Part shown: piece by piece, positions 1 to 64,000 of the stretch
How positions within the stretch are numbered: position 1 is the first letter of the stretch
Layout: the number at the start of each line of letters is the position of its first letter
The notes under the pieces: model-generated
Told to the model about the DNA's origin: nothing
Seen by the model: the letters and a program-made list of their open reading frames with translations, nothing else
Databases searched by the model: none
Position numbers and translations under genes: made by a program
NCBI RefSeq assembly: GCF_004124325.1
Contig: NZ_QBDT01000001.1
Coordinates: 5,270,001 to 5,334,000, forward strand
Origin: Streptomyces sp. L2
GTDB lineage: Bacteria; Actinomycetota; Actinomycetes; Streptomycetales; Streptomycetaceae
DNA length: 64,000 nt
Reading direction: 5' to 3'

Positions 1-177
1 ACTCTCGCCTGCACCTCTTGCACGCTGCGGTAGTTCAAAGGAAGAACACGACGGCCTGATGACTGATCCGTCCTCTTGAACGCCGCCGGCGTGCGCAATT
101 GGGTGGCATCCCCAGGGGCCCGGGAGCTGGATACGACTCCCGGGCTCCGCCACGTCCGGGAAGCGGCGGCGGCTGGA

Positions 178-804
178 TCAGGCGGGCGGCTGATCGTCTG
201 TGGCCGAGCGGCGGCCCCCGTACGAGGCGATCAAGGCGTCGGCCACCTTCGCCGCGTCCGCGTCGGCCACCTCCGCCGGGTACTCCGGCAGCAGGTCGTC
301 CCAGACGGGCAGCCAGGACCCGAACAACTGCGTCTGCCCCTCGGGCCGGGCGAAGAACCAGATGTGCAGGTGCGCGGCGCCGTCCCCGATCCGGTACACG
401 TGGGCCCGGGAGATGTGCGGCAGTGCCTGTATGTGGCGGACGAGGTGCGTGCTGAGCACGCCCAGCTCGGCTGCCATCTCGTCGGACAGGTCCGCCATGT
501 CGTAGTGGTCACGGGAATGCAGCATCAGCACCAGCGGCACGCCGACGCCCTTGATCCGGGACAGGCGCCAGCGTTCGTTGAACCAGACGCCCTCGTCCCG
601 GGCGCGGCACACGTCGCAATGCGCCGGGTCCTCGCCGTGCCGTTCCGGCTCCGGCAGCACGGGCGGGCGCAGCGGCGAGACGCGGAGTCCGTCCGGTTCG
701 AACGGGCTGATGTCCCAGCCGGTCATCCGCGCCAGCGGGAGCCGGCTCTCCTCGTCCGCCGCCGCACGTGCGTGGTCGTAGAACTCATCAGGTCGCAAGG
801 GCAT
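178..804 (-). CDS. HIT-like family protein
   Basis: Protein of 208 residues. A C-terminal half motif A-H-L-H-I-W-F resembles the His-rich active-site motif of HIT nucleotide hydrolases/transferases, with Trp in place of the last His. A Cys pair (C-D-V-C) near residue 65 may bind zinc, as in some HIT proteins. The N-terminal part has the H-S-R-D-H-Y segment expected just before the HIT core. HIT proteins act on nucleotide phosphoanhydrides in the cytoplasm, but the substrate cannot be read from sequence. It stands alone, and the next gene on the same strand begins about 530 bases upstream. The family assignment is fairly secure; catalytic activity is uncertain because of the altered motif. Confidence 0.7.
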   Translation of the reverse strand: MPLRPDEFYDHARAAADEESRLPLARMTGWDISPFEPDGLRVSPLRPPVLPEPERHGEDPAHCDVCRARDEGVWFNERWRLSRIKGVGVPLVLMLHSRDHYDMADLSDEMAAELGVLSTHLVRHIQALPHISRAHVYRIGDGAAHLHIWFFARPEGQTQLFGSWLPVWDDLLPEYPAEVADADAAKVADALIASYGGRRSATDDQPPA

Positions 805-912
805 GATCGGAGACTAGCCGCGCAGGCGTCGATGGTCTGATGATCGGTGCGATAGGTCGGACAGCCAGTCAATTCGGGTAGTCGCTGGCAGTGGTGACTG
901 CTGTTCCCGTCG

Positions 913-1338
913 TCACGACCGCGCGGTCGTAGAAGAGACCACAGTAGAAGAGACCACGGCGGAGACGACGGCGGTCGCCACGAGGCTGCCGATCATCACC
1001 ATCCCCACGCCGATCACGAAGAGGCCGCTGGAGTCGTCCGACCAGTCATAGTAGGCGGCGATCGTGAGGCCCGCCGTGGTGCCGAGCACGGCGCCCGCGA
1101 CGTAGGACCGGTACGCCGCCCAGCACACCGGCGCCAAGAGCGTCAGCACCAGCCCGATCACCTGCCACGCCTCGTACGGACCGGTCTCCGTGCCATCCGG
1201 CCGCACGTCGCGATGCTGGTCCCAGCCCAGCCAGGCAGCCCACCCCGCCAGCGACACTCCGGCCAGCAGGAGGATCGCCAGCAACTGAAAAGCAGGTTTC
1301 CTGAGTCCTTGTCCCATGGCCCAAGCGTTTCCGTTCAC
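913..1338 (-). CDS. small integral membrane protein, unknown function
   Basis: Protein of 141 residues from a GTG start; an alternative ATG lies at residue 8. Four hydrophobic stretches can be read, at about residues 18-36, 58-76, 80-95 and 108-130. The C-terminus is rich in Val, Ser and Thr. No catalytic motif or recognised domain is visible. It is divergent from the DUF2625 gene, with under 100 bases between them, so both promoters must lie in that gap. I do not recognise the family. Confidence 0.55.
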   Translation of the reverse strand: MNGNAWAMGQGLRKPAFQLLAILLLAGVSLAGWAAWLGWDQHRDVRPDGTETGPYEAWQVIGLVLTLLAPVCWAAYRSYVAGAVLGTTAGLTIAAYYDWSDDSSGLFVIGVGMVMIGSLVATAVVSAVVSSTVVSSTTARS

Positions 1339-1432
1339 CCGGCCACCGACCAGAGCACAAGTACTCAGCTCCGCCCGAGTACCTCAGCCATGAGCGGCCC
1401 GACCGGGCGGCCAGGTCTGCGACCATTCCGGC

Positions 1433-2161
1433 ATGCGTGAGCTGAGTCAACTGATCGACGTCGAGGAACCGGCCTGGTCCGAACTCGGGCGGACGCTCGA
1501 AGCCTGCCCGGTGCCCGTGGAGGTGCTGCCGTCCGACAGCGGTCTGGGACGGGCGTCGATTCTTCAGCTACAGGTCACGGCCAGGTCCTACCTGGGCGCG
1601 GTGGTGCTGCACTGCGGCGGTCTGCTGGTGGACGAGGGATGGCTGCGAGTCTTCGGCAGCCCGGTGAGTGGGGCCGCGCACGGGGTGCCGGGCCTTGCCC
1701 GGGTGAATCGGTTCCCCGCGACGTTCGACCCGGCGTGGCGGCCGGAAGCTGGTCTGGTGGTGGCACACGACGTGCTGGGCGAGGTCTTCGCTCTCAACGG
1801 TGCCGCCCCCGCCGATGCCGGCCGCCCCGGCGCACCTGGCGAGGTCGTCTACTTCGCTCCCGATTCCCTCCGCTGGGAGGCCCTAGGGGTGAGCCACTCG
1901 ACGTGGCTGACCTGGCTGCTCTCCGGGGCGCTCGACGAGTTCTACGCCGACCTCCGCTGGACCGGCTGGAAGGAGGAGGTCCAGGCACTGAACGGCGAGC
2001 AGGGCCTCACGGTGTACCCGCCGTTGTGGTCTGCCGAGGCGCGCCAGGACGTCGCGGCGACCAGCCGTCGCGCCGTGAGCATGCGGGAGATACTCGGAGT
2101 CGCCCGGGACACGTGCCGACAGTTCGACGGGGTGGACCCAGGCTTCCTCGGCGTCGCGTGA
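1433..2161 (+). CDS. DUF2625 family protein
   Basis: Protein of 242 residues that matches the DUF2625 pattern along its whole length. It opens with M-R-E-L-S-Q-L-I-D, followed by the A-W-x-E-L helix, a G-x-L-x-V-D-E-G-W-L-R-V-F-G-S segment, an F-N-G-type turn (here A-L-N-G) and a W-L-x-W-x-L-S-G segment. Family members are cytosolic proteins of about 210-240 residues with no assigned biochemical role. The ATG at 1433 is the natural start because the conserved domain begins at residue 1. No partner gene is close on the same strand. Confidence 0.8.
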   Translation: MRELSQLIDVEEPAWSELGRTLEACPVPVEVLPSDSGLGRASILQLQVTARSYLGAVVLHCGGLLVDEGWLRVFGSPVSGAAHGVPGLARVNRFPATFDPAWRPEAGLVVAHDVLGEVFALNGAAPADAGRPGAPGEVVYFAPDSLRWEALGVSHSTWLTWLLSGALDEFYADLRWTGWKEEVQALNGEQGLTVYPPLWSAEARQDVAATSRRAVSMREILGVARDTCRQFDGVDPGFLGVA

Positions 2162-2235
2162 GCAGGGCATCGTGTGAACAGGCGGCCTCGTCCAGGCGGC
2201 GGCAGCAGGCAAGAGGGAGGGGAGTCGGACCCGCT

Positions 2236-2241
2236 TAGGAT
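2236..2241 (+). promoter_or_regulatory. candidate -10 box (TAGGAT) of a leaderless promoter
   Basis: TAGGAT ends 8 bases before the ATG at 2250 and no Shine-Dalgarno sequence lies between. This is the spacing expected of a leaderless actinobacterial transcript. No clear -35 box is visible. Confidence 0.4.
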
Positions 2242-2249
2242 CTTGTGGC

Positions 2250-2480
2250 ATGGACATCGTCGAACTTGTCCTCATACTGGGCCTCTTCGCCGGAATCGTG
2301 AGCGTCCAGAGCCGTCTCTCCGGAATGGAGAGGCGACTGGTCCGTATCGAAGGCCGGCTCGCTCTGGTAGCCGACCGGCTCGGGCTGCAGGAGCCGGAGG
2401 AACAGTGCGCGCAGCGGGAGCGGATCGAGGCGCTGGTGCGCGAGGGCAAGCAGGTCGCGGCGATCAAGGCGTTCGGCTGA
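2250..2480 (+). CDS. short membrane-anchored protein, likely truncated L7/L12-like C-terminal domain
   Basis: Protein of 76 residues. Residues 3-20 are a hydrophobic N-terminal anchor. A Glu/Arg-rich helix follows, then V-R-E-G-K-Q-V-A-A-I-K-A-F, which matches the first helix of the ribosomal L7/L12 C-terminal fold found in many small Streptomyces membrane proteins. In those proteins the domain continues for about 20 more residues; here a TGA stop follows after F-G. The stop coincides with the start of the mosaic of broken genes at about 2477, so the 3' end was probably lost in a rearrangement. Confidence 0.5.
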   Translation: MDIVELVLILGLFAGIVSVQSRLSGMERRLVRIEGRLALVADRLGLQEPEEQCAQRERIEALVREGKQVAAIKAFG

Positions 2481-2489
2481 GACTTCCCG

Positions 2490-2775
2490 GAGCGATTGCT
2501 TGGCAGATGCCGGCGCAGCAACCGGATCGCAGGGGCGTGGTCGTAGTACTCGGCTACCTGTAGTGGCGTCTGCCCAGTCGAATCGGGCAATTTCCGGGTC
2601 TGCGCGGTACGCGAGGAGCACTGCCGTCGTGGCCACCATGAGCGGATCACCGCTCTGCAGCGCGGCATCTCCTTCCGTCCCAATCGCGTGTGTCAGCGGA
2701 GTCGCACCGTTGCCCTCGTCGGGGTCTGCACCGGCATCAAGCAGCCGAGCCAGCAGTGAATAGGGTCCCCGTCCT
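2490..2775 (-). pseudogene. ankyrin-repeat protein fragment, frameshifted
   Basis: One minus-strand frame encodes ankyrin consensus (L-L-D-A-G-A-D-P-D, G-A-T-P-L-T-H-A-I, A-D-P-E-I-A). A second frame resumes it immediately downstream (D-S-T-G-Q-T-P-L, V-A-E-Y-Y-D-H-A, I-R-L-L-R-R-H). The frames join cleanly if one base was lost near 2580-2584. Neither end has a proper start or stop. The 5' side runs directly into an unrelated AlbA_2-like fragment, and the 3' side ends at the truncated L7/L12-like gene. It is best read as a gene remnant. Confidence 0.65.
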
Positions 2776-3141
2776 TCGGGGGTCAACGGCTATAACTAGC
2801 ACTTCGTTACCGTCGACACTAACGTAGGAGGGAACCCATTCCGGACCTTGTGGTCCCAGGTAAGGTCTAATTCCCGACTCCAAGTCGGCCAGGTCGATTG
2901 TGGCTACTCCATTGACGGTACCTGGTTCAACTCCCACAAGGATGTAGCCAAATCCACCGGCCGTCTGTGAGCTTTTCTCTACCGATCTATTTGCCATGGC
3001 GAGAATATGGCGAGCGAGAGTAGCTTTGGTCTGCTTCTCGCTTAGGTTGTACTTCGACTTCCATTCGGTCCAGTCATTTTCATCGTGCTCACCGGCACCT
3101 TTCACCGCTTCGACTAGCGACCTCAGCTGCAGGGGGGTGCG
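2774..3141 (-). pseudogene. AlbA_2-type (Schlafen-like) domain fragment, truncated at both ends
   Basis: The minus strand encodes W-T-E-W-K, then A-T-L-A-R-H-I-L-A-M-A-N, G-G-F-G-Y-I-L-V-G-V and E-V-L-V-I-A-V-D-P. This is the order of motifs in the putative nucleic-acid-binding AlbA_2 domain found at the N-terminus of actinobacterial regulators and possible defence proteins. An ATG at 3105 is available, but homologous sequence appears to continue upstream without any start codon, and the C-terminal two thirds of such proteins are missing. Base composition is visibly less GC-rich than the flanks, which suggests acquired DNA. Confidence 0.55.
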
Positions 3142-3453
3142 AAAGGGCTTGCTCAGGCCGATGATTGCGGATCTGCGGTTGCTGTGGGAGTCCGCCGGTC
3201 GACACGGTCGGTGGGCTTGGCCACCCGGCAGGAGGGCAGGAGGTCGATGCGACGTTCGGGGCCGTCCCTGGGCCGTCCGACGCCCCCCGAGGTCACTCGA
3301 CGACGACCGACAGTGACAGTCGAGCCGCGGCCGCCAGCCACGAACCCCCAGGTCACAGCCCCCCGACCATACGGGTTACCACCCAAGGGTGGCCGTCAGG
3401 CAAGATGGGGTGTATCTGCCCACTGCCAGATTCAAGCTGCCGGACGGTTTCTC
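3142..3453. other. intergenic stretch upstream of ettA
   Basis: No convincing gene on either strand. It contains the perfect 6-bp inverted repeat CCACCC-AA-GGGTGG around 3380, which could be a small hairpin in the ettA leader. Open frames here are GC-driven and resemble nothing recognisable. Confidence 0.4.
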
Positions 3454-5118
<1,665 letters not shown>

Positions 5119-5126
5119 TCTCGCAC

Positions 5127-5549
5127 ATGCGCCACACCTACCGCTGCCCGCTGCGCTGGGCGGACATGGACGCGTACGGCCACGTCAACAACGTGGTCTT
5201 CCTCCGCTACCTGGAGGAAGCCCGTATCGACTTCCTGTTCCGCCCGGACAAGGACTTCCAGCAGGGGTCGGTCGTGGCGCGCCACGAGATCGACTACAAG
5301 CGGCAGCTCGTCCACCGCCACGAGCCGGTGGACATCGAGCTGTGGGTCACCGAGATCAAGGCCGCCTCCTTCACCCTCACCTACGAGGTGAAGGACGGCG
5401 ACCTGGTCTACGTCCGCGCCTCGACCGTCATCGTGCCGTTCGACTTCGAGGCGCAGCGGCCGCGCCGGATCACCGCCGAGGAGCGCGACTTCCTCGGCAC
5501 CTACCGGGACGACCGCGACGAGGCAGACCAAGAGGCCGTCGCCGCATGA
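5127..5549 (+). CDS. acyl-CoA thioesterase, hotdog (4HBT) family
   Basis: Protein of 140 residues. R-W-A-D-M-D-A-Y-G-H-V-N-N-V-V-F-L-R-Y-L-E is the 4HBT active-site helix; the Asp of D-A-Y-G-H is the expected catalytic residue. A hotdog beta sheet follows (V-D-I-E-L-W-V, F-T-L-T-Y-E-V). Such enzymes hydrolyse acyl-CoA thioesters in the cytoplasm. The ATG at 5127 places the domain at the N-terminus as usual. It lies 8 bases after ettA and overlaps the next gene by 4 bases (ATGA), so the three are probably co-transcribed. Substrate is unknown. Confidence 0.88.
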   Translation: MRHTYRCPLRWADMDAYGHVNNVVFLRYLEEARIDFLFRPDKDFQQGSVVARHEIDYKRQLVHRHEPVDIELWVTEIKAASFTLTYEVKDGDLVYVRASTVIVPFDFEAQRPRRITAEERDFLGTYRDDRDEADQEAVAA

Positions 5550-6241
5550 CGGTGCTCCACCTCACCGACGACACGGAGGCCGCCGACCTCGCGGCCTTCC
5601 TCTCCCGGCTGCTCCACTACGACCGTTCCGCCGCCGTACGGCTCCAGGCCGCCGGGACCGCGCTCGCCGTGTTCGGGCGCCCGCCGTCCTTCGAGGTGCT
5701 CGCCGTCCGCGCGGTGCGGCTGGCGAAGCCGTACGAGAACGGGCTCGACGTCACCCTCGACGTGACCGTCTCCGCCGGCGAGCTGCTGGAGTCCGTGGAC
5801 GAGCGCGCGGCCACGGCCGCCGTGCCGGGCGCGGTCACCGGGCCGCCGTGGGCCGGGCTGCTGCCCCCGCGCGGCGGCTGGCGCGCCGAACCCGGTCTGC
5901 CCGGCCCCGACGCGCTGCGGGCGGCGGTCGCGTCCGCCGTCGCCGAATTCCGCTCCCGTACGGCGGAACTGGCACCGGAGCTGCGGACCCGCCCGGAACT
6001 CGACCGCATCGGCCACGCCATCTGGTCCCGCGAGATCGCCCCCACCCGTCTGCCGGTACGGGCCCTGCACGCGGCCCAGTCCCTCGGCTTCCTCCGCCCG
6101 GGCACGGCCGCCGACGACACCGCGCTCCTCTCCTGCGGAACCTGGCTCAGGCTCCGCACGCCCTACGGCTCCGTCGCCGTCCGCCCGCCGGTGCCGGGGG
6201 CCCTCGGCTCACTCGGCGACCTCGGGGTCAGCGTGCGCTGA
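5546..6241 (+). CDS. unknown protein coupled to thioesterase
   Basis: Protein of 231 residues whose ATG overlaps the thioesterase stop by 4 bases, indicating translational coupling. It is soluble, with no signal peptide or membrane span. It opens with an Asp/Glu-rich helix, has an A-V-R-L-A-K-P-Y-E-N-G-L-D-V-T-L beta segment, and near the C-terminus an R-I-G-H-A-I-W-S-R-E-I segment. No catalytic motif is evident. I do not recognise a characterised family, though the ettA-thioesterase-unknown order feels typical of Streptomyces. The coding case is strong because of coupling and codon bias. Confidence 0.75.
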   Translation: MTVLHLTDDTEAADLAAFLSRLLHYDRSAAVRLQAAGTALAVFGRPPSFEVLAVRAVRLAKPYENGLDVTLDVTVSAGELLESVDERAATAAVPGAVTGPPWAGLLPPRGGWRAEPGLPGPDALRAAVASAVAEFRSRTAELAPELRTRPELDRIGHAIWSREIAPTRLPVRALHAAQSLGFLRPGTAADDTALLSCGTWLRLRTPYGSVAVRPPVPGALGSLGDLGVSVR

Positions 6242-6261
6242 CGCGCCGTGGCGAGCCGTAT

Positions 6262-7161
6262 TCAGTTCCGGTCGACCGGCCAGATCTGGATGTGGTCGTC
6301 CTCCAGCTCCAGCGCCACCCGGTCGCGCATGTTCAGCGCGGCGGTGTACTCGGCGGGCAACTGGAGGCGGCCCGCCCGGTCGAGCATCGCGTACTCGCGG
6401 GCGACCAGTGTCTCGTGACCCGTGGTCGCGTCCACCTCGCTGCGGCGCAGGACCTCCGTGGAGGTACGGCCGTCTCGGATGGCGACCGTGCGGCGGACCT
6501 CGCCGGCCACCGCCTGGTCGTGGGTGACGATGACGATCGTGGTGCCCAGGGTCTCGTTCGCGGCGCGGAACGCCTCGAAGATCTCCGCGGCGGTGTGGGA
6601 GTCGAGTTCGCCTGTGGGTTCGTCGGCGAGCAGGACGGAGGGTGCGTTCGCGAGGGCCACCGCGATGGCGGTCCGCTGCTGCTGGCCGCCGGACATCTCG
6701 TGCGGGTGGCGGTCACGGCAGTCGGCCACCCGCAGCAACTCCAGGAGTTCCAGGGCGCGTTCGGTGCGGGCGCGGCGGCTCGTGCGGGTGCGGGGGCCGG
6801 TGCCGGCCAGCTGGAGGGGGAGGGCGACGTTCTGGGCGGCGGTGAGGTAGGGGAGCAGGTTGCGGGAGGTCTGCTGCCAGACGAAGCCGACGACCTCGCG
6901 GCGGTAGGCGAGGCGGTCGCGGGCGGTCATGGCGAGGAGGTCGCGGCCGGCGACGTGGGCTACGCCGGCGGTGGGGGTGTCGAGGCCGGCGAGGATGTTC
7001 ATCAGGGTGGACTTGCCGCTGCCGGACGCGCCGACGAGGGCCATCAGCTCGCCCTCCCGGACGGTGAGGTCGAGGCCCTGGAGAGCCTGGACCTCGATGC
7101 CGTCGGCGGAGAAGATGCGGACCAGGCGGTCGCAGGTGATGAGGGTGTCTTCGCTGGTCAT
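6262..7161 (-). CDS. ABC transporter ATP-binding protein (MacB/LolD-type) with C-terminal AbrB-like tail
   Basis: Protein of 299 residues. It has Walker A G-A-S-G-S-G-K-S, Q-loop V-W-Q-Q, signature M-S-G-G-Q-Q-Q-R, Walker B V-L-L-A-D-E-P-T-G-E-L-D and the switch His in V-T-H-D. This is the MacB/LolD/FtsE type that works with FtsX-fold permeases, and two such permease genes lie upstream on the same strand. After the domain (about residue 225) comes an extra segment with A-M-L-D-R-A-G-R-L-Q-L-P-A-E-Y, resembling the swapped-hairpin motif of AbrB/SpoVT proteins. The ATPase presumably powers export or envelope remodelling; cargo is unknown. It is separated from the permease genes by a 226-base gap containing a dispersed repeat. 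Confidence 0.9.
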   Translation of the reverse strand: MTSEDTLITCDRLVRIFSADGIEVQALQGLDLTVREGELMALVGASGSGKSTLMNILAGLDTPTAGVAHVAGRDLLAMTARDRLAYRREVVGFVWQQTSRNLLPYLTAAQNVALPLQLAGTGPRTRTSRRARTERALELLELLRVADCRDRHPHEMSGGQQQRTAIAVALANAPSVLLADEPTGELDSHTAAEIFEAFRAANETLGTTIVIVTHDQAVAGEVRRTVAIRDGRTSTEVLRRSEVDATTGHETLVAREYAMLDRAGRLQLPAEYTAALNMRDRVALELEDDHIQIWPVDRN

Positions 7162-7292
7162 GAGGTCTCCTGCGTGGATGCGCGGTACTGCGGCCGGGCG
7201 GGGGTGGGTCCGCTTACAGGCGCTGCCAGGGTGCCGCTGCGCCCACCCGTGCCGCCCCCAGCGGCACGCATGCCCGCAGCTACGTGCGGACG

Positions 7293-7348
7293 TGCCCCGT
7301 AAGGGGCGCGGGGAACTGCGCGATCAGCCACGACGGGCCCGCGGCCGA
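7293..7348 (+). repeat. dispersed Streptomyces intergenic repeat, copy 1
   Basis: Begins with the hairpin GCCCCGTAAGGGGC followed by GCGGGGAACTGCGCGATCAG and CCACGACGGGCCCGC. A related copy lies inverted at 27361-27440 (GCCCCGAAAGGGGC, GCGCGACCAGCCCCGACGG). This layout is recalled as a common extragenic element of Streptomyces genomes. The GGGGC stem could act as a transcription attenuator between the permease genes and the ATPase gene. Confidence 0.6.
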
Positions 7349-7387
7349 CGACGGCGCATCCGGTGACGGCGCGGCCCGTGCCGCCCC

Positions 7388-10120
7388 TCATCGGCCGTCC
7401 CCCGCCCGCAGCTCCCGTGTGGAGCCTCGGTGCACCGTCCACCACGCCTGGGTGGCCGCGACGGTCACCGACAGGGTGAGGACCAGGAGGGCCGGGGCGG
7501 TCAGGGACCAGGTGTCCGGGCGGAGGGTGGCCTCGCCGGCCGGCGTCTCCGCCGTGGCCACCGCGATGGTGGTGAGGTCGATGCCGGGGGAGAGGAGACG
7601 GATCGTCGCCCAGCCGGTCAGCGCGCCGCCGAGGCCGGCCAGGAGGGCGAGCGGCAGGGACTCCAGGACCAGCAGGCGCCGGGACTCCGCGCGGCTCAGG
7701 CCCATCGTGCGGAGCCGGGCCAGCAGGGCCGTGCGTTCCGGGGCCGCGCGCAGCAGGGACAGCAGGAGGGCGAGCAGCGCGTAGCCCGCGCCGGCCGCCA
7801 CCGCCGCCGTGTACACGTGCTCCGCGCCGGTCTGGAGCGGCGAGTCGGCGTACCCGGCCCGCTCCTCGGCCCGTACCAGGACCGTGCCGGAGCCGTGGAC
7901 GGCCTGGCGCAGCGCCCCCGCGTCCACCTGGCCGCCGCTGAGCAGCAGGGCCGTGGGACGGGCCGCCGCAGCGGTCAGCCCGGCACGGTCGACGACCAGG
8001 AAGTCACCGGAGACGGCCGGGGTGCGCTCGCGTACGGCGGTGATCCGCACGGTGACCGCGCTGCCGTCCTCCAGCCGGACCAGGAACGGACGGCGGGTGC
8101 CGTACGCTTCGGCGACGGACGGGGAGGCCAGGGCGGGGAGTTCGCCGTGCCGTCGCGTCAAGCCGCCTGCCTCGAAGGCGCCCAGCCCCGTGTGCGTCGC
8201 CAACCGGCCGTAGCTGTCCGGGTCCACGGCCGCCAGCGCCACCGAGTCCTGGCCGTCCAGCGGCTTCGCCTGGTAGTCGATGCTCACCGGGGCCACCCCG
8301 CGCACCCCCGGCACGTCCCGCACGCGCGCGTCGAGACCGGCGGGCAGGGGCGCGTCGGAGTCGACGCGGGCGTCCGCGCCGACGGTGAGCAGGGCCGCGC
8401 GGTCCCGGGTCGAGTGCACCCCGGAGAGGACCGAGCCGCCGAACGCGGCCGTGGTGAGCGCGGTCAGCAGGGCCAGCAGCGGCAGGACCGCCGACACGGA
8501 GGTACGGCTCGCGCGGGCCAGGGACAGGTGGGCCACCGCTCCGCGCAGCCGGCGGGCCGGGCGGCCCAGCCGGCGCAGGACGAACGGGTAGGTGCGCAGC
8601 AGCACGAGCGCCGCGATCACCCCGACCAGCACCGGCGCCACCGAGATCAGCTGGTCGCCCGTCGCACCACGCCGGCGCAGCGCCTCCACCGCCCCGGCCG
8701 CGAGGACGAGCAGCGTCAGCTCGGCGACCGTACGGCGCCGGGACGGCCGTACCGTCGCCACGTCCTCGCGCGGGCCGCCGGCCACCCGCACCGCGCGGTG
8801 CGCGAACGCGGCCCGCACCGGGAGGGCGGCGCAGGCGACGGCGGTGACGGCGAGGGCGGCGGCCACGGCGTATCCGGTCCGGCCCTCCGGGACCAGCGCC
8901 AGCGCCACGCCGAGGCCGAGCGCGCCCGCGGGTACGGCGACCACGGCCGTCTCCGCCAGCAGGCGCCCGGCGAGGCCGCGCAGCGAGACGCCCCGGGCGC
9001 GCAGCAGGGCGAGTTCGGTGCGGCGACGGTCGGCGGCCAGGCCGCCCGCCATCAGCAGGACCACGGCGGCGACCGTCCCGGTCCCGGCGGCGGCCACCGC
9101 GACCAGCGAGGAGATCCCGGAGCGCAGACGGGAGAAGCCGGCGAGCGCGTCGTCCAGCCCGGTGTCGACGTCGGCGCGCGGGTCGGTGACGGTCCGGGCC
9201 CGCTGCAGGCCGGGGCCCGACTCCAGGGCGGCGACGGCGGACTTCAGCCGGTCCAGGTCATGGGCGTGCAGACCGCCGAGGTCGGGGGCGAGGTTCCAGT
9301 ACCGGGCGGGGTCACCCGCGGTGCCGAGCAGGGCGGGCGCGGCGTCCGGCGGGAGCAGCAGCGCGCCGAGCCAGTACTGGACGGGGTCCGGGCCCGGCGG
9401 GGGCACGGTCACCAGGCTCGGGTTGCGCAGCAGCGGCTGGGTGGACCAGTAGGCGCCGGCCGGGTCGCGCGGGGTGAGGATGCCGGTGATCCGCACGGCG
9501 AGCGGAGGCCTGCCGACGCCGGGCACGTGGATGACCGAGCCGGTCCTGATGTGCAGGCTCCTGGCGGTGGCGGCGGTGACGGCGGCCTCCACGCCGGGGG
9601 TGCTGTCGGTCACCGGGCCGGACGTGCGCGGCAGCCGTCCCTCCCGCACCCGGGCGTGCCCCGCGAGGCCGCTCTGCGCGACCAGCGCGACATGGGCGGG
9701 CAGACCGCTCGGGCGCGGGATCCACGGGTCGGGCACCGGCGGCTTGGTCCGGGTGCCGACGCCGTACGCCGACTGGTCCCGGTCCACGGACAGCGGGGCG
9801 CCCGCCGCGTCGAGCAGCTTCGCGTACTGCCGTTCCAGCGTGTCAGGCCGGAGCGCCGCCGCACGCTCGCCGGGCGCCGCGGTGAAGTCGGGCTGCGGGG
9901 CGGAGACCGTGATCGTGGTGTGGACGGGGCCGGCCTCCCGCAGGGCACGCGCCAGCCCGGCGTCCTCGTACCGGTCGACCGCGCGCGGGAAGACCCCGGC
10001 CAGGCAGGCGGTCACCGCGACCAGCAGGGCGAGCGCGAGAGCCGCCCCGGGGGCGGACCGCAGCCGCGTCCGTACCCAGGGCGCGACCACCACGGTGACA
10101 GCACGCCGCACCTCACTCAC
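7388..10120 (-). CDS. FtsX-fold ABC transporter permease, 910 residues
   Basis: An N-terminal transmembrane helix (about residues 24-44) is followed by a large extracytoplasmic region, then a three-helix cluster starting near residue 335 (L-V-A-V-A-A-A-G-T-G-T-V-A-A-V-V-L-L-M). Further helices follow at about 395-440 and 480-510, then a second extracytoplasmic domain and a final helix group after about residue 770. This duplicated MacB-PCD/FtsX architecture is common in actinobacterial exporters. L-L-R-A-R-G and L-R-T-M-G-L-S motifs mark the cytoplasmic loops that touch the ATPase. Its start overlaps the end of the preceding permease gene by 8 bases, so the two are coupled. The two permeases probably form a heterodimer with the ATPase at 6262-7161. 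Confidence 0.9.
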   Translation of the reverse strand: MSEVRRAVTVVVAPWVRTRLRSAPGAALALALLVAVTACLAGVFPRAVDRYEDAGLARALREAGPVHTTITVSAPQPDFTAAPGERAAALRPDTLERQYAKLLDAAGAPLSVDRDQSAYGVGTRTKPPVPDPWIPRPSGLPAHVALVAQSGLAGHARVREGRLPRTSGPVTDSTPGVEAAVTAATARSLHIRTGSVIHVPGVGRPPLAVRITGILTPRDPAGAYWSTQPLLRNPSLVTVPPPGPDPVQYWLGALLLPPDAAPALLGTAGDPARYWNLAPDLGGLHAHDLDRLKSAVAALESGPGLQRARTVTDPRADVDTGLDDALAGFSRLRSGISSLVAVAAAGTGTVAAVVLLMAGGLAADRRRTELALLRARGVSLRGLAGRLLAETAVVAVPAGALGLGVALALVPEGRTGYAVAAALAVTAVACAALPVRAAFAHRAVRVAGGPREDVATVRPSRRRTVAELTLLVLAAGAVEALRRRGATGDQLISVAPVLVGVIAALVLLRTYPFVLRRLGRPARRLRGAVAHLSLARASRTSVSAVLPLLALLTALTTAAFGGSVLSGVHSTRDRAALLTVGADARVDSDAPLPAGLDARVRDVPGVRGVAPVSIDYQAKPLDGQDSVALAAVDPDSYGRLATHTGLGAFEAGGLTRRHGELPALASPSVAEAYGTRRPFLVRLEDGSAVTVRITAVRERTPAVSGDFLVVDRAGLTAAAARPTALLLSGGQVDAGALRQAVHGSGTVLVRAEERAGYADSPLQTGAEHVYTAAVAAGAGYALLALLLSLLRAAPERTALLARLRTMGLSRAESRRLLVLESLPLALLAGLGGALTGWATIRLLSPGIDLTTIAVATAETPAGEATLRPDTWSLTAPALLVLTLSVTVAATQAWWTVHRGSTRELRAGDGR

Positions 10121-13100
10121 CCCCCTGGTCCCGCAGCGCCCGCGCCGGGTCCGCCCGGCGCAGCGACAGGACCGCCGTGACCGCCAGCGGGGCCAGCGAA
10201 ACGACCGCCAGCAGCAACACGACCTGTCCCACCGGGAGTTGGACCACGAGGGGCGGGTCCGGCCGGGTGGCCTGGGTGGTGAGGACGATCAACGGCAGGA
10301 TCGCACGGGCGAGTACGGCGCCCAGGGCCACGCCCACGGCGAGCGACAGCCCGACCAGGACCGTCTGTTCGGCGGCGACGGCGCGGGCCAGCCGCCGGCG
10401 CGGCACACCGAGCGCGCGCAGGACCGCGGACTCCGCGTCCCGCGCCCGCAGCGCCCCGGCGGCGGCCACGGCGAAACCGACCGCGGCGAGGGCGGCCGCC
10501 ACCACGGCCGCCGCCGTGAACGCGGCCGTCGGGCCCGCGCCGAACGGGTCGTCGCGCAGCTCGGCGGCGATCTCGTCCCGCACCACGACCTGCCCGGGAT
10601 CCATGTCGGGCAGCGCCCGCACCGCCGCCGCGACCCCGGCCGCGTCGCCCGGCGCGGTCCGCAGCCACCACTCGGTCGGCGTGACGCTGTCACCGTGGCG
10701 TGCCTCCAACGCCCGCTCCGCGGCGCGCAGATCGAGCAGTACGGCACCCCCGTCGCCGTCACCCGTGTGCTCGGCGTCGGCGGCCGTCGTCGGCAGCGCC
10801 CGCACGGACCGGACGATCCGCACCGGCAGGCTCTGGCCGCCGATCGTCACGTCCACCCGCTGCCCGGTACGGGCGCCCGCCGACGCCAGGAACAGGTCGG
10901 TCGCCACGGCGGTCACCTCCGGCGGCGCCGGGCGGGCGGCGCGCAGGTCGACCGTCAGGGAGGCCACGGTCCAGATGTCCGCGTCCGGGAGGTACCCGGT
11001 GCCGTAGGTGACGGTCAGCGGCCGGCCGGGCAGCACCTCGGGCCGGGTGGGGCTGGTCCTGGCGTTGGGCACGGCGGCGCCGCCCGCCTCGGCGGCCGTG
11101 GTCCAGCGGGCGGGCAGAGACAGCCTGCGGGTCTTGCCGTCGGCGCCCGTGGCCGCCAACTCCCGCACAGTGAAGCGGTGTCGCTCGGCGCGTTCGGCCG
11201 GCTGGCCCATGGTGAGCCGGAATCCGGTCAGACTCAGCGGGCCGGCCCCGGCGGGCAGTTCCAGGGTGAGGACGTGAGTGCGGCCGTCGGTGGGCAGCTG
11301 CCCGATCGGCAGGTCGTACGGCACCCCGTAGCGGTCCTCCAGCGTCACCGTCACGTCGGCGGTCGTACCGGGCCCGGTGGAGCTGCGCAGGCTCGCCGTC
11401 AGCCGCAACCGGGCCGTGTGGGAGGGGACTTGGGCCCCCGCTGGGGTGTCCTTGGGCGTGAGCCCGGTGAGCAGCCGCCGCGCCGGTACGTCCGCCAGGT
11501 CCCGGCGCATCAGCATCGTGTCCGCCGCGCGGGCGGTGTCCAGCGCGAGCACGGTCGCCGTACGGTCCCCGGAGAGCAGGTCCTGGGCGCGGACGGCGGG
11601 GGCGGCCGAGCGGACGTGGGGCAGGCCGGCGTACAGGTCGGTGCGGCCGAGGTCACCGTCGCCGTCCGCCAGCACCCGCACCGGCGCACCGGCACGGAAG
11701 TCGGCCTGGTCGTCCTGCGAGCGGCTCCAGGAGGAGGCCTGTCCGATGGCCAGCATGCCGAGCGCCACCGCGAGCACGAGCAGCAGCACGGGCCCGGCCC
11801 CGCGCGCGGTGCGCCGGCTGAACTGCCAGCCGACCAGCGCCGGCGTCAGTCCCCGCCCGGCCGCCGCGCGCCGCTCCGCGAGCCTGGCGACCGGCGGCAG
11901 CAGCCGCAGCGTCAGCACGGTCCCGGCGAGCAGGGCCAGCGCCGGCGCGGCGACGAGCAGCGGATCGATGCCGAGCACCCCGCCCCGTCCGGCCACCACG
12001 GCGCCCGACGTCTGCCGCCCCAACTGCCAGTAGGCGACGCCGGCCACGGCCAGCAGCGCGAGATCGGCGCCCGCCTGGAGGGGGCCGGGGACCAGGCCGG
12101 CGCCGGGGGTACGACGGGGACGGGCACCGGTTCCGGCGCGGATGGGGGAGCGCGTGCCGGGCGGGGCCGCCGGGCCGCCACCGGCTGTCCGCGCCGTCCG
12201 CGCCGTCCGCCACGGTGCCGTGGCCCGGCGGCGGACCGGTGTCGCGCCCCGCTTGCCGCCGGGACGCCCCGGCTCCCGTCCGGCGCCCAGGGTGGGCAGT
12301 GTCGCGGCCGTCGCGCAGGCCAGGGCCACCGCAGCCGCCACCAGCCACACCCAGAGGCGGCCGGTCGGGGGGACGTCCAGGTGGAGGTGGAGCCGGCTCA
12401 GCGGGCCCCGGGAGGCCAGCAGGGTGGTGAGCGGGGTGGAGAGCAGGGGCGCGCAGAGGGCGGCGGGGAGCGCGAGGAGCAGGGACTCCGTGGCGGCCAG
12501 GACCGCGAGCCGGGTCCGGGAGGCGCCCCGGGCCCGCAGCAGCCGGGTCTCGGCCGCCCGTTCGGTGCTGAGCAGCCGGGCCACGAGCAGCAGCGCGTAC
12601 CCGGCGAGCAGGATCAGCTGGAGCGTGACGATCAGCAGGTTGGAGCGGGAGACGAGCAGGGAGCGGTCGATCCGGTCGAGGACGTCGGGCAACGAGGTCG
12701 ACAGCGCGGTCATCCCGCTCAGCGCCGCCGACTTGCGCAGGCTGCCGCTGCCCGCGCGCGCGGCGTCCCGCAGCGCGCCGGTCCGCCCGGTCGTCAGCGT
12801 GCCGAAGTCGGCCGAGGCGAGCCAGGCGGTCGACCCGGTGCTCACCCGGCCGGCATTGAGCACCGACGGGTCCGTGAGCAGGGGGCCGTACATCGTGAAA
12901 CCGGACGTCTTCACGCCGCGCCCGCGCAGGTCGTCCAGCTGCCAGTACGGCGCCGTCACCGAGAGCGGGCGGTACAGCCCGGTCACGCGGACCCGCACGG
13001 AACGGCCGCCGAGCTGGTCGGCCAGCGTGATCCGGTCGCCGGGCTCCAGCCGGAGCGGGGCGGACACGGCCTGCGGGATCGCCACCTCGGCCTCGGCACC

Positions 13101-13556
13101 GGCTCCGGCGGGCCGGGGGAGCCGGCCGGTGGTCATCCGCACCTGGGTGGGGTCCAGCGCCGCGAAGTACGTGAGGTCGGGATCGCCGGACCCGGCACCG
13201 GACCCGACGTTCGATCTCTCGCCGGCCGGGCGGAGCGAGCCGGGCAGGGCGTACGGCCCCGAGCGGCGCAGCGTCCGCACGGTCACCGGAAGCCCGTCGA
13301 ACGTCTTCCGCGCCCCCGCCCGTACGGCCTGGTCGGCGGCCGTACGCCGGCCGGCGGGCACGTCGGCCTTGACGATCAGGGCGGTGTCGGCCGCGTTGCG
13401 CGGGTCGTCGAGCACGTGCCGCAGTGCCGCGTCGCCGATCGCGCCGGAGTACGCCGTGAGCGTCGCCAGCACCGTCGTGGTCAGCAGCACCGTGAGCAGC
13501 ATCGCGCCGAGCAGCAGCCGGTGGGCCCGCGCACGTGAGACGACGAACCCCGTCAC
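10113..13556 (-). CDS. FtsX-fold ABC transporter permease, 1147 residues
   Basis: First gene of the three-gene exporter. An N-terminal membrane helix (A-M-L-L-T-V-L-L-T-T-T-V) precedes an extracytoplasmic domain of roughly 260 residues. A helix cluster with L-L-R-A-R-G-A-S-R-T-R follows, then a Gly/Arg/Pro-rich linker around residues 430-480, a further helix group, a long second extracytoplasmic domain and C-terminal helices with V-L-R-A-L-G-V-P-R-R-R. The two ArgAlaArgGly/ArgAlaLeuGly loops are the usual coupling sites to a MacB-type ATPase. The unusual length comes from the large periplasm-facing domains. Cargo cannot be inferred. No regulator gene adjoins; an inverted CCGGT-CTAT-ACCGG at 13673-13686 lies in the upstream region. 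Confidence 0.9.
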   Translation of the reverse strand: MTGFVVSRARAHRLLLGAMLLTVLLTTTVLATLTAYSGAIGDAALRHVLDDPRNAADTALIVKADVPAGRRTAADQAVRAGARKTFDGLPVTVRTLRRSGPYALPGSLRPAGERSNVGSGAGSGDPDLTYFAALDPTQVRMTTGRLPRPAGAGAEAEVAIPQAVSAPLRLEPGDRITLADQLGGRSVRVRVTGLYRPLSVTAPYWQLDDLRGRGVKTSGFTMYGPLLTDPSVLNAGRVSTGSTAWLASADFGTLTTGRTGALRDAARAGSGSLRKSAALSGMTALSTSLPDVLDRIDRSLLVSRSNLLIVTLQLILLAGYALLLVARLLSTERAAETRLLRARGASRTRLAVLAATESLLLALPAALCAPLLSTPLTTLLASRGPLSRLHLHLDVPPTGRLWVWLVAAAVALACATAATLPTLGAGREPGRPGGKRGATPVRRRATAPWRTARTARTAGGGPAAPPGTRSPIRAGTGARPRRTPGAGLVPGPLQAGADLALLAVAGVAYWQLGRQTSGAVVAGRGGVLGIDPLLVAAPALALLAGTVLTLRLLPPVARLAERRAAAGRGLTPALVGWQFSRRTARGAGPVLLLVLAVALGMLAIGQASSWSRSQDDQADFRAGAPVRVLADGDGDLGRTDLYAGLPHVRSAAPAVRAQDLLSGDRTATVLALDTARAADTMLMRRDLADVPARRLLTGLTPKDTPAGAQVPSHTARLRLTASLRSSTGPGTTADVTVTLEDRYGVPYDLPIGQLPTDGRTHVLTLELPAGAGPLSLTGFRLTMGQPAERAERHRFTVRELAATGADGKTRRLSLPARWTTAAEAGGAAVPNARTSPTRPEVLPGRPLTVTYGTGYLPDADIWTVASLTVDLRAARPAPPEVTAVATDLFLASAGARTGQRVDVTIGGQSLPVRIVRSVRALPTTAADAEHTGDGDGGAVLLDLRAAERALEARHGDSVTPTEWWLRTAPGDAAGVAAAVRALPDMDPGQVVVRDEIAAELRDDPFGAGPTAAFTAAAVVAAALAAVGFAVAAAGALRARDAESAVLRALGVPRRRLARAVAAEQTVLVGLSLAVGVALGAVLARAILPLIVLTTQATRPDPPLVVQLPVGQVVLLLAVVSLAPLAVTAVLSLRRADPARALRDQGGE

Positions 13557-13745
13557 CCAGCCCCGCCCCCGCCCACCCTGTCGTCGCGGGTCCGTCGTGG
13601 ACCCTCCGGATCATCCGGACCTCCGCGGGCGATGCTCGCAGAGACAACGGGCCCCGGGTAAGCGGTTGTCGACCGGTCTATACCGGATCGTGACCGGAAT
13701 CCGGTGCCGTACGGCCGGAATCCGACGTTCAGCGACCGGGTGCGG

Positions 13746-14159
13746 TCAGCCCGGTGCGTTGATCATCGACGCGGCCGCGTAGGTCAGGTAGTTCCACAGC
13801 GTCCGCTCGTGCTCCTCGGACAGCCCGAGTTCCTCGACGGCCACCCGCATGTGCTTCAGCCAGGCGTCGTGCGCGGCCCGGTCCACGGTGAACGGGACGT
13901 GCCGCATGCGCAGCCGGGGGTGACCGCGCTGCTCGCTGTACGTCGTCGGACCGCCCCAGTACTGCATGAGGAACAGGGTCAGCCGGTCCTCGGCCGGGCC
14001 CAGGTCCTCCTCCGGGTACATCGGCCGCAGGAACGGGTCCTCGGCGACACCCTCGTAGAAACGGTGGACGAGCCGGCGGAAGGTCTCCTCCCCGCCGACC
14101 TGCTCGTAGAAGGTCTGCTCCTGAAGCGTGCCGCGCCGAATCTCATTCACGTGGTCCAT
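13746..14159 (-). CDS. glbO: group II truncated haemoglobin
   Basis: Protein of 137 residues, the usual size for trHbO/GlbO. T-F-Y-E-Q-V-G-G-E-E-T-F begins the globin fold. F-Y-E-G-V-A-E-D-P-x-L-R-P-M-Y-P carries the B10 Tyr region, and Q-Y-W-G-G-P-T-T-Y and G-H-P-R-L-R-M-R-H carry the proximal His of the F helix and conserved G8-type Trp neighbours. These proteins bind O2 or NO with high affinity and are linked to redox or peroxide chemistry. It is divergent from a methyltransferase gene, with 70 bases between starts. The symbol is used by family similarity. Confidence 0.92.
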   Translation of the reverse strand: MDHVNEIRRGTLQEQTFYEQVGGEETFRRLVHRFYEGVAEDPFLRPMYPEEDLGPAEDRLTLFLMQYWGGPTTYSEQRGHPRLRMRHVPFTVDRAAHDAWLKHMRVAVEELGLSEEHERTLWNYLTYAAASMINAPG

Positions 14160-14217
14160 GGTCTCAGACCGGGTGACCGAGGACTCCGGACGTAAGACCG
14201 CCCGGCCCCGGCCGCCC

Positions 14218-14223
14218 TACTGT
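14218..14223 (+). promoter_or_regulatory. candidate -10 box TACTGT, leaderless start of the methyltransferase
   Basis: TACTGT ends 6 bases before the ATG at 14230 and there is no Shine-Dalgarno sequence, consistent with a leaderless transcript. Confidence 0.35.
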
Positions 14224-14229
14224 GGACCC

Positions 14230-15222
14230 ATGGGCGCCTACGACGCGGAGACCGACCGGCTCGCCGCCGAGGCGCGGGCCGCGCTGGTGCGGGAGATCGA
14301 CGCCGACGGCGCCTTCGCGGAGGATCCCGTGTGGCGGCAGGCGTTCGCCGCCGTGCCTCGGCACCTGTTCGTGCCGTACTACTACGTGGGCGTCCGGGGC
14401 GGCTACGAGCGCCGTTGGGGCGAGAGCCCGGACCGGGACGCGCGGGAACGCTGGGTACGCGGTGCCTACGCCGACGCCCCGCTGGCCACCCGGCTGCGCG
14501 ACGGCGAACTGCTCTCCTCCAGCAGCCAGCCCTCCCTGATGGCGCGGATGCTCGTCGCGCTGCGGGTCGAGGACGGCCACCGGGTGCTGGAGGTCGGCGC
14601 CGGCACCGGCTACAACGCGGCGCTGCTCGCCCACCGGCTCGGCGACGACGACCTCGTCACCACCGTCGACCTGGAACCGGAGATCACCGAGTCGGCCCGG
14701 ACGCATCTGGCCGCCGCCGGTCACCATCCGGCGGTCGTCACCGGCGACGGGGCGCGCGGGGTCCCCGAACGCGCGCCCTTCGACCGGATCATCGCCACCT
14801 GCGCGCTGCCCACCGTGCCGCGGGCCTGGCTCGCCCAGTGCCGTCCCGGCGCCCGCGTGCTGGTGCCGCTCGCCACCGGGCTGCTCGCGCTGACCGTGCG
14901 GGACGCCGGGCACGCCGAGGGCCGCTTCCTGTCCACACCGGCCTACTTCGTCCCGCTGCGCGGTGAGGGCCGCGCCGAGGCCGGCCCGGTGTCGCTGAGC
15001 GGGCTGCCGTCCCGGGCGCGCGAGCAGGAGTCGTTCCACTTCCTGCTCGGCCTCGCCGGGGCCGCTCTGAGCCCGCTGGACGCCTACGCCCTGTGGGAAC
15101 GCACGGGCATGCCGGACCGCGAACGCTACGGCGTCACGATCGCCCCCGACCCCACAGACACCGGCCACGCACGAGCCTGGCTGGACGACCCGAACGGCCC
15201 GAACACCTGGCCCCTCCCGTAA
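14230..15222 (+). CDS. protein-L-isoaspartate O-methyltransferase-like SAM-dependent methyltransferase
   Basis: Protein of 330 residues. An N-terminal helical region with V-P-R-H-L-F-V-P leads to the PIMT signature S-S-S-S-Q-P-S-L-M-A-R-M. The SAM-binding motif V-L-E-V-G-A-G-T-G-Y-N-A-A-L-L and the acidic V-D-L-E-P-E turn follow. The post-II motif F-D-R-I-I-A-T-C-A-L is intact. Actinobacteria use many long PIMT-like enzymes, some for peptide-natural-product modification, others for repair of isoaspartyl residues. No precursor peptide gene is adjacent, so a repair or general role is more likely here. The start at 14230 is preferred because upstream in-frame codons have no family resemblance. 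Confidence 0.85.
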   Translation: MGAYDAETDRLAAEARAALVREIDADGAFAEDPVWRQAFAAVPRHLFVPYYYVGVRGGYERRWGESPDRDARERWVRGAYADAPLATRLRDGELLSSSSQPSLMARMLVALRVEDGHRVLEVGAGTGYNAALLAHRLGDDDLVTTVDLEPEITESARTHLAAAGHHPAVVTGDGARGVPERAPFDRIIATCALPTVPRAWLAQCRPGARVLVPLATGLLALTVRDAGHAEGRFLSTPAYFVPLRGEGRAEAGPVSLSGLPSRAREQESFHFLLGLAGAALSPLDAYALWERTGMPDRERYGVTIAPDPTDTGHARAWLDDPNGPNTWPLP

Positions 15223-15452
15223 CCGCCCGCGTCACGGGGACGCGGTGCGACTGACTGGGCCCGACGGCGGTTGGCTCCGGGCGCCGCGCCACGCCGGCGC
15301 GGTCCGACTGACCGAGCGGTCCGACCGGCTCGGCCGGTCACTCGCCCGATCGTCCGACGTGACCCGTCCCGGCTCGGCCGCCGGCAGCGGGCCCTCGGGC
15401 CCGACGGCGGTCGGCCGACCGGTGGTCCATCGGTCCGGGCCGCCGCACGCCG

Positions 15453-17306
15453 TCAGCCGCGGCGGACCGTGATCGTCGTCCAGGCGCCCACGTGTACGCG
15501 GTCGCCGTCCTGTAGAGGCACGGGCACGAAGGGCTGGATCGGCTCGTCGCCGCCGTTGACCGTCGTCCCGTTCGTCGAGTTCTGGTCGACGACCGCCCAG
15601 GTGCCGTCGGGCTGCTGTATCAGCACCGCGTGCTGGTGCGAGACGCCCGGGTCCTCCGGCGGCACCGACAGGTCGATGTCCGGGGTGTCGCCCGTGGAGT
15701 GCCGGCGCCGCCCGATGGTCACCTGGTTGCCGGTGAGGGCGCGCTGCTGCTCGGGCGAGTAGGCGGGCAGGTTCAGGCCCGCCGCCTCCGGACCGGAGCG
15801 GTGCATCATCGCCATGAAGTACTCGCGGTCCGGGCCGATCGTCGCCGTCCAGCCGGCCGACGGCCGCGAGGCCTGCGGGAAGCCGGGAACGTTCGGGGCC
15901 TGGGGGGCACCGGCGGGCGGGTAGCCGTAGCCGCCGCCGGGACCACTGGCGGACCCGGACGGGCCGGGCTGCCCCGGCTGACCGGGCTGGCCGGTCGGCG
16001 GGGAGATCACCCAGTCGTCGTCTCCGCCGCCGAAGGCCGGGCCACCGGCCGGGGGCCGGCCGGTCTCCTGCGGGAACGCGGGCGGGGCGGGCGGCCCGGC
16101 CTGCTGGAACGCCTGCGGGGGGCCGCCCGCCGCGGCGCCGGGGCCGGGCGGGGTCGGACCGGGCGGCGGCGGAACCGGACGCGAGGGGTCGGCGCCGAAC
16201 ACCGAGGGGCCGGAAGCACCGGGCCCACCGGGCGGGCCGGGGGGAGTCGGGGCGCCGGGACCCCCGGGCTCACGCCCGAACGGCGGCGCACCGGCGGGAC
16301 CACCCTGACCGCCACCGAACGGCGGCGGACCGGACGTGTCCCCTTGGCCGCGACCGAACGGCGGCTGGCCGGGGGTGTCTCCCTGGCCGCGACCGAAGGG
16401 CGGTGGACCGGATGTGTCCCCCTGGCCGCGGCCGAAGGGCGGCGGGCCGACTGGGTCGCTCTGCCCGCCACCGAAGGCGGACGGGGCGGACGGGTTGTTG
16501 CCGGGCCCCTGGCCGGGGCCGCCACCGAAGCCGGAAGGGCCACCGAAGCCGCCAGGACCACCGGGGCCGCCGGAGCCGTTGGGTGCGCCGGACGTCTGGC
16601 CGGGCACGCCACCGAAGCCGGGGCCACCAGGGCCGCCGGGCGCACCAGGTGCCTGACCCGGGACGCCCCCGACTCCCGGCGGCGGGCCGCCCGGACGGCG
16701 GGCGTCGCCGAAGCCGGACGGGCCCGCGGGGCCGCCCGGGCCCCCGGGACCCTGCTGGCCGGACGGGCCGGCCGAGGTCGGCGGCAGGCCGGACGGGCGG
16801 CGCTCCGAGGCGAACGGCGTCGGGCCCGAGGGCTCGCTGCCGAAGGACGGGATCGGCTCGGCGGGCCGGTTCACCTGCGAGGGCCGCGAGCCCTGGTACT
16901 CGTACCCGTCACCGCCGCCGTACGTCGCGCTCGGCGGCTGGAAGCGGGGCTGGGTCGGGCGCGGCGCCGCCGGGGTGTACGACGTGGCCGTGTTGGTCAG
17001 GAAGTTCCACCGGCACTCCTCGCAGAACGGCGCGCCGCCCTCACGGGGCGTACGGCACTGCGGGCACAGTTCCGGCTCCGGATCGGGCACGGCCGACAGA
17101 TGCGGGCGGCCACCACCGGGCTGACCCGGGCCGCCGGGCTGGCTGGGGCCGCCGGGGCCGGGCGGGCCGGGCGGCGGGAAGCCGTAGCCGCCACCGGCTG
17201 TCGGCGGCGGGGGAGGGGGCGGAGGTACGGCACCGGCCATGCGGTGACCGCAGACCTCGCACCAGTCGTCGGAACCCGACTGGTGTCCGTTCGGGCAGGT
17301 CGGCAT
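15453..17306 (-). CDS. zinc-ribbon / Gly-Pro-rich / FHA domain protein
   Basis: Protein of 617 residues and last gene of the kinase locus. The N-terminus has a Cys cluster (C4, H8, C16, C19), and a second ribbon, C-P-Q-C...C-E-E-C, lies near residues 80-100. Residues about 130-490 are low complexity, rich in Gly, Pro, Gln and Phe, with repeats of the P-P-F-G-R-G-Q-G-D-T type. The last 90 residues form an FHA domain: V-T-I-G-R-R-R, G-V-S-H-Q-H-A and N-S-T-N-G-T-T-V-N-G carry the phosphothreonine-binding Arg, Ser, His and Asn residues. FHA domains read phosphothreonine, so this is the likely effector or scaffold for the PknG kinase encoded upstream. It lacks an obvious E-T-T-S motif of the GarA/OdhI type. 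Gap to the VWA gene is 50 bases. Confidence 0.9.
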   Translation of the reverse strand: MPTCPNGHQSGSDDWCEVCGHRMAGAVPPPPPPPPTAGGGYGFPPPGPPGPGGPSQPGGPGQPGGGRPHLSAVPDPEPELCPQCRTPREGGAPFCEECRWNFLTNTATSYTPAAPRPTQPRFQPPSATYGGGDGYEYQGSRPSQVNRPAEPIPSFGSEPSGPTPFASERRPSGLPPTSAGPSGQQGPGGPGGPAGPSGFGDARRPGGPPPGVGGVPGQAPGAPGGPGGPGFGGVPGQTSGAPNGSGGPGGPGGFGGPSGFGGGPGQGPGNNPSAPSAFGGGQSDPVGPPPFGRGQGDTSGPPPFGRGQGDTPGQPPFGRGQGDTSGPPPFGGGQGGPAGAPPFGREPGGPGAPTPPGPPGGPGASGPSVFGADPSRPVPPPPGPTPPGPGAAAGGPPQAFQQAGPPAPPAFPQETGRPPAGGPAFGGGDDDWVISPPTGQPGQPGQPGPSGSASGPGGGYGYPPAGAPQAPNVPGFPQASRPSAGWTATIGPDREYFMAMMHRSGPEAAGLNLPAYSPEQQRALTGNQVTIGRRRHSTGDTPDIDLSVPPEDPGVSHQHAVLIQQPDGTWAVVDQNSTNGTTVNGGDEPIQPFVPVPLQDGDRVHVGAWTTITVRRG

Positions 17307-17355
17307 GTCGGCGCTTCCCCTTCTCCTAAGGGTCCGTGGTACTCGCTTGCAAGGG

Positions 17356-18702
17356 TCACTTCTTCACGCGAACGGTCTTGGTGGACCGGGTCTCGAGAGT
17401 CATCTCGTCGGCTTCCGCGACCTTCGCCTTCAACCGCACAGTACCTGTCGCCGCGTCGACCACGTCCACCACCTTCGCAAGCAGTTTCGCAGTATCCGCG
17501 TTCCCCGAGGCCCCGGCGAGCTGAACCGCCCGCCCCAGTTTGGCCGTTGCTCCGTCGAAATCGCCTGCTTTGCGCAGATCGAGCCCTTGCTGGATGACCT
17601 GTGCCAGTTCGGCCTGGCCGGTGTAGTGCGCGACCTGGGGATTGATCGAGGTCGAGGCCGTCATGTCGTCGGTCCACACGGCCCGTACGAGCCCCTGCGC
17701 CCCGAGGTTCTGTACCGTTCCATCCGCTTCCGGGATGACCAGGGAGACGCGCGCGGCCAGCATCTCGCGGCCGATTCCGGCCGGCGGGACCTCGACACAG
17801 AGGTGGTAGTCGCGGGACTCGTCGCCCCAGGAACCGGTCGGATAGTCCCCGGCGCGCGGCCCGGCCTCGGTACGACGGCCGGTCAACTCCTCTACCGTGG
17901 GCGCGACTTGCTTGACGAAGCGGATGCTCGTGCCGACCGGCGTCCACACTCTGAGCGCGACGTCGGCGACCTCCTTGCCCATGGCCGCCTCCATCATCCG
18001 CGTGAAGTCGGCGGCGAGCGCGGCCGGATCGGCCACGATGTCGGCGGTGCCGAGCAACGCGGAGGCGATCCCTGTGACTTCTTTCACTTCCCAGTCGGTG
18101 CCCACGCCCCGCGCGTCACACGTGAACCGGCCGGCGCACGCGTCGAGCGCGGACTTCAGGTCCGCGGGCGCCTCGTGCTCGTTGCGGCCGTCGGTGAGCA
18201 GGATGCCGTGCCGGATGGCGACGTCCGCCGAGGCCAGCAGGCGGTCGGCGAGCCGCAGCCAGGTGCCGATGGCCGTACCGCCGCCCGCGCTCAGCCGGCG
18301 CAGCGCCTCCCTGGCCTCGGCGCGGGTGCGCGCGTCGGCGACCGCGAGGCGCCCGCCGCCCGGATAGACCTCCGTGGCGACGTGCGTGCCGCCGATCACC
18401 GCGAAGTGGACGCCGTCGCGCAGGGTGTCGATCGCGGCGGCCGTGGCGTCACGGGCGTTGCGCATCTTGGCCGGCGGGTAGTCCATGGAGCCCGAGCAGT
18501 CCACCATGACCGCCACGGCCGCCGACGGGCCCTGCCCCGGCGCGTACAGGTGCGGGGCGGTGACGGCGCTGCCGATCGTGCCGCCGCCGGTCGCCGACAC
18601 CGTGACGATCGCGTTGACCTCGCTGCCGCCCTCGGGCAGGTACTCGTTCTGGTAGACGTCCATCGAGAACTGCGGCACGTTCGACTTCGCGAAATTGGCC
18701 AT
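17356..18702 (-). CDS. VWA domain protein of the PknG/PP2C locus
   Basis: Protein of 448 residues. The ATG at 18702 has GAGGGGG about 12 bases upstream and begins M-A-N-F-A-K-S-N-V; an in-frame GTG at 18738 would add 12 unrelated residues. A beta-rich N-terminal segment precedes a von Willebrand A domain with MIDAS motif D-C-S-G-S-M (near residue 80) and T-D-G-R-N-E-H. After the VWA fold come a beta-sandwich region and a helical C-terminus that ends in Lys. There is no signal peptide, so it should be cytosolic. VWA proteins bind partners through a metal ion. Its place between phosphatase and FHA genes resembles the VWA-PP2C-kinase triads described as TerY-P. Function in this locus is inferred only. 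Confidence 0.88.
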   Translation of the reverse strand: MANFAKSNVPQFSMDVYQNEYLPEGGSEVNAIVTVSATGGGTIGSAVTAPHLYAPGQGPSAAVAVMVDCSGSMDYPPAKMRNARDATAAAIDTLRDGVHFAVIGGTHVATEVYPGGGRLAVADARTRAEAREALRRLSAGGGTAIGTWLRLADRLLASADVAIRHGILLTDGRNEHEAPADLKSALDACAGRFTCDARGVGTDWEVKEVTGIASALLGTADIVADPAALAADFTRMMEAAMGKEVADVALRVWTPVGTSIRFVKQVAPTVEELTGRRTEAGPRAGDYPTGSWGDESRDYHLCVEVPPAGIGREMLAARVSLVIPEADGTVQNLGAQGLVRAVWTDDMTASTSINPQVAHYTGQAELAQVIQQGLDLRKAGDFDGATAKLGRAVQLAGASGNADTAKLLAKVVDVVDAATGTVRLKAKVAEADEMTLETRSTKTVRVKK

Positions 18703-18810
18703 GACTGATCGAATCCCCCTCGGATCCCCCTCGGACACCTGGCCGGTGTGAGGCGGTGACGTGGACGGTCCGGTCCCCTCCGGTCCGTCGGTGCTCTCCC
18801 CTGTCCGGCC

Positions 18811-20907
18811 TCAGGCCGATCCTGCCCCGTGCGGCGGCGCGGGGAACGGCAGGACCGCCACTGTTACGTTGTCGTGGCCCCCGCCGTCGAGCGCGTGTCC
18901 GACCAGGACCCGCGCACTGTGCAACGGGCGTTCGGCCGCGTCCGGGGGCACGACGTCGGCCATCTCCCCGGCCGTCTCGGCGTAGTTCCACAACCCGTCG
19001 GTGCAGACCACGACGACTCCGGGCCGGTCCGGTTTGAACGACGCGGTGTGCGGCTCCAGTTCGTAGGCGTCGGCGCCGAGCCAGCCGGTGATCGCGTGGG
19101 CGCGCTCGTCGGCGTAGGCCTCCGCCTCGCTCATCAGGCCCGCCGCGACCATCTGCGCGGCCCAGGAGTCGTCCTCGGTGAGCCGGGCCGCGGGCGTGCC
19201 GCGGTCGTCCGGCACCCAGTAGGCGCGGCTGTCGCCGACCCAGCCGACCACCAGGAGCCCGGCGGCGACCACCGCGCCGACGATCGTGCACGCCGGGGCG
19301 TTCTGGTGCGGGGTGTGCTCCCGCGCCGTGTCCGGTTCCCCGGCGAGGGCGTTCACGGCCTGCGAGGCGGCGATGATCGCCTCGTGCATCGCGGCCTGCG
19401 GATGCGTGCCGCGCGGCAGGGCCGCCAGCAGGGTCTCGCCCGCCGCCCGGGACGCGGCCAGGGAGGCCTCGTCGGGGCGGGTCGCCGAGGACACGCCGTC
19501 GCAGACGATCGCGAGGACGGCGGGGGTGCCGTCGGGCAGCGCGGCGGTGTCGACGGCGAAGGCGTCCTCGTTGCGGTGGTGGCGCAGCCCGCGGTCGCTG
19601 ACGGCGGCCGCCGAACCCGACTCCCGCTCCATGTGGTCGCGTTCCCGTGGCTGGGCGTGCCCGCAGTTCTCGCAGTACCCGTCGCTGTCAACCCGCCCGG
19701 CCCGACAGGCGACACACACCTGCGCCGAACCATCGCCGGCGGCGGCCTCAGCCGAACCGTCGCCGACCTCAGCCGAACCGTCGGCGCCACCGGCCTCCGC
19801 CGAGCCGGTCCCGCCGGCACCGGCGCCGGTCCCACCGGTACCCGCATCGGCTCCGCCTGCATCGGCGCCGGCACCCGGGACGGCCGCCCGGGGGTCCGGC
19901 GCCTGGAGCGGATAGTCGTCGGGCTGCGGCGCACGGTCGAAGCGGACGCCGGGGGCCGGGACTTGTTCCGGACCGGACTCGGACGCACCCGGCCCACCAG
20001 GCGCACCCGACGCACCCGGCGTGCCCGAGGCACCCGGCCCACCCGACGCAGGCTGCTCGTCCGGCCCGTCCGGCGCACCCGCCCCGCCGCGCGCACCCGG
20101 CGTGTCCGGTCCGTCCGAGGGCTCCCCGCCCCCGGCCGCCATCAGCGGCTGCCCGCTCAGCGGGGAGCCCCCCGAGTCCGTGCCCGGCAGGTCGGTGGGC
20201 AGGTGGACGGGCGGCTGGGCACCCGAGCCGGCCGGTCGGGCGGCGGGCCAGTCCACATCGCCACCCTCCCCGCCCACGGCAGCACCGCCCACGGCAGCAC
20301 CGGCCATGCCGACACCAGCCACGCCCTCGCCTGCACCGGCCATGCCGACACCAGCCACGCCCTCGCCTGCACCGGCCATCCCGGCACCGGCCGCGCCTGC
20401 ACCGGCCATGCCGACACCAGCCACGCCCTCGCCTGCACCGGCCATCCCGGCACCGGCCGCGCCTGCACCGGCCGCGCCGGCACCGGCCATGCCGACACCA
20501 GCCACGCCCTCGCCTGCACCGGCCATCCCGGCACCAACCACGCCGGCACCGGCCGCGCCTGCACCGGCCATCCCGGCACCAACCACGCCGGCACCGGCCG
20601 CGCCTGCACCGGCCATCCCGGCACCAACCACGCCGGCACCGGCCGCGCCTGCACCAGCCACGTCCTCACCGGCCACGCCGGACCCGACGGCCGTGGCCGC
20701 CCCGGTCAGCGGGCCCGTGCCTCTTCCCGTGGCCGACCCTCGCGCCGCCGCCGACGCGGTCATCGTCAGCGTCGGGTGGTCCCGCGGCGGCTGCGGTACG
20801 ACGGACAGGTCGTACCCGCACGCGCCGCAGAACAGGTCACCCGGTTCGAGCGGTTCCGCGCAGCTCGGGCACTTGGCCAGTGCGGCCTGCTGGGGCATCT
20901 GCGACAT
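18811..20907 (-). CDS. PP2C-family Ser/Thr phosphatase with zinc ribbons and Gly/Ala repeat
   Basis: Protein of 698 residues. An N-terminal zinc ribbon has C13-x2-C16 and C27-x2-C30. Residues about 55-230 are an Ala/Gly/Val repeat encoded by a minisatellite, followed by a Pro/Gly/Asp-rich region. A second ribbon, C-V-A-C...C-E-N-C, lies just before the catalytic domain (about 450-690). The PP2C motifs are complete: R-N-E-D-A-F, V-C-D-G-V-S-S, G-W-V-G-D-S-R-A-Y-W, C-T-D-G-L-W and G-G-H-D-N-V-T. It should be an active metal-dependent phosphatase that opposes the kinase whose gene ends 3 bases upstream. Confidence 0.92.
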   Translation of the reverse strand: MSQMPQQAALAKCPSCAEPLEPGDLFCGACGYDLSVVPQPPRDHPTLTMTASAAARGSATGRGTGPLTGAATAVGSGVAGEDVAGAGAAGAGVVGAGMAGAGAAGAGVVGAGMAGAGAAGAGVVGAGMAGAGEGVAGVGMAGAGAAGAGAAGAGMAGAGEGVAGVGMAGAGAAGAGMAGAGEGVAGVGMAGAGEGVAGVGMAGAAVGGAAVGGEGGDVDWPAARPAGSGAQPPVHLPTDLPGTDSGGSPLSGQPLMAAGGGEPSDGPDTPGARGGAGAPDGPDEQPASGGPGASGTPGASGAPGGPGASESGPEQVPAPGVRFDRAPQPDDYPLQAPDPRAAVPGAGADAGGADAGTGGTGAGAGGTGSAEAGGADGSAEVGDGSAEAAAGDGSAQVCVACRAGRVDSDGYCENCGHAQPRERDHMERESGSAAAVSDRGLRHHRNEDAFAVDTAALPDGTPAVLAIVCDGVSSATRPDEASLAASRAAGETLLAALPRGTHPQAAMHEAIIAASQAVNALAGEPDTAREHTPHQNAPACTIVGAVVAAGLLVVGWVGDSRAYWVPDDRGTPAARLTEDDSWAAQMVAAGLMSEAEAYADERAHAITGWLGADAYELEPHTASFKPDRPGVVVVCTDGLWNYAETAGEMADVVPPDAAERPLHSARVLVGHALDGGGHDNVTVAVLPFPAPPHGAGSA
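20304..20655. repeat. minisatellite inside the PP2C gene
   Basis: Units of 36 bases (containing GCCATGCCGACACCAGCCAC) recur at about 20304, 20340, 20406 and 20486. Three back-to-back 45-base copies, each starting GGCCATCCCGGCACCAACCA, lie at 20521, 20566 and 20611. All unit lengths are multiples of three, so the coding frame is kept. The repeat encodes the Gly/Ala/Val linker and probably varies in length between strains. Confidence 0.85.
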
Positions 20908-20910
20908 CGA

Positions 20911-23385
20911 CTACACCCACGTCCGGGGGCGGTAACGGTTCGCCCGTTCCACCAGTTCGATCCTCTCCTCGCCGCCGGGCGCCAGCCGGGCCAGCGTGCG
21001 GTAGGCGCGCTCCAGGCCGAAGCGGAGGCCCCGCTCGTCCAGGCCGCTGCCGAGCAGTACCCGCCCACCGGTGGCCGGCCTGGCGCCCTCACCCGTGGAG
21101 AGTATCCAGTCCAGCGCGCAGCCGAGCACCTCGGCCGACAACTGCTCGCGCCGGGCCGGGTCCAGGCCGTACGCCTTGAGCGCCTCGACCTGGCCGGCGG
21201 CGGCGGTCAGGTCGTCCAGGAACGGTACGTCACCCGCGGCGGCGGTGCGCTCGCGCAGCCGGGCGCGGACGGCCGCCACCCGGGCCGCCGTGTAGTGGAT
21301 GGACGACTCCGGCACCGACTCCAGCGTCCCCACGGCCCCGGTCCGGTCGCCGCCCGCGAGCCGCACCCGGGCCAGCCCGAAGGCCGCGCTCACGAAGCTC
21401 GGGTCGGTCGCCCACACCAGGTGGTAGTACTCGGCGGCGTTGTCCAGCTGCCCCAGCACCTCCGCGCACAGGGCGAGGGCCAGCTTGGGCGCGGCCTCGC
21501 CGGGGAAGGCGTCGTAGACCGCGTCGAAGGCGAGCGCGGCTCCCTCGAAGTCACCCGTCACCAGGGCGGCCACGCCCCGGTACCACACCACCCGCCAGTC
21601 CTCGGGCTGTTCGTCCTCCAACTTCGCAAGGGACATCAGCGCGGCCTGGTGGTCGCCGCTCTCCAGCCGGGCCCGGACCTGGCGCAGCCGGGTCTCGACC
21701 GTGCGCACCGGCGCCGCGTCCAGCGCGGCCAGCAGCTCGGCCGGCTGGGACGCCATCAGGCCGCCCAGGAAACCGGCGTTGGGGTCGCCCGGGTCGACCA
21801 GCGGGACGGGCAGGGCGAGCGCGGCGGCCGGCACGTCGACGGGTCTGACGAGGGACGCCGGAGGCAGTGCAGCCGGGGCGGGGGCGGCGCCGCGCGCGGT
21901 CGGCCGGGCGCCGAGCCGGGACACGTCACCGGCGGCCGACGGGAACAACACCGTGTCGGGCACCCGGACCTCGGGCCCGAACAGCGTCGACAGCGCGGGC
22001 CGCGCCTGCCCGCTCTGCAGCGAGACGACCTCCCGCAGTACCCCGGTCAGCTGCTCGGACATCTCCTGCGCGGAGGCGAACCGGCGGGCCGGGTCGGGGT
22101 CGGTGGCGCGGACCAGGAGCCGGTAGAACGACTCGTACCGGCGGAACACCTCGATGGTGTCCGGGTCGGGCAGGGAGTCCACGTAGACGTTCGTGTACCC
22201 CTGGAAGTCGAACGTGAGCACGGCGAGCGTACGGCCCACCGTGTACAGGTCGCTGGCAACCGAGGGGCCGACCTCGGCGACCTCCGGGCCCTGGTAGCCG
22301 ACCGTGCCGTAGATCGCGGACTCGTCGTCGTCCATGCGGCGCACCGCGCCCATGTCGATCAGCTTCAGCTGGTCCTCGGTCTGGATGGCGTTGTCGACCT
22401 TGAAGTCGCAGTACAGCACGTTGCGGCTGTGCAGGTGGCCGAGCGCCTCCAGGGCCTCGATGCCGTACGCGCAGGCCTGCTCCACCGGCAGCGGGTCGCG
22501 GCGGCCGTCCGGGGTGCGGCGGGCGTTGGCGATCTCCTTCAGGGACTTGCCGCCCACGTACTCCATGACGATGTAGCCGTCGAGGGAGCCGGTGCGCTGG
22601 TCCAGGTGCTCCACGAAGTTGTAGATCCGCACGATGTTGGCGTGCTCGATCTCCGCGAGGAAGCGCCGCTCGGAGATCGCGGCGGCCATCGCGTCCTGGT
22701 CACCGGTGTCCAGCAGGCCCTTGAGCACCACCCACCGGTCCGACACGGCCCGGTCCACGGCGAGGTAGATCCAGCCGAGCCCGCCGTGCGCGAGGCAGCC
22801 CGCGACCTCGTACTGGCCGTGCACGATGTCCCCGGCCTTCAGCTTCGGCACGAACGAGTACGGGTGCCCGCACTTGGTGCAGAACCCCTCCGTGCGCCCC
22901 GGCCGCTCCCCGCGGGCCCGCCCCACCGGCGCCCCGCAGTCCGAGCGCGAGCAGAACCGCTTGCGCTCGGGCACCTCCGGGTGGTCCAGCACCATCGCGC
23001 GCGGGTCGGGCCGCGGAACCTGCGGCACGCTCACCAGACCGGCGCCGAGCCGCCCCCGCGTGGAGGTGCCGGACGCCGAACCGGAGCTGCGCACCGACAC
23101 CGAGCGGCCGGTCGACGTGCCGGACAGCGACCGCGACAGCCGCCCCGACACCGAGCGCCGCGACTTCGACGACTGCGAGGACGTACGGGAGCTGCGCGCG
23201 CTGGAGCGCGAACCACTGCCCCGCGAGGAGCCCTTGGTCACGCCGGTGGGCGGCGAGCCGACCATGCCGCTCGTGGAGACCACCGGGGCGAGCCCGCACG
23301 TGTCGCAGTACAGCTCGCCGCCGCCCACGTCCTCGTACGACCCCTCGCAGCCCGGCCGCTGGCAGTTCTGCCCCGCCTGACTCAT
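20911..23385 (-). CDS. pknG: PknG-type Ser/Thr protein kinase with rubredoxin-like Cys clusters and TPR domain
   Basis: Protein of 824 residues; its ATG overlaps the preceding stop as ATGA. Cys pairs at C8/C13 and C27/C30 precede a Ser/Arg-rich linker (about 50-125). A second cluster, C-S-R-S-D-C...C-T-K-C-G-H, sits just before the kinase domain, as in mycobacterial PknG. Kinase motifs are PknG-specific: glycine loop A-H-G-G-L-G-W, Lys in V-V-L-K-G-L-L, catalytic Y-C-D-F-K-V-D-N and D-M-G in place of DFG. After about residue 500 the protein is helical with TPR-like repeats (A-L-D-A-A-P-V, W-Y-R-G-V-A-A-L). PknG is known to phosphorylate FHA proteins in response to amino acids sensed by GlnX/GlnH; homologues of both are encoded upstream here. 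Confidence 0.95.
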   Translation of the reverse strand: MSQAGQNCQRPGCEGSYEDVGGGELYCDTCGLAPVVSTSGMVGSPPTGVTKGSSRGSGSRSSARSSRTSSQSSKSRRSVSGRLSRSLSGTSTGRSVSVRSSGSASGTSTRGRLGAGLVSVPQVPRPDPRAMVLDHPEVPERKRFCSRSDCGAPVGRARGERPGRTEGFCTKCGHPYSFVPKLKAGDIVHGQYEVAGCLAHGGLGWIYLAVDRAVSDRWVVLKGLLDTGDQDAMAAAISERRFLAEIEHANIVRIYNFVEHLDQRTGSLDGYIVMEYVGGKSLKEIANARRTPDGRRDPLPVEQACAYGIEALEALGHLHSRNVLYCDFKVDNAIQTEDQLKLIDMGAVRRMDDDESAIYGTVGYQGPEVAEVGPSVASDLYTVGRTLAVLTFDFQGYTNVYVDSLPDPDTIEVFRRYESFYRLLVRATDPDPARRFASAQEMSEQLTGVLREVVSLQSGQARPALSTLFGPEVRVPDTVLFPSAAGDVSRLGARPTARGAAPAPAALPPASLVRPVDVPAAALALPVPLVDPGDPNAGFLGGLMASQPAELLAALDAAPVRTVETRLRQVRARLESGDHQAALMSLAKLEDEQPEDWRVVWYRGVAALVTGDFEGAALAFDAVYDAFPGEAAPKLALALCAEVLGQLDNAAEYYHLVWATDPSFVSAAFGLARVRLAGGDRTGAVGTLESVPESSIHYTAARVAAVRARLRERTAAAGDVPFLDDLTAAAGQVEALKAYGLDPARREQLSAEVLGCALDWILSTGEGARPATGGRVLLGSGLDERGLRFGLERAYRTLARLAPGGEERIELVERANRYRPRTWV

Positions 23386-24656
23386 GACCGCTCCCCCCTG
23401 TCGTCCTCCGGCACGCGCGGGGTGCCAAGCAGTTCCTGGGCCGCCCGCTGGTAGCGCAGCACGGCCTGTCCGGCGACGCGCAGGTCGCAGGGCGCGCTCC
23501 ACAGCATGCGCCGGGCCGTGTCGTACCGCTCGACGAGCAGCGGGTCCTCGGCGTACCCGAGGCGGGCCACCTTCGCCTTGTACGCGTCGAGCCGGCCGCG
23601 CAGCTCCGCCCGGACCGCGAGCGGCGCCGTGACCGCCGTCAACGACTCGCGGGCCCGCAGCAGTTCGTCCTCCGCCTGCTGCTCCAGGGCCTCCAGCAGC
23701 GGGGAGAGCCGGTGCCACTGGGCCTTCCTGCGGTACTCGGCGGCCGCCGCCAGCCGCTCCTGCAGCACGGTCGGCGGCCCGCTGACCACCGGCACCTCCG
23801 TCGCCGCGATCTTGGCGAGCACCTCGCCGCGCGCGGTGCGGGCCTCGGCGAGGGTGCGGTCCGCGCGGGACAGCACGTCCCGCAGCCGGATCAGCCGCGC
23901 CTCCGCGTCCTGCCGGACCGTCAGCACGGCCTCGATCTCGCGGCGCACGTCCTCCAGGGCGCGCGCCTCGCGGTCGTACACCGTGGTGTCCGGGCGGCCG
24001 CCGCCGGGCGCCGAACTGCCCTCGGCCGGCACCCAGAAGGCGAGCGGGTCGGACACCACGTCCTCGCGCAGCGCGGTCAGCGTCCGGGTGATGCGCTCCA
24101 GGTCGTCGCCCGCCGGGTGCTCGCCGGGGCGCACGCCCACCGAGTGCGCGAGCCGGCGGGTGCGCTGCAGTTCGGCGGCGAGCAGATCGATCCGGGCGGG
24201 CAGCGCCGACCACACCGCGTCGGCGGCGACGACCAGGTCCAGCGACGTCGCGTACAGCTCGTTCATCCGGTCCACCAGCCCGGTCAGCGAGTAGCTCTCG
24301 CTGAGCCGCCCGGCGCCGGGCACGGCGACGGTCTCGCCGCGCAGCAGCCCGGTCAGCTCCACCAGGTCGTCCCGGCTGGACCAGCGGCGCCGGGAGCGGA
24401 TCTCCCGGGCGGAGCGCAGCGCGGCCGCGTACGCGTCGAAGCAGGACCACAGCAGCGTGATCGACGCGTCCGCGGCGGCCCAGCGCTCCTGGGTGACGCC
24501 GGTCAGCGCGGCGCCCTCCAGGAGCCTGCGGCCCGCGTGGTCCTGGAGGGCGAGCAGCGACGTCTCGATCGCCTCGTGCTCGGCGCCGAGCCGCGCCAGC
24601 GCACGGTCCACCTCGTCCCGGTCCATCACCGGCCCGGCGGGGTCCGTGACGCCCAT
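23382..24656 (-). CDS. cytosolic coiled-coil protein of the PknG locus
   Basis: Protein of 424 residues without signal peptide or membrane span. It is almost entirely helical and charged, with long Leu/Ala/Glu/Arg heptads (about residues 90-200 and 225-340) typical of coiled coils. No catalytic motif is visible and I do not recognise a named family. It overlaps pknG by 4 bases and starts 61 bases after the binding-protein gene, so it is a fixed member of the operon. This gene has no counterpart in the three-gene mycobacterial GlnX-GlnH-PknG set that I recall. A scaffold role between membrane sensor and kinase is plausible but unproven. Confidence 0.8.
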   Translation of the reverse strand: MGVTDPAGPVMDRDEVDRALARLGAEHEAIETSLLALQDHAGRRLLEGAALTGVTQERWAAADASITLLWSCFDAYAAALRSAREIRSRRRWSSRDDLVELTGLLRGETVAVPGAGRLSESYSLTGLVDRMNELYATSLDLVVAADAVWSALPARIDLLAAELQRTRRLAHSVGVRPGEHPAGDDLERITRTLTALREDVVSDPLAFWVPAEGSSAPGGGRPDTTVYDREARALEDVRREIEAVLTVRQDAEARLIRLRDVLSRADRTLAEARTARGEVLAKIAATEVPVVSGPPTVLQERLAAAAEYRRKAQWHRLSPLLEALEQQAEDELLRARESLTAVTAPLAVRAELRGRLDAYKAKVARLGYAEDPLLVERYDTARRMLWSAPCDLRVAGQAVLRYQRAAQELLGTPRVPEDDRGERS

Positions 24657-24717
24657 CGATCACCTCTCGCTGCTGTGTGGCGGGCCTGGTGCGGCCCCGG
24701 TCGGTCGGCCTCGGGGT

Positions 24718-25770
24718 TCAGCTCGTGCGCAGGTACCGCGGCGCGGGTGGCTCGGACGGTCCCGAGTCACTCCCCAGTGTCGCCGACAGCCATGTGTCGT
24801 AGGACTTCTGCCAGCCGTTCGCCCGGTAGTCCACCAGGACGCGGTTGACCCGGCGTACCAGATCGGAGGCGTCCTTCTTCATCGCCACGCCGTAGTACTC
24901 GGTGGTGAACGGGGTGCCCTTCAGCTCGACCGTCGGGTCCTGGGCGGCCTGGCTCGCCGCGAGCGCGCCGTCGGTGACGACCGCGTCGACCTCGCCGAGC
25001 TGGAGCCGGACCAGGCAGTCCAGCTGGTTGGGCACGGTGGTGGACAGGTCCGTGGACGCGGGCAGCCGGCCGGACTCGCGGTCGGCGTCGAGCTTGGCGA
25101 GCGCGGTCGAACCGGCCGCAGTGCAGACCTTCTTGTGCGCGAGGGAGCCGTCGTAGCCGGTGATGGACGACGACTTGGGCGCCAGCACCTGCTGCCCGGT
25201 CTTGAAGTAGGGCGCGGAGAACGCGACCTGGTTCAGCCGGTCGCAGGTGATGGTCATCGTGCGCACCACCATGTCGACCCGGCCGTTCTGGATCGCGGGG
25301 ATGCGCTGGCTGGTCGGTATCGCCTTGAACTGCACCGCGTCCGGGTCGCCGAGTATGTCCGCGGCGATCCGGTGCACGAGGTCGATGTCGAAGCCCTCCA
25401 GCTCCGCGCCCTCGGTGTTCGGGTTGCGGTAGCCCCAGCGGTAGCTGTTCTGGTCGATGCCGACGACGAGTTTGCGCTTGGCGCCGGTACGGGCCTTGAT
25501 GGCGTCGATCGTGGGCCCGTCCGCGCCGGACGGCGCCAGCGTCTGGTTCTGCGCCTGGTCCTCCCGGCAGTCGCCGGCGCGTGCCTGCCGGCCGTTCGCC
25601 ACACCCGGCCCGGCCGTCGCCTCCGCGTCCGGGGGCGAGGACTGGGTGCGGGGGAGCAGCAGGACGAACGCCAGCGCGAGCGCGCACAGCACCGCCATGG
25701 CGCCGACCCCGCCCCAGCCCCGCAGGGAGGCCCGTGTACGTGCCGCGTACATCGTCATGCCCCCTGTCAC
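24718..25770 (-). CDS. GlnH-like membrane-anchored amino-acid-binding protein
   Basis: Protein of 350 residues. A single N-terminal membrane segment (about 22-40, ending L-L-L-P-R) anchors it; no standard lipobox is seen, unlike typical GlnH lipoproteins. The periplasmic-binding fold follows: V-V-G-I-D-Q-N-S-Y-R-W-G-Y-R-N, E-G-F-D-I-D-L-V-H-R-I-A, Q-R-I-P-A-I-Q-N-G-R-V-D, F-S-A-P-Y-F and G-E-V-D-A-V-V-T-D. These are solute-binding family 3 motifs for polar amino acids. Its start overlaps the GlnX-like stop as ATGA. No permease or ATPase genes of an amino-acid importer are present, so a sensing rather than transport role fits. Confidence 0.9.
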   Translation of the reverse strand: MTGGMTMYAARTRASLRGWGGVGAMAVLCALALAFVLLLPRTQSSPPDAEATAGPGVANGRQARAGDCREDQAQNQTLAPSGADGPTIDAIKARTGAKRKLVVGIDQNSYRWGYRNPNTEGAELEGFDIDLVHRIAADILGDPDAVQFKAIPTSQRIPAIQNGRVDMVVRTMTITCDRLNQVAFSAPYFKTGQQVLAPKSSSITGYDGSLAHKKVCTAAGSTALAKLDADRESGRLPASTDLSTTVPNQLDCLVRLQLGEVDAVVTDGALAASQAAQDPTVELKGTPFTTEYYGVAMKKDASDLVRRVNRVLVDYRANGWQKSYDTWLSATLGSDSGPSEPPAPRYLRTS

Positions 25771-27209
25771 CGGTACTCCGAAAGCCTGCGCCCGATGCCG
25801 GCCACCGCGCCGGCCGCGCCGAGCACTCCCAGCACGGCCGCGCCGATCGGCAGCCCGGTCATCGCGTTCCGCCCGTCACCGGCCGCCTGCTGGAACTCGG
25901 CCTGCTCGTGGTCGATGGCCCCGGCGAGGTTCTTGTCGACGCTGTCGAAGCACGCGCCGGTAGCGTCCTTGCCGCCGATCACCTTGTCCAGCGCCTGCTG
26001 GTAGTTGCCGTTCTCGTCGTCCGCGCGGGCGGCGGCGTGCCGCTGCTTCCACACCGTCATGTTGCCCTGGGCGGCCCGCACCGGCCGGGTGCCGGCCGTG
26101 TCGTCGGCGAGCTTCCCGGCCGCGGTGAGGCCCTTGCCGAGGACGGCCATGTCCTGGTCGAAGTCGTAGTAGTAGGCGTCGTACGTCCTGCCGTCGACCG
26201 TGACGGTCTCGGCGCCGCGCGAGACCAGGCTCAGGTTCTCGTTGCCGCGCGCCTTCAGGGAGGCGATGCGGGCGTCGTGCAGGACGTTCAGGGAGCGGAT
26301 CCCGTGGTCGTAGGAGCCGTCCAGCTCGGCGCGCGCCACCGCGTGGCCGATCACCAGCCACAGCAGGGCCACCGCGGTGGCGCCGGAGGCGGCCACCAGA
26401 CCGTGGTTGAGGACGCGGTTGGTGCGCCGGTAGGTGCGGTGCTGGGCCCAGCCGAGCGCGGCCAGGGCGAGCACGCCGAGCGCGATCGCCGCCCACGGGT
26501 ACGGCGTCGCGTTCCCGTAGTCGGCGTCCAGGCGCTGGTTCTCCTTGGTGTAGAGGTCCTCGGCGGCCGGGAGCATGTCCTTCTGCATCTTCTCGTTCGC
26601 GTACCGCAGGTAGGCGCCGCCGACCGGATAGCCCTGGCGGTTGTACGTCCGGGCGCGCTCGATCAGGCCCTTGTACTCCGGCAGCAGCTTGTTCAGCCGG
26701 GCGATGGTCGCCTCGGAGGACGAGCCCGGCTCGGCGTTGGCGGCGGCCGTGACCAGTCCCGAGGCGGCCGTACGGATGTCCTTCTCGTAGCGGTCGCGGG
26801 AGGCCGCCGTCTCCTGGCCGCCCGCCAGGAACCCGCTGGACGCGGCCGTGTTGGCGTCGGCCAGCGAGCGGTAGATGGCGGCGGAGCCGGAGCTGAGCGG
26901 CTGGCTGCGGTGCAGCACGTCGTCGGCGGCGGCCGCCCGCTCCGAGGTCTGCCACGCGGTGACCGCGCCAAACGCGACGACCAGCAGGGCGAGTACGGCA
27001 CCGATGACGCGCAGCCGGCCCGGCTCGGTCGTCACGGCCGCCCGCAGCCGCTCGGCGCCCTCGGCGAGGGCGGTACGGCGGGCGGGCGGCGCGCCGGGCA
27101 GCGGGCCAAGGGCCCCGGCGGAGGCGGGCGGTGCGGGCTGGGGAGGGACGGCGGGCAGGGCGGGACCCGCCACTGGTGGCGCCGCGCTGTTCTTCGGCGG
27201 GTGTGTCAC
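25767..27209 (-). CDS. GlnX-like four-helix membrane sensor
   Basis: Protein of 480 residues, first gene of the kinase locus. A Pro/Ala-rich cytosolic N-terminus of about 65 residues precedes membrane helices at about 68-86, 230-250, 262-282 and 448-468. Two extracytoplasmic helical domains lie between helices 1-2 and 3-4. The first has the S-E-R-A-A-A-A-D and R-S-L-A-D-A-N-T-A pattern of chemoreceptor-like four-helix bundles. This layout matches mycobacterial GlnX, which relays ligand binding by GlnH to PknG. The ATG at 27209 is the only start that keeps the N-terminal region. An intergenic stretch with a dispersed repeat separates it from the sugar operon upstream. Confidence 0.85.
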   Translation of the reverse strand: MTHPPKNSAAPPVAGPALPAVPPQPAPPASAGALGPLPGAPPARRTALAEGAERLRAAVTTEPGRLRVIGAVLALLVVAFGAVTAWQTSERAAAADDVLHRSQPLSSGSAAIYRSLADANTAASSGFLAGGQETAASRDRYEKDIRTAASGLVTAAANAEPGSSSEATIARLNKLLPEYKGLIERARTYNRQGYPVGGAYLRYANEKMQKDMLPAAEDLYTKENQRLDADYGNATPYPWAAIALGVLALAALGWAQHRTYRRTNRVLNHGLVAASGATAVALLWLVIGHAVARAELDGSYDHGIRSLNVLHDARIASLKARGNENLSLVSRGAETVTVDGRTYDAYYYDFDQDMAVLGKGLTAAGKLADDTAGTRPVRAAQGNMTVWKQRHAAARADDENGNYQQALDKVIGGKDATGACFDSVDKNLAGAIDHEQAEFQQAAGDGRNAMTGLPIGAAVLGVLGAAGAVAGIGRRLSEYR

Positions 27210-27360
27210 TCGACCTCCCCCTGGTCATCCGGTCGCCGCACAGTATCGCCCCCCGACGGGCATGCTGCACGGGCCTCAGGCGGAGGGGGCGTTTTCTCTC
27301 CGGCGCCCTCGCCCATGGAAACGCGGTGGGGACGCACCCGGTTCCCAGGGGCCGTGGTTC

Positions 27361-27440
27361 GGCTGCGGCGCCGTCGGGGCTGGTCGCGCCCACGCGGCGG
27401 AGCAGCACAGTGATACAGCCCCGCGCCCCTTTCGGGGCAC
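27361..27440 (-). repeat. dispersed Streptomyces intergenic repeat, copy 2 (inverted)
   Basis: Read on the minus strand it begins GTGCCCCGAAAGGGGCGCGG and continues with CTGTATCACTG, CCGCGTGGGCGCGACCAGCC and CCGACGGCGCCGCAG. It shares its two ends with the copy at 7293-7348. The CCCCGAAAGGGG hairpin lies just after the end of the sugar kinase gene and could terminate that operon. Confidence 0.65.
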
Positions 27441-27453
27441 TTGTCCCGGCGAG

Positions 27454-28449
27454 TTACCCAGTTCTCCCGGTCTCCCAGTAGGCCCTCGCCCGCCGCTGGG
27501 CCCCCGTCCCGGCCCCCAGCCGGTCAAGGCCCAGCAGGGCGGCGCCCAGCACCGGGCGGGCCGTGACGACCCGGACGTCCGCCTTCGGGGCCCAGCCGGC
27601 CAGCCGTTCCCGGATGCCGTCGTCCAGCTGGGCGTGACCCGCCGTCAGGACACTGCCCCCCAGCAGCACCGGGGTCTCCTCGTCCAGCAGGTCCAGCCGG
27701 GTCAGGGCCACCGTGGCCATGGTGGCCACCTCCTCGGCGAGCCGGCCCACGACCGAACGGGCCACCGGGTCGCCCTGCGCGGCCGTCTCGAACAGCACCG
27801 GCGTCAGCTCGTGCCGCCGCGCGTGCTCCACCTCCTCCAGGTGCAGGGCCTCGATCAGCGCGTACATCGTCGGCAGCCCGAAGTGCGCGGGCAGGGTGCG
27901 GGCCAGCGCGGTCGGCTCGCCCCGCCCGTCCTCCGCGCGCGCGGCGTGCCACAGCGCCTCCTCGGCCAGCCCCCAGCCGCCGCCCCAGTCCCCGGAGATG
28001 CGGCCCAGCGCCGGGAAGCGGGCGGTGCGGCCGTCGGGGCGCATGCCCACGCAGTTGATGCCGGCCCCGCACACCACGGCCACGCCCCGGGGCTCGGCGA
28101 CGCCCGCGCGGAGGATCGCGAACGTGTCGTTGCGGACCTCCACCGACGTGCCCCACGCGCGCGCGTGCAGGGCGGCCGCCAACTGCTCCTCCTCCACCGG
28201 CAGATCGGCGTTGGCGAGGCACGCGGACAGGACATCGACCCCGGTGACGCCCGCCTCGCCGAACGCCCGCCCCACCGGTTCGGCGAGGGCGTCCAGCGCC
28301 GCCGCCACGCCCACCGTGGGCGGCCGGAAGCCGCCGCCGCGCGCGGTGGCCAGCACCTCCCCGTCGGCGCCGACCACGGCCACGTCGGTCTTGCTGTTGC
28401 CCGCGTCGATGGCGAGGACCCTCGCGGTGTCGGTTGCGGTCAGGCCCAC
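27454..28449 (-). CDS. BadF/BadG-type N-acetylglucosamine kinase family protein
   Basis: Protein of 331 residues from a GTG at 28449 that overlaps the GH4 gene by 10 bases. The ASKHA fold is clear: phosphate-1 motif L-A-I-D-A-G-N-S-K-T-D-V, then N-D-T-F-A-I-L-R-A-G, V-V-C-G-A-G-I-N, G-D-W-G-G-G-W-G-L and the adenosine motif V-L-L-G-G-S-V. Relatives phosphorylate GlcNAc or glucosamine with ATP. In this operon it probably phosphorylates the sugar released or used by the GH4 enzyme. It is the last gene of the importer operon. Substrate is inferred from context. Confidence 0.85.
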   Translation of the reverse strand: MGLTATDTARVLAIDAGNSKTDVAVVGADGEVLATARGGGFRPPTVGVAAALDALAEPVGRAFGEAGVTGVDVLSACLANADLPVEEEQLAAALHARAWGTSVEVRNDTFAILRAGVAEPRGVAVVCGAGINCVGMRPDGRTARFPALGRISGDWGGGWGLAEEALWHAARAEDGRGEPTALARTLPAHFGLPTMYALIEALHLEEVEHARRHELTPVLFETAAQGDPVARSVVGRLAEEVATMATVALTRLDLLDEETPVLLGGSVLTAGHAQLDDGIRERLAGWAPKADVRVVTARPVLGAALLGLDRLGAGTGAQRRARAYWETGRTG

Positions 28450-29705
28450 GCGAGATGCTCCCGGTTGTGCGCGATCAGTCGGTCGGTGAGGGTGTCGGCG
28501 TAGGCGTACTGGCCGATCAGGGGGTGGGCGAGCAGGGCGCGGAAGACGCGGTCCCGGCCGCCGCGCAGGGCCGCCTCCAGGGCCAGGTCCTCGTACGCCG
28601 TCACGTTCGCCACCAGGCCCGCGTACAGCGGGTCCAGCTCGGGGACGGGCAGCGGGGCGGTGCCGGACGTGCCGACGGCCGCCTGCACCTCGATCACCGC
28701 GTCGTCCGGCAGGAACGGCAGCGTGCCCTTGTTGAGCGTGTTGACGACCTGGTACGGGCTGCCCGCGCCGCCGAGCAGGGCCGCCGCGAGGTCCACGGCC
28801 GCCTCCGAGTAGTAGGCGCCGCCCCGCTTGGCCAGCAGCGCCGGTTTCTCGTCGAGGGCCGGATCGCCGTACATGGCGAGCAGTTCCTTCTCCATGGCGG
28901 CGACCTCGGCCGCCCGGGACGGCTTGGTGCGCAGCTCGTCGACGACCTGGTCGTGCGCGTAGTAGTAGCGCAGGTAGTACGACGGGACGACGCCGAGCCG
29001 GTCCAACAGGGCGCGGGGCAGCCGCAGGTCGTCGGCGACGGTGTCGCCGTGCTCGGCGAGCAGCTTGGGCAGCACGTTCGCGCCCTCGGGGCCGCCGAGG
29101 CGCACCCCCGTCTCCCAGGTGAGGTGGTTCAGGCCGACGTGGTCCAGGTGCACGTCGGCGGGGGTCACCCCGAGCAGGGCGGCGAACTTGCGCTGGAGCC
29201 CGATCGCCACGTTGCACAGGCCGACCGCCCGGTGACCGGCCTGGAGGAGGGCGCGGGTGACGATGCCGACCGGGTTGGTGAAGTCGATGATCCACGCGCG
29301 CGGGTTGGCACGCCGGACCCGCTCGGCGATGTCCAGGACCACCGGGACGGTGCGCAGCGCCTTGGCGAGGCCGCCGGCGCCGGTGGTCTCCTGGCCGACG
29401 CAGCCGCACTCCAGCGGCCAGGTCTCGTCCTGCTGCCGGGCGGCCTGCCCGCCGACGCGCAGCTGGAGCAGCACCGCGTCGGCGCCGTCGACGCCCGCGT
29501 CCAGGTCGGAGGTGGTGACGATCCGTCCGGTGTGGCCCTGCCTGGCGAAGATGCGGCGGGCCAGTCCGCCGACCAGCTCCAGTCGCTCGGCGGCCGGGTC
29601 GACGAGGACCAGTTCCTCGATGGGCAGGGTGCCGCTGAGCCGGGCGAAGCCGTCGATGAGTTCGGGGGTGTAGGTCGAGCCGCCGCCGACCACGGTGAGT
29701 TTCAC
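28440..29705 (-). CDS. GH4 family 6-phospho-beta-glucosidase-like enzyme
   Basis: Protein of 421 residues starting at GTG 29705, where the sequence begins K-L-T-V-V-G-G-G-S-T-Y-T-P, the NAD-binding loop of GH4. Also present are I-D-F-T-N-P-V-G-I-V-T, G-L-C-N-V-A-I-G (metal-binding Cys), D-H-V-G-L-N-H-L and Y-L-R-Y-Y-Y. GH4 enzymes use NAD+ and Mn2+ and cleave by an oxidation-elimination route. Most known 6-phospho-beta-glucosidases of this family act on phosphorylated disaccharides brought in by PTS; here the uptake system is an ABC importer, and the next gene is a sugar kinase. Whether phosphorylation precedes cleavage is an open question. Confidence 0.9.
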   Translation of the reverse strand: MKLTVVGGGSTYTPELIDGFARLSGTLPIEELVLVDPAAERLELVGGLARRIFARQGHTGRIVTTSDLDAGVDGADAVLLQLRVGGQAARQQDETWPLECGCVGQETTGAGGLAKALRTVPVVLDIAERVRRANPRAWIIDFTNPVGIVTRALLQAGHRAVGLCNVAIGLQRKFAALLGVTPADVHLDHVGLNHLTWETGVRLGGPEGANVLPKLLAEHGDTVADDLRLPRALLDRLGVVPSYYLRYYYAHDQVVDELRTKPSRAAEVAAMEKELLAMYGDPALDEKPALLAKRGGAYYSEAAVDLAAALLGGAGSPYQVVNTLNKGTLPFLPDDAVIEVQAAVGTSGTAPLPVPELDPLYAGLVANVTAYEDLALEAALRGGRDRVFRALLAHPLIGQYAYADTLTDRLIAHNREHLAWA

Positions 29706-29795
29706 TGGAGGTGCCCTCGCTTTTGGAGTTGGGTGATGTCGTTCATCGGCCGGGGGTCCGGGGGTCGTCCCCCGGGAAAGCACGGCATACGTGGT

Positions 29796-30692
29796 TCAAC
29801 CCTTCACTCCGGTGAGCGTGACGCCCTCGACGAACGCCTTCTGCGCGAAGAAGAACACGAGGATCACGGGGGCCATGACCAGCACCGTCGCGGCCATGGT
29901 GAGGTTCCAGTCGGTGTGGTGGGCGCCCTTGAAGGACTCCAGGCCGTAGCTGAGGGTCCAGGCGCCGGGATTCTCGGACGCGTAGATCTGCGGGCCGAAG
30001 TAGTCGTTCCAGGCGTAGAAGAACTGGAACAGGGCGACGGCCGCGATGCCCGGCTTCGCCATCGGCAGGACGACCTTCAGCAGCGTGCGCAGGTCGCCGC
30101 AGCCGTCCACCCGGGCCGCGTCCAGGTACTCGTTCGGGATGGTCATCAGGAACTGCCGCAGCAGGAAGATGGAGAACGCGTCGCCGAACGCCATCGGGAT
30201 GATCAGCGGCCACAGCGTGCCCGACAGGTCCAGCTGCTTCGCCCAGAAGAGGTACATCGGGATGATGACGACCTGCGGGGGCAGCATCATCATCGAGATG
30301 ACCAGCATCAGGGCCAGGTTGCGGCCCCGGAAGCGGAACTTGGCGAGCGCGTACGCCACCGGGATCGACGACACCACGGTCAGCACGGTGCCGAGACCGG
30401 CGTAGATCAGCGTGTTCTTCCACCAGGTGAGGAAGCCCGGAGTGTCGAGCACGGCCTTGTAGTTGCCCCACTCCCAGGTGTGCGGGATCAGGTCCCGGCT
30501 GAGGGCCTGGCTGTCGCTCATCAGCGAGGTGAGGAACACGAACACGAAGGGGAGGGTGAAGAACAGCGCGGCGGCGACCCCGAGGGAGTGGATCGCCACC
30601 CACTCCAGCAGCGCCCGGCGCTTCGCGGTCCGCTCGGCGGCGTACGACACCGGGGGCGCGGGCCGCACCGGCTTGTCCAGTACCTGGGTCAT
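29796..30692 (-). CDS. carbohydrate ABC transporter permease (MalG type)
   Basis: Protein of 298 residues with six membrane spans (first at about 38-58). The EAA loop reads E-Y-L-D-A-A-R-V-D-G-C-G, followed by L-P-M-A-K-P-G-I, the ATPase contact of sugar importers. It ends V-E-G-V-T-L-T-G-V-K-G as typical MalG-like proteins do. It forms the inner-membrane channel with the MalF-type protein encoded 2 bases upstream. No ATPase gene is in the operon; Streptomyces sugar importers usually share the ATPase MsiK encoded elsewhere. Confidence 0.93.
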   Translation of the reverse strand: MTQVLDKPVRPAPPVSYAAERTAKRRALLEWVAIHSLGVAAALFFTLPFVFVFLTSLMSDSQALSRDLIPHTWEWGNYKAVLDTPGFLTWWKNTLIYAGLGTVLTVVSSIPVAYALAKFRFRGRNLALMLVISMMMLPPQVVIIPMYLFWAKQLDLSGTLWPLIIPMAFGDAFSIFLLRQFLMTIPNEYLDAARVDGCGDLRTLLKVVLPMAKPGIAAVALFQFFYAWNDYFGPQIYASENPGAWTLSYGLESFKGAHHTDWNLTMAATVLVMAPVILVFFFAQKAFVEGVTLTGVKG

Positions 30693-30694
30693 GG

Positions 30695-31660
30695 TCAGTC
30701 ACCTGCCTGGATGAGACCGCCCCGGCGCCGCATCAACAGCGCGGTGAACGCCATCGACAGGGCGAACAGCACCAGGGCCACCACACACGCGGAGCCGTAG
30801 TCGAAGCGCTGGAAGCCGAGGTTGTAGACGAGCTGGGGGAGGGTGAGCGTGGACTTGTCCGGGTAGCCGGGCTCGAACTGGGTGCCGGCGCCCTGGATGA
30901 CGCCGGAGGCGACCTTCCCGGCGATCAGCGGCTGCGTGTAGTACTGCATGGTCTGGATCACGCCGGTGACGACGGCGAACATCACGATCGGCGAGATGTT
31001 CGGCAGGGTGACGTACCGGAACCGCTGCCAGGGGGAGGCCCCGTCCAGCTCGGCGGCCTCGTACTGCTCGGCCGGCACGTCCAGCAGCGCCGCCATGAAG
31101 ATGACCATCAGGTCGCCGATGCCCCACAGCGCGAGCAGCGTGAGGGCCGGCTTGGACCAGGTGGGGTCGTTGAACCAGCCGGGGGCCGGGACGCCGACCT
31201 TCTCCAGGATCGAGTTCACCGGCCCGGTCCCCGGGTTGAGCAGGAACGCGAAGGCCATGGTGGCCGCGACCGGCGGGGCCAGATAGGGCAGGTAGAACAG
31301 GGTGCGGAAGACACCCGTGGCTGTCTTGATCTTGGTGATGAGCAGGCCGACGCCGAGGCCGAAGGCGACCCGTAGCGTCACCATCACCACGACCAGCCAC
31401 AGGGTGTTGCGCAGGGCGGGCCAGAACAGCGGGTAGTGCTCGAAGACGTACGTCCAGTTCTTCCCGCCGCTCCACGTCGGCGCCTTGAAGCCGTCGTAGT
31501 GCATGAACGAGAAGTAGACCGTGGAGACCAGCGGGTACGCGAAGAAGACCGCGAAGCCGATCAGCCAGGGCGACATGAAGGCGAGCGTGCGCAGCGCCTT
31601 CCGGCGGCGCCTCGACGCGAGGCTGCCGGGGCGCATCGACACCGACGGGATGGCACTCAT
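30695..31660 (-). CDS. carbohydrate ABC transporter permease (MalF type)
   Basis: Protein of 321 residues from the ATG at 31660. Six hydrophobic spans; the first, P-W-L-I-G-F-A-V-F-F-A-Y-P, is a common MalF/UgpA start. The EAA motif is E-Q-Y-E-A-A-E-L-D-G-A-S, with L-P-N-I-S-P-I after it. It is separated from the binding-protein gene by 2 bases and from the MalG-type gene by 2, so the three are one transcription unit. Transport energy must come from an unlinked ATPase. Confidence 0.93.
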   Translation of the reverse strand: MSAIPSVSMRPGSLASRRRRKALRTLAFMSPWLIGFAVFFAYPLVSTVYFSFMHYDGFKAPTWSGGKNWTYVFEHYPLFWPALRNTLWLVVVMVTLRVAFGLGVGLLITKIKTATGVFRTLFYLPYLAPPVAATMAFAFLLNPGTGPVNSILEKVGVPAPGWFNDPTWSKPALTLLALWGIGDLMVIFMAALLDVPAEQYEAAELDGASPWQRFRYVTLPNISPIVMFAVVTGVIQTMQYYTQPLIAGKVASGVIQGAGTQFEPGYPDKSTLTLPQLVYNLGFQRFDYGSACVVALVLFALSMAFTALLMRRRGGLIQAGD

Positions 31661-31662
31661 GG

Positions 31663-33015
31663 CTACTTGGCCTGCGCGATATCGGTGTCGATCTGCGCGG
31701 CCGTCTTCCGCAGGCCGGCCTTGAGGTCCGTGACCTTGCCGCTCTCGTAGTCGTACCCGAACTGCTGGATCGTCACCAGGTACACCCCGCCGTTGATGGA
31801 CGCCGGAGTGGTGGTGGACTGCGGGTCGGCGGCGATGTCCAGGAACGTCTTGAAGCGCGGGTCGTACTTGAGCTTGGGGGACTTCAGGGCGGCCAGCGTC
31901 GAGGGCACGTTGTGGATGCCGTTGGCGAAGCCGACCACCGCGTCGGTGTCGGTGGTGATGTACTTGACGAACTCCCAGGCCGCGTTCTGCTTGTGGCTGT
32001 TGGCCGCGATGCCGGCGATGGTGCCGGTGATGTAGCCCTTGCCGTACTGGTCGGCCTGGTCGTCGGGGACGGGCAGGGGGGCCACCCCGATCTCGAACTT
32101 CGGCTTGGCGTCCTCGGCCATGCCCAGGCGCCACTCGCCATCGAGCTGCATGGCGACCTGCCCGGTGTGGAAGGGGTGCTTGGCGCCCCACTCGTCACCG
32201 AGGGTGGCCCGGTACTTCTCCAGCCTCTTGAACCCGCCGAGTTCGTCCACGAGCCGCTTCTGCAGCTCGAAGCCCTTGGTGAACGCCGGGTCCTTGGCCA
32301 GGTTCGACTTGCCGTCCTTGTCGAAGTAGGTCGGCGAGAACTGGGCGAAGTAGTGCTCGGTCGTGGTCTCCCAGCCGTGGTAGTCCGGCATGAAGCCCAG
32401 CTGCTGGTAGCCGTCGCCCTTCTCGATCGTCAGCTTCTTGGCGTCGGCCTCGAACTCCGACCAGGTCTTCGGCGGCTGCGCGATGCCCGCCTTCTGGAAC
32501 GCCGTCTTGTTGTAGTACAGCCCGTACGCGTCGCCCAGCAGCGGCACCGTGCAGCGGTCGCCGTCGAACTGGGTGTACTCGTTCATCGTCTTCGGGAACG
32601 TCTTCTCCGGGTCGATCGCCGACTTCTTGAAGAACGGGTTGAGGTCGACCAGCGCCCCCGAGGAGCAGAACTTGCCGACGTTGTTCGTCGTGAACGACGA
32701 GATCACGTCGGGCGCCTTGGAACCGCCGGTGCGCAGCGCCTGGTTGATCTTGTCGTCGGTCATGTTGCCGACGACGTTCACGTGGATGTTGGGGTGCGCC
32801 TTCTCGAAGCCGTCGACCAGGGACGTGACGGCCTTGACCTCGTTCGGCGCGCTCCAGGCGTGCCAGAAGTTGATCGTCGTGTCCTTGGTGGCGTCGTCGT
32901 TCGCGCCGGAGTCCGACTGGCCGGTGCAGGCGGTGGTCAGCAGGGCGAGCGACGAGGCGAGAACAGTCAGGGCGAAAGCCGTCTTTCGGGCAGCCGAGGG
33001 TATGGCTTCGGGCAT
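31663..33015 (-). CDS. extracellular solute-binding lipoprotein for carbohydrate import
   Basis: Protein of 450 residues. The signal peptide ends with lipobox L-T-T-A-C (about residues 26-30), so the mature protein is lipid-anchored outside the membrane. The family 1 binding fold follows: I-N-F-W-H-A-W-S, G-F-E-K-A-H-P-N-I, A-P-D-V-I-S-S-F, Y-G-L-Y-Y-N-K and G-D-E-W-G...Q-V-A-M-Q-L-D-G-E-W. Such proteins deliver mono- or oligosaccharides to MalF/MalG permeases. The associated GH4 enzyme and amino-sugar-type kinase point to a beta-linked disaccharide or amino-sugar ligand, which is inference. It is preceded by 73 bases after the ROK gene. Confidence 0.93.
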   Translation of the reverse strand: MPEAIPSAARKTAFALTVLASSLALLTTACTGQSDSGANDDATKDTTINFWHAWSAPNEVKAVTSLVDGFEKAHPNIHVNVVGNMTDDKINQALRTGGSKAPDVISSFTTNNVGKFCSSGALVDLNPFFKKSAIDPEKTFPKTMNEYTQFDGDRCTVPLLGDAYGLYYNKTAFQKAGIAQPPKTWSEFEADAKKLTIEKGDGYQQLGFMPDYHGWETTTEHYFAQFSPTYFDKDGKSNLAKDPAFTKGFELQKRLVDELGGFKRLEKYRATLGDEWGAKHPFHTGQVAMQLDGEWRLGMAEDAKPKFEIGVAPLPVPDDQADQYGKGYITGTIAGIAANSHKQNAAWEFVKYITTDTDAVVGFANGIHNVPSTLAALKSPKLKYDPRFKTFLDIAADPQSTTTPASINGGVYLVTIQQFGYDYESGKVTDLKAGLRKTAAQIDTDIAQAK

Positions 33016-33088
33016 GGCGGGATCTCCCAGGGACGGGGTGGGTGAACTGAGGGACTCGGGACTCAGGACTCAGGAGAGGGTGGGGGCC

Positions 33089-34312
33089 TCAGCGGGAGGT
33101 GTCGAAGACCTCGTCGCGGGTGGCCGCGAGGGCGCGCTCAAGGGCGCCGCGCAGGACCGGGTGTTCGAGGACGTCGCCGACGACGAGCCGGGGCCGGGCG
33201 GCCGCCAGCTCCTCCAGCTCGGCCTGGACAAGGCCGCGCAGCACCTCGCCGCCGGCCGTCAGCGCGGAGCCGCTGAGGACGACGAGTTCGGGGTCGAGGA
33301 CGGAGACGAGCGAGGCGAGACCGGTGGCCAGCCGGGTCGCGTAGGTCTGCAGCAGCTCCCGGTAGGGGCCGCTCGTGTGGTCGGCGGCACGGGCCACCAG
33401 CTCGGCCGCGCTCTCGGTGTACGGCCCCTGGGGCAGGTTCTCGATGCCGAGTTCCCGGGCCAGCTTCGGCACCGCCTGGGAGCCGGCCAGCTCCTGGTAG
33501 CCGCCGCTGTTGGCCTTGGTGACCTGGCGCACCAGGGGCGTGCCCGGCACCGGCAGGAAGCCGACCTCGCCGGCGCCGCCGGTCCAGCCCCGGTGCAGCC
33601 GCCCGCCGAGGACCAGGGCGGCGCCGAGGCCCTCCTGGTTCCACAGCAGCACGAAGTCCGCGTGGCCCCGGGCGGCGCCGAGCCGGAGTTCGGCGACGGC
33701 GACGAGGTTGACGTCGTTCTCGTACTCGACCGGCATCGGCAGCGCCGCCGCCAGTTCGTCGAGCAGTGTGGGGGAGTGCCAGCCGGGCAGGTGCGAGGCG
33801 TAGCGCAGCCGGCCGGTGTTGGGGTCGAAGGCGCCGGGTGTGCCGATGACCAGGCGGTGCACGTCGGACCGGGCGAGCCCGGCGGCCTTGACGGCGCCTT
33901 CGAGGGCCTCGGTGACCTGCTGGAGGACGGGCTGGGCCGGGCGCCGGCCGGGGGTGGGCAGCTCGTGCTCGCCGACCGTGCGGCCGGTGATGTCGGCGAC
34001 GGCGGCGCGGATGCGGTGCGGGGTGACGTCGAGCGCGGCGGCGTACGCGGCGGCGGGGTTGACCGCGTACAGCTGGGCGTTGGGCCCCGGCCGGCCCTCA
34101 CTGGTGCCGGTGACCCGGACCAGCCCGGCCGCCTCCAGCCGGGCCAGCAGCTGGGAGGCGGTCGGCTTGGACAGGCCGGTGAGCTTGCCGATCCGGGTGC
34201 GGGAGAGCGGCCCGTGCTCCAGGAGGAGGTCCAGGGCGGCGCGGTCGTTCATGGCGCGCAGGACGCGCGGGGTGCCCGGCGTACCGGCCGTTCCTGCCAT
34301 GTCTGTCGCCAC
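33089..34312 (-). CDS. ROK family transcriptional regulator
   Basis: Protein of 407 residues. An N-terminal winged helix (about 20-80) has L-S-R-T-R-I-G-K-L-T-G-L-S-K-P-T-A-S. The ROK sugar-binding domain follows: A-A-L-D-V-T-P-H-R-I, V-I-G-T-P-G-A-F and E-N-D-V-N-L-V-A-V-A-E. A Trp-Asn-Gln segment and the G-G-A-G-E-V-G-F ROK motif come next; the usual zinc Cys cluster after it is not obvious. It probably represses the importer operon encoded 73 bases downstream and its own promoter. The palindrome at 34407-34421 is the likely operator. Confidence 0.92.
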   Translation of the reverse strand: MATDMAGTAGTPGTPRVLRAMNDRAALDLLLEHGPLSRTRIGKLTGLSKPTASQLLARLEAAGLVRVTGTSEGRPGPNAQLYAVNPAAAYAAALDVTPHRIRAAVADITGRTVGEHELPTPGRRPAQPVLQQVTEALEGAVKAAGLARSDVHRLVIGTPGAFDPNTGRLRYASHLPGWHSPTLLDELAAALPMPVEYENDVNLVAVAELRLGAARGHADFVLLWNQEGLGAALVLGGRLHRGWTGGAGEVGFLPVPGTPLVRQVTKANSGGYQELAGSQAVPKLARELGIENLPQGPYTESAAELVARAADHTSGPYRELLQTYATRLATGLASLVSVLDPELVVLSGSALTAGGEVLRGLVQAELEELAAARPRLVVGDVLEHPVLRGALERALAATRDEVFDTSR

Positions 34313-34341
34313 CTGCCCTTCAACTGCTCAGCTTCTCAACA

Positions 34342-34402
34342 TGATCACCGGAAGTCCACCGAGGGTGCCGGGGGAGGCTTCCGGGGGTGCCTCCGGTGAT
34401 CA
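34342..34402. promoter_or_regulatory. 11-bp inverted repeat upstream of the ROK gene
   Basis: TGATCACCGGA at 34342-34352 is matched by TCCGGTGATCA at 34392-34402, with a 39-base GC-rich spacer. It sits between the ROK start codon and the TTTCCTA palindrome. It may be a second operator (looping) or an RNA hairpin in the leader. Confidence 0.5.
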
Positions 34403-34406
34403 CTGT

Positions 34407-34421
34407 TAGGAAAGTTTCCTA
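34407..34421. promoter_or_regulatory. palindromic operator TAGGAAAGTTTCCTA
   Basis: A perfect 15-bp palindrome apart from the central base, about 95 bases upstream of the ROK start. The AT-rich GGAAA/TTTCC core matches the style of operators bound by ROK repressors in Streptomyces. It is the only such site seen near this operon. Confidence 0.7.
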
Positions 34422-34481
34422 TTCGGATGGGAGGAACGTAAGCCCAGGACGAAGGGGGAGTCAATAGACAACGAACGACAG

Positions 34482-34517
34482 CGCCCCCGAGGCAACGGAG
34501 TCGTTACCTCGGGGGCG
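34482..34517. terminator. strong hairpin between ROK and mscS genes
   Basis: CGCCCCCGAGGCAACG pairs with CGTTACCTCGGGGGCG around a GAGT loop, with one mismatch in 16 pairs. It lies downstream of the minus-strand mscS gene and upstream of the ROK promoter, so it should terminate mscS transcription. No long T run follows, as is usual in Streptomyces. Confidence 0.7.
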
Positions 34518-34600
34518 TTCGTGTCGTGGGCCTCGGGGGCGTCCTGCCGTGGGCCTCGGGGGCGTCCCCGTCCTGGACCTCGGGGCCTCGGGGGGCCCTG
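34505..34600. repeat. direct repeats of CCTCGGGGGCGT
   Basis: The right arm of the hairpin, GCCTCGGGGGCGTCC, is repeated twice more downstream (near 34530 and 34553), and a degenerate copy, GACCTCGGGGCC, follows. The array looks like local duplication of a terminator arm. Confidence 0.5.
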
Positions 34601-34660
34601 TCGCGGCGAGGGGCCGCTACTCGGCGGGGACCGGCGGCCGCCCGGTGGTCACGTGCCAGG

Positions 34661-35773
34661 TCACTTGCCCGGCCCGGGCTGGGGTGCGATCGGCGCCGCC
34701 GCCCGCGACTGCGGGGACGTGGCGCTGGAGTACGCCGACGGCGGCGCGACCGACGCGGCCGGGTCCGGGGCGTCCTCCTCGTCCTCCACGGCCGTCGCCC
34801 CGCCCACGATGCGGATGCTCGCCGCGTCGAACGCCCGCTTGATCCGCCAGCGCAGCTCCCGCTCGACGGTGGTGGACTTGCCGGGCATGGTCCGGGCGGA
34901 GACCCGCACCACCATGGAGTCGAGCAGCACGCTGTCCAGGCCGAGGACCTCCACCTGGCCCCACAGCAGCTCGTTCCAGGGCTCTTCCTTGCTCATCTTC
35001 TCGGCGACCTCGGTGAGGGTCGCCTTCACCCGGTCCAGGTCCTCGCTCGCCTTCACGGTCACGTCGACCCCGGCCGTGGCCCAGCCCTGGGAGAGGTTGC
35101 CGATCCGCTTGACCTCGCCGTTGCGGACGTACCAGATCTCGCCGCCGTCCCCGCGCAGCTTGGTCACCCGCAGGCCGACCTCGATGACCTCGCCGGAGGC
35201 CACGCCCGCGTCGATCGTGTCGCCGACGCCGTACTGGTCCTCCAGGATCATGAACACGCCGGACAGGAAGTCCGTGACCAGGTTCCGGGCGCCGAAACCG
35301 ATCGCCACGCCCGCCACCCCGGCGGAGGCCAGCAGCGGGGCCAGGTTGATCTTGAAAGTGGACAGCACCATCAGCGCGGCCGTGCCGAGGATCAGGAAGC
35401 TCGCCACCGACCGCAGCACCGAGCCGATCGCCGCCGACCGCTGCCGGCGCCGCTCGGCGTTCACCAGCAGCCCGCTCAGCCCGCCGCCGTCGCCCGACTG
35501 CGCGGACCGGTTCATCCGGTCGATGAACTTGGTGATCGCTCGTCGTACGACCGCTCTGAGCGCGAACGCGACCACCACGACCAGCAGGATCTGCAGGCCC
35601 ATCGCGAGCCACGTCGACCAGTTCTGCTCGACCCAGCTCGCCGCGTTGTTCGCGCTCTCCTGGGCGTCCTGGAGCGACGGCACGGCCGGAGTCACCGACC
35701 CGGACGGCGTCGGGGACGGCGACGCGCCTGCGGCGAGCAGGACGGCGGGCAAGGACACGGCGGGTACCTCCAT
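34661..35773 (-). CDS. MscS-family mechanosensitive channel
   Basis: Protein of 370 residues from the ATG at 35773. A short lumenal N-terminus precedes helix 1 (about 60-80, L-A-M-G-L-Q-I-L-L-V-V-V), helix 2 (about 120-138) and the pore helix L-L-A-S-A-G-V-A-G-V-A-I-G-F-G-A-R-N. The MscS beta domain follows with D-Q-Y-G-V-G-D-T-I-D, G-E-V-I-E-V-G-L-R-V-T and G-E-V-K-R-I-G-N-L-S. A Pro/Ala/Ser-rich tail ends the protein. Such channels release solutes during osmotic downshock. The gene is transcribed alone. Confidence 0.93.
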   Translation of the reverse strand: MEVPAVSLPAVLLAAGASPSPTPSGSVTPAVPSLQDAQESANNAASWVEQNWSTWLAMGLQILLVVVVAFALRAVVRRAITKFIDRMNRSAQSGDGGGLSGLLVNAERRRQRSAAIGSVLRSVASFLILGTAALMVLSTFKINLAPLLASAGVAGVAIGFGARNLVTDFLSGVFMILEDQYGVGDTIDAGVASGEVIEVGLRVTKLRGDGGEIWYVRNGEVKRIGNLSQGWATAGVDVTVKASEDLDRVKATLTEVAEKMSKEEPWNELLWGQVEVLGLDSVLLDSMVVRVSARTMPGKSTTVERELRWRIKRAFDAASIRIVGGATAVEDEEDAPDPAASVAPPSAYSSATSPQSRAAAPIAPQPGPGK

Positions 35774-36137
35774 GGTGCATGCGCGGCCCGTGCCGGTGGG
35801 GCGGACGGTCGGGGTCTTCGCGGTCTTCCGGGGCGAAGCGGTCTCCCGGGCGGTTTCGGCTTCACCGGAGATCACGAAAAGGTCACCGGACGGACAGAGG
35901 CACCACACTAACGGGGCATTGCGTATGCCCCGTGCCGTTCCGGCCGCCGGGGGCGCAGGAGAGACGGGGCTCACCAGGGCGTGAACAGCACGGGGTCCTG
36001 GGGATGTATCAGGTGTGGTCGAAAACACTCCCAGCCCGTTACCGGGACATGGTGGCGCTTCCACCAGGCATGAGGGGAGACTGACTGCAGATCGTCCCGG
36101 CGCGAGCCACGCGCCGCCGACGCCCAAGGAGGCACCC
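35774..36137. other. divergent intergenic region mscS / HNH gene
   Basis: About 360 bases with no convincing gene. It contains the hairpin ACGGGGCAT-tgcgt-ATGCCCCGT at 35911-35933, and the Shine-Dalgarno AAGGAGG at 36126-36132 for the HNH gene. Both promoters must lie here. Confidence 0.5.
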
Positions 36138-36674
36138 GTGCCGCATGTCCTGGTCCTCAACGCGTCGTACGAGCCCCTCGGCGTCGTACCGCTCCGCCGC
36201 GCGCTCGTCCTCGTCCTGGAGAACAAGGCCGTCTCCCTGGAGGAATCCGGCGCCTATATGCACAGCGCGACCGTCACAGTCCCCGCACCCAGCGTGGTCC
36301 GGCTCAAGCGATTCGTGCGGGTTCCCTACCGGGGGCCCGTTCCTCTCACCAGGCGCGCGCTCTTCGCCCGCGACGGCGGCCGGTGCATGTACTGCGGCGC
36401 CGCCGCGACCAGCGTCGACCACGTCATCCCGCGCTCCCGCGGTGGGCAGCACGCGTGGGAGAACGTGGTGGCCTCGTGCCGCCGCTGCAACCACGTCAAG
36501 GCCGACCGCCACCTCGTCGAACTCGGCTGGCGCCTGCGCCACAAGCCCGCCCCGCCGACCGGTCTGGCCTGGCGCATCATCGGAACCGGCCACCGTGACC
36601 CCCGCTGGCTCCCCTACCTGCAACCGTACGGCGCGGACGACGCCCTGGCCCGGATCGACGGGATCTCGGCCTGA
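36138..36674 (+). CDS. HNH endonuclease family protein
   Basis: Protein of 178 residues from a GTG with AAGGAGG 5 bases upstream. It begins V-L-V-L-N-A-S-Y-E-P-L-G-V-V and has R-F-V-R-V-P-Y-R in the middle. The nuclease motif is complete: C-M-Y-C-G, then S-V-D-H-V-I-P-R-S-R-G-G, E-N-V-V-A-S-C-R-R-C-N and K. The Cys pairs bind structural zinc and the His-Asn-His triad binds the catalytic metal. This short, widely conserved actinobacterial HNH protein stands alone rather than in a phage or restriction setting; its substrate is unknown. Confidence 0.92.
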   Translation: MPHVLVLNASYEPLGVVPLRRALVLVLENKAVSLEESGAYMHSATVTVPAPSVVRLKRFVRVPYRGPVPLTRRALFARDGGRCMYCGAAATSVDHVIPRSRGGQHAWENVVASCRRCNHVKADRHLVELGWRLRHKPAPPTGLAWRIIGTGHRDPRWLPYLQPYGADDALARIDGISA

Positions 36675-36746
36675 GACCGGGGGCTTCGCGTAGCGGGGGT
36701 GGGAGGAGCGACGCGGCCGGGTGGGGGTGGGGCCCTCCGCCCGCGC

Positions 36747-36778
36747 GGCGGTGGGACCCTTCGGCGGTGGGACCCTTC
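36747..36778. repeat. 16-bp tandem duplication
   Basis: GGCGGTGGGACCCTTC occurs twice head to tail in the convergent gap between the HNH and DUF3515 genes. Nothing else recognisable lies in this gap. Confidence 0.7.
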
Positions 36779-36869
36779 GCCCGCGCCGCCTGCCCATTGG
36801 AAGCTTTGGGACACCGCCCCCTCCGAACCCCCTGGTCAGACTCGCCGGCCGCCCGCCCATACCTGCCAA

Positions 36870-37355
36870 TCAGTGGGCGGTCCGGCACTCGTCGGTCTTC
36901 GGGGTGGCCGTCACCAGGTGGGAGAGGTCCAGGAGTGCCTCGTCGGTGGGGACGCCGCCCGGGCGGATCGCGACCTGGGTCGCCGGTGTGCGGCCGAACG
37001 TCACGAGGACCTGCCGCTCGGGAGTCGACTGCCGGGCGTCGAGCACCCAGTCCACACCGTCCGCCTCGAAGCACGGGTCCTTCGTCACCGTGGGCGCCGT
37101 GACACCGCAGCGCAGGATCACGTCCTGGCCGCCCCACACGACCACCCCCGCGAGCCCCACGGACCGGCGCTCCTTCCCCGCCAACCGCTCGGGCGCCTTC
37201 CGGGTGACCTGACGGCAGTGCGCGTCCCCGGCACCCTTCGCGGCGGTCAGGCCCCGGGCCGGGTCGGTCAGCCGGTGGGCCGTCACCGCGCCGGCCGTGG
37301 CCAGGAGTACGGCGCCGGCGGTGGCGGTCAGGGTGAGGCGGCGCGAGAGCCTCAC
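36870..37355 (-). CDS. DUF3515-like secreted/membrane-anchored protein
   Basis: Protein of 161 residues from GTG 37355, overlapping the preceding RibD-like gene by 4 bases. An N-terminal hydrophobic segment (residues 8-26) lacks a lipobox Cys, so it is either cleaved or an anchor. The remainder fits DUF3515: C-R-Q-V, G-L-A-G-V-V-V-W-G, V-I-L-R-C-G-V, G-V-D-W-V-L-D and a late A-T-Q-V-A-I-R-P segment, with several Cys that could pair outside the cell. Function is unknown. The usual Streptomyces DUF3515 gene is elsewhere, near cell-wall genes as I recall, so this may be a paralogue. Confidence 0.7.
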   Translation of the reverse strand: MRLSRRLTLTATAGAVLLATAGAVTAHRLTDPARGLTAAKGAGDAHCRQVTRKAPERLAGKERRSVGLAGVVVWGGQDVILRCGVTAPTVTKDPCFEADGVDWVLDARQSTPERQVLVTFGRTPATQVAIRPGGVPTDEALLDLSHLVTATPKTDECRTAH

Positions 37356-37959
37356 GGGCGGCGGACCCGGTCGTAGACGAGGGCGAGGGTGCCGTCCTCG
37401 CCCGCGGACTGGCCGGCGAGGGTCCAGCGGCCCGCGGGCAGGCCGTCGTCGAAGAGGCGGGGGCCGCCGCCGAGGACGACGGGGAAGACCGTGAGCGCCA
37501 GGCGGTCGACCGCGTCGGCGGCCAGCAGCGCCTTGATGACGCTCGGGCTGGAGACCACGAGGATGTCACCGCCTTCGGTCGCCTTCAGGTCCCCGACCAC
37601 CTCGGCGGCCGGCTTGTCGGCGATCGTCGTCCGCTCCCAGGGCGCCTCGCCGAGGGTCGAGGAGAGGACCACCTTGTCGGTGCCGACGAGCCACCGCGCG
37701 AAGCCCTCGTCGCGCGGGTCGGCGCCCTCCATACCGATGACGGTGGGCCAGAAACCGAGGAACCCCTCGGCGTTGACCCGGCCGAGCAGGGCCGTCGTGG
37801 CGGGCTCCCACAGGCTCGTCAGGTGGTCGCGGGCGACGTCCGAGACGGCGTACGGCATCACCCAGCTCATGTCCAGCGGGTTGCCGGGCGCGGCGTAGCG
37901 GCCGTCGAGGGAGAGGGCCAGGTTGGTGACGACCCTGCGGCCGCGAACTGCTCGGTCAT
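37352..37959 (-). pseudogene. RibD C-terminal (dihydrofolate reductase-like) protein with a 5' frameshift
   Basis: The body of the protein is intact: R-V-V-T-N-L-A-L-S-L-D-G-R-Y, W-E-P-A-T-T-A-L-L-G-R, K-V-V-L-S-S-T-L, G-D-I-L-V-V-S-S-P-S-V-I-K-A-L-L and V-F-P-V-V-L-G-G-G-P-R-L-F. The ATG at 37959 overlaps the upstream regulator stop as ATGA, exactly as expected for a coupled gene, but it reads M-T-E-Q-F in a frame one base off the rest. No other start precedes R-V-V-T-N. Restoring one base after the fourth codon gives M-T-E-Q-x-R-G-R-R-V-V. Either a true frameshift or a sequencing error is present. The next ATG in frame would remove the first strand. Confidence 0.75.
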
Positions 37960-38825
37960 TCCGTGCTCCTCGTGTCGGTGCTGTCGGGGTCGGTGCTGTC
38001 GGGGTCGTGCGGGTCTTCGGTGAGGATCGAGGCGAGCCTGTCCAGGCTCTGGCCGAAGCCGATCTCGATGCCGGCGACGAAGTCCGCGGCGTCGATCGTG
38101 CTGTCCGTGACGCGCCAGTGGACGTCGAGCTCCGAGCCGGTGGCGGTGGGTCCGAGGGCCATGTCGACGTGGGCGGTGAAGGCGACGCCGCCGTCGGGGA
38201 GCAGCGGGGAGAGCCGGTAGGCGAGCCGCTCACCGGGGCGTACGTCCTCCACGACGCCCTCCGCGCGGCCGGCGACCGGGTCCGCATCGCCGGTGTCCTC
38301 GGCGTCGCGGTACTCCTGGACGATCCGCCCGCCGGGCCGCGCCTCGAAGACCAGCTCGGAGACGCGGAGGTCCTCCGGCGTCCACCAGCGCGCGAGCGGA
38401 CCGGCCTCGGTCAGATGGCGCCAGACCCGCTCCGGGCACTCCGTCAGCGAACGGTGGAACGTGAACGAGCGGCCGTCGGCCCACCCCGGCTCCGTCGCGG
38501 CGAGCCGCTCCGCGTGGAGGCCGCGCCCGTAGCGCTCGTACGTCGCGTGCGGGCCGCCTGCCTGTTCCGTGCTGTCGGCGAGAGCGCCGAGTACGGCCGC
38601 GAGCTCCCGCAGGGGGCCGGGCCGGAGCGCGTAGACGCGGCGCTGCCCGGTGCGCTGGGAGGTCACGACCCCGGCGCGCTCCAGGGTCTGCAGGTGCTTG
38701 GTCGTCTGCGGCTGGCGCGCCCCGGCGAGCTCGGCGAGCACGCCGACCGGGCGGGGCCGCTCAGCCAGCAGACCGACGAGCCGCCAGCGGGCCGGGTCGG
38801 CCAGTGCGGCGAGGAGTGCGTCCAT
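37956..38825 (-). CDS. ArsR-type HTH fused to SRPBCC (AHSA1-like) domain
   Basis: Protein of 289 residues. Residues 1-85 are an ArsR winged helix (L-L-A-A-L-A-D-P-A-R-W-R-L-V-G-L-L, R-Q-P-Q-T-T-K-H-L-Q-T-L). Residues about 115-270 form an AHSA1/START-like lipid- or ligand-binding fold (F-H-R-S-L-T-E-C-P-E-R-V-W, A-R-W-W-T-P-E-D). The C-terminus is a short D-P-D-S-T repeat. The HTH has no Cys metal site, so the SRPBCC domain is probably the ligand sensor. It is translationally coupled to the RibD-like gene, a pairing seen in many actinobacteria. Confidence 0.9.
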   Translation of the reverse strand: MDALLAALADPARWRLVGLLAERPRPVGVLAELAGARQPQTTKHLQTLERAGVVTSQRTGQRRVYALRPGPLRELAAVLGALADSTEQAGGPHATYERYGRGLHAERLAATEPGWADGRSFTFHRSLTECPERVWRHLTEAGPLARWWTPEDLRVSELVFEARPGGRIVQEYRDAEDTGDADPVAGRAEGVVEDVRPGERLAYRLSPLLPDGGVAFTAHVDMALGPTATGSELDVHWRVTDSTIDAADFVAGIEIGFGQSLDRLASILTEDPHDPDSTDPDSTDTRSTE

Positions 38826-38835
38826 AGGGCACGAG

Positions 38836-38872
38836 TATTCCCGACTAAGAATATTCGCGTCAAGGAATATGT
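38836..38872. promoter_or_regulatory. AT-rich repeats upstream of the ArsR-SRPBCC gene
   Basis: TATTC, the palindrome GAATATTC (38849-38856) and AAGGAATAT (38862-38870) lie within 45 bases of the start codon. Such AT-rich imperfect repeats stand out in this GC-rich DNA and are likely the operator of the divergent or autoregulated promoter. Confidence 0.5.
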
Positions 38873-39001
38873 TGGCCTCCGCGACTGGTGCGCCCCTGGG
38901 CGGAGGGGCGGTCCGCCGAGCGGGGGAGCGGGGCTGGCCCGGGGGCGGACGCGGTGGGGCGCGCGGGCGCCGGACGAGGGGTGCGGCGGAGGGAGGGCGC
39001 G

Positions 39002-39260
39002 GTGGAGCGCTGGGACCGGATCGGGCGTGTGGCGGGGTACGGGTCGGCGGCGGCCCTCGTGCCGTACCTCGTGATCAAGGTGTCGTGGGTGGCCGGTTCG
39101 GCACTGGGGCTGCTGCCGGTCGGGCGCGGGTTCAGCCTGGGCGGGTGACTCGTGCTCAACACCGTCACGATCGGACTGGCCGCGGCCGGGATCGCCCTGG
39201 CGCTGCACGCCACGGCCGTGCTGACGGGGGCCGGGATCGTGTGCACGCTGGTACGCGGTG
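39002..39260 (+). pseudogene. multi-span membrane protein fragment with an internal TGA
   Basis: From the GTG at 39002 the frame reads W-D-R-I-G-R-V-A-G-Y, P-Y-L-V-I-K-V-S-W and G-R-G-F-S-L-G-G. A TGA at 39146-39148 follows, and the same frame continues L-V-L-N-T-V-T-I-G-L-A-A-A-G-I-A-L-A-L. The two halves join as one protein if the TGA was TGG. After about 39210 the similarity to a membrane protein fades into a GGTGCCGGC repeat, so the 3' end is also lost. Confidence 0.6.
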
Positions 39261-39441
39261 CCGGCGGTGCCGGCGGTGCCGGCAGTGCGTGCGGTAGCGG
39301 TGCCGGCGGTGGCCGCCTTGCTCGAAGTGCCCGCGATACCTGCGGTGACCAGCCCGCCCCTGACGGCCGTCGGCCCGGTGCGGTCCCGCCCGTTGCCTCC
39401 CCGCCTCCGGGGGCCGGGGAGGCGGATGGCATGGTCGGCCC

Positions 39442-39987
39442 ATGAGACTCTTCAGAGCCGTATGCCTGGTGGCCCTGGCCCTCTCAATGGGCGCCGGATG
39501 CACGGCAGTTCACCTGGACGACGGGCGGGCGCCGGACCCGCGGGAGACGTTCGCCCCCGCCGACCGCAAGGCCATGCCCGATCTGACGGGCACCGCGATC
39601 GACGGCCGGCCGATCGCGGTGCACGACTACCGGGGCAAGGTGCTCGTCGTCAACGCCTGGGCCTCCTGGTGCGGTCCGTGCCGGGCCGAGGCCCCCGACC
39701 TCTCCGCCGTCCACACCGCACTGCGCGCGCGGGGCCTACGCGTGATGGGCGTCGACACCGACGTCTCCCGGGCGACAGCTGCCTCCTTCGCCCGCGAGCA
39801 TCACCTCGCCTACCGCAGCCTGCACGACCCGAAGACGACTCAGCTCCTGCGCGTCCCCAAGGGCCTGGTGAACCCGCAGGGCTACCCCTACACGCTGGTC
39901 GTCGACCGGAAGGGCCGGATCGCGGCGGCGTGCATCGGCCCGGTCAGCCGGACCGAACTGACCCGCCTGGTCGAGCCGTTGCTGTGA
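39442..39987 (+). CDS. TlpA/ResA-like thiol-disulfide lipoprotein
   Basis: Protein of 181 residues. The signal peptide ends at M-G-A-G-C (residue 20), a lipobox. The thioredoxin fold follows, with D-Y-R-G-K-V-L-V-V-N-A-W-A-S-W-C-G-P-C-R: the W-C-G-P-C redox site is intact and in the usual place. V-N-P-Q-G-Y-P-Y-T-L-V-V-D carries the cis-Pro. Such extracytoplasmic thioredoxins reduce or oxidise exported proteins, for example in cytochrome c maturation. No ccd or cytochrome genes adjoin, so its partner is unknown. Confidence 0.9.
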   Translation: MRLFRAVCLVALALSMGAGCTAVHLDDGRAPDPRETFAPADRKAMPDLTGTAIDGRPIAVHDYRGKVLVVNAWASWCGPCRAEAPDLSAVHTALRARGLRVMGVDTDVSRATAASFAREHHLAYRSLHDPKTTQLLRVPKGLVNPQGYPYTLVVDRKGRIAAACIGPVSRTELTRLVEPLL

Positions 39988-40018
39988 ACGGCGCGACCGG
40001 GCGGGCCCGCGTGACGGA

Positions 40019-41155
40019 TCAGCCGGCCGCCGCGAACGAGGCGGCGAGGCGGGGGACATAGTCGGCGAACGCGGCGGACCAGCAGCCGTAGTCGTGGCCG
40101 CCGTCGCAGGTGGGGGAGAGCGAGGAGCCGTCGCCGTAGTCGACGTACCGGCTGGGGATTCCCAGCTGGTCCAAGCGGTTCTTGACCGTGCTGGAGGCGA
40201 TCTCGGTGAAGTGGTCGATCGGGCCCTGGTTCCCGGTGTAGAGGGTGATGTCGCCGCCGTTCAGGCGGGCCAGGTTGGTGGTGGAGGCCGGGTCCACCTG
40301 GTTCCAGACGTGGTCGTCGAAGACCGCGTACGGTGAGCCGAAGATCGCGTCGCTGTCGATGTACGGCCCGTACCCGGTGCACTGTCCGGTGCCGGACGGC
40401 GTGGAGGTGCTCACGGCGCACCACGCGCCGGTCACGTTCAGCTCGGTGGCGAGGACCGCCCCGCGGACCGCCGGCATGCCGAAGTCGATGCCCCCGGACA
40501 GGCTGGCGACGTGGCCGAAGAGGTCGGGTCGGAGTTCGCCGTAGTGCAGGGCGCCGAAGCCGCCCATCGACAGGCCGGCGACCGCCCGGTGGGCCCGGTC
40601 GCCGATCGTGCGCAGGTTGGCGTCGACGAAGGGCACGACCTGGTCGAGGTGGAACGTCTGCCAGTTCGCCGCGCCCATGGCCGTGTGCTGCATGACCCAG
40701 TCGGCGTACCAGCCCTTCAGGCCGCCGTCCGGCACCACGGTGATCATGGAGTCCGAGTGCAGGGCCGGCGCGGCCGCGGCGTCGTCCACGGTGCCGCCCC
40801 CGCCGTGCAGGAAGTACAGGACCGGCCAGCGCCGGCCGGGCTGCGTGGCGTAGTCCTGGGGCAGGAAGATCCGGATCTTGTGCTGCCCGGACAGCTCGGG
40901 TGTGGTCACGGTCAGCGTGAAGTCGGTGCTCGAGTGCACCGCGGGCGTGCCGACCTGCGTGAGGCCGTACCCGTCGGTGAAGACGGGTGCGGGGACGGGC
41001 GCGGGGCCGTCGTCCGCCGCCGCGTGGGCGGGCGCGGTCATGAACAGCGCGGTCACGGCCATGGCCGCGGCGACGACGGCGGATCGGGCGGCCAGGGCGG
41101 ATCGCGTGCGCCGGAGTCGGCCGGCCAGGCGCCGGGTCAGTGGGAGCGGTGTCAT
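40019..41155 (-). CDS. secreted alpha/beta-hydrolase esterase (antigen 85/esterase D-like)
   Basis: Protein of 378 residues from the ATG at 41155. A basic, hydrophobic signal peptide ends at A-H-A-A (about residue 47). The alpha/beta-hydrolase core has V-L-Y-F-L-H-G-G-G-G, the nucleophile elbow G-L-S-M-G-G-F-G, a later D-H-F acidic region and C-D-G-G-H-D-Y near the end with the catalytic His. Four Cys residues probably pair outside the cell. Relatives include mycolyl-type esterases and trehalose-ester hydrolases; Streptomyces lacks mycolates, so a general carboxylesterase role is likely. The next gene on the strand encodes a secreted serine hydrolase 14 bases upstream, suggesting an operon. 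Confidence 0.88.
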   Translation of the reverse strand: MTPLPLTRRLAGRLRRTRSALAARSAVVAAAMAVTALFMTAPAHAAADDGPAPVPAPVFTDGYGLTQVGTPAVHSSTDFTLTVTTPELSGQHKIRIFLPQDYATQPGRRWPVLYFLHGGGGTVDDAAAAPALHSDSMITVVPDGGLKGWYADWVMQHTAMGAANWQTFHLDQVVPFVDANLRTIGDRAHRAVAGLSMGGFGALHYGELRPDLFGHVASLSGGIDFGMPAVRGAVLATELNVTGAWCAVSTSTPSGTGQCTGYGPYIDSDAIFGSPYAVFDDHVWNQVDPASTTNLARLNGGDITLYTGNQGPIDHFTEIASSTVKNRLDQLGIPSRYVDYGDGSSLSPTCDGGHDYGCWSAAFADYVPRLAASFAAAG

Positions 41156-41169
41156 CGGAAGTGGTCCCT

Positions 41170-42384
41170 TCAGAGCGCGCAGTACGCGTCGGCCGTCGCC
41201 TTGGCGGTGTCCTGCTGGCCCCGGGTGCCGGCCAGCAGATGGAACTCGTTGTTCACGCGGACGACCTGCTGCGAGCCGTCCTCGCTGCTGTACCAGTCGC
41301 TGTAGTAGCCGAGGACGGCCCCGTTGTGCCCCCACGCCCAGCGGCCGCAGGGCAACTTGAGGTGGGCGATGCCCAGGCCGTAGGCGGCGCTGCCGTCGGC
41401 GTTCGCCGGGACGGTGGTCTTCAGCTCCGCCTCCTGCGCGGGCGGCAGCAGCCGGCCGGTCAGCAGGGCGCGGGAGAAGGTGGCCAGGTCGTCCAGCGTC
41501 GACACGATCGCGCCCGCCGGCCCGAACGCCTGTACGTCGGAGGCGGTCACGTCCCGGATGCCGATGCTGACCACCGGATACTCGTACCCGTGGAGGTAGT
41601 TGCCGTGCAGGGCCGGGTCGGCGGTGGGGAACGTCGTGTCGTGCAGGCCGAGCGGCTCGATGACCCGCTGCCGGATCTCGGTGGCCGCGTCGTTCCCGGT
41701 GACCGCCTTGATCACCATCCCGGCGAGCACGTAATTGGTGTTGGAGTAGCCCCACTTCTCGCCGGGCGCGCTGGTGGGCTTGTGCTGCGCGAGTCCGATG
41801 TCCACCAGCGACTGCGGCGGCCACGCCCGGTCCGGCTGGGTGTTGAGCGCGTACGTCAGGGCGAACGACGTGTCCTGGGCGTAGTCCGGCAGGCCCGAGG
41901 TGTGGTTCAGCAGCTCACGGATCGTGATCTTCGAGCCGTCGTAGCCGTTCGCGTCGACCGCGCCGGGCAGCCACCGCTCGACGGAGTCGTCCAGGGACAG
42001 CCGGTGCTCGGCCTCCAGCTGGAGCAGGACGGTGGAGGTGAACGCCTTGGTGTTGCTCCCTATCCGGAACTGCGCCTTGGGATCGGCGGCCACACGCGTG
42101 GAGAGGTCGCCGACGCCCGCGTGCACGTACGCGGCCGTGTCGCCCTGCCGCACCAGGCCGATCACCCCGGGATAGCCGTCGGTGACGCCCTGCTGGGCAC
42201 CGCTCTGCAGAATGGCGGCAGCGGAATCGGTCGTGGAGGCGGTCGCGGTATCGGTACCGGTCGAGGTGACGGCCGCCGTATCGGCCGCGTTGTCGGTCGC
42301 GGTCGCGGCGCTCGCCGGGACGGTGCCGGTCAGGGCGGCGAACGCGACGATCGCGCCCACGGCGGTCAGACGGAGGGACTTCAA
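41170..42384 (-). CDS. secreted serine hydrolase, beta-lactamase/DD-carboxypeptidase family
   Basis: Protein of 404 residues. A Sec signal ends around A-S-A-A (residue 27), followed by a Thr/Ala/Ser-rich spacer. The class C-type motifs are complete: S-N-T-K (SxxK nucleophile), Y-S-N (YxN) and H-N-G (the KTG/HxG equivalent) in W-G-H-N-G. L-L-N-H-T-S-G-L-P-D is the usual conserved loop. Family members cleave D-amino-acid peptides or esters; Streptomyces has many. It likely shares an operon with the esterase gene 14 bases downstream. Confidence 0.92.
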   Translation of the reverse strand: MKSLRLTAVGAIVAFAALTGTVPASAATATDNAADTAAVTSTGTDTATASTTDSAAAILQSGAQQGVTDGYPGVIGLVRQGDTAAYVHAGVGDLSTRVAADPKAQFRIGSNTKAFTSTVLLQLEAEHRLSLDDSVERWLPGAVDANGYDGSKITIRELLNHTSGLPDYAQDTSFALTYALNTQPDRAWPPQSLVDIGLAQHKPTSAPGEKWGYSNTNYVLAGMVIKAVTGNDAATEIRQRVIEPLGLHDTTFPTADPALHGNYLHGYEYPVVSIGIRDVTASDVQAFGPAGAIVSTLDDLATFSRALLTGRLLPPAQEAELKTTVPANADGSAAYGLGIAHLKLPCGRWAWGHNGAVLGYYSDWYSSEDGSQQVVRVNNEFHLLAGTRGQQDTAKATADAYCAL

Positions 42385-42571
42385 CGGAATCGGGCTCCTT
42401 CGGGAGGCGGCTCGGCAGGGCAGCGGTTCGGGTCCGCGTCCGCCCGCTGGTGATCGGGCCCGGCGCCGCGAACCGGGGTGGAGGCGATGCTGCCGACGCG
42501 GTGCCGGGACGGACAGGACGAGCGACCGGCCACATGTGACCGGCTGTCAGGACAGCCTGTTGAACAGCGTG

Positions 42572-45154
42572 TTACGGCGTCCCGGGACCGGCGGCGGACG
42601 GGAAGGTGGCCGCCGTGTAGCGGCGCTGCCGCTCGCGGAACGTGCGGCCGAGGTGATGCTGGAGCCGGGCGTGGCGGAACTGGTAGACCGCTCCGGTCTG
42701 CCGCAGCACCCCGCGGTGGTAGGCGTCGTCCAGGAACGCGGCCGTGTCCCAGGGCAGCCGGCCGGTCAACGGCAGCCAGACCCGCGTCAGTACGACCCAC
42801 TGCCCCCAGGCGGTGAACGCGAGCACGTACGAGACCCCGCCGCCGACGCCGCCGACCGCGCCGATGAGCAGGCCGTCGGCCAGACGCCAGTTCAGCGGGC
42901 CGAGCACCCCCTGCAACAGCGCGACCACCAGACTCCCGCTCCCGGCGATCGCCACGGTGAGCGCCGGTGCCACGACGAGGAACTGACGCGCCACGGTGGC
43001 ACGGTTCGCGGCCAGCAGGCTCACCGGTGTGGCCGCGGCGGTCACGTCCACCGGCGCCTCCAGCGCCGCGACGAGTCCGAACACCAGCGCCGCCGCCGAG
43101 CCGAAGATCAGCCCGAAGCACACCATGTTGATCAGCGTGCTCTCGACCGTGCCGGCGTCGGCGAGCGGCGTGCCCCGGAACACCGCGCGCTCCAGGGAGA
43201 GGGCGCACGCGTAGCCGACGCCCATGACGAATCCGCCCAGCAGCCCGTCCCGGAACCGGGCCGCGAAGGTACGGACCGGGCGGCGGCCGAGTCCACCGCG
43301 CAGGCCGGGCTGCCGCAACCGCACCCTGGCCGGCTCGAACGCCGTACCGCCCCGGACGGAGATCACCAGGGCGTACGCCGACCCGAACGCGAGCCCTGCC
43401 ACGGGGCCCATCAGGCACCCCTGCAGGAAGGTCTCACCGGCCCCGGTGCCGGTGTTGAGGAGACCGACGAGCCAGTCGGCCACCGCGACGCTCAGCGCCG
43501 TCGCCACCACCACAGCGAGGACGCGCGTCGAGCGCGGTAGCGAGTCGCCTATCCGCCACCAGGCGAGGTCCTGCCGGTCACGGTCGCGCCCGACCAACTG
43601 CTGGGCCAGGTAGCCCAGCCAGCGCTCCGCCCGTCCCGCGTCCCAGCCGGCCGGCCGGGGCCGGTGGCCGGCGGCGTCCCGCTCGGGTGCGTGCCGCCGG
43701 TAGCTGGCGGGCACGAACCCCGCCAGCAGGTGCTCCTCCAGGGACCTCACCGTGGGAAACCGCGCGGCGTCCAGCAGTTCGGCGGGGTCGCGGTCGGGCA
43801 CCTCGCTGTACATGGTGCGAGCGAGGACGACCATCAGCGGGGTGGTCAGCACAGCGGCGAGGCGCTCGGCCGCGGGCGCCGCCGGGACGCCGAGCTCCTC
43901 CAGAAGACGGTCCCACAGCCCCGAGCCCGGCCCGGGCCCCGGCCGTACGGTCGTATCGGCGCTGCCCGCGTCACCGCCTGCGTCAGCACCCGCCCCGCGC
44001 GCGCCGGCCCCCTGTACCGGGCGGGCGGTTCTCGGCAGGTAGCCGACGAGGTCCTCGTGGGTGAGATCGGTCAGTTCTAGGCCGGCCGCCCACAGCAGGG
44101 GTGCGTGTGCCGCGCGGACGGCCTCGGCGAACTCGTCCGGGCGGCTGGTGAGCACCAGCGGCAGGGACGTCGCGTTGAGCGACTCCAGCGCCTCCTGTCG
44201 CAGGCCCTCGGCGATCTCGTCGAACCCGTCGAGGACCGGCAGGACGAGGTCGGCGTCGACCAGCGCCGCGGCCAGGGTCGCCCCGCGGGGGCCGCGACGG
44301 GCCAGATGGGGGTGGTCGCGCAGCAGCCGGCCGATCAGCCAGTCCCGCAGCGCGGTGGTCGTCGGGTCCCAGGAGCCCAGGCCGAAGACCACCGGCACCC
44401 GGCCCTGGCCGCCCGACGCCTCAAGGTGGTCCAGCACGAACCGGATGGTCAGGATCGACTTGCCCGACCCGGCCCGGCCGAGAACCACCAACCGCCCGGA
44501 CGAGATCCGCCGGTACACCTCCGCCACGCTCCGCAGGTCACCGCTCAGATCCACCTCACGCGGCACCGCCCCGGGACCGAGACGCTGGATGTTGTCCGAA
44601 CGATCCGTCACCCCCGCGGGCGCCGGCCGCCACCGCACCGGCAGCGGGAACGGATCGTGGACGCGTCGCTGCGCCTCCTCCCGCCGCAGGCGCCGCCGCA
44701 CCTCGGTCGCCAACTCCCGCGTCATGTCGGCCAATCCGCCGGACACCACCGGGTCGGGCGCCCCCACCGGCAACGGCACAGGCGCTGTCACCGATTCCGG
44801 CACCGGCCCCGGCCCCGGCCCCGGCACGGATACGTCCACGACCACACGCGGCGTCGGACGAGTGAGCCCGTCGCCCCTGTCGCCTCCGTCACCGCCGTCG
44901 CCTTCCCCGCCGCCCCCGCCACCCCCCTCCCGCGACCGCGCCAGCAGCGCCACCAGGCGCTCGCGGTCCTCCCGGCCGAGGTCGAGCGCGTCGGCCAGCA
45001 AGTTCACCGTGCCCAGCCGGTGATCGGTGGAGCCCCCGCTCTCCAGCCGGCGGATCGTGCGGACGCTGACCCCGGACCGTTCCGCCACCTGCTCCTGCGT
45101 CAGGCCCGCCTGCGCACGCAGCCGGCGTAACAGCGTGCCGAGCTGATCTGTCAC
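42572..45154 (-). CDS. XRE-NACHT NTPase with C-terminal membrane region
   Basis: Protein of 860 residues from GTG 45154. Residues 1-65 form an XRE helix-turn-helix (L-T-Q-E-Q-V-A-E-R-S-G-V-S-V-R-T-I). A Gly/Asp/Pro-rich linker follows. The NACHT domain begins near residue 225: Walker A G-R-A-G-S-G-K-S, then V-L-P-V-L-D-G-F-D-E-I as Walker B and L-V-L-T-S-R-P sensor. About six membrane helices occupy residues 545-800, and a helical tail (F-R-H-A-R-L-Q-H-H-L) closes the protein. NACHT proteins are STAND NTPases that oligomerise on sensing a signal; some bacterial ones are antiphage. DNA-binding plus membrane parts in one chain is the notable feature. Confidence 0.88.
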   Translation of the reverse strand: MTDQLGTLLRRLRAQAGLTQEQVAERSGVSVRTIRRLESGGSTDHRLGTVNLLADALDLGREDRERLVALLARSREGGGGGGGEGDGGDGGDRGDGLTRPTPRVVVDVSVPGPGPGPVPESVTAPVPLPVGAPDPVVSGGLADMTRELATEVRRRLRREEAQRRVHDPFPLPVRWRPAPAGVTDRSDNIQRLGPGAVPREVDLSGDLRSVAEVYRRISSGRLVVLGRAGSGKSILTIRFVLDHLEASGGQGRVPVVFGLGSWDPTTTALRDWLIGRLLRDHPHLARRGPRGATLAAALVDADLVLPVLDGFDEIAEGLRQEALESLNATSLPLVLTSRPDEFAEAVRAAHAPLLWAAGLELTDLTHEDLVGYLPRTARPVQGAGARGAGADAGGDAGSADTTVRPGPGPGSGLWDRLLEELGVPAAPAAERLAAVLTTPLMVVLARTMYSEVPDRDPAELLDAARFPTVRSLEEHLLAGFVPASYRRHAPERDAAGHRPRPAGWDAGRAERWLGYLAQQLVGRDRDRQDLAWWRIGDSLPRSTRVLAVVVATALSVAVADWLVGLLNTGTGAGETFLQGCLMGPVAGLAFGSAYALVISVRGGTAFEPARVRLRQPGLRGGLGRRPVRTFAARFRDGLLGGFVMGVGYACALSLERAVFRGTPLADAGTVESTLINMVCFGLIFGSAAALVFGLVAALEAPVDVTAAATPVSLLAANRATVARQFLVVAPALTVAIAGSGSLVVALLQGVLGPLNWRLADGLLIGAVGGVGGGVSYVLAFTAWGQWVVLTRVWLPLTGRLPWDTAAFLDDAYHRGVLRQTGAVYQFRHARLQHHLGRTFRERQRRYTAATFPSAAGPGTP

Positions 45155-45292
45155 CGAGACGCCTCCCTACTCGCCAGTAAGAACCTCGGTGAGCGTACCG
45201 GCGGCACCGGCCACCGATGGCCGGTCCCCTGACCTGTGCGAAGAACATGACACACGCCACGATCAGTGCTCCGCGACACGTGAGGAATCGAG

Positions 45293-45520
45293 GTGCGATA
45301 CCGCTACTGGTGCGGCGAATGCGGCTTCAGGACGGCCTGGCTTCCCGAGTCCGACGGTGAACGGCAGCAGATCGAGCACTACGCCGGGAAGCACCCCGGC
45401 ACGCCGCCCGGCGGCCACGTCGAGTCCTCGCGCCGGAACCCGGACGGCGGCCCCGGCTGCGTCCACCTCCTCGCGGTCGTCGTCCTGCTGCTGCTCATCG
45501 CCGCCGCCTGCCACCGCTAG
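45293..45520 (+). CDS. small Cys-pair protein with C-terminal membrane helix
   Basis: Protein of 75 residues from a GTG at 45293. It starts R-Y-R-Y-W-C-G-E-C-G-F with a C-x2-C pair, has two His further on (I-E-H-Y-A-G-K-H-P), which together resemble a C2H2-like zinc site, and ends in a hydrophobic segment L-L-A-V-V-V-L-L-L-L-I. The Cys/His spacing and codon bias suggest a real small gene. It is divergent from the XRE-NACHT gene, and 89 bases upstream of the DUF4185 gene. Confidence 0.6.
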   Translation: MRYRYWCGECGFRTAWLPESDGERQQIEHYAGKHPGTPPGGHVESSRRNPDGGPGCVHLLAVVVLLLLIAAACHR

Positions 45521-45609
45521 CACCGAACGCAACGCCCGTACGCCCAAGGGCTGAACGCCCCACGACCGAACCGCCCCACCACCCGCGCCCGAATCCACGA
45601 AGGAGACCC

Positions 45610-46803
45610 ATGTCCACCTCACCCCGGCCGTCCCGCGGCATCACACGCCGGTCGCTGCTCCGCTCCGGATCCGGTCTCGCCCTGGGCGCCGGTCTCGCCG
45701 TGGGCGCGGGCGTGGCCGGTGCCACGCCCGCCGCCGCGACCAACGGTGTGGGCCAGACCGGCGCGCCCCTGTGCCAGCAGCCCGGCGACTCGGCGAGCCG
45801 GGTCGGGCTGGGCAGCGGGGACCTGGCCATCCCGTACTACCGGGAGCACGACAACACCTGGGGCTACGTGTTCGGCGACTCGTTCGACAGCGCCAACACC
45901 TACCTCGGCTCCCCGGTGATGCTCAACCAGGCGTCCTACGACCCCTCCGGATCGCCCATCTCCTTCACGTGGGCGATGCCGGACGGCAGGGCCACGCAGC
46001 TGTTCGACTACGCGCACAACGCCGACAACGGCTACGGCACCGAGAGCACCCGCATCCCCAACGACTGCATCGAGTTCGGCGGCCGTACCTACCTCCAGTA
46101 CACGTCCGTGGTGCACGGCATCGGCGGTGACCCGCTGCCCGCCGGGGAGGACGGCTCGCTGATGTCGGGCGTCGCCTACTCCGACGACCACGGGCGGACC
46201 TGGACCGACTACCCGTACCACTGGGCGGGCCAGTACCAGGGCGTGAACCAGTCGATGTACGGGATGTGGTCCTTCGCCGGCATCGACCCGGACGGCTGGC
46301 TGTACATCTTCTCGAAGCGCTGGAACGGCACCCACAAGAACACCGCCGACCAGGGGGCGATCCAGCTGTTCCGGATCAACCCCGGCGACTTCCGCGCCGG
46401 CAACTTCGGCGCCCAGCAGAACTGGGCCTACAACGGCGGCTGGTACTGGGCGACCGACGGCACCCCGCCCGCCTCGCTGTTCGGGCCCGGCAACAACATC
46501 GGCGAGTTCTCCGTCAAGCGGATCGGCGACCGCTACTGCATGAGCTGCTTCGACGTCACCGACGGCGCGATCAGCACCCGCAGTGCCGCCCGCCCCGACG
46601 CCGTGTGGTCGGCGCCGACCCCGCAGATCGTCGGCAGCAACGCCTGGCCGCCCACCCACTGGGGCCGCCCCCAGGTGGAGAACCTGTACGGCGGCTACAT
46701 CCACCCCGGCAGCGCCGGCCCGAACTCCCTGACCCTGATCGTCTCCCAGTGGACGGCCCAAGGCGCCTACCGCGTCCTGCAGTTCGACGGCATCACGGCC
46801 TGA
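45610..46803 (+). CDS. Tat-exported DUF4185 domain protein
   Basis: Protein of 397 residues. The N-terminus R-G-I-T-R-R-S-L-L-R-S-G is a twin-arginine signal, followed by a hydrophobic Ala/Gly stretch and A-A-A cleavage region. The rest is a beta-propeller-like DUF4185 domain: W-G-Y-V-F-G-D-S-F-D, Y-L-Q-Y-T-S-V, D-D-H-G-R-T-W-T-D-Y (an Asp-box-like motif) and S-V-K-R-I-G-D-R-Y. Such proteins are thought to act on cell-surface polysaccharides, arabinan in the best-known mycobacterial work. AAGGAG precedes the ATG. Confidence 0.9.
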   Translation: MSTSPRPSRGITRRSLLRSGSGLALGAGLAVGAGVAGATPAAATNGVGQTGAPLCQQPGDSASRVGLGSGDLAIPYYREHDNTWGYVFGDSFDSANTYLGSPVMLNQASYDPSGSPISFTWAMPDGRATQLFDYAHNADNGYGTESTRIPNDCIEFGGRTYLQYTSVVHGIGGDPLPAGEDGSLMSGVAYSDDHGRTWTDYPYHWAGQYQGVNQSMYGMWSFAGIDPDGWLYIFSKRWNGTHKNTADQGAIQLFRINPGDFRAGNFGAQQNWAYNGGWYWATDGTPPASLFGPGNNIGEFSVKRIGDRYCMSCFDVTDGAISTRSAARPDAVWSAPTPQIVGSNAWPPTHWGRPQVENLYGGYIHPGSAGPNSLTLIVSQWTAQGAYRVLQFDGITA

Positions 46804-46994
46804 CGGCGCCGGCGCGCCCACCGGGCGCGCCGGACCCCCGGGCGGTTCGGTACGAGGGGCGGGCCCTGCCGGGTCTGTGGCTCCGAATGAGTGGACTCGC
46901 CGGTTCGCTTATCAGAAGAGAGCTTTTATGGCGAGTCGCCGGTGGTGATGTGGCCGTCCGAGTCCCTGACCCGTGACTGGAAGAGGCGCCCGAC

Positions 46995-48233
46995 ATGCGA
47001 CGTACCCCTCCCCGCAGGCTGCTCGCCGCGACCGCTTTCGTGGCGTCCCTCGTGATCCCCACGGCGGCGGCCCCCGCCACGCTGGCCCACGCGACCGCCG
47101 TCCACCTGACCGCCGCCCGCGCCGCGGCGCCCGCGAGCGCGGTCCGGGGCAACCCGGACGACTGCCGTACCGGCAGGCTCAGCCCCGCCGTGAGCGGACG
47201 GCTGGACAAGACGATCGCGGAGGTCCGCAAGCAGGCGGCCATCCCCGGTGTCGTCGTCGGACTGTGGCTGCCCGGCAAGGGCTGCTACGTCCGCGCGACC
47301 GGAGTCGCCGACACCGCCACCGGAAGGCCGATGACCACCCGCCCCTACGTCCGGATCGGCAGCGAGACGAAGACGTTCACGGTCACCGCGCTGCTCGAAC
47401 TCGTCGACCAGCACCGGATCGGGCTGGACGACCCGATCTCCCGCTATGTGCGCGGTGTGCCGAACGGCCGTCACATCACGCTGCGCCAGCTCGCCGAGAT
47501 GCGCAGCGGACTGTTCCCGTACAGCGCCGACCCGGACTTCGTCCACGACCTGCTGAGCGACCCGGAGCGCTATTTCACCCCCAAGGAACTGCTCGCCTAC
47601 GCCTTCAAGCACGAGAACACCTTCGCGCCGGGCGCGCAGTTCCAGTACTCCAACACCAACCTGATCCTGCTCGGCCTGGCGATCGAGAAGGTCACTGGCC
47701 AGCAGCTCGCCGAGGTCATCCACACCCGCGTGCTCCGGCCGGCCCGCCTGAACCACACACTGTTCCCGCACGGCCCCGAGTTCCCCGAGCCGCATCCGCG
47801 GGGCTACACCGACCAGACGCTGACCGGCGCGGTCGCCGACGCCACCGACTGGAACCCCAGCTGGGCCTGGGCGGCCGGCGCGATGATTTCCAACCTGCGC
47901 GACCTGCACCGCTGGGCGAAGATCGTCGCCACCGGCGAACTCCTCACCCCCCGGACCCAGGCGCAGCGCCTCAAGACCCTTCCGACCGGCTTCCCCGGCA
48001 CCAGCTACGGCCTCGGCATCTTCAAGACCAACGGCTGGATCGGGCACAACGGCTCCATCCCGGGCTACGAGACCGTGACCATGTACCTGCCCTCCCAGAA
48101 GGCCACCATGGTCATCATGATCAACACGGACTCCACCAGCCAGGGCCAGGAACCCTCCACCCTCCTCGCCCGCGCGATCACCGGCATCATCACCCCGGAC
48201 AACGTCTACGACGGCGCCGTCGCCTCCCGCTGA
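46995..48233 (+). CDS. secreted serine hydrolase, beta-lactamase/DD-carboxypeptidase family
   Basis: Protein of 412 residues with a Sec signal peptide (about 1-36). Motifs: S-E-T-K for SxxK, Y-S-N for YxN and G-H-N-G near the C-terminus. V-P-N-G-R-H-I-T-L-R-Q-L-A-E-M-R-S-G-L matches the conserved helix before the active-site loop. Its upstream region holds an 8-bp inverted repeat, GACTCGCC (46894-46901) and GGCGAGTC (46930-46937), flanking a short AT-rich stretch that probably contains the promoter. It is a distant paralogue of the 41170-42384 gene. Confidence 0.92.
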   Translation: MRRTPPRRLLAATAFVASLVIPTAAAPATLAHATAVHLTAARAAAPASAVRGNPDDCRTGRLSPAVSGRLDKTIAEVRKQAAIPGVVVGLWLPGKGCYVRATGVADTATGRPMTTRPYVRIGSETKTFTVTALLELVDQHRIGLDDPISRYVRGVPNGRHITLRQLAEMRSGLFPYSADPDFVHDLLSDPERYFTPKELLAYAFKHENTFAPGAQFQYSNTNLILLGLAIEKVTGQQLAEVIHTRVLRPARLNHTLFPHGPEFPEPHPRGYTDQTLTGAVADATDWNPSWAWAAGAMISNLRDLHRWAKIVATGELLTPRTQAQRLKTLPTGFPGTSYGLGIFKTNGWIGHNGSIPGYETVTMYLPSQKATMVIMINTDSTSQGQEPSTLLARAITGIITPDNVYDGAVASR

Positions 48234-48270
48234 GCAGCACCCGTCTCCCGCTGAGCACCAGCCTCCCGAG

Positions 48271-48293
48271 GGGCCCCGTCATCCACGGGGCCC
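48271..48293. terminator. bidirectional hairpin between convergent genes
   Basis: GGGCCCCGT pairs with ACGGGGCCC around CATCC. It covers the stop codon of the permease remnant on the minus strand and follows the serine hydrolase on the plus strand. Confidence 0.7.
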
Positions 48294-48978
48294 TTCGGCA
48301 CGCGCCCCGCATCCGACGTACAGCGCGACCCCCACGACGAACGCCGCCGACGCCACCGCCCAGGCACCCGGTTGGGACCCCGGCTGCATCGGCCACGCCC
48401 ACACGGTGACCCCGCGCCCGTGCGCCCCCGAGGAGCCCAGGTACACGGCGCTCACGTACCCGAACGCGGGCAGCCAGCTCAGACGGGCGCCGAGCAGTAC
48501 CGACCCGGCGGACCATGCCGCCCGACAGCGTCTTCACCTTCGCGTCGATCCGGTCCCCGAGGCCGACCCGGGCCACCGCCCGCTCGACGGCCTCCGGGGC
48601 ACGCGCGGCCGGCAGCTCCTTCAGCCAGGCCACGTACGCCACGAACTCCCGTACCGTGAAGCCGGGGTAGTAGCCGAACTCCTGCGGGAGGTAGCCGAGC
48701 CGGCGCCGGATCCCGGTCCGGCCGCCGTGCTCGGCGCTGTCCTGCCCGAGGATCTCCACCCGGCCGCCGGACGGCCGGGCCACCGTGGCCAGCACCCGGA
48801 TCAGCGAGGTCTTGCCGGCCCCGTTCGTCCCCAGCAGCCCGTGCACACCGGTGCCGAGATCCAGGTCGACGGAGTCGAGGGCGAGGGTCTTGCGGTGCCG
48901 GACACAGAGCCCGGTCACCCGTATGGAACTCACGGTTTCTCCAGAAACGGACGTGCCGTCAGGGTCAGCGGTCGTCAA
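48279..48978 (-). pseudogene. ABC transporter remnant: ATPase N-half joined out of frame to permease C-terminus
   Basis: From 48978 to about 48512 the minus strand encodes an intact start of an ABC ATPase: G-T-N-G-A-G-K-T, Y-L-P-Q-E-F-G-Y-Y-P-G-F-T and the signature L-S-G-G-M-V-R-R. Walker B and the D-loop should follow but are absent. Instead another frame encodes S-V-L-L-G-A-R-L-S-W-L-P-A-F-G-Y-V, W-A-W-P-M-Q-P-G-S and hydrophobic A-A-F-V-V-G-V-A-L-Y-V, the typical end of the partner permease, stopping at 48279. A deletion has removed the second half of the ATPase gene and most of the permease gene. Confidence 0.75.
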
Positions 48979-49180
48979 GGGCAGCGGTCGTCAAGGACGG
49001 GGGTGGCACGGGCGCCGGGGGCGTCAAGGACGGGTGCGTCACGGGCGGTGGAGGCGTCAAGGACGGGGTCTCAAGGTGTTTCTCCAGGGACCACGCGTCC
49101 GGTTCCGGCAGTGTGCCGTCGGCGTACCGGGCGGCCGTCCTCTCCGACGCGTGCCAGATGCGCGCGTTGTCGTCGGTCAT
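48965..49180 (-). pseudogene. truncated anti-sigma (zf-HC2-type) gene
   Basis: Frame of 71 residues whose ATG overlaps the sigma factor stop as ATGA. R-T-A-A-R-Y-A-D-G-T-L-P-E-P-D-A-W-S-L-E-K-H-L-E is the start of a zf-HC2 anti-sigma domain, but the expected C-x2-C after H-L-E is missing. It is replaced by a Pro/Thr/Ser-rich tail encoded by imperfect repeats containing GTCAAGGACGGG. The zinc site and membrane helix of an anti-sigma factor are therefore gone. Confidence 0.65.
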
Positions 49181-49731
49181 GCGGTGCCTCCCAGCGGGGC
49201 CGGGGTCAACTGGGCGAGAACGGAACGCGGTTCGGCACGCGCGCGCCGGGCGCGGGACTTGACCGTGCCCTCGGGGATGCCGAGCAGCCGGGCCGCCTCC
49301 CGGGTGCTCAGCCCGTCGACGACGGTCGCCCGCAGCACCTCGCGCAGCTCGGGGGAGATCCGGTCCAGCGCGGTGCCGACATCGCCGTACTCCAGACCGG
49401 CCAGCACCCGGTCCTCGGCGGACGGCGCGGCACCGGCCTCGTGGCCGAGGTCCGCCGCCGTCACCGCGTCCATCGGGGCCAGCGGCACCCGCGCGGCCCG
49501 CTCCTGCGCCCGCAGCGCGTCCACCAGCCGCCGGGCCGCGATGGTCCACAGCCAGCCGCCGGCCTCCTCCCCGCGGTGCCCGGACGCCGAACGCCACACC
49601 GTGACGAACGTGTCCTGCAGTATTTCCCGGACGACCTCCCGATCGGCGCACCGCCGGCTCAGCCGCGCGTGCAGCCAGCCGGCGTGCCGGTCGTACAGGG
49701 CGGCCATCGCGGCCGGGTCCCCGCCGGCCAC
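49177..49731 (-). CDS. ECF sigma-70 factor
   Basis: Protein of 184 residues from GTG 49731. Region 2: A-A-L-Y-D-R-H-A-G-W-L-H-A-R-L, E-I-L-Q-D-T-F-V-T-V-W-R and G-G-W-L-W-T-I-A-A-R-R-L-V-D. Region 4: [32 protein letters not shown]. Both regions needed for promoter binding are present. The first codons may be missed, since the frame is open upstream without a start. Because its anti-sigma partner is broken, its activity may be unrestrained. Confidence 0.9.
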   Translation of the reverse strand: MAGGDPAAMAALYDRHAGWLHARLSRRCADREVVREILQDTFVTVWRSASGHRGEEAGGWLWTIAARRLVDALRAQERAARVPLAPMDAVTAADLGHEAGAAPSAEDRVLAGLEYGDVGTALDRISPELREVLRATVVDGLSTREAARLLGIPEGTVKSRARRARAEPRSVLAQLTPAPLGGTA

Positions 49732-49991
49732 GGCCCGCAGCAGCGCCGCGTCCCCGCCCGCGTCGTCCGTCTCCCGGTGGCCCCCACGGGGCGGAACAGT
49801 CTTACAACCGGTCTATCGACCGTCCGGCCCCATCTGGATCACACCCGGCCACCCCACGGCGTGCGATCCCGGGCAGGTGCCGCCCGACCGAGTGAGAGTG
49901 CCCTCGCCGAGACGGGGTAGGCCTGCCGTATCCACCGGAATCCGACCACCGGAAACCGCAGCACGCGATGACCTACCCACAAGGAGCCACC

Positions 49992-50237
49992 GTGGCCGTG
50001 TCGACCCGCCTCCCGATCCCCGCCCCCTCCAAACCCGTGGCGGAGCCGTCCGCCTTCATCGAGGCACCGGGAGTGTGCGTCTTCAGCGCGGAGAGCGCCT
50101 ACGCCGAGGCCCCGCTCACCAGCGAGCCGCCGCTACCCGCCGCCGAGCCCCTGACCAGCGAGCCGCCGCTCGCCGAAGCCACCCCGCTGACCAGCGAGTC
50201 CGACCCCGTCCCGGACTTCTACGGCCCGGCGCTGTAG
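49992..50237 (+). CDS. small repetitive protein upstream of malQ
   Basis: An 81-residue frame from GTG 49992 with AAGGAG 5 bases upstream; an ATG at 49968 is less well placed. The sequence is acidic and Pro/Ala-rich and contains three copies of P-L-T-S-E (residues about 42-70), one Cys, and ends D-F-Y-G-P-A-L. There is no signal peptide or membrane span. Its TAG stop directly abuts the ATG of malQ, so translation is probably coupled. I do not recognise it. It could be a leader or regulatory peptide for malQ, or a short structural protein. Confidence 0.5.
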   Translation: MAVSTRLPIPAPSKPVAEPSAFIEAPGVCVFSAESAYAEAPLTSEPPLPAAEPLTSEPPLAEATPLTSESDPVPDFYGPAL

Positions 50238-52346
50238 ATGGCCGAAGCCCTCTGCGACGCCCTCGACGGGGATCTCTGCCGGCTCGCCGCCCTGCACGGC
50301 GTCGCCACCTCCTACAGCCCCTCCCCGGACCGCACGGTCACCGTGTCCGCCTCCGCCGTGGTCGCCGCCCTGGCCGCCCTCGGCGTCGAAGCGGCCACCC
50401 CGGGCGCCGTACGCACCGCACTCGCCGAACGGGAGCGCGAGCTGCGCGAACGGCTCCTGCCGCCGACGATCGTCCGCTGGACCGGCGCCGCGGCGGTCCC
50501 GCCGACGGCCCTGCCCGCCGGCACCCGCCTGCGCGTGGAGACCGAGGACGGCGAGGTGTGGGAGGGCCCCGGAGACCTCCCCGAGGCGCTGCCGGAGGGC
50601 GTCCACCGGGTGAGTGCCACCGCGCCCGACGGGCGGACCGGTCACGCCCACCTCGTCGTCGCCCCCGACCGGCTGCCGGCCCCCGCCGGACGGTCGTGCG
50701 GCCTCCTCGTCCAGCTGTACTCCCTGCTCTCCCGCCGCTCCTGGGGCATGGGCGACCTCGCCGACCTCGCGGAGCTCGCCGCCTGGGCCGGACGCACCGC
50801 CGGCGCCGGCTTCGTACAGGTCAACCCGCTGCACGCGGCCGTACCGGGGGAGCCCACCGACCCCTCCCCGTACCGGCCGTCGTCCCGCCGCTTCCCCGAC
50901 CCCGTGCACCTGCGCGTCGAGGAGATCCCCGAGTACGCGTACGCCGAGGACCGCGCCCGGCTCGGCACGCTGCTGGAGCGGGCCGAGCGGCTGCGCGCCG
51001 ACGTCCTCGACAAGGGCGCCCTCATCGACCGCGACGCGGTGTGGGAGGTGAAGGGCGAGGCACTGGAACTGGTGCTCCGGGTGCCGCTCGGACCGGGCCG
51101 CCAGGCCGCCTACGACGACTTCCGCACCGCCCACGGCCAGGCCCTGGAGGACCACGCCACCTGGTGCGCCCTCGCCGAGACCCACGGCTCCGACTGGCAC
51201 CGCTGGCCCGGCGGCCTGCGCGACCCCCGCTCCGCCGACACCGCCCGCGCCCGCGACACCCTCGCCGACCGCGTCGCCTTCCACTCCCGCCTCGCCTGGC
51301 TCACCGACGGCCAGCTCCGCGCCGCCCAGCGCGCGGCGAAGGAGGCGGGGATGGCCGTCGGGATCGTGCACGACCTGGCCGTCGGCGTGCACCCGGCCGG
51401 CGCCGACGCCTGGGCCCAGCAGGACCACTTCGCCGCCGGCATGTCGGTCGGCGCCCCGCCCGACGCCTTCAACGCCCGCGGCCAGGACTGGGGCCTGCCG
51501 CCCTGGCGCCCCGACCGGCTCGCCGCCTCCGGCCACGCCCCCTACCGCCACCTCCTGCGCGCCCTCTTCCGCTACGCCGGCGCCCTGCGCATCGACCACG
51601 TCATGGGCCTGTTCCGTCTCTGGTGGGTCCCCCAGGGCAGCGCCCCCACCGAGGGCACCTACGTCCGCTACGACGCCGACGCCATGCTCGCCCTCCTCGC
51701 CCTGGAGGCCTCCCGCGCCGGGGCCGTGGTGATCGGCGAGGACCTGGGCACCGTCGAACCGGGCGTGCGCGAGACCCTCCAGCGGCGCGGCGTGCTCGGC
51801 ACCTCCGTCCTCTGGTTCGAACGCGACTGGGCCGGCGACGGCCGCCCCCTGCCCCCCGAACGCTGGCGCGCCGACTGCCTGGCCACCGCCACCACCCACG
51901 ACCTGCCGCCCACCGCCGCCCGGCTCACCGGCGAACACGTCGACCTGCGCGACAGCCTCGGCCTGCTCACCCGCGCGGCCGCCGAGGAACGCGCCGAGGC
52001 CGCCGCCGACACCGCCGAATGGCTCGCCCTGCTGGGCAGCCTCGGCCTGCTCGACAGCCCGGCCGCCGGACCGCCCGGCTCCGACGAGGAGGCCGAGATC
52101 CAGGGCGTCCACCGCTTCCTGCTGCGCACCCCGGCCCGCATGATCGGCGTCTGGCTCCCCGACGGCGTCGGCGACCGCCGCCCGCAGAACCTGCCGGGCA
52201 CCTGGGACCAGTACCCCAACTGGCGGCTGCCGGTCGCCGACGCCGACGGCCGCCCGGTACCGCTGGAGGACCTCACGGCATCGCCACGCCTGCGGGCCCT
52301 GCTGGAGGTCTGCCGACGGGCCGCGGGGGGTGCGGGGGGTGCGTGA
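50238..52346 (+). CDS. malQ: 4-alpha-glucanotransferase (amylomaltase)
   Basis: Protein of 702 residues, usual for actinobacterial MalQ. A 150-residue N-terminal extension with beta strands precedes the GH77 barrel. Catalytic motifs: nucleophile in R-I-D-H-V-M-G, acid/base in V-I-G-E-D-L-G, and the third carboxylate in T-T-H-D-L-P-P. R-P-Q-N-L-P-G-T and W-D-Q-Y-P-N-W complete the family signature. It transfers alpha-1,4-glucan segments between maltodextrins in the cytoplasm. The ATG follows immediately after the stop of the small upstream gene. Confidence 0.95.
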   Translation: MAEALCDALDGDLCRLAALHGVATSYSPSPDRTVTVSASAVVAALAALGVEAATPGAVRTALAERERELRERLLPPTIVRWTGAAAVPPTALPAGTRLRVETEDGEVWEGPGDLPEALPEGVHRVSATAPDGRTGHAHLVVAPDRLPAPAGRSCGLLVQLYSLLSRRSWGMGDLADLAELAAWAGRTAGAGFVQVNPLHAAVPGEPTDPSPYRPSSRRFPDPVHLRVEEIPEYAYAEDRARLGTLLERAERLRADVLDKGALIDRDAVWEVKGEALELVLRVPLGPGRQAAYDDFRTAHGQALEDHATWCALAETHGSDWHRWPGGLRDPRSADTARARDTLADRVAFHSRLAWLTDGQLRAAQRAAKEAGMAVGIVHDLAVGVHPAGADAWAQQDHFAAGMSVGAPPDAFNARGQDWGLPPWRPDRLAASGHAPYRHLLRALFRYAGALRIDHVMGLFRLWWVPQGSAPTEGTYVRYDADAMLALLALEASRAGAVVIGEDLGTVEPGVRETLQRRGVLGTSVLWFERDWAGDGRPLPPERWRADCLATATTHDLPPTAARLTGEHVDLRDSLGLLTRAAAEERAEAAADTAEWLALLGSLGLLDSPAAGPPGSDEEAEIQGVHRFLLRTPARMIGVWLPDGVGDRRPQNLPGTWDQYPNWRLPVADADGRPVPLEDLTASPRLRALLEVCRRAAGGAGGA

Positions 52347-52451
52347 ACCGGTGCCTGGCACGTGCCACGCCGTCGGCCGCCGACCCGGTCACGGCCCCGC
52401 TACGCCACCCCGGGCGCGCGGCCGTTCCGGGCGTTCGCTAACTTGGGGACC

Positions 52452-52733
52452 GTGGACAAGAAGAACGCCCTGCGCGCCGGCGCCCTGGCCGCCGGTACGA
52501 CGCTGATGATGCTGCTCATGTCGTCCCCTGCCCTCGCGCTGACCCGCGACGACGGTGACGACCCCGGCCCGGGTCTGAGCGCCATCCAGACCGTGGGCCT
52601 CTACGTGCTGATCCCGCTGGGCCTGTTCGTGGTGATCGCCGGCCTGGTCATGGTGCTGGACAAGTCCCACCGCAAGGCGGACACGACCTCGTCCAACATC
52701 AACGTCAAGGGCGACGCCCAGGCCAAGGCCTGA
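52452..52733 (+). CDS. small exported/membrane protein
   Basis: Protein of 93 residues from GTG 52452. A signal-like N-terminus (A-G-T-T-L-M-M-L-L-M-S-S-P-A-L-A) ends around residue 29. An Asp/Gly-rich loop follows, then a membrane helix V-G-L-Y-V-L-I-P-L-G-L-F-V-V-I-A-G-L and a charged tail D-K-S-H-R-K. It recalls a short conserved Streptomyces membrane protein of unknown role. A clear terminator follows. Confidence 0.75.
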   Translation: MDKKNALRAGALAAGTTLMMLLMSSPALALTRDDGDDPGPGLSAIQTVGLYVLIPLGLFVVIAGLVMVLDKSHRKADTTSSNINVKGDAQAKA

Positions 52734-52751
52734 GCCCACCCCCGTCTCCGC

Positions 52752-52832
52752 CGCCGAGGGCGCCCGTCCTCCGGTCCGTACGCGCGCACGCCGCCGTAGG
52801 GGCCGGACGAGACCGGCGCCCTCGGCGTTTTT
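52752..52832. terminator. rho-independent-type terminator
   Basis: CGCCGAGGGCGCC (52752-52764) pairs perfectly with GGCGCCCTCGGCG (52815-52827), followed by TTTTT. The 50-base loop contains further GC pairing. It lies between the small membrane protein gene and the convergent tetR gene. Confidence 0.75.
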
Positions 52833-52844
52833 CCCTCGCGCGGC

Positions 52845-53429
52845 TCAGGGACTCGGCGCGGTCAGATACCGCTGCACGGTCGGTCCCACCCACGCCACGA
52901 TCTCCTGCGGATGCAGCGCCACGGTCGGCGGCAGCCGCAGCACGTACCGGGTGAGCGCGAGCCCGAGGAGCTGCGCCGCACACAGAGCGGCCCGCACCGG
53001 GACCTGCTCGGGGTCGGGGCACGCCTGCCGGGCCACGGGCAGCAACTGGTCCCGGAAGATCTGCTGCATCCGCTCGGCCCCGGCCTGATTGGTGACCCCG
53101 ACCCGCAGGACGGCCGTCAGCTCCTCGTTCTCCTCCCACATGCCGAGGAAGTGCGTCACCAGCGCCCGGCCGAACTCGTCGCGGGGTACGGCGCCCAGGT
53201 CCGGCATCCGCAGGTCGAGCCGCACGGCCGCCGCGAAGAGGCCCTCCTTGCTGCCGTAGTAGCGCATCACCATGGACGGGTCGATGCGCGCGTCCTTGGC
53301 GATGGCGCGGATGGTGGCCCGCTCGTACCCGTCGGAGGCGAAGCGCTCGCGGGCGGCGGCGAGGATCGCGGTACGGGTCGCGTCGCTGCGGCGGGGCGGG
53401 GAGGTCTTCGTGGTGCCGGTGCCGGTCAT
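52845..53429 (-). CDS. TetR family repressor of the adjacent FAD monooxygenase
   Basis: Protein of 194 residues. The N-terminal HTH is typical: R-T-A-I-L-A-A-A-R-E-R-F-A-S-D-G-Y-E-R-A-T-I-R-A-I-A-K-D-A-R-I-D-P-S-M-V-M-R-Y-Y-G-S-K. The helical ligand-binding domain starts around residue 75. The ATG at 53429 has no Shine-Dalgarno; TACGCT lies 8 bases upstream, so a leaderless transcript is likely. It is divergent from the FAD monooxygenase gene and the whole gap is filled by a 14-bp palindrome array, its likely binding sites. Confidence 0.92.
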   Translation of the reverse strand: MTGTGTTKTSPPRRSDATRTAILAAARERFASDGYERATIRAIAKDARIDPSMVMRYYGSKEGLFAAAVRLDLRMPDLGAVPRDEFGRALVTHFLGMWEENEELTAVLRVGVTNQAGAERMQQIFRDQLLPVARQACPDPEQVPVRAALCAAQLLGLALTRYVLRLPPTVALHPQEIVAWVGPTVQRYLTAPSP

Positions 53430-53430
53430 G

Positions 53431-53682
53431 CCAACGAGCGTAGGCCAACAGGTGTGGGTCAACAAGTGTGTGCCAACGGGTGTGGATAAGTGGGTGTGGG
53501 GCAGCGGGCGCTTGCCAGCGGGTGTGGATATGCGGGCGTGCGTCAATGGGCGCTTGCCATCGGACGCTTGCCAACGCGTGTGGGCCAACGACTGTGTGCC
53601 AACAGGTGTTGACATCACCCCCGCCCCGGTCCTACCGTTGCCAACAAGCGTTGACCAACAAACGTTGGCCCACAAGTGTTGG
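53431..53682. repeat. 14-bp tandem palindrome array between tetR and oxygenase genes
   Basis: Eighteen successive 14-base registers start at 53431 and every 14 bases to 53669. Sixteen of them are recognisable variants of CCAACANNTGTTGG, a near-perfect inverted repeat. Best copies: 53655 (CCAACAAACGTTGG), 53669 (CCCACAAGTGTTGG) and 53599 (CCAACAGGTGTTGA). Registers 53613 and 53627 are not repeat-like but keep the spacing and hold the oxygenase promoter. The array begins right after the tetR start codon and ends just before the oxygenase Shine-Dalgarno. It is most simply a stack of TetR operators. Confidence 0.85.
53609..53638 (+). promoter_or_regulatory. promoter of the FAD monooxygenase inside the array
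   Basis: TTGACA (53609-53614) and TACCGT (53633-53638) are separated by 18 bases. The -35 hexamer overlaps the end of the repeat at 53599, and the three last array units lie at the transcription start and leader. Confidence 0.65.
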
Positions 53683-53699
53683 CGCCCCAGGAGGCCCTC

Positions 53700-55211
53700 A
53701 TGACCGGCACCACTGGACACCACAGCACCACCGGCACCGGCAACACCCCCGCCCCCGCAACCACCCCCCGCGTCATCGTCACCGGCTCCGGCCCTACCGG
53801 CCTCCTCCTCGCCGGTGACCTCGCCGCCGCCGGTGTCCCGGTCACCCTCCTGGAAAAGCGCCCCCGCAAGATCAGCAACCTCTCCCGCGCCTTCGTCCTG
53901 CACGCCCGCACCCTCGAACAGCTCGACGCCCGCGGCCTCGCCGACGACCTGGAGGCCATCGGCCAACCGCTCCAGCAGCTCCGGCTCTTCGGCCGGCTCA
54001 CCGTGGACCTCGCGGCCCTCCCTTCCCGCTTCAACCACCTCCTCGTCCTCCCGCAGTACGAGGTCGAGAAAGTCTTGCTGCGGCGCGCGGTCGAGGCCGG
54101 GGTCGACTTCCGGTACGAGACCGAGCTGACCGGACTGACCCAGGACGCGGACGGGGTGACGGTCGAGGTCTGCGGGCCGGAAGGCCGTACCGAGGAGCTG
54201 CGGGCGGCGTACGTCGTCGGTGCCGACGGGATGCGCAGCGCGGTGCGGGAGGCCGTCGGGCAGCCGTTCCCCGGCAAGTCGGTCATCCGGTCCGTCGTCC
54301 TCGCCGACGTCAAGCTCGCCGAGAAGCCCCCCACCCTCCTCACCGTCAACGCGGTGGGTGACGCCTTCGCGTTCCTCGCGCCCTTCGGGGACGGCTACTA
54401 CCGGGTGATCGGCTGGCACCGCGGCCGCAACGTGCCCGACCACGAGCCGCTGGACCTGGCGGAGGTCAAGGAGATCACCCGGCTCGCGCTCGGCCGGGAC
54501 TTCGGGATGCACGACGCACGCTGGATGTCCCGCTTCCACAGCGACGAGCGGCAGGCGCCCGCCTACCGGGTCGGCCGGGTCTTCCTCGCCGGGGACGCCG
54601 CCCACGTGCACACCCCGGCCGGCGGCCAGGGCATGAACACCGGCCTCCAGGACGCGGCCAACCTGAGCTGGAAGCTGGCCGCCGTCGTCACCGGCCACGC
54701 GGACCCGGAACTGCTCGACAGCTACCAGGCCGAACGCCACCCCGTCGGCAAGGCGGTGCTGCGCAGCAGCGGCGGGATCGTCCGGCTCGCCATGGCCAAG
54801 CGCCCCTGGACCCTGGCGGCCCGCGCCGCGCTCACCACCGTCCTGAACGCCGTCGGCCCGGCCCGCCGCAAGGTAGCGGCGCAGGTCACCGGCCTCGGCT
54901 ACGCGTACGCCGCACCGAAGGGCGCCCACCGCCTCACCGGCACCCGGGTCCCGGACGTGCCCCTCGCCGACGGCCGCCGCCTCTACGAGGCGCTGCGCGG
55001 CGGCCGCTTCGTCCTGATCACCCCGGAGCCGTACGAGGACGGGCGCGCGGACCGACTGGCCGTGGCCCGCTGGGCGAGCGACCGCCGTACGACCGTCCGC
55101 CGTACGACCGTCCTGGTGCGCCCCGACGGGCACGTGGCCTGGGCCGCCGACTCCGCGGACCGCTCCTCCGTCGACGCGGCCCTCGCCCGGCACCTCGGGC
55201 CCGCCGCCTGA
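53700..55211 (+). CDS. FAD-dependent aromatic monooxygenase (group A; rifampicin/PgaE-like)
   Basis: Protein of 503 residues with AGGAGG 5 bases before the ATG. FAD-binding GxGxxG: V-T-G-S-G-P-T-G-L-L-L-A-G-D-L. V-G-A-D-G-M-R-S-A-V-R is the conserved DG motif and G-D-A-A-H-V-H-T-P-A-G-G-Q-G-M-N-T-G is the GD motif. A thioredoxin-like C-terminal domain (about residues 400-500) is present as in PgaE and rifampicin monooxygenase. Such enzymes hydroxylate phenols or polyketides with NADPH and O2. Control by the divergent TetR suggests induction by a xenobiotic or antibiotic. Confidence 0.93.
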   Translation: MTGTTGHHSTTGTGNTPAPATTPRVIVTGSGPTGLLLAGDLAAAGVPVTLLEKRPRKISNLSRAFVLHARTLEQLDARGLADDLEAIGQPLQQLRLFGRLTVDLAALPSRFNHLLVLPQYEVEKVLLRRAVEAGVDFRYETELTGLTQDADGVTVEVCGPEGRTEELRAAYVVGADGMRSAVREAVGQPFPGKSVIRSVVLADVKLAEKPPTLLTVNAVGDAFAFLAPFGDGYYRVIGWHRGRNVPDHEPLDLAEVKEITRLALGRDFGMHDARWMSRFHSDERQAPAYRVGRVFLAGDAAHVHTPAGGQGMNTGLQDAANLSWKLAAVVTGHADPELLDSYQAERHPVGKAVLRSSGGIVRLAMAKRPWTLAARAALTTVLNAVGPARRKVAAQVTGLGYAYAAPKGAHRLTGTRVPDVPLADGRRLYEALRGGRFVLITPEPYEDGRADRLAVARWASDRRTTVRRTTVLVRPDGHVAWAADSADRSSVDAALARHLGPAA

Positions 55212-55222
55212 GACCGGGGCGG

Positions 55223-55440
55223 CTACCCGGCCGTCGAGCGCAGCAACTCCCGCAGCAGGCCGGCCAACTGGCCGGCCTGTTCGGCGTCGAGGGAGGCCAG
55301 GGCGGCGGTCTGCTCGGCGAGACCCGCGCCGACCGCCTCGTCGACGAGCCGCAGACCCTCCTCGGTGAGCGTCACCTGGAGGGCGCGGCGGTCGTGAGGG
55401 TCGGGGAAGCGGCGCAGCAGACCCGCCCGTTCCAGGCGTT
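55223..55440 (-). pseudogene. C-terminal fragment of a MarR regulator
   Basis: The minus strand reads R-L-E-R-A-G-L-L-R-R-F-P-D-P-H-D-R-R-A-L-Q-V-T-L-T-E-E-G-L, the MarR wing, followed by the C-terminal dimerisation helices and a stop. The first half, including the recognition helix, is absent. The break falls at about 55440, where an unrelated EamA-family fragment begins. Confidence 0.75.
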
Positions 55441-55862
55441 CTGGCGCTGGCTGATCGCGCTCGTCGTCGTCGCCCCCTTCGGCGCCCCGCGGGCCTGGCG
55501 GCAGCGGCACCCGATCCGGCGACACGCCGGCTACGTGCTGCTCGCCTCGCTCCTCGGTGTGGCCCTCTGCAACACCCTCGTGAACCAGGCCGCGCTGACC
55601 ACACCGGCCGCCACCATGGGCGTGGTCATGGCCGCGTCGCCGGTCCTCATGGCGGTGTTCGAGCGGCTGGGCGGCGCACGGCTCGGCGCACGCCGCACCG
55701 CCGGGCTGCTGGCCGCCGGCGCGGGCGTGGCACTGCTGGTCTGCGGAGGAAGCGGAGGAAGCGCGGGAAGCGGCGGAGCCGGGGTGGGCTTCGGCGCCGG
55801 TGGCCTGTGGATGCTCGCGGCCACCTGCTGCTTCGCCGGATACAGCGCGCTGCAACGCCGCA
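55441..55862 (+). pseudogene. EamA (DMT) transporter fragment, lacking both ends
   Basis: Plus-strand F-W-R-W-L-I-A-L-V-V-V-A-P-F matches the second membrane helix region of EamA transporters, followed by G-V-A-L-C-N-T-L-V-N-Q-A-A-L, T-T-P-A-A-T-M-G-V-V-M-A-A-S-P-V and W-M-L-A-A-T-C-C-F-A-G-Y-S. There is no start codon in a proper context upstream; the frame instead runs into the MarR fragment. Similarity also stops after L-Q-R-R-R-P-A, so about half the ten-helix protein is gone. Confidence 0.75.
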
Positions 55863-56091
55863 GGCCGGCCGGTACGGCACGTGCTGGCGGCCGTACGCAG
55901 AGGAGCTGAATCGGGCGCGGCGGTCGGCACCGTCCTGCACGCCCTGCGGACGGCGGTCGACCGGCGGCAGCCGTGACACCGTGCACTCCGGGCCGGCCGG
56001 GCACTCCGGGACCACCCGTCTCCCTTGACACGGTCTGCCCCCGAGGTTCCCATGGAGAGGCCCGACACCACTGCGCGGAACGGGAGTTGAC

Positions 56092-56166
56092 ATGCCGACG
56101 AAGATCGTGATCCGCCCGCTGGACAAGAAGGAGACCACCGGGGACAGCAACGCCAACGGCACCTGA
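56092..56166 (+). CDS. possible 24-residue peptide
   Basis: ATG with GGGAG 6 bases upstream encodes M-P-T-K-I-V-I-R-P-L-D-K-K-E-T-T-G-D and a short Ser/Asn/Gly tail, then stop. A TTGACA at 56025-56030 upstream could be part of a promoter, though the -10 is weak. The alternating hydrophobic/basic start resembles leaders of small peptides, but no maturation genes are near. It could equally be a remnant of a longer gene. Confidence 0.3.
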   Translation: MPTKIVIRPLDKKETTGDSNANGT

Positions 56167-56294
56167 CCGGTGGTCCGTGCCGGGTGCCGGTGCCCCGTGC
56201 CTGGTCAGTGCGGAGGGGCCACCGCACCCGGGCATCGTCTCCTCGGGTCGCATGGAAGGATGGCGCAACCGACACATAACGAGGAGATGACCGC

Positions 56295-58868
56295 GTGCCT
56301 GGCACAAACCTGACTCGCGAAGAGGCTCAGCAGCGGGCGCAGCTGCTCACCGTTGACTCGTACGAGACCGAACTCGACCTCTCCGGGGCGCAGGACGGCG
56401 GCACCTACCGGTCCGTGACCACGGTGCGCTTCGACGTCGCCGAAACCGGCGGCGACAGCTTCATCGACCTGGTGGCGCCCGCCGTCCACGAGGTCACCCT
56501 CAACGGGGACGCACTCGACCCCGCCGAGGTCTTCCAGGACTCCCGGATCGCCCTGGCGGGCCTGCTGCCGGGCCGCAACGTGCTGCGGGTCGTCGCCGAC
56601 TGCGCCTACACGAACACCGGCGAGGGCCTGCACCGCTTCGTCGACCCGGTCGACGAGCAGGCGTACCTCTACACCCAGTTCGAGGTGCCGGACGCCCGCC
56701 GCGTCTTCGCCTCCTTCGAGCAGCCCGACCTGAAGGCCACCTTCCAGTTCACCGTGACGGCCCCCGAGGGCTGGACGGTGATCTCGAACTCGCCGACGCC
56801 CGAGCCCACGGACAACGTGTGGGCGTTCGAGCCGACGCCGCGCATGTCGACGTACGTCACCGCGCTGATCGTCGGCCCGTACCACAGCGTGCACAGCGTG
56901 TACGAGAAGGACGGGCAGAGCGTGCCGCTCGGCATCTACTGCCGGCCCTCGCTCGCCGAGTTCCTGGACGCGGACGCGCTCTTCGCCGTCACCCGGCAGG
57001 GCTTCGACTGGTTCCAGGAGAAGTTCGACTACGCGTACCCGTTCAAGAAGTACGACCAGCTGTTCGTGCCCGAGTTCAACGCGGGCGCCATGGAGAACGC
57101 GGGCGCGGTCACCATCCGCGACCAGTACGTCTTCCGGTCCAAGGTGACCGACGCGGCGTACGAGGTGCGGGCGGCCACCGTGCTGCACGAGCTGGCCCAC
57201 ATGTGGTTCGGCGACCTGGTCACCATGGAGTGGTGGAACGACCTGTGGCTGAACGAGTCGTTCGCCACGTACGCCGAGGTCGCCTGCCAGGCCGCCGCGC
57301 CCGGCTCGAAGTGGCCGCACTCGTGGACCACGTTCGCCAACCAGATGAAGACCTGGGCCTACCGCCAGGACCAGCTGCCGTCCACGCACCCGATCATGGC
57401 CGAGATCCGCGACCTGGACGACGTGCTGGTCAACTTCGACGGCATCACCTACGCCAAGGGCGCCAGCGTGCTCAAGCAGCTCGTGGCGTACGTCGGCGAG
57501 GACGAGTTCTTCCAGGGCGTGCAGGCCTACTTCAAGCGGCACGCGTACGGCAACACGCGCCTGTCCGACCTGCTGGGCGCCCTGGAGGAGACCTCCGGCC
57601 GCGACCTGAAGACCTGGTCGAAGAAGTGGCTGGAGACCGCCGGCATCAACATCCTCCGCCCGGAGATCGTCACCGGCGCCGACGGCACCATCACCACCTT
57701 CGCCGTCCGCCAGGAGGCCCCGGCCCTGCCCGCCGGCGCCAAGGGCGAGCCGATCCTGCGCCCGCACCGCATCGCCGTCGGCCTCTACGACCTCGACGAG
57801 GCGTCCGGCAAGCTGGTGCGCACCCAGCGGATCGAGCTGGACGTCGACGGCGAGCTGACGGCCGTACCGCAGCTGGCCGGCAAGCGCCGTCCCGCGGTGA
57901 TCCTGCTCAACGACGACGACCTGTCGTACGCCAAGGTCCGCCTGGACGAGCAGTCCCTCGCGGTGGTCACCGAGCACCTCGGCGACTTCGAGTCCTCGCT
58001 GCCCCGCGCCCTGTGCTGGGCCTCCGCCTGGGACATGACCCGCGACGGCGAGCTGGCCACCCGCGACTACCTGTCGCTGGTGCTGTCCGGCGTCGGCAAG
58101 GAGTCCGACATCGGCGTCGTGCAGTCGCTGCACCGGCAGGTCAAGCTGGCCGTCGACCTGTACGCCGACCCCGCCGCCCGCGAGGCCCTGCTCACCCGCT
58201 GGACCGACGCCACGCTGGCCCACCTGCGGGCCGCAGCACCGGGCAGCGACCACCAGCTGGCCTGGGCGCGGGCGTTCGCGGCGACCGCGCGCACCCCGGA
58301 GCAGCTGGACCTGCTGGACGCCCTGCTGGAGGGCACCCAGACCGTCGAGGGCCTGGTCGTCGACACCGAGCTGCGCTGGGCGTTCGTGCAGCGGCTCGCC
58401 GCGGTCGGCCGGTTCGACGAGGCGGAGATCGCCGGCGAGTACGAGCGCGACAAGACCGCCGCCGGCGAGCGGCACGCCGCGACCGCCCGTGCTGCCCGGC
58501 CGACGGCCGAGGCCAAGGCGGAGGCGTGGGCCTCGGTCGTGGAGTCCGACAAGCTGCCGAACGCCGTGCAGGAGGCGGTCATCGGGGGCTTCGTCCAGAC
58601 CGACCAGCGCGAGCTGCTCGCGCCGTACGCGGACACCTACTTCGAGGTGCTGAAGGAGGTCTGGGACTCCCGCTCGCACGAGATCGCCCAGCAGATCGCC
58701 GTCGGCCTCTACCCGTCGGTCCAGGTCACCCAGGAGACCCTGGCCAGGACCGACACGTGGCTGGCCGCGGCTGAGCCGGGCGCGGCGCTGCGCCGGCTGG
58801 TCTCGGAGTCCCGCGCGGGCGTCGAGCGTGCGCTGAGGGCCCAGGCGGTGGACGCGGCGGCCGAGTAG
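56295..58868 (+). CDS. pepN: aminopeptidase N (M1 metallopeptidase)
   Basis: Protein of 857 residues, matching actinobacterial PepN. GTG start with GAGGAG 8 bases upstream. The exopeptidase motif G-A-M-E-N occurs in F-N-A-G-A-M-E-N-A-G. The zinc motif H-E-L-A-H-M-W-F-G-D-L-V-T-M-E-W-W and the downstream N-E-S-F-A-T-Y Glu complete the active site. The C-terminal ERAP1-like helical domain (about 530-850) is present. It removes N-terminal residues from peptides in the cytoplasm. A strong hairpin terminates it. Confidence 0.96.
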   Translation: MPGTNLTREEAQQRAQLLTVDSYETELDLSGAQDGGTYRSVTTVRFDVAETGGDSFIDLVAPAVHEVTLNGDALDPAEVFQDSRIALAGLLPGRNVLRVVADCAYTNTGEGLHRFVDPVDEQAYLYTQFEVPDARRVFASFEQPDLKATFQFTVTAPEGWTVISNSPTPEPTDNVWAFEPTPRMSTYVTALIVGPYHSVHSVYEKDGQSVPLGIYCRPSLAEFLDADALFAVTRQGFDWFQEKFDYAYPFKKYDQLFVPEFNAGAMENAGAVTIRDQYVFRSKVTDAAYEVRAATVLHELAHMWFGDLVTMEWWNDLWLNESFATYAEVACQAAAPGSKWPHSWTTFANQMKTWAYRQDQLPSTHPIMAEIRDLDDVLVNFDGITYAKGASVLKQLVAYVGEDEFFQGVQAYFKRHAYGNTRLSDLLGALEETSGRDLKTWSKKWLETAGINILRPEIVTGADGTITTFAVRQEAPALPAGAKGEPILRPHRIAVGLYDLDEASGKLVRTQRIELDVDGELTAVPQLAGKRRPAVILLNDDDLSYAKVRLDEQSLAVVTEHLGDFESSLPRALCWASAWDMTRDGELATRDYLSLVLSGVGKESDIGVVQSLHRQVKLAVDLYADPAAREALLTRWTDATLAHLRAAAPGSDHQLAWARAFAATARTPEQLDLLDALLEGTQTVEGLVVDTELRWAFVQRLAAVGRFDEAEIAGEYERDKTAAGERHAATARAARPTAEAKAEAWASVVESDKLPNAVQEAVIGGFVQTDQRELLAPYADTYFEVLKEVWDSRSHEIAQQIAVGLYPSVQVTQETLARTDTWLAAAEPGAALRRLVSESRAGVERALRAQAVDAAAE

Positions 58869-58944
58869 GTCCCACCGGTGGGACAGTAGGTCCCCCTCTG
58901 GTTCCAGGGGGCCCGGCCATGCGCCGGCCCCCGCACCGGACACG

Positions 58945-58982
58945 CGAAGGGGCGGTCACGTGAACACGTGACCGCCCCTTCG
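58945..58982. terminator. 18-bp perfect hairpin between pepN and asd
   Basis: CGAAGGGGCGGTCACGTG and CACGTGACCGCCCCTTCG form a perfect stem with an AA loop between two convergent genes. It is expected to stop both transcripts. Confidence 0.9.
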
Positions 58983-59014
58983 ACCGTGCCGGGCCCTGCC
59001 GGACCGGGCCGGGG

Positions 59015-60930
<1,916 letters not shown>

Positions 60931-60931
60931 G

Positions 60932-61972
60932 ATGGCCGTCCGAGACGGGGGCGTGGAGCCGCGCGAGTACGACGGCCCGGACGACGCCCTGATGGCCGCG
61001 ATCACCGGCGATCCCCTGCCCGAGGCAGTGGACGCCCACCCCGACGAGACCTTCCGCTCCGCCCACCACGCCGCCGAGACCGACCTCGCGGTGCTGCGCG
61101 AGCACCTCACGTGGATCGCGGAGGCTTTGACGGGGGAGACCCTGAGGGGGGAGCCGCAGGTCGGCGGGGCGCGGGACGAGGTGCCGAGGGAGCGCGGGGC
61201 GCGGGCGGGGGACCCGCGGGATCGCGGTCCGCGCGGCGCGATGCCGGGGGGCGGCGGAATCCGGGGCGCGGCCGGGTCGGCCGCCGAGCGGGCGGCGGTG
61301 GCGGAGACGGGGCCCGTGCCGGAGACGCAGTCCGTGCCGGAGGCGGGGTCCGTGAGGGCGGAGGCCGGCCGGGGCGTGCCGGGGGTGAAGTCCCCGAGGC
61401 GGGGCCGGGACAGCAGGCGTCGGCCGGCGGCGCCGTCGCGGCCCGGTCGGCCCTCCGGGGCCCGGCGTGTCCTGCGTGTCGCCCTCGGATCGGTTGCCGG
61501 GGCCGCTGCCCTGGGCCTGCTCGCCGGGCTGGGGTGGCTCGCCGCGCAGGGCGGCGGGGGACCGGCCGACGGGGCCGACGCCAAGAGCGACTCGGGCGCG
61601 CGGGGCGGTGCGAACGGCGACGGAGCGGCGCCGGACGGCAAGGGCGTCGACCTCGCCTGCGCCCGGCTGGTCGTCGAGGGCAGCGTGGTCCGGGTGGAGC
61701 CGGGAGCGGACGGGGCGGACCGGGTCTCGGTGCGCGTCGGACACCGGTACCGGCCCGCCGACGGGCCGGCCGAGGTCTCCTTCCTCCTCGACGCCGGGGC
61801 GGACCCCGCGCCGCGCCGGGGGCAGCACGTGCTGGTGTCCGTCCCCCGGGGCACCGACCACGCGAACGTGTGGGCGGTGGGGGACAGCAGGGTCGCCGCC
61901 GACCGGGCCTGGATCAGCGACGCGCTGTCCGGTCCCGAACGGGCGTCCGGGCAGGCCGACTGCCCGTCCTGA
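60932..61972 (+). CDS. single-span membrane protein, probable anti-sigma partner
   Basis: Protein of 346 residues. A cytosolic acidic N-terminus (about 1-75) has helices with H-P-D-E-T-F and V-L-R-E-H-L-T-W-I-A, typical of anti-sigma domains although no zinc HxxxCxxC is present. A long Gly/Arg/Pro-rich linker leads to one membrane helix (about 180-205, V-A-L-G-S-V-A-G-A-A-A-L-G-L-L). The extracytoplasmic domain contains two Cys. Gene order one base after the sigma gene is the main evidence for the role. Confidence 0.75.
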   Translation: MAVRDGGVEPREYDGPDDALMAAITGDPLPEAVDAHPDETFRSAHHAAETDLAVLREHLTWIAEALTGETLRGEPQVGGARDEVPRERGARAGDPRDRGPRGAMPGGGGIRGAAGSAAERAAVAETGPVPETQSVPEAGSVRAEAGRGVPGVKSPRRGRDSRRRPAAPSRPGRPSGARRVLRVALGSVAGAAALGLLAGLGWLAAQGGGGPADGADAKSDSGARGGANGDGAAPDGKGVDLACARLVVEGSVVRVEPGADGADRVSVRVGHRYRPADGPAEVSFLLDAGADPAPRRGQHVLVSVPRGTDHANVWAVGDSRVAADRAWISDALSGPERASGQADCPS

Positions 61973-61993
61973 CACACCGGCCACGCACCCCCC

Positions 61994-62536
61994 TCAGCCC
62001 TCCTTCGAGCGGGCGTAGTGGCGGGACGCCTTGGCGCGGTTGCCGCACGCGGCCATCGAGCACCAGCGGCGGATGCCGTTGCGGGACGTGTCGAAGAAGT
62101 GCAGGACACAGCTCTCGTGGGCGCACCGGCGGATCCGGTCCGGCGCCTGGGCCAGCAGGTCCAGGTAGTTGCGGGCGGCCAGCCAGGCCGGCCCCCAGGC
62201 CGGGTCGGTGAACTCGGGCTCCTCGGCGGGGCCTTCGCCGGTCAGCCGTACCCGGACCCGCCCGTGCGCCAGCACGGCGTCGACCAGCGGGGCCCCCTCC
62301 GCGACCGGCCCGTCCACCACCGCCCGGAGCGCCTCGCGCGCCTCGCGCACATGGCGCAGCACGGCCGGATCGGCGGGGTGGGACGCGTCGAGCCCGTTGC
62401 CCGCCAGCCACACCGCCAGCCCGTCGGTGTCGGTGAGCAGGTCCTGGACGACGCCCTCCCTGTTCCAGCGCGTGTTGAGCAGGTCGAGCGCGAGGGGCTC
62501 TCCCGTGAGCGGGCGCGGGTCGCGGACGACAGGCAT
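61994..62536 (-). CDS. CGNR zinc-finger / ABATE domain regulator
   Basis: Protein of 180 residues. The N-terminal ABATE domain has L-A-L-D-L-L-N-T-R-W and V-W-L-A-G-N-G-L. The C-terminal CGNR finger is complete: R-R-C-A-H-E-S-C-V-L-H-F-F-D-T-S-R-N-G-I-R-R-W-C-S-M-A-A-C-G-N-R-A-K-A. These proteins are putative stress-responsive transcription factors. It is divergent from a VOC family gene; shared inverted repeats lie between them. Confidence 0.92.
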   Translation of the reverse strand: MPVVRDPRPLTGEPLALDLLNTRWNREGVVQDLLTDTDGLAVWLAGNGLDASHPADPAVLRHVREAREALRAVVDGPVAEGAPLVDAVLAHGRVRVRLTGEGPAEEPEFTDPAWGPAWLAARNYLDLLAQAPDRIRRCAHESCVLHFFDTSRNGIRRWCSMAACGNRAKASRHYARSKEG

Positions 62537-62598
62537 CAGACACTCCTTCTCGGATTCTCGGACAACCCCCGGCTAACCACTCAAGGGTAAGTCACCGG

Positions 62599-62646
62599 TT
62601 GACGCCCTCGCATCTAACTGTCTAACCTCATCTACGACGGTTAGAC
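62599..62646 (+). promoter_or_regulatory. promoter and operator of the VOC/PPOX genes
   Basis: TTGACG (62599-62604), 18 bases, then TAACCT (62623-62628). GTCTAACC (62620-62627) and GGTTAGAC (62639-62646) form an 8-bp inverted repeat with an 11-base spacer over the -10 and start region. A further TCTAAC lies at 62613-62618. This is a likely site for the divergent CGNR regulator. Confidence 0.6.
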
Positions 62647-62664
62647 ATGCCGAAGGGGAGAGAC

Positions 62665-63120
62665 ATGAGCTTGCGCACCGGCCACACCGGCCTGAACGTC
62701 ACCGACCTGGACCGTTCGCTCGCCTTCTACCGGGACGTCCTGGGCTTCACCCTGCTCGCCGAGGGCAAGGAGGACGGCCGCCGCCACGCGTTCCTCGGCG
62801 ACGGCGACGGCGACAGTGACGAGCCCGTCCTCACGCTCTGGCAGCAGGCGCAGGAGTCGTACGACGGCGACCGCGCCGGACTGCACCACCTGGCCTTCAC
62901 CGCCGACTCGGTGGAGCGGGTCCGCGCCTACGAGACGGCGCTGCGCGCCGCCGGGGTGCGCTTCGCCCACGAGGGCGTCGTCGCCCACCGGGAGGGCTCC
63001 GCCTCCGGCGGGATCTTCTTCCACGACCCGGACGGCACCCGCCTGGAAATCTCCGTCCCCGACGGCGCGGAAGGCACCCCCGCCCCGCACGCCACCGCCC
63101 CGACCTGCGGGTTCTTCTAG
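62665..63120 (+). CDS. VOC family (glyoxalase/dioxygenase fold) protein
   Basis: Protein of 151 residues from the ATG at 62665, preceded by AAGGGGAG; an upstream ATG at 62647 lacks a ribosome site. The fold is clear: H-T-G-L-N-V-T-D-L-D-R-S-L-A-F-Y-R-D-V-L-G-F, L-H-H-L-A-F-T-A-D-S and F-F-H-D-P-D-G-T-R-L-E-I. Metal ligands are likely His in the first and second halves and the C-terminal Glu. Function may be lactoylglutathione lyase-like or antibiotic/toxin detoxification. A PPOX-like gene follows 2 bases downstream. Confidence 0.92.
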   Translation: MSLRTGHTGLNVTDLDRSLAFYRDVLGFTLLAEGKEDGRRHAFLGDGDGDSDEPVLTLWQQAQESYDGDRAGLHHLAFTADSVERVRAYETALRAAGVRFAHEGVVAHREGSASGGIFFHDPDGTRLEISVPDGAEGTPAPHATAPTCGFF

Positions 63121-63122
63121 CC

Positions 63123-64000
63123 ATGGGGGTGTATCACGCCGGCTCGCTGGCCGTGCAGGAACGGGTCGGGGTCCGGGAGCGCGCTGAGCACGTGGGCCGT
63201 TCGCTCGGCCAGGGCATCAAACCGGTCGCCGCCGCGTTCCTCGAACTCCAGCCCCTGCTGGTCGTCGGCGCCGCCGACCCCGCCACCGGCAGGGTGTGGG
63301 CCTCGCCCCTCGCGGGCTCCCCCGGCTTCGTCCGGGCCACCGGGCCCCGGCAGATGTCCGTCCTCCGGGAGCCGGCCCCGGGCGACCCCCTCGCCACGGC
63401 CCTCACCACCCCGGACACCCCCGTCGGCACCATCGCCGTCGACCCCCGCACCCGGCGCCGTATGCGCCTCAACGGCCGACTGCGGCCCACGGCGCGGGGC
63501 TTCGCGGTCACGGCGGAGCAGGTGTTCTCCAACTGCCCGAAACACATCCAGCGCAGGGAGAGTTACGAGTGGGCCGCCGAGCGCAGGCCGGGATCGGTAC
63601 GGCGATTGCGGCAACTCGACGCGGAACAGCGGGCGTTCATCGCCTCGGCCGACACCTTCTTCCTCGCCACCGTCCGCGGCACCGGCGCCGACGTCAGCCA
63701 CCGGGGCGGCAACCCCGGCTTCGTGCGGGCCACTTCACCCGTGGACCTGACCTGGCGGGACTACCCCGGCAACGCCATGTTCCTCACCCTGGGCAACCTG
63801 AGCACCGACCCGCGTGCGGGACTGCTCTTCCTGGACTGGACGAAGGGCACCACCCTGCACCTCAGCGGCGAGGCGCGCACGGAGTTCGACGACGACGGCG
63901 AACGGACCGTCCGCTTCACCCTGACCGAGGCCGTGCACCGGCCCGCCGCCCTGCCCCTGCGCTGGACGGCACCGGAGTATTCACCGGCCAATCCCGACAT
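63123..64000 (+). CDS. pyridoxamine 5'-phosphate oxidase-like FMN protein, partial
   Basis: Starts at ATG 63123, 2 bases after the VOC stop, and runs off the end of the window after 292 residues. It begins M-G-V-Y-H-A-G-S-L-A-V-Q and contains a repeated flavin split-barrel pattern. Examples are G-S-P-G-F-V-R, I-A-V-D-P-R-T-R-R-R-M-R-L-N-G and, in the second half, A-D-T-F-F-L-A-T, H-R-G-G-N-P-G-F-V and G-N-A-M-F-L-T-L-G-N-L. Such proteins bind FMN or F420 and act on small molecules. Co-transcription with the VOC gene under the CGNR regulator suggests a detoxification pair. Confidence 0.85.
   Translation, partial: MGVYHAGSLAVQERVGVRERAEHVGRSLGQGIKPVAAAFLELQPLLVVGAADPATGRVWASPLAGSPGFVRATGPRQMSVLREPAPGDPLATALTTPDTPVGTIAVDPRTRRRMRLNGRLRPTARGFAVTAEQVFSNCPKHIQRRESYEWAAERRPGSVRRLRQLDAEQRAFIASADTFFLATVRGTGADVSHRGGNPGFVRATSPVDLTWRDYPGNAMFLTLGNLSTDPRAGLLFLDWTKGTTLHLSGEARTEFDDDGERTVRFTLTEAVHRPAALPLRWTAPEYSPANPD

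Follow-up and report, generated by a model that had tools for sequence, protein, structure and literature searches.

Two genes, a tetR and one for an FAD aromatic hydroxylase (the oxygenase below), diverge from a 270-base gap (53430-53699) in the window, the 64,000-nucleotide stretch of Streptomyces DNA analyzed here. Most of the gap, 252 bases (53431-53682), is covered by 14-bp units in 18 exact registers. The features of the locus are as follows.

52845..53429, minus strand: tetR, 194 aa, divergent, predicted repressor reading the array (TetR_N PF00440 and TetR_C_16 PF17920 above cut-off)
53431..53612, plus strand: upstream half-array, registers 1-13, with scores against CCAACRNNYGTTGG of 11, 11, 9, 10, 7, 8, 9, 6, 8, 9, 11, 10, and 11 of 12
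53437..53442, minus strand: proposed tetR -10, TACGCT, inside unit 1 and 7 nt before the ATG of a putative leaderless start (from sequence)
53473..53556, plus strand: segmental duplication, units 4-6 versus units 7-9, 42 bp each, 34 of 42 identical; TRF period 42
53609..53614, plus strand: TTGACA, proposed oxygenase -35, whose first four bases (TTGA) are the 3′ end of unit 13
53613..53640, plus strand: registers 14-15, read as core-promoter spacer and -10, not operator copies; scores 2 and 5 of 12; CTAnnnT-like gap end conserved in relatives
53633..53638, plus strand: proposed oxygenase -10, TACCGT, 18-bp spacer from the -35 (from sequence and relatives)
53641..53682, plus strand: registers 16-18, the downstream half-array, covering the leader and expected start site of the oxygenase; scores 11, 12, and 11 of 12
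53689..53694, plus strand: Shine-Dalgarno AGGAGG of the oxygenase
53700..55211, plus strand: FAD aromatic hydroxylase, 503 aa, divergent target (FAD_binding_3, Rng_hyd_C)

By Pfam and an AlphaFold model (all-helical, mean pLDDT 89.9), the TetR protein combines an N-terminal HTH with an all-helical ligand domain, and its nearest solved folds are 2np3 and 2guh. Membership in RefZ or BetI was rejected, the NCBIfam scores of 35 of 180 and 33 of 201 bits being far below cut-off and due to the HTH only. The best solved relatives of the hydroxylase are 5kow, 4k2x, and PgaE (2qa1); its assignment as a rifampin monooxygenase failed at 353 bits against a cut-off of 800. A MarR-like gene on the minus strand of the window (55223-55510) seems shortened, with 71 matching residues versus 139 in G020, a genome lacking this TetR.

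A first-pass annotation of this DNA had described an 18-register array with a 14-bp period, and both register scoring and lag-14 self-match confirm its coordinates, period, and count. When 14-mers were scored against CCAACRNNYGTTGG, 16 of the 18 registers, the number of recognizable copies originally given, matched at at least 6 of 12 positions, and 14 fell within the top 1% of 14-mers in the window. The summed register score was 161, versus 67.2 (SD, 6.3; maximum, 95) outside the array in the window, and lag-14 self-match over the 252 bases was 0.58, versus 0.29 ± 0.04 along the window. Registers 5 (top 3.5% of window 14-mers) and 8 (top 12%) are weak, and registers 14 (2/12) and 15 (5/12) are at background level. 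The middle units, 5 to 10, reach only 6 to 9 of 12, so many of them may fail to bind, although five of these six are still in the top 4% of 14-mers. The degraded middle first described is seen in units 5 to 10; registers 14 and 15 look like promoter, not decay.

These two registers are best read as the oxygenase core promoter (spacer and -10) rather than as decayed copies, because TTGACA is followed by 18 bp, TACCGT, and then registers 16 to 18. A continuous stack from start codon to Shine-Dalgarno had been proposed. Its extent is right, 252 of the 270 gap bases being covered, but it is not uniform and appears instead as two half-arrays flanking a sigma-70-like core promoter. No Shine-Dalgarno precedes the tetR ATG, and unit 1 is one base away. 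It is true that the 252 bases contain no indel, including within the 13 upstream registers, but the unbroken register across the oxygenase promoter is partly luck, since the same step in relatives is 41 bp (57 loci), 42 bp (35), or 40 bp (5 of 97), equivalent to spacers of about 17, 18, and 16 bp.

Both promoters are proposed from sequence and conservation, and where units 1 and 13 and registers 14 and 15 depart from the motif, they fit the putative promoter elements. Unit 1, separated from the tetR ATG by one base, has the minus-strand sequence CCTACGCTCGTTGG; its consensus in relatives is CCAACaA.cGTAGG (97 loci), and CATG stands immediately ahead of the first unit in 80 of the 97. The consensus of the last upstream unit is CCAACAagtGTTGA, with C mostly the next base (97 loci). 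At both divergent promoters, predicted elements interlock with the palindromic units in 97 of the 102 loci, the window among them.

The relatives comprised 113 loci, the best 110 of 145 TetR matches at E ≤ 1.2e-71 (own locus included) plus L001 to L003, which are real relatives with 75 to 81% identity. A divergent oxygenase is present in 102 of the 113, and 11 have no oxygenase match in the stretch examined. Within these best 110 of 145 plus L001 to L003, one plan recurs in 97 of the 102 tetR/oxygenase loci, own included: 14-bp units run from the tetR ATG, the last upstream unit gives the TTGA(C) of the presumed -35, a TAnnnT -10 follows, and more units come after it. The parsing rule returned no core promoter in five of the 102 (L041, L043, L073, L079, and L080); it also gave our own array as 12+3, skipping one weak register, and L019 and L050 as 1+1, in conflict with their site count. 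Sites matching at at least 9 of 12 number 3 to 23 per oxygenase locus (median, 6); the window has 12, and there are more in L041 (23), L016 (21), L032 (15), L008 (13), and L015 (13). Across all 113 loci, 700 such sites define 588 successive steps, 436 of exactly 14 bp and 101 of 40 to 42 bp, the latter mostly over the promoter. The expectation raised with the array, that among relatives unit number would vary and the 14-bp period be kept, is borne out save for a few loci: the units of L102 and single steps in L083 and L084 are 13 bp, and the period is not absolute.

The commonest forms, counted as upstream plus downstream units, are 2+3 (24 loci), 2+2 (16), 3+3 (13), and 3+2 (10), together 63 of 97. 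The window, with 13+3, has the longest parsed upstream half, followed by L032 with 10; L041 is not parsable. Since most relatives have four to six units, the long stack is extreme, as first supposed, but it is not unique, its plan being shared by 97 of 102 loci. Change in array length is recurrent: arrays of at least 8 units occupy 16 of 97 rows and imply 13 gains or losses on a tree of the 97 TetR proteins, and well supported branches make 11 of these unavoidable. The tree neighbors of the window TetR (L005, L007, and L008) have 3+3 or 3+4. In the available text of PMC3511530, divergent regulation is well supported for gaps under 200 bp, as a statistical rule with named exceptions; the gap in the window, at 270 bp, is longer, and 84 of the 102 loci are under 200 bp.

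The link of the array to tetR, also drawn in the first-pass annotation, is upheld by distant loci, by co-occurrence, and by the malQ region. In 18 distant loci (L210 to L227), the TetR is 50 to 57% identical to ours; 17 of them face an oxygenase about 40% identical to ours, and L218 has none in the stretch. Two or more sites lie on either side of a 41- to 44-bp step in 15 of the 18; a single upstream site exceeds the threshold in L219 and a single downstream site in L220, and in L223 there are two upstream sites, with the next ones more than 300 bp away. L208 and L209, from another family of the order (TetR 66% identical), keep the sites and the promoter step with a different target, so that, judged from the sequences, the sites follow the regulator rather than the target. 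Beside tetR in the 11 loci without an oxygenase in the stretch, at least two sites are found in 8, one in L103 and L104, and none in L087. The divergent genes of L208 and L209 encode two small proteins, by eye the first like antibiotic biosynthesis monooxygenases (ABM-type) and the second glyoxalase-like.

A 2.5-unit pattern was searched for in 61 genomes of the genus, and at least two matches were found in 30 of 30 genomes with the TetR (E < 1e-45) versus 1 of 31 without it, kinship ignored; a dispersed repeat present regardless of TetR would not be distributed in this way. The one TetR-less genome with two matches is G044, three more have one each, and the reversed pattern gave 0 to 2 matches per strand. 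Genomes like those 11 loci, with the TetR but no oxygenase in the stretch, were not part of this set, and the co-occurrence could stem in part from shared descent. In 10 of 10 TetR-less genomes, the sequence up to 1.5 kb from the small gene adjoining malQ contained neither tetR nor oxygenase nor array; at that gene, tetR and sites were present in 4 of 4 TetR genomes, G014 lacking the oxygenase there. Across the order, TetR matches at E ≤ 1e-45 occur in 137 of 245 genomes, which belong to 4 of the 8 genera. At its tetR (L175 2819-2902), G014 has a six-unit array and a MarR-like gene as neighbor instead of the oxygenase, and it also carries several distal arrays.

One 14-bp unit is most likely the site of one dimer, with the dyad inside the unit. 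This is suggested by half-site centers about 9 bp (31 Å) apart within the unit, by consensus arrays that open with CCAAC and close with GTTGG, and by the firmest positions being AAC and GT.G, with the two central bases varying (700 sites, selected for likeness). For comparison, the half-site spacings given in the accessible part of PMC4150764 are 31 to 32 Å for TetR and SimR and 37 to 38 Å for QacR and CprB. The dyad at unit junctions, GTTGGCCAAC, was disfavored as the operator: its half-sites would be separated by just 5 bp or so, and both ends of consensus arrays are formed by whole CCAAC..GTTGG units. The units are 14 bp and side by side, and pairs of them (28 bp) recur. Neighboring dimers would sit 14 bp, about 47 Å, and 120 degrees apart on B-DNA, so contact between them is possible, as is, from geometry alone, a cooperative or filament-like coating of the array by TetR. 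That sites return to one face of the DNA every 42 bp follows arithmetically from the 14-bp spacing. Selection for helical face (a 42-bp rule) was considered and set aside, with a lag-3 z of only 2.4, few arrays involved, and a promoter step of 41 bp commoner than 42.

Growth of the array by duplication, as first suggested, is visible in the 34 of 42 bases shared between units 4-6 and 7-9; units 2-4 and 11-13 share 35 of 42. Compared to shuffled unit order over 30 runs (some loci giving several, and L081 and L175, the same locus, counted twice), units were more alike at lag 1 (z, 3.9) and lag 3 (2.4), with 0.6 at lag 2, and less alike at lags 5 (z, -3.3) and 7 (-2.3). Lag 3 is the best lag for our own array and the strongest in a few others (L041 and L228), which have a 42-bp period too. 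Duplication of three units occurs, but it is clear in few arrays only and is not the rule. The 13 upstream registers of the window contain six perfect CCAAC half-sites and no perfect GTTGG, and inner upstream units of relatives likewise have GT.GG, which fits growth from inner copies.

We consider it very probable that the array is a set of tandem operators for the adjacent TetR, acting on both promoters, and the best reading of the window is an unusually long version of a conserved multi-operator TetR divergon. Each 14-bp unit would hold one TetR dimer, with the dyad inside it. Units beside the tetR ATG would overlap the promoter of a leaderless tetR, and units would run into the oxygenase -35 and resume just after its -10. 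We imagine that bound TetR would shut both promoters until a ligand, probably one of the aromatic compounds that the oxygenase acts on, released it. The ancestral core may have been two or three units per side, the upstream half having reached 13 units in the window lineage by what would be duplication of inner units. The sites, their promoter-like geometry, their conservation and co-occurrence with TetR, and the repeated change in length are observed directly; the promoters, binding, repression, and ligand are what we infer from them. Several findings sit poorly with operators: the 270-bp gap, the low-scoring middle units, the distal arrays, the siteless L087, the single site in L103 and L104, and the 13-bp spacing of L102.

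Whether the extra units do anything is evenly balanced in our estimate between function and neutral growth. If they do, their likeliest effect, to which we give a little under an even chance, would be to keep more repressor close at hand and to make the response steeper or better buffered. In a rival account that we hold at a similar level, only the two or three promoter-proximal units per side operate, and the long upstream stack grew neutrally by slippage or unequal exchange. Two or three units per side suffice in 63 of 97 loci, the nearest kin (L005, L007, and L008) have just 3+3 or 3+4, the middle units are degraded, and the excess likeness of adjacent units (lag-1 z, 3.9) and the 42-bp duplications also speak for it. 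Harder to square with it are the middle units that still rank high (five of six in the top 4%), the 13 registers without any indel, the repeated gain or loss of long arrays (16 of 97 rows; 13 changes on the tree), and the finding of distal arrays only alongside TetR.

We think it improbable that the array mainly binds some other factor, whether a nucleoid protein or a regulator not linked to it, or that it belongs to a dispersed repeat family parked at tetR. In favor of this, our own genome has two additional arrays with this period and motif at a distance from tetR, and there are others in G014, G016, G040, and G151; against it, 30 of 31 TetR-less genomes, G020 included, have fewer than two matches, and the short form flanks the divergent promoter by TetR in nearly all loci with a target gene. 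That the repeat acts as RNA (leader hairpins) or as coding sequence seems scarcely credible. An open frame of 919 aa does cross the array on the minus strand, but unit number in relatives changes by steps of 14 bp, a length not divisible by three. The downstream units would fall in the oxygenase leader, whose computed fold has two hairpins, the unit-18 palindrome being one (-13.8 kcal/mol, without a shuffled control); thirteen registers, however, precede the point where oxygenase transcription is expected to start and would not be part of a leaderless tetR mRNA.

Taking the units as TetR operators, parts of the arrangement are familiar. The Omega-type plasmid repressors, small dimeric ribbon-helix-helix proteins, bind contiguous 7-bp heptad arrays in promoter regions; both systems have unspaced tandem sites at promoters, but there a ribbon-helix-helix protein meets 7-bp sites, and here a TetR would meet 14-bp ones. 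SlmA acts in nucleoid occlusion. It is TetR-like and, in the accessible part of PMC4150764, forms multi-dimer complexes at chromosomal sites, whereas the sites predicted here are in tandem beside the regulator's own gene. QacR and CprB place two dimers cooperatively on one operator, a class of 22 to 32 bp; compared with the 22- to 28-bp two-dimer operators described in the same text (PMC4150764), the units here are 14 bp, side by side, and open-ended in number, and multi-dimer binding is a prediction. The TetR/tetA divergon has the same layout of divergent repressor and target with palindromic operators in the shared gap and, as far as the available text of PMC3511530 goes, both promoters repressed there, but it has two operators, compared to sixteen recognizable contiguous registers here and mostly four to six units in relatives. 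Also of this kind is SCO7222/SCO7223 of S. coelicolor, a Streptomyces TetR-family gene facing a monooxygenase gene with several similar palindromes, footprinted and repressing; as described in that available text, it differs in having three 15-bp TGGAACGNCGTTCCA sites of another motif in discrete regions, not a contiguous array (PMC3511530). No account of the motif or array was found in the literature searched, a weak absence because subscription papers were mostly outside it.

The loci provide a natural series in which the predicted operators of one promoter pair range from 2 to 13 on the upstream side and from 2 to 8 on the downstream side, within one genus, at near-fixed spacing, and with one repressor family. 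It allows the effect of extra operators on threshold, steepness, noise, and dimer-dimer contact to be tested directly. Unit, spacing, and promoter layout also predict binding sites of the regulator in about a hundred genomes, and the layout could become a tunable Streptomyces switch.

The arrays away from tetR fall outside the operator model and are its least explained part. They include the following.

C1 5634736-5634971 (L134 3736-3973): second array of our own genome, about 17 units, at the end of a HAD-like gene, with a convergent small zinc-ribbon-like gene (names by eye)
C1 7327955-7328313 (L135 3455-3816): third array of our own genome, 19 sites at at least 9/12 with several register breaks, from the end of a ROK-like gene to the start of a glycosidase-like gene (names by eye)
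L173 3281-3625, L170 3315-3430, and L229 2964-3203: arrays beside the 3′ end of one penicillin-acylase-like gene in three genomes

Arrays also occur at this HAD-gene position in G016 and G151. Searching eight TetR genomes with a 3-unit pattern gave clear distal arrays in three (G000, G016, and G040) and matches at tetR only in five; the reversed pattern matched nowhere in the eight. G014 has several, one of them between divergent genes, and the remaining distal arrays, in our own genome and a few relatives, are mostly at gene ends. When 16 TetR and 14 TetR-less genomes were compared, runs of at least three units were found beside the acylase gene in 4 of the 15 TetR genomes that have it (weak in G151) versus none of the 9 TetR-less genomes with that gene; next to the HAD gene, such runs occurred in 4 of 16 TetR genomes (about 750 bp off in G040) versus 0 of 14 TetR-less ones. 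The acylase gene of TetR-less G020 is 91% identical to that of array-bearing G016.

These distal arrays may be decoys, roadblocks, silencing sites, or harmless seeding. One can envision, though we regard it as rather unlikely, an open-ended lattice of 14-bp operators that grows, shrinks, and seeds chromosomal copies at gene ends and convergent gaps, where many repressor dimers in helical order would serve as titrating decoys or as silencing or anchoring bodies, with array length and number tuning the switch. To our knowledge, in no other TetR-family system does control evolve through the number of repeats instead of through the sequence of the operator. Should TetR bind the distal arrays, they would represent tandem operators clustered at scattered places in a bacterial chromosome, on which natural titration of a repressor could be tested cleanly.

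Two further arrays may be mentioned. The distal array at L228 3257-3522 has about 19 to 21 units with a clear 42-bp (three-unit) higher-order repeat. In G017 (L174 3301-3384), a second copy of the FAD oxygenase, away from tetR, has a four-site array upstream and is a candidate further target of TetR.
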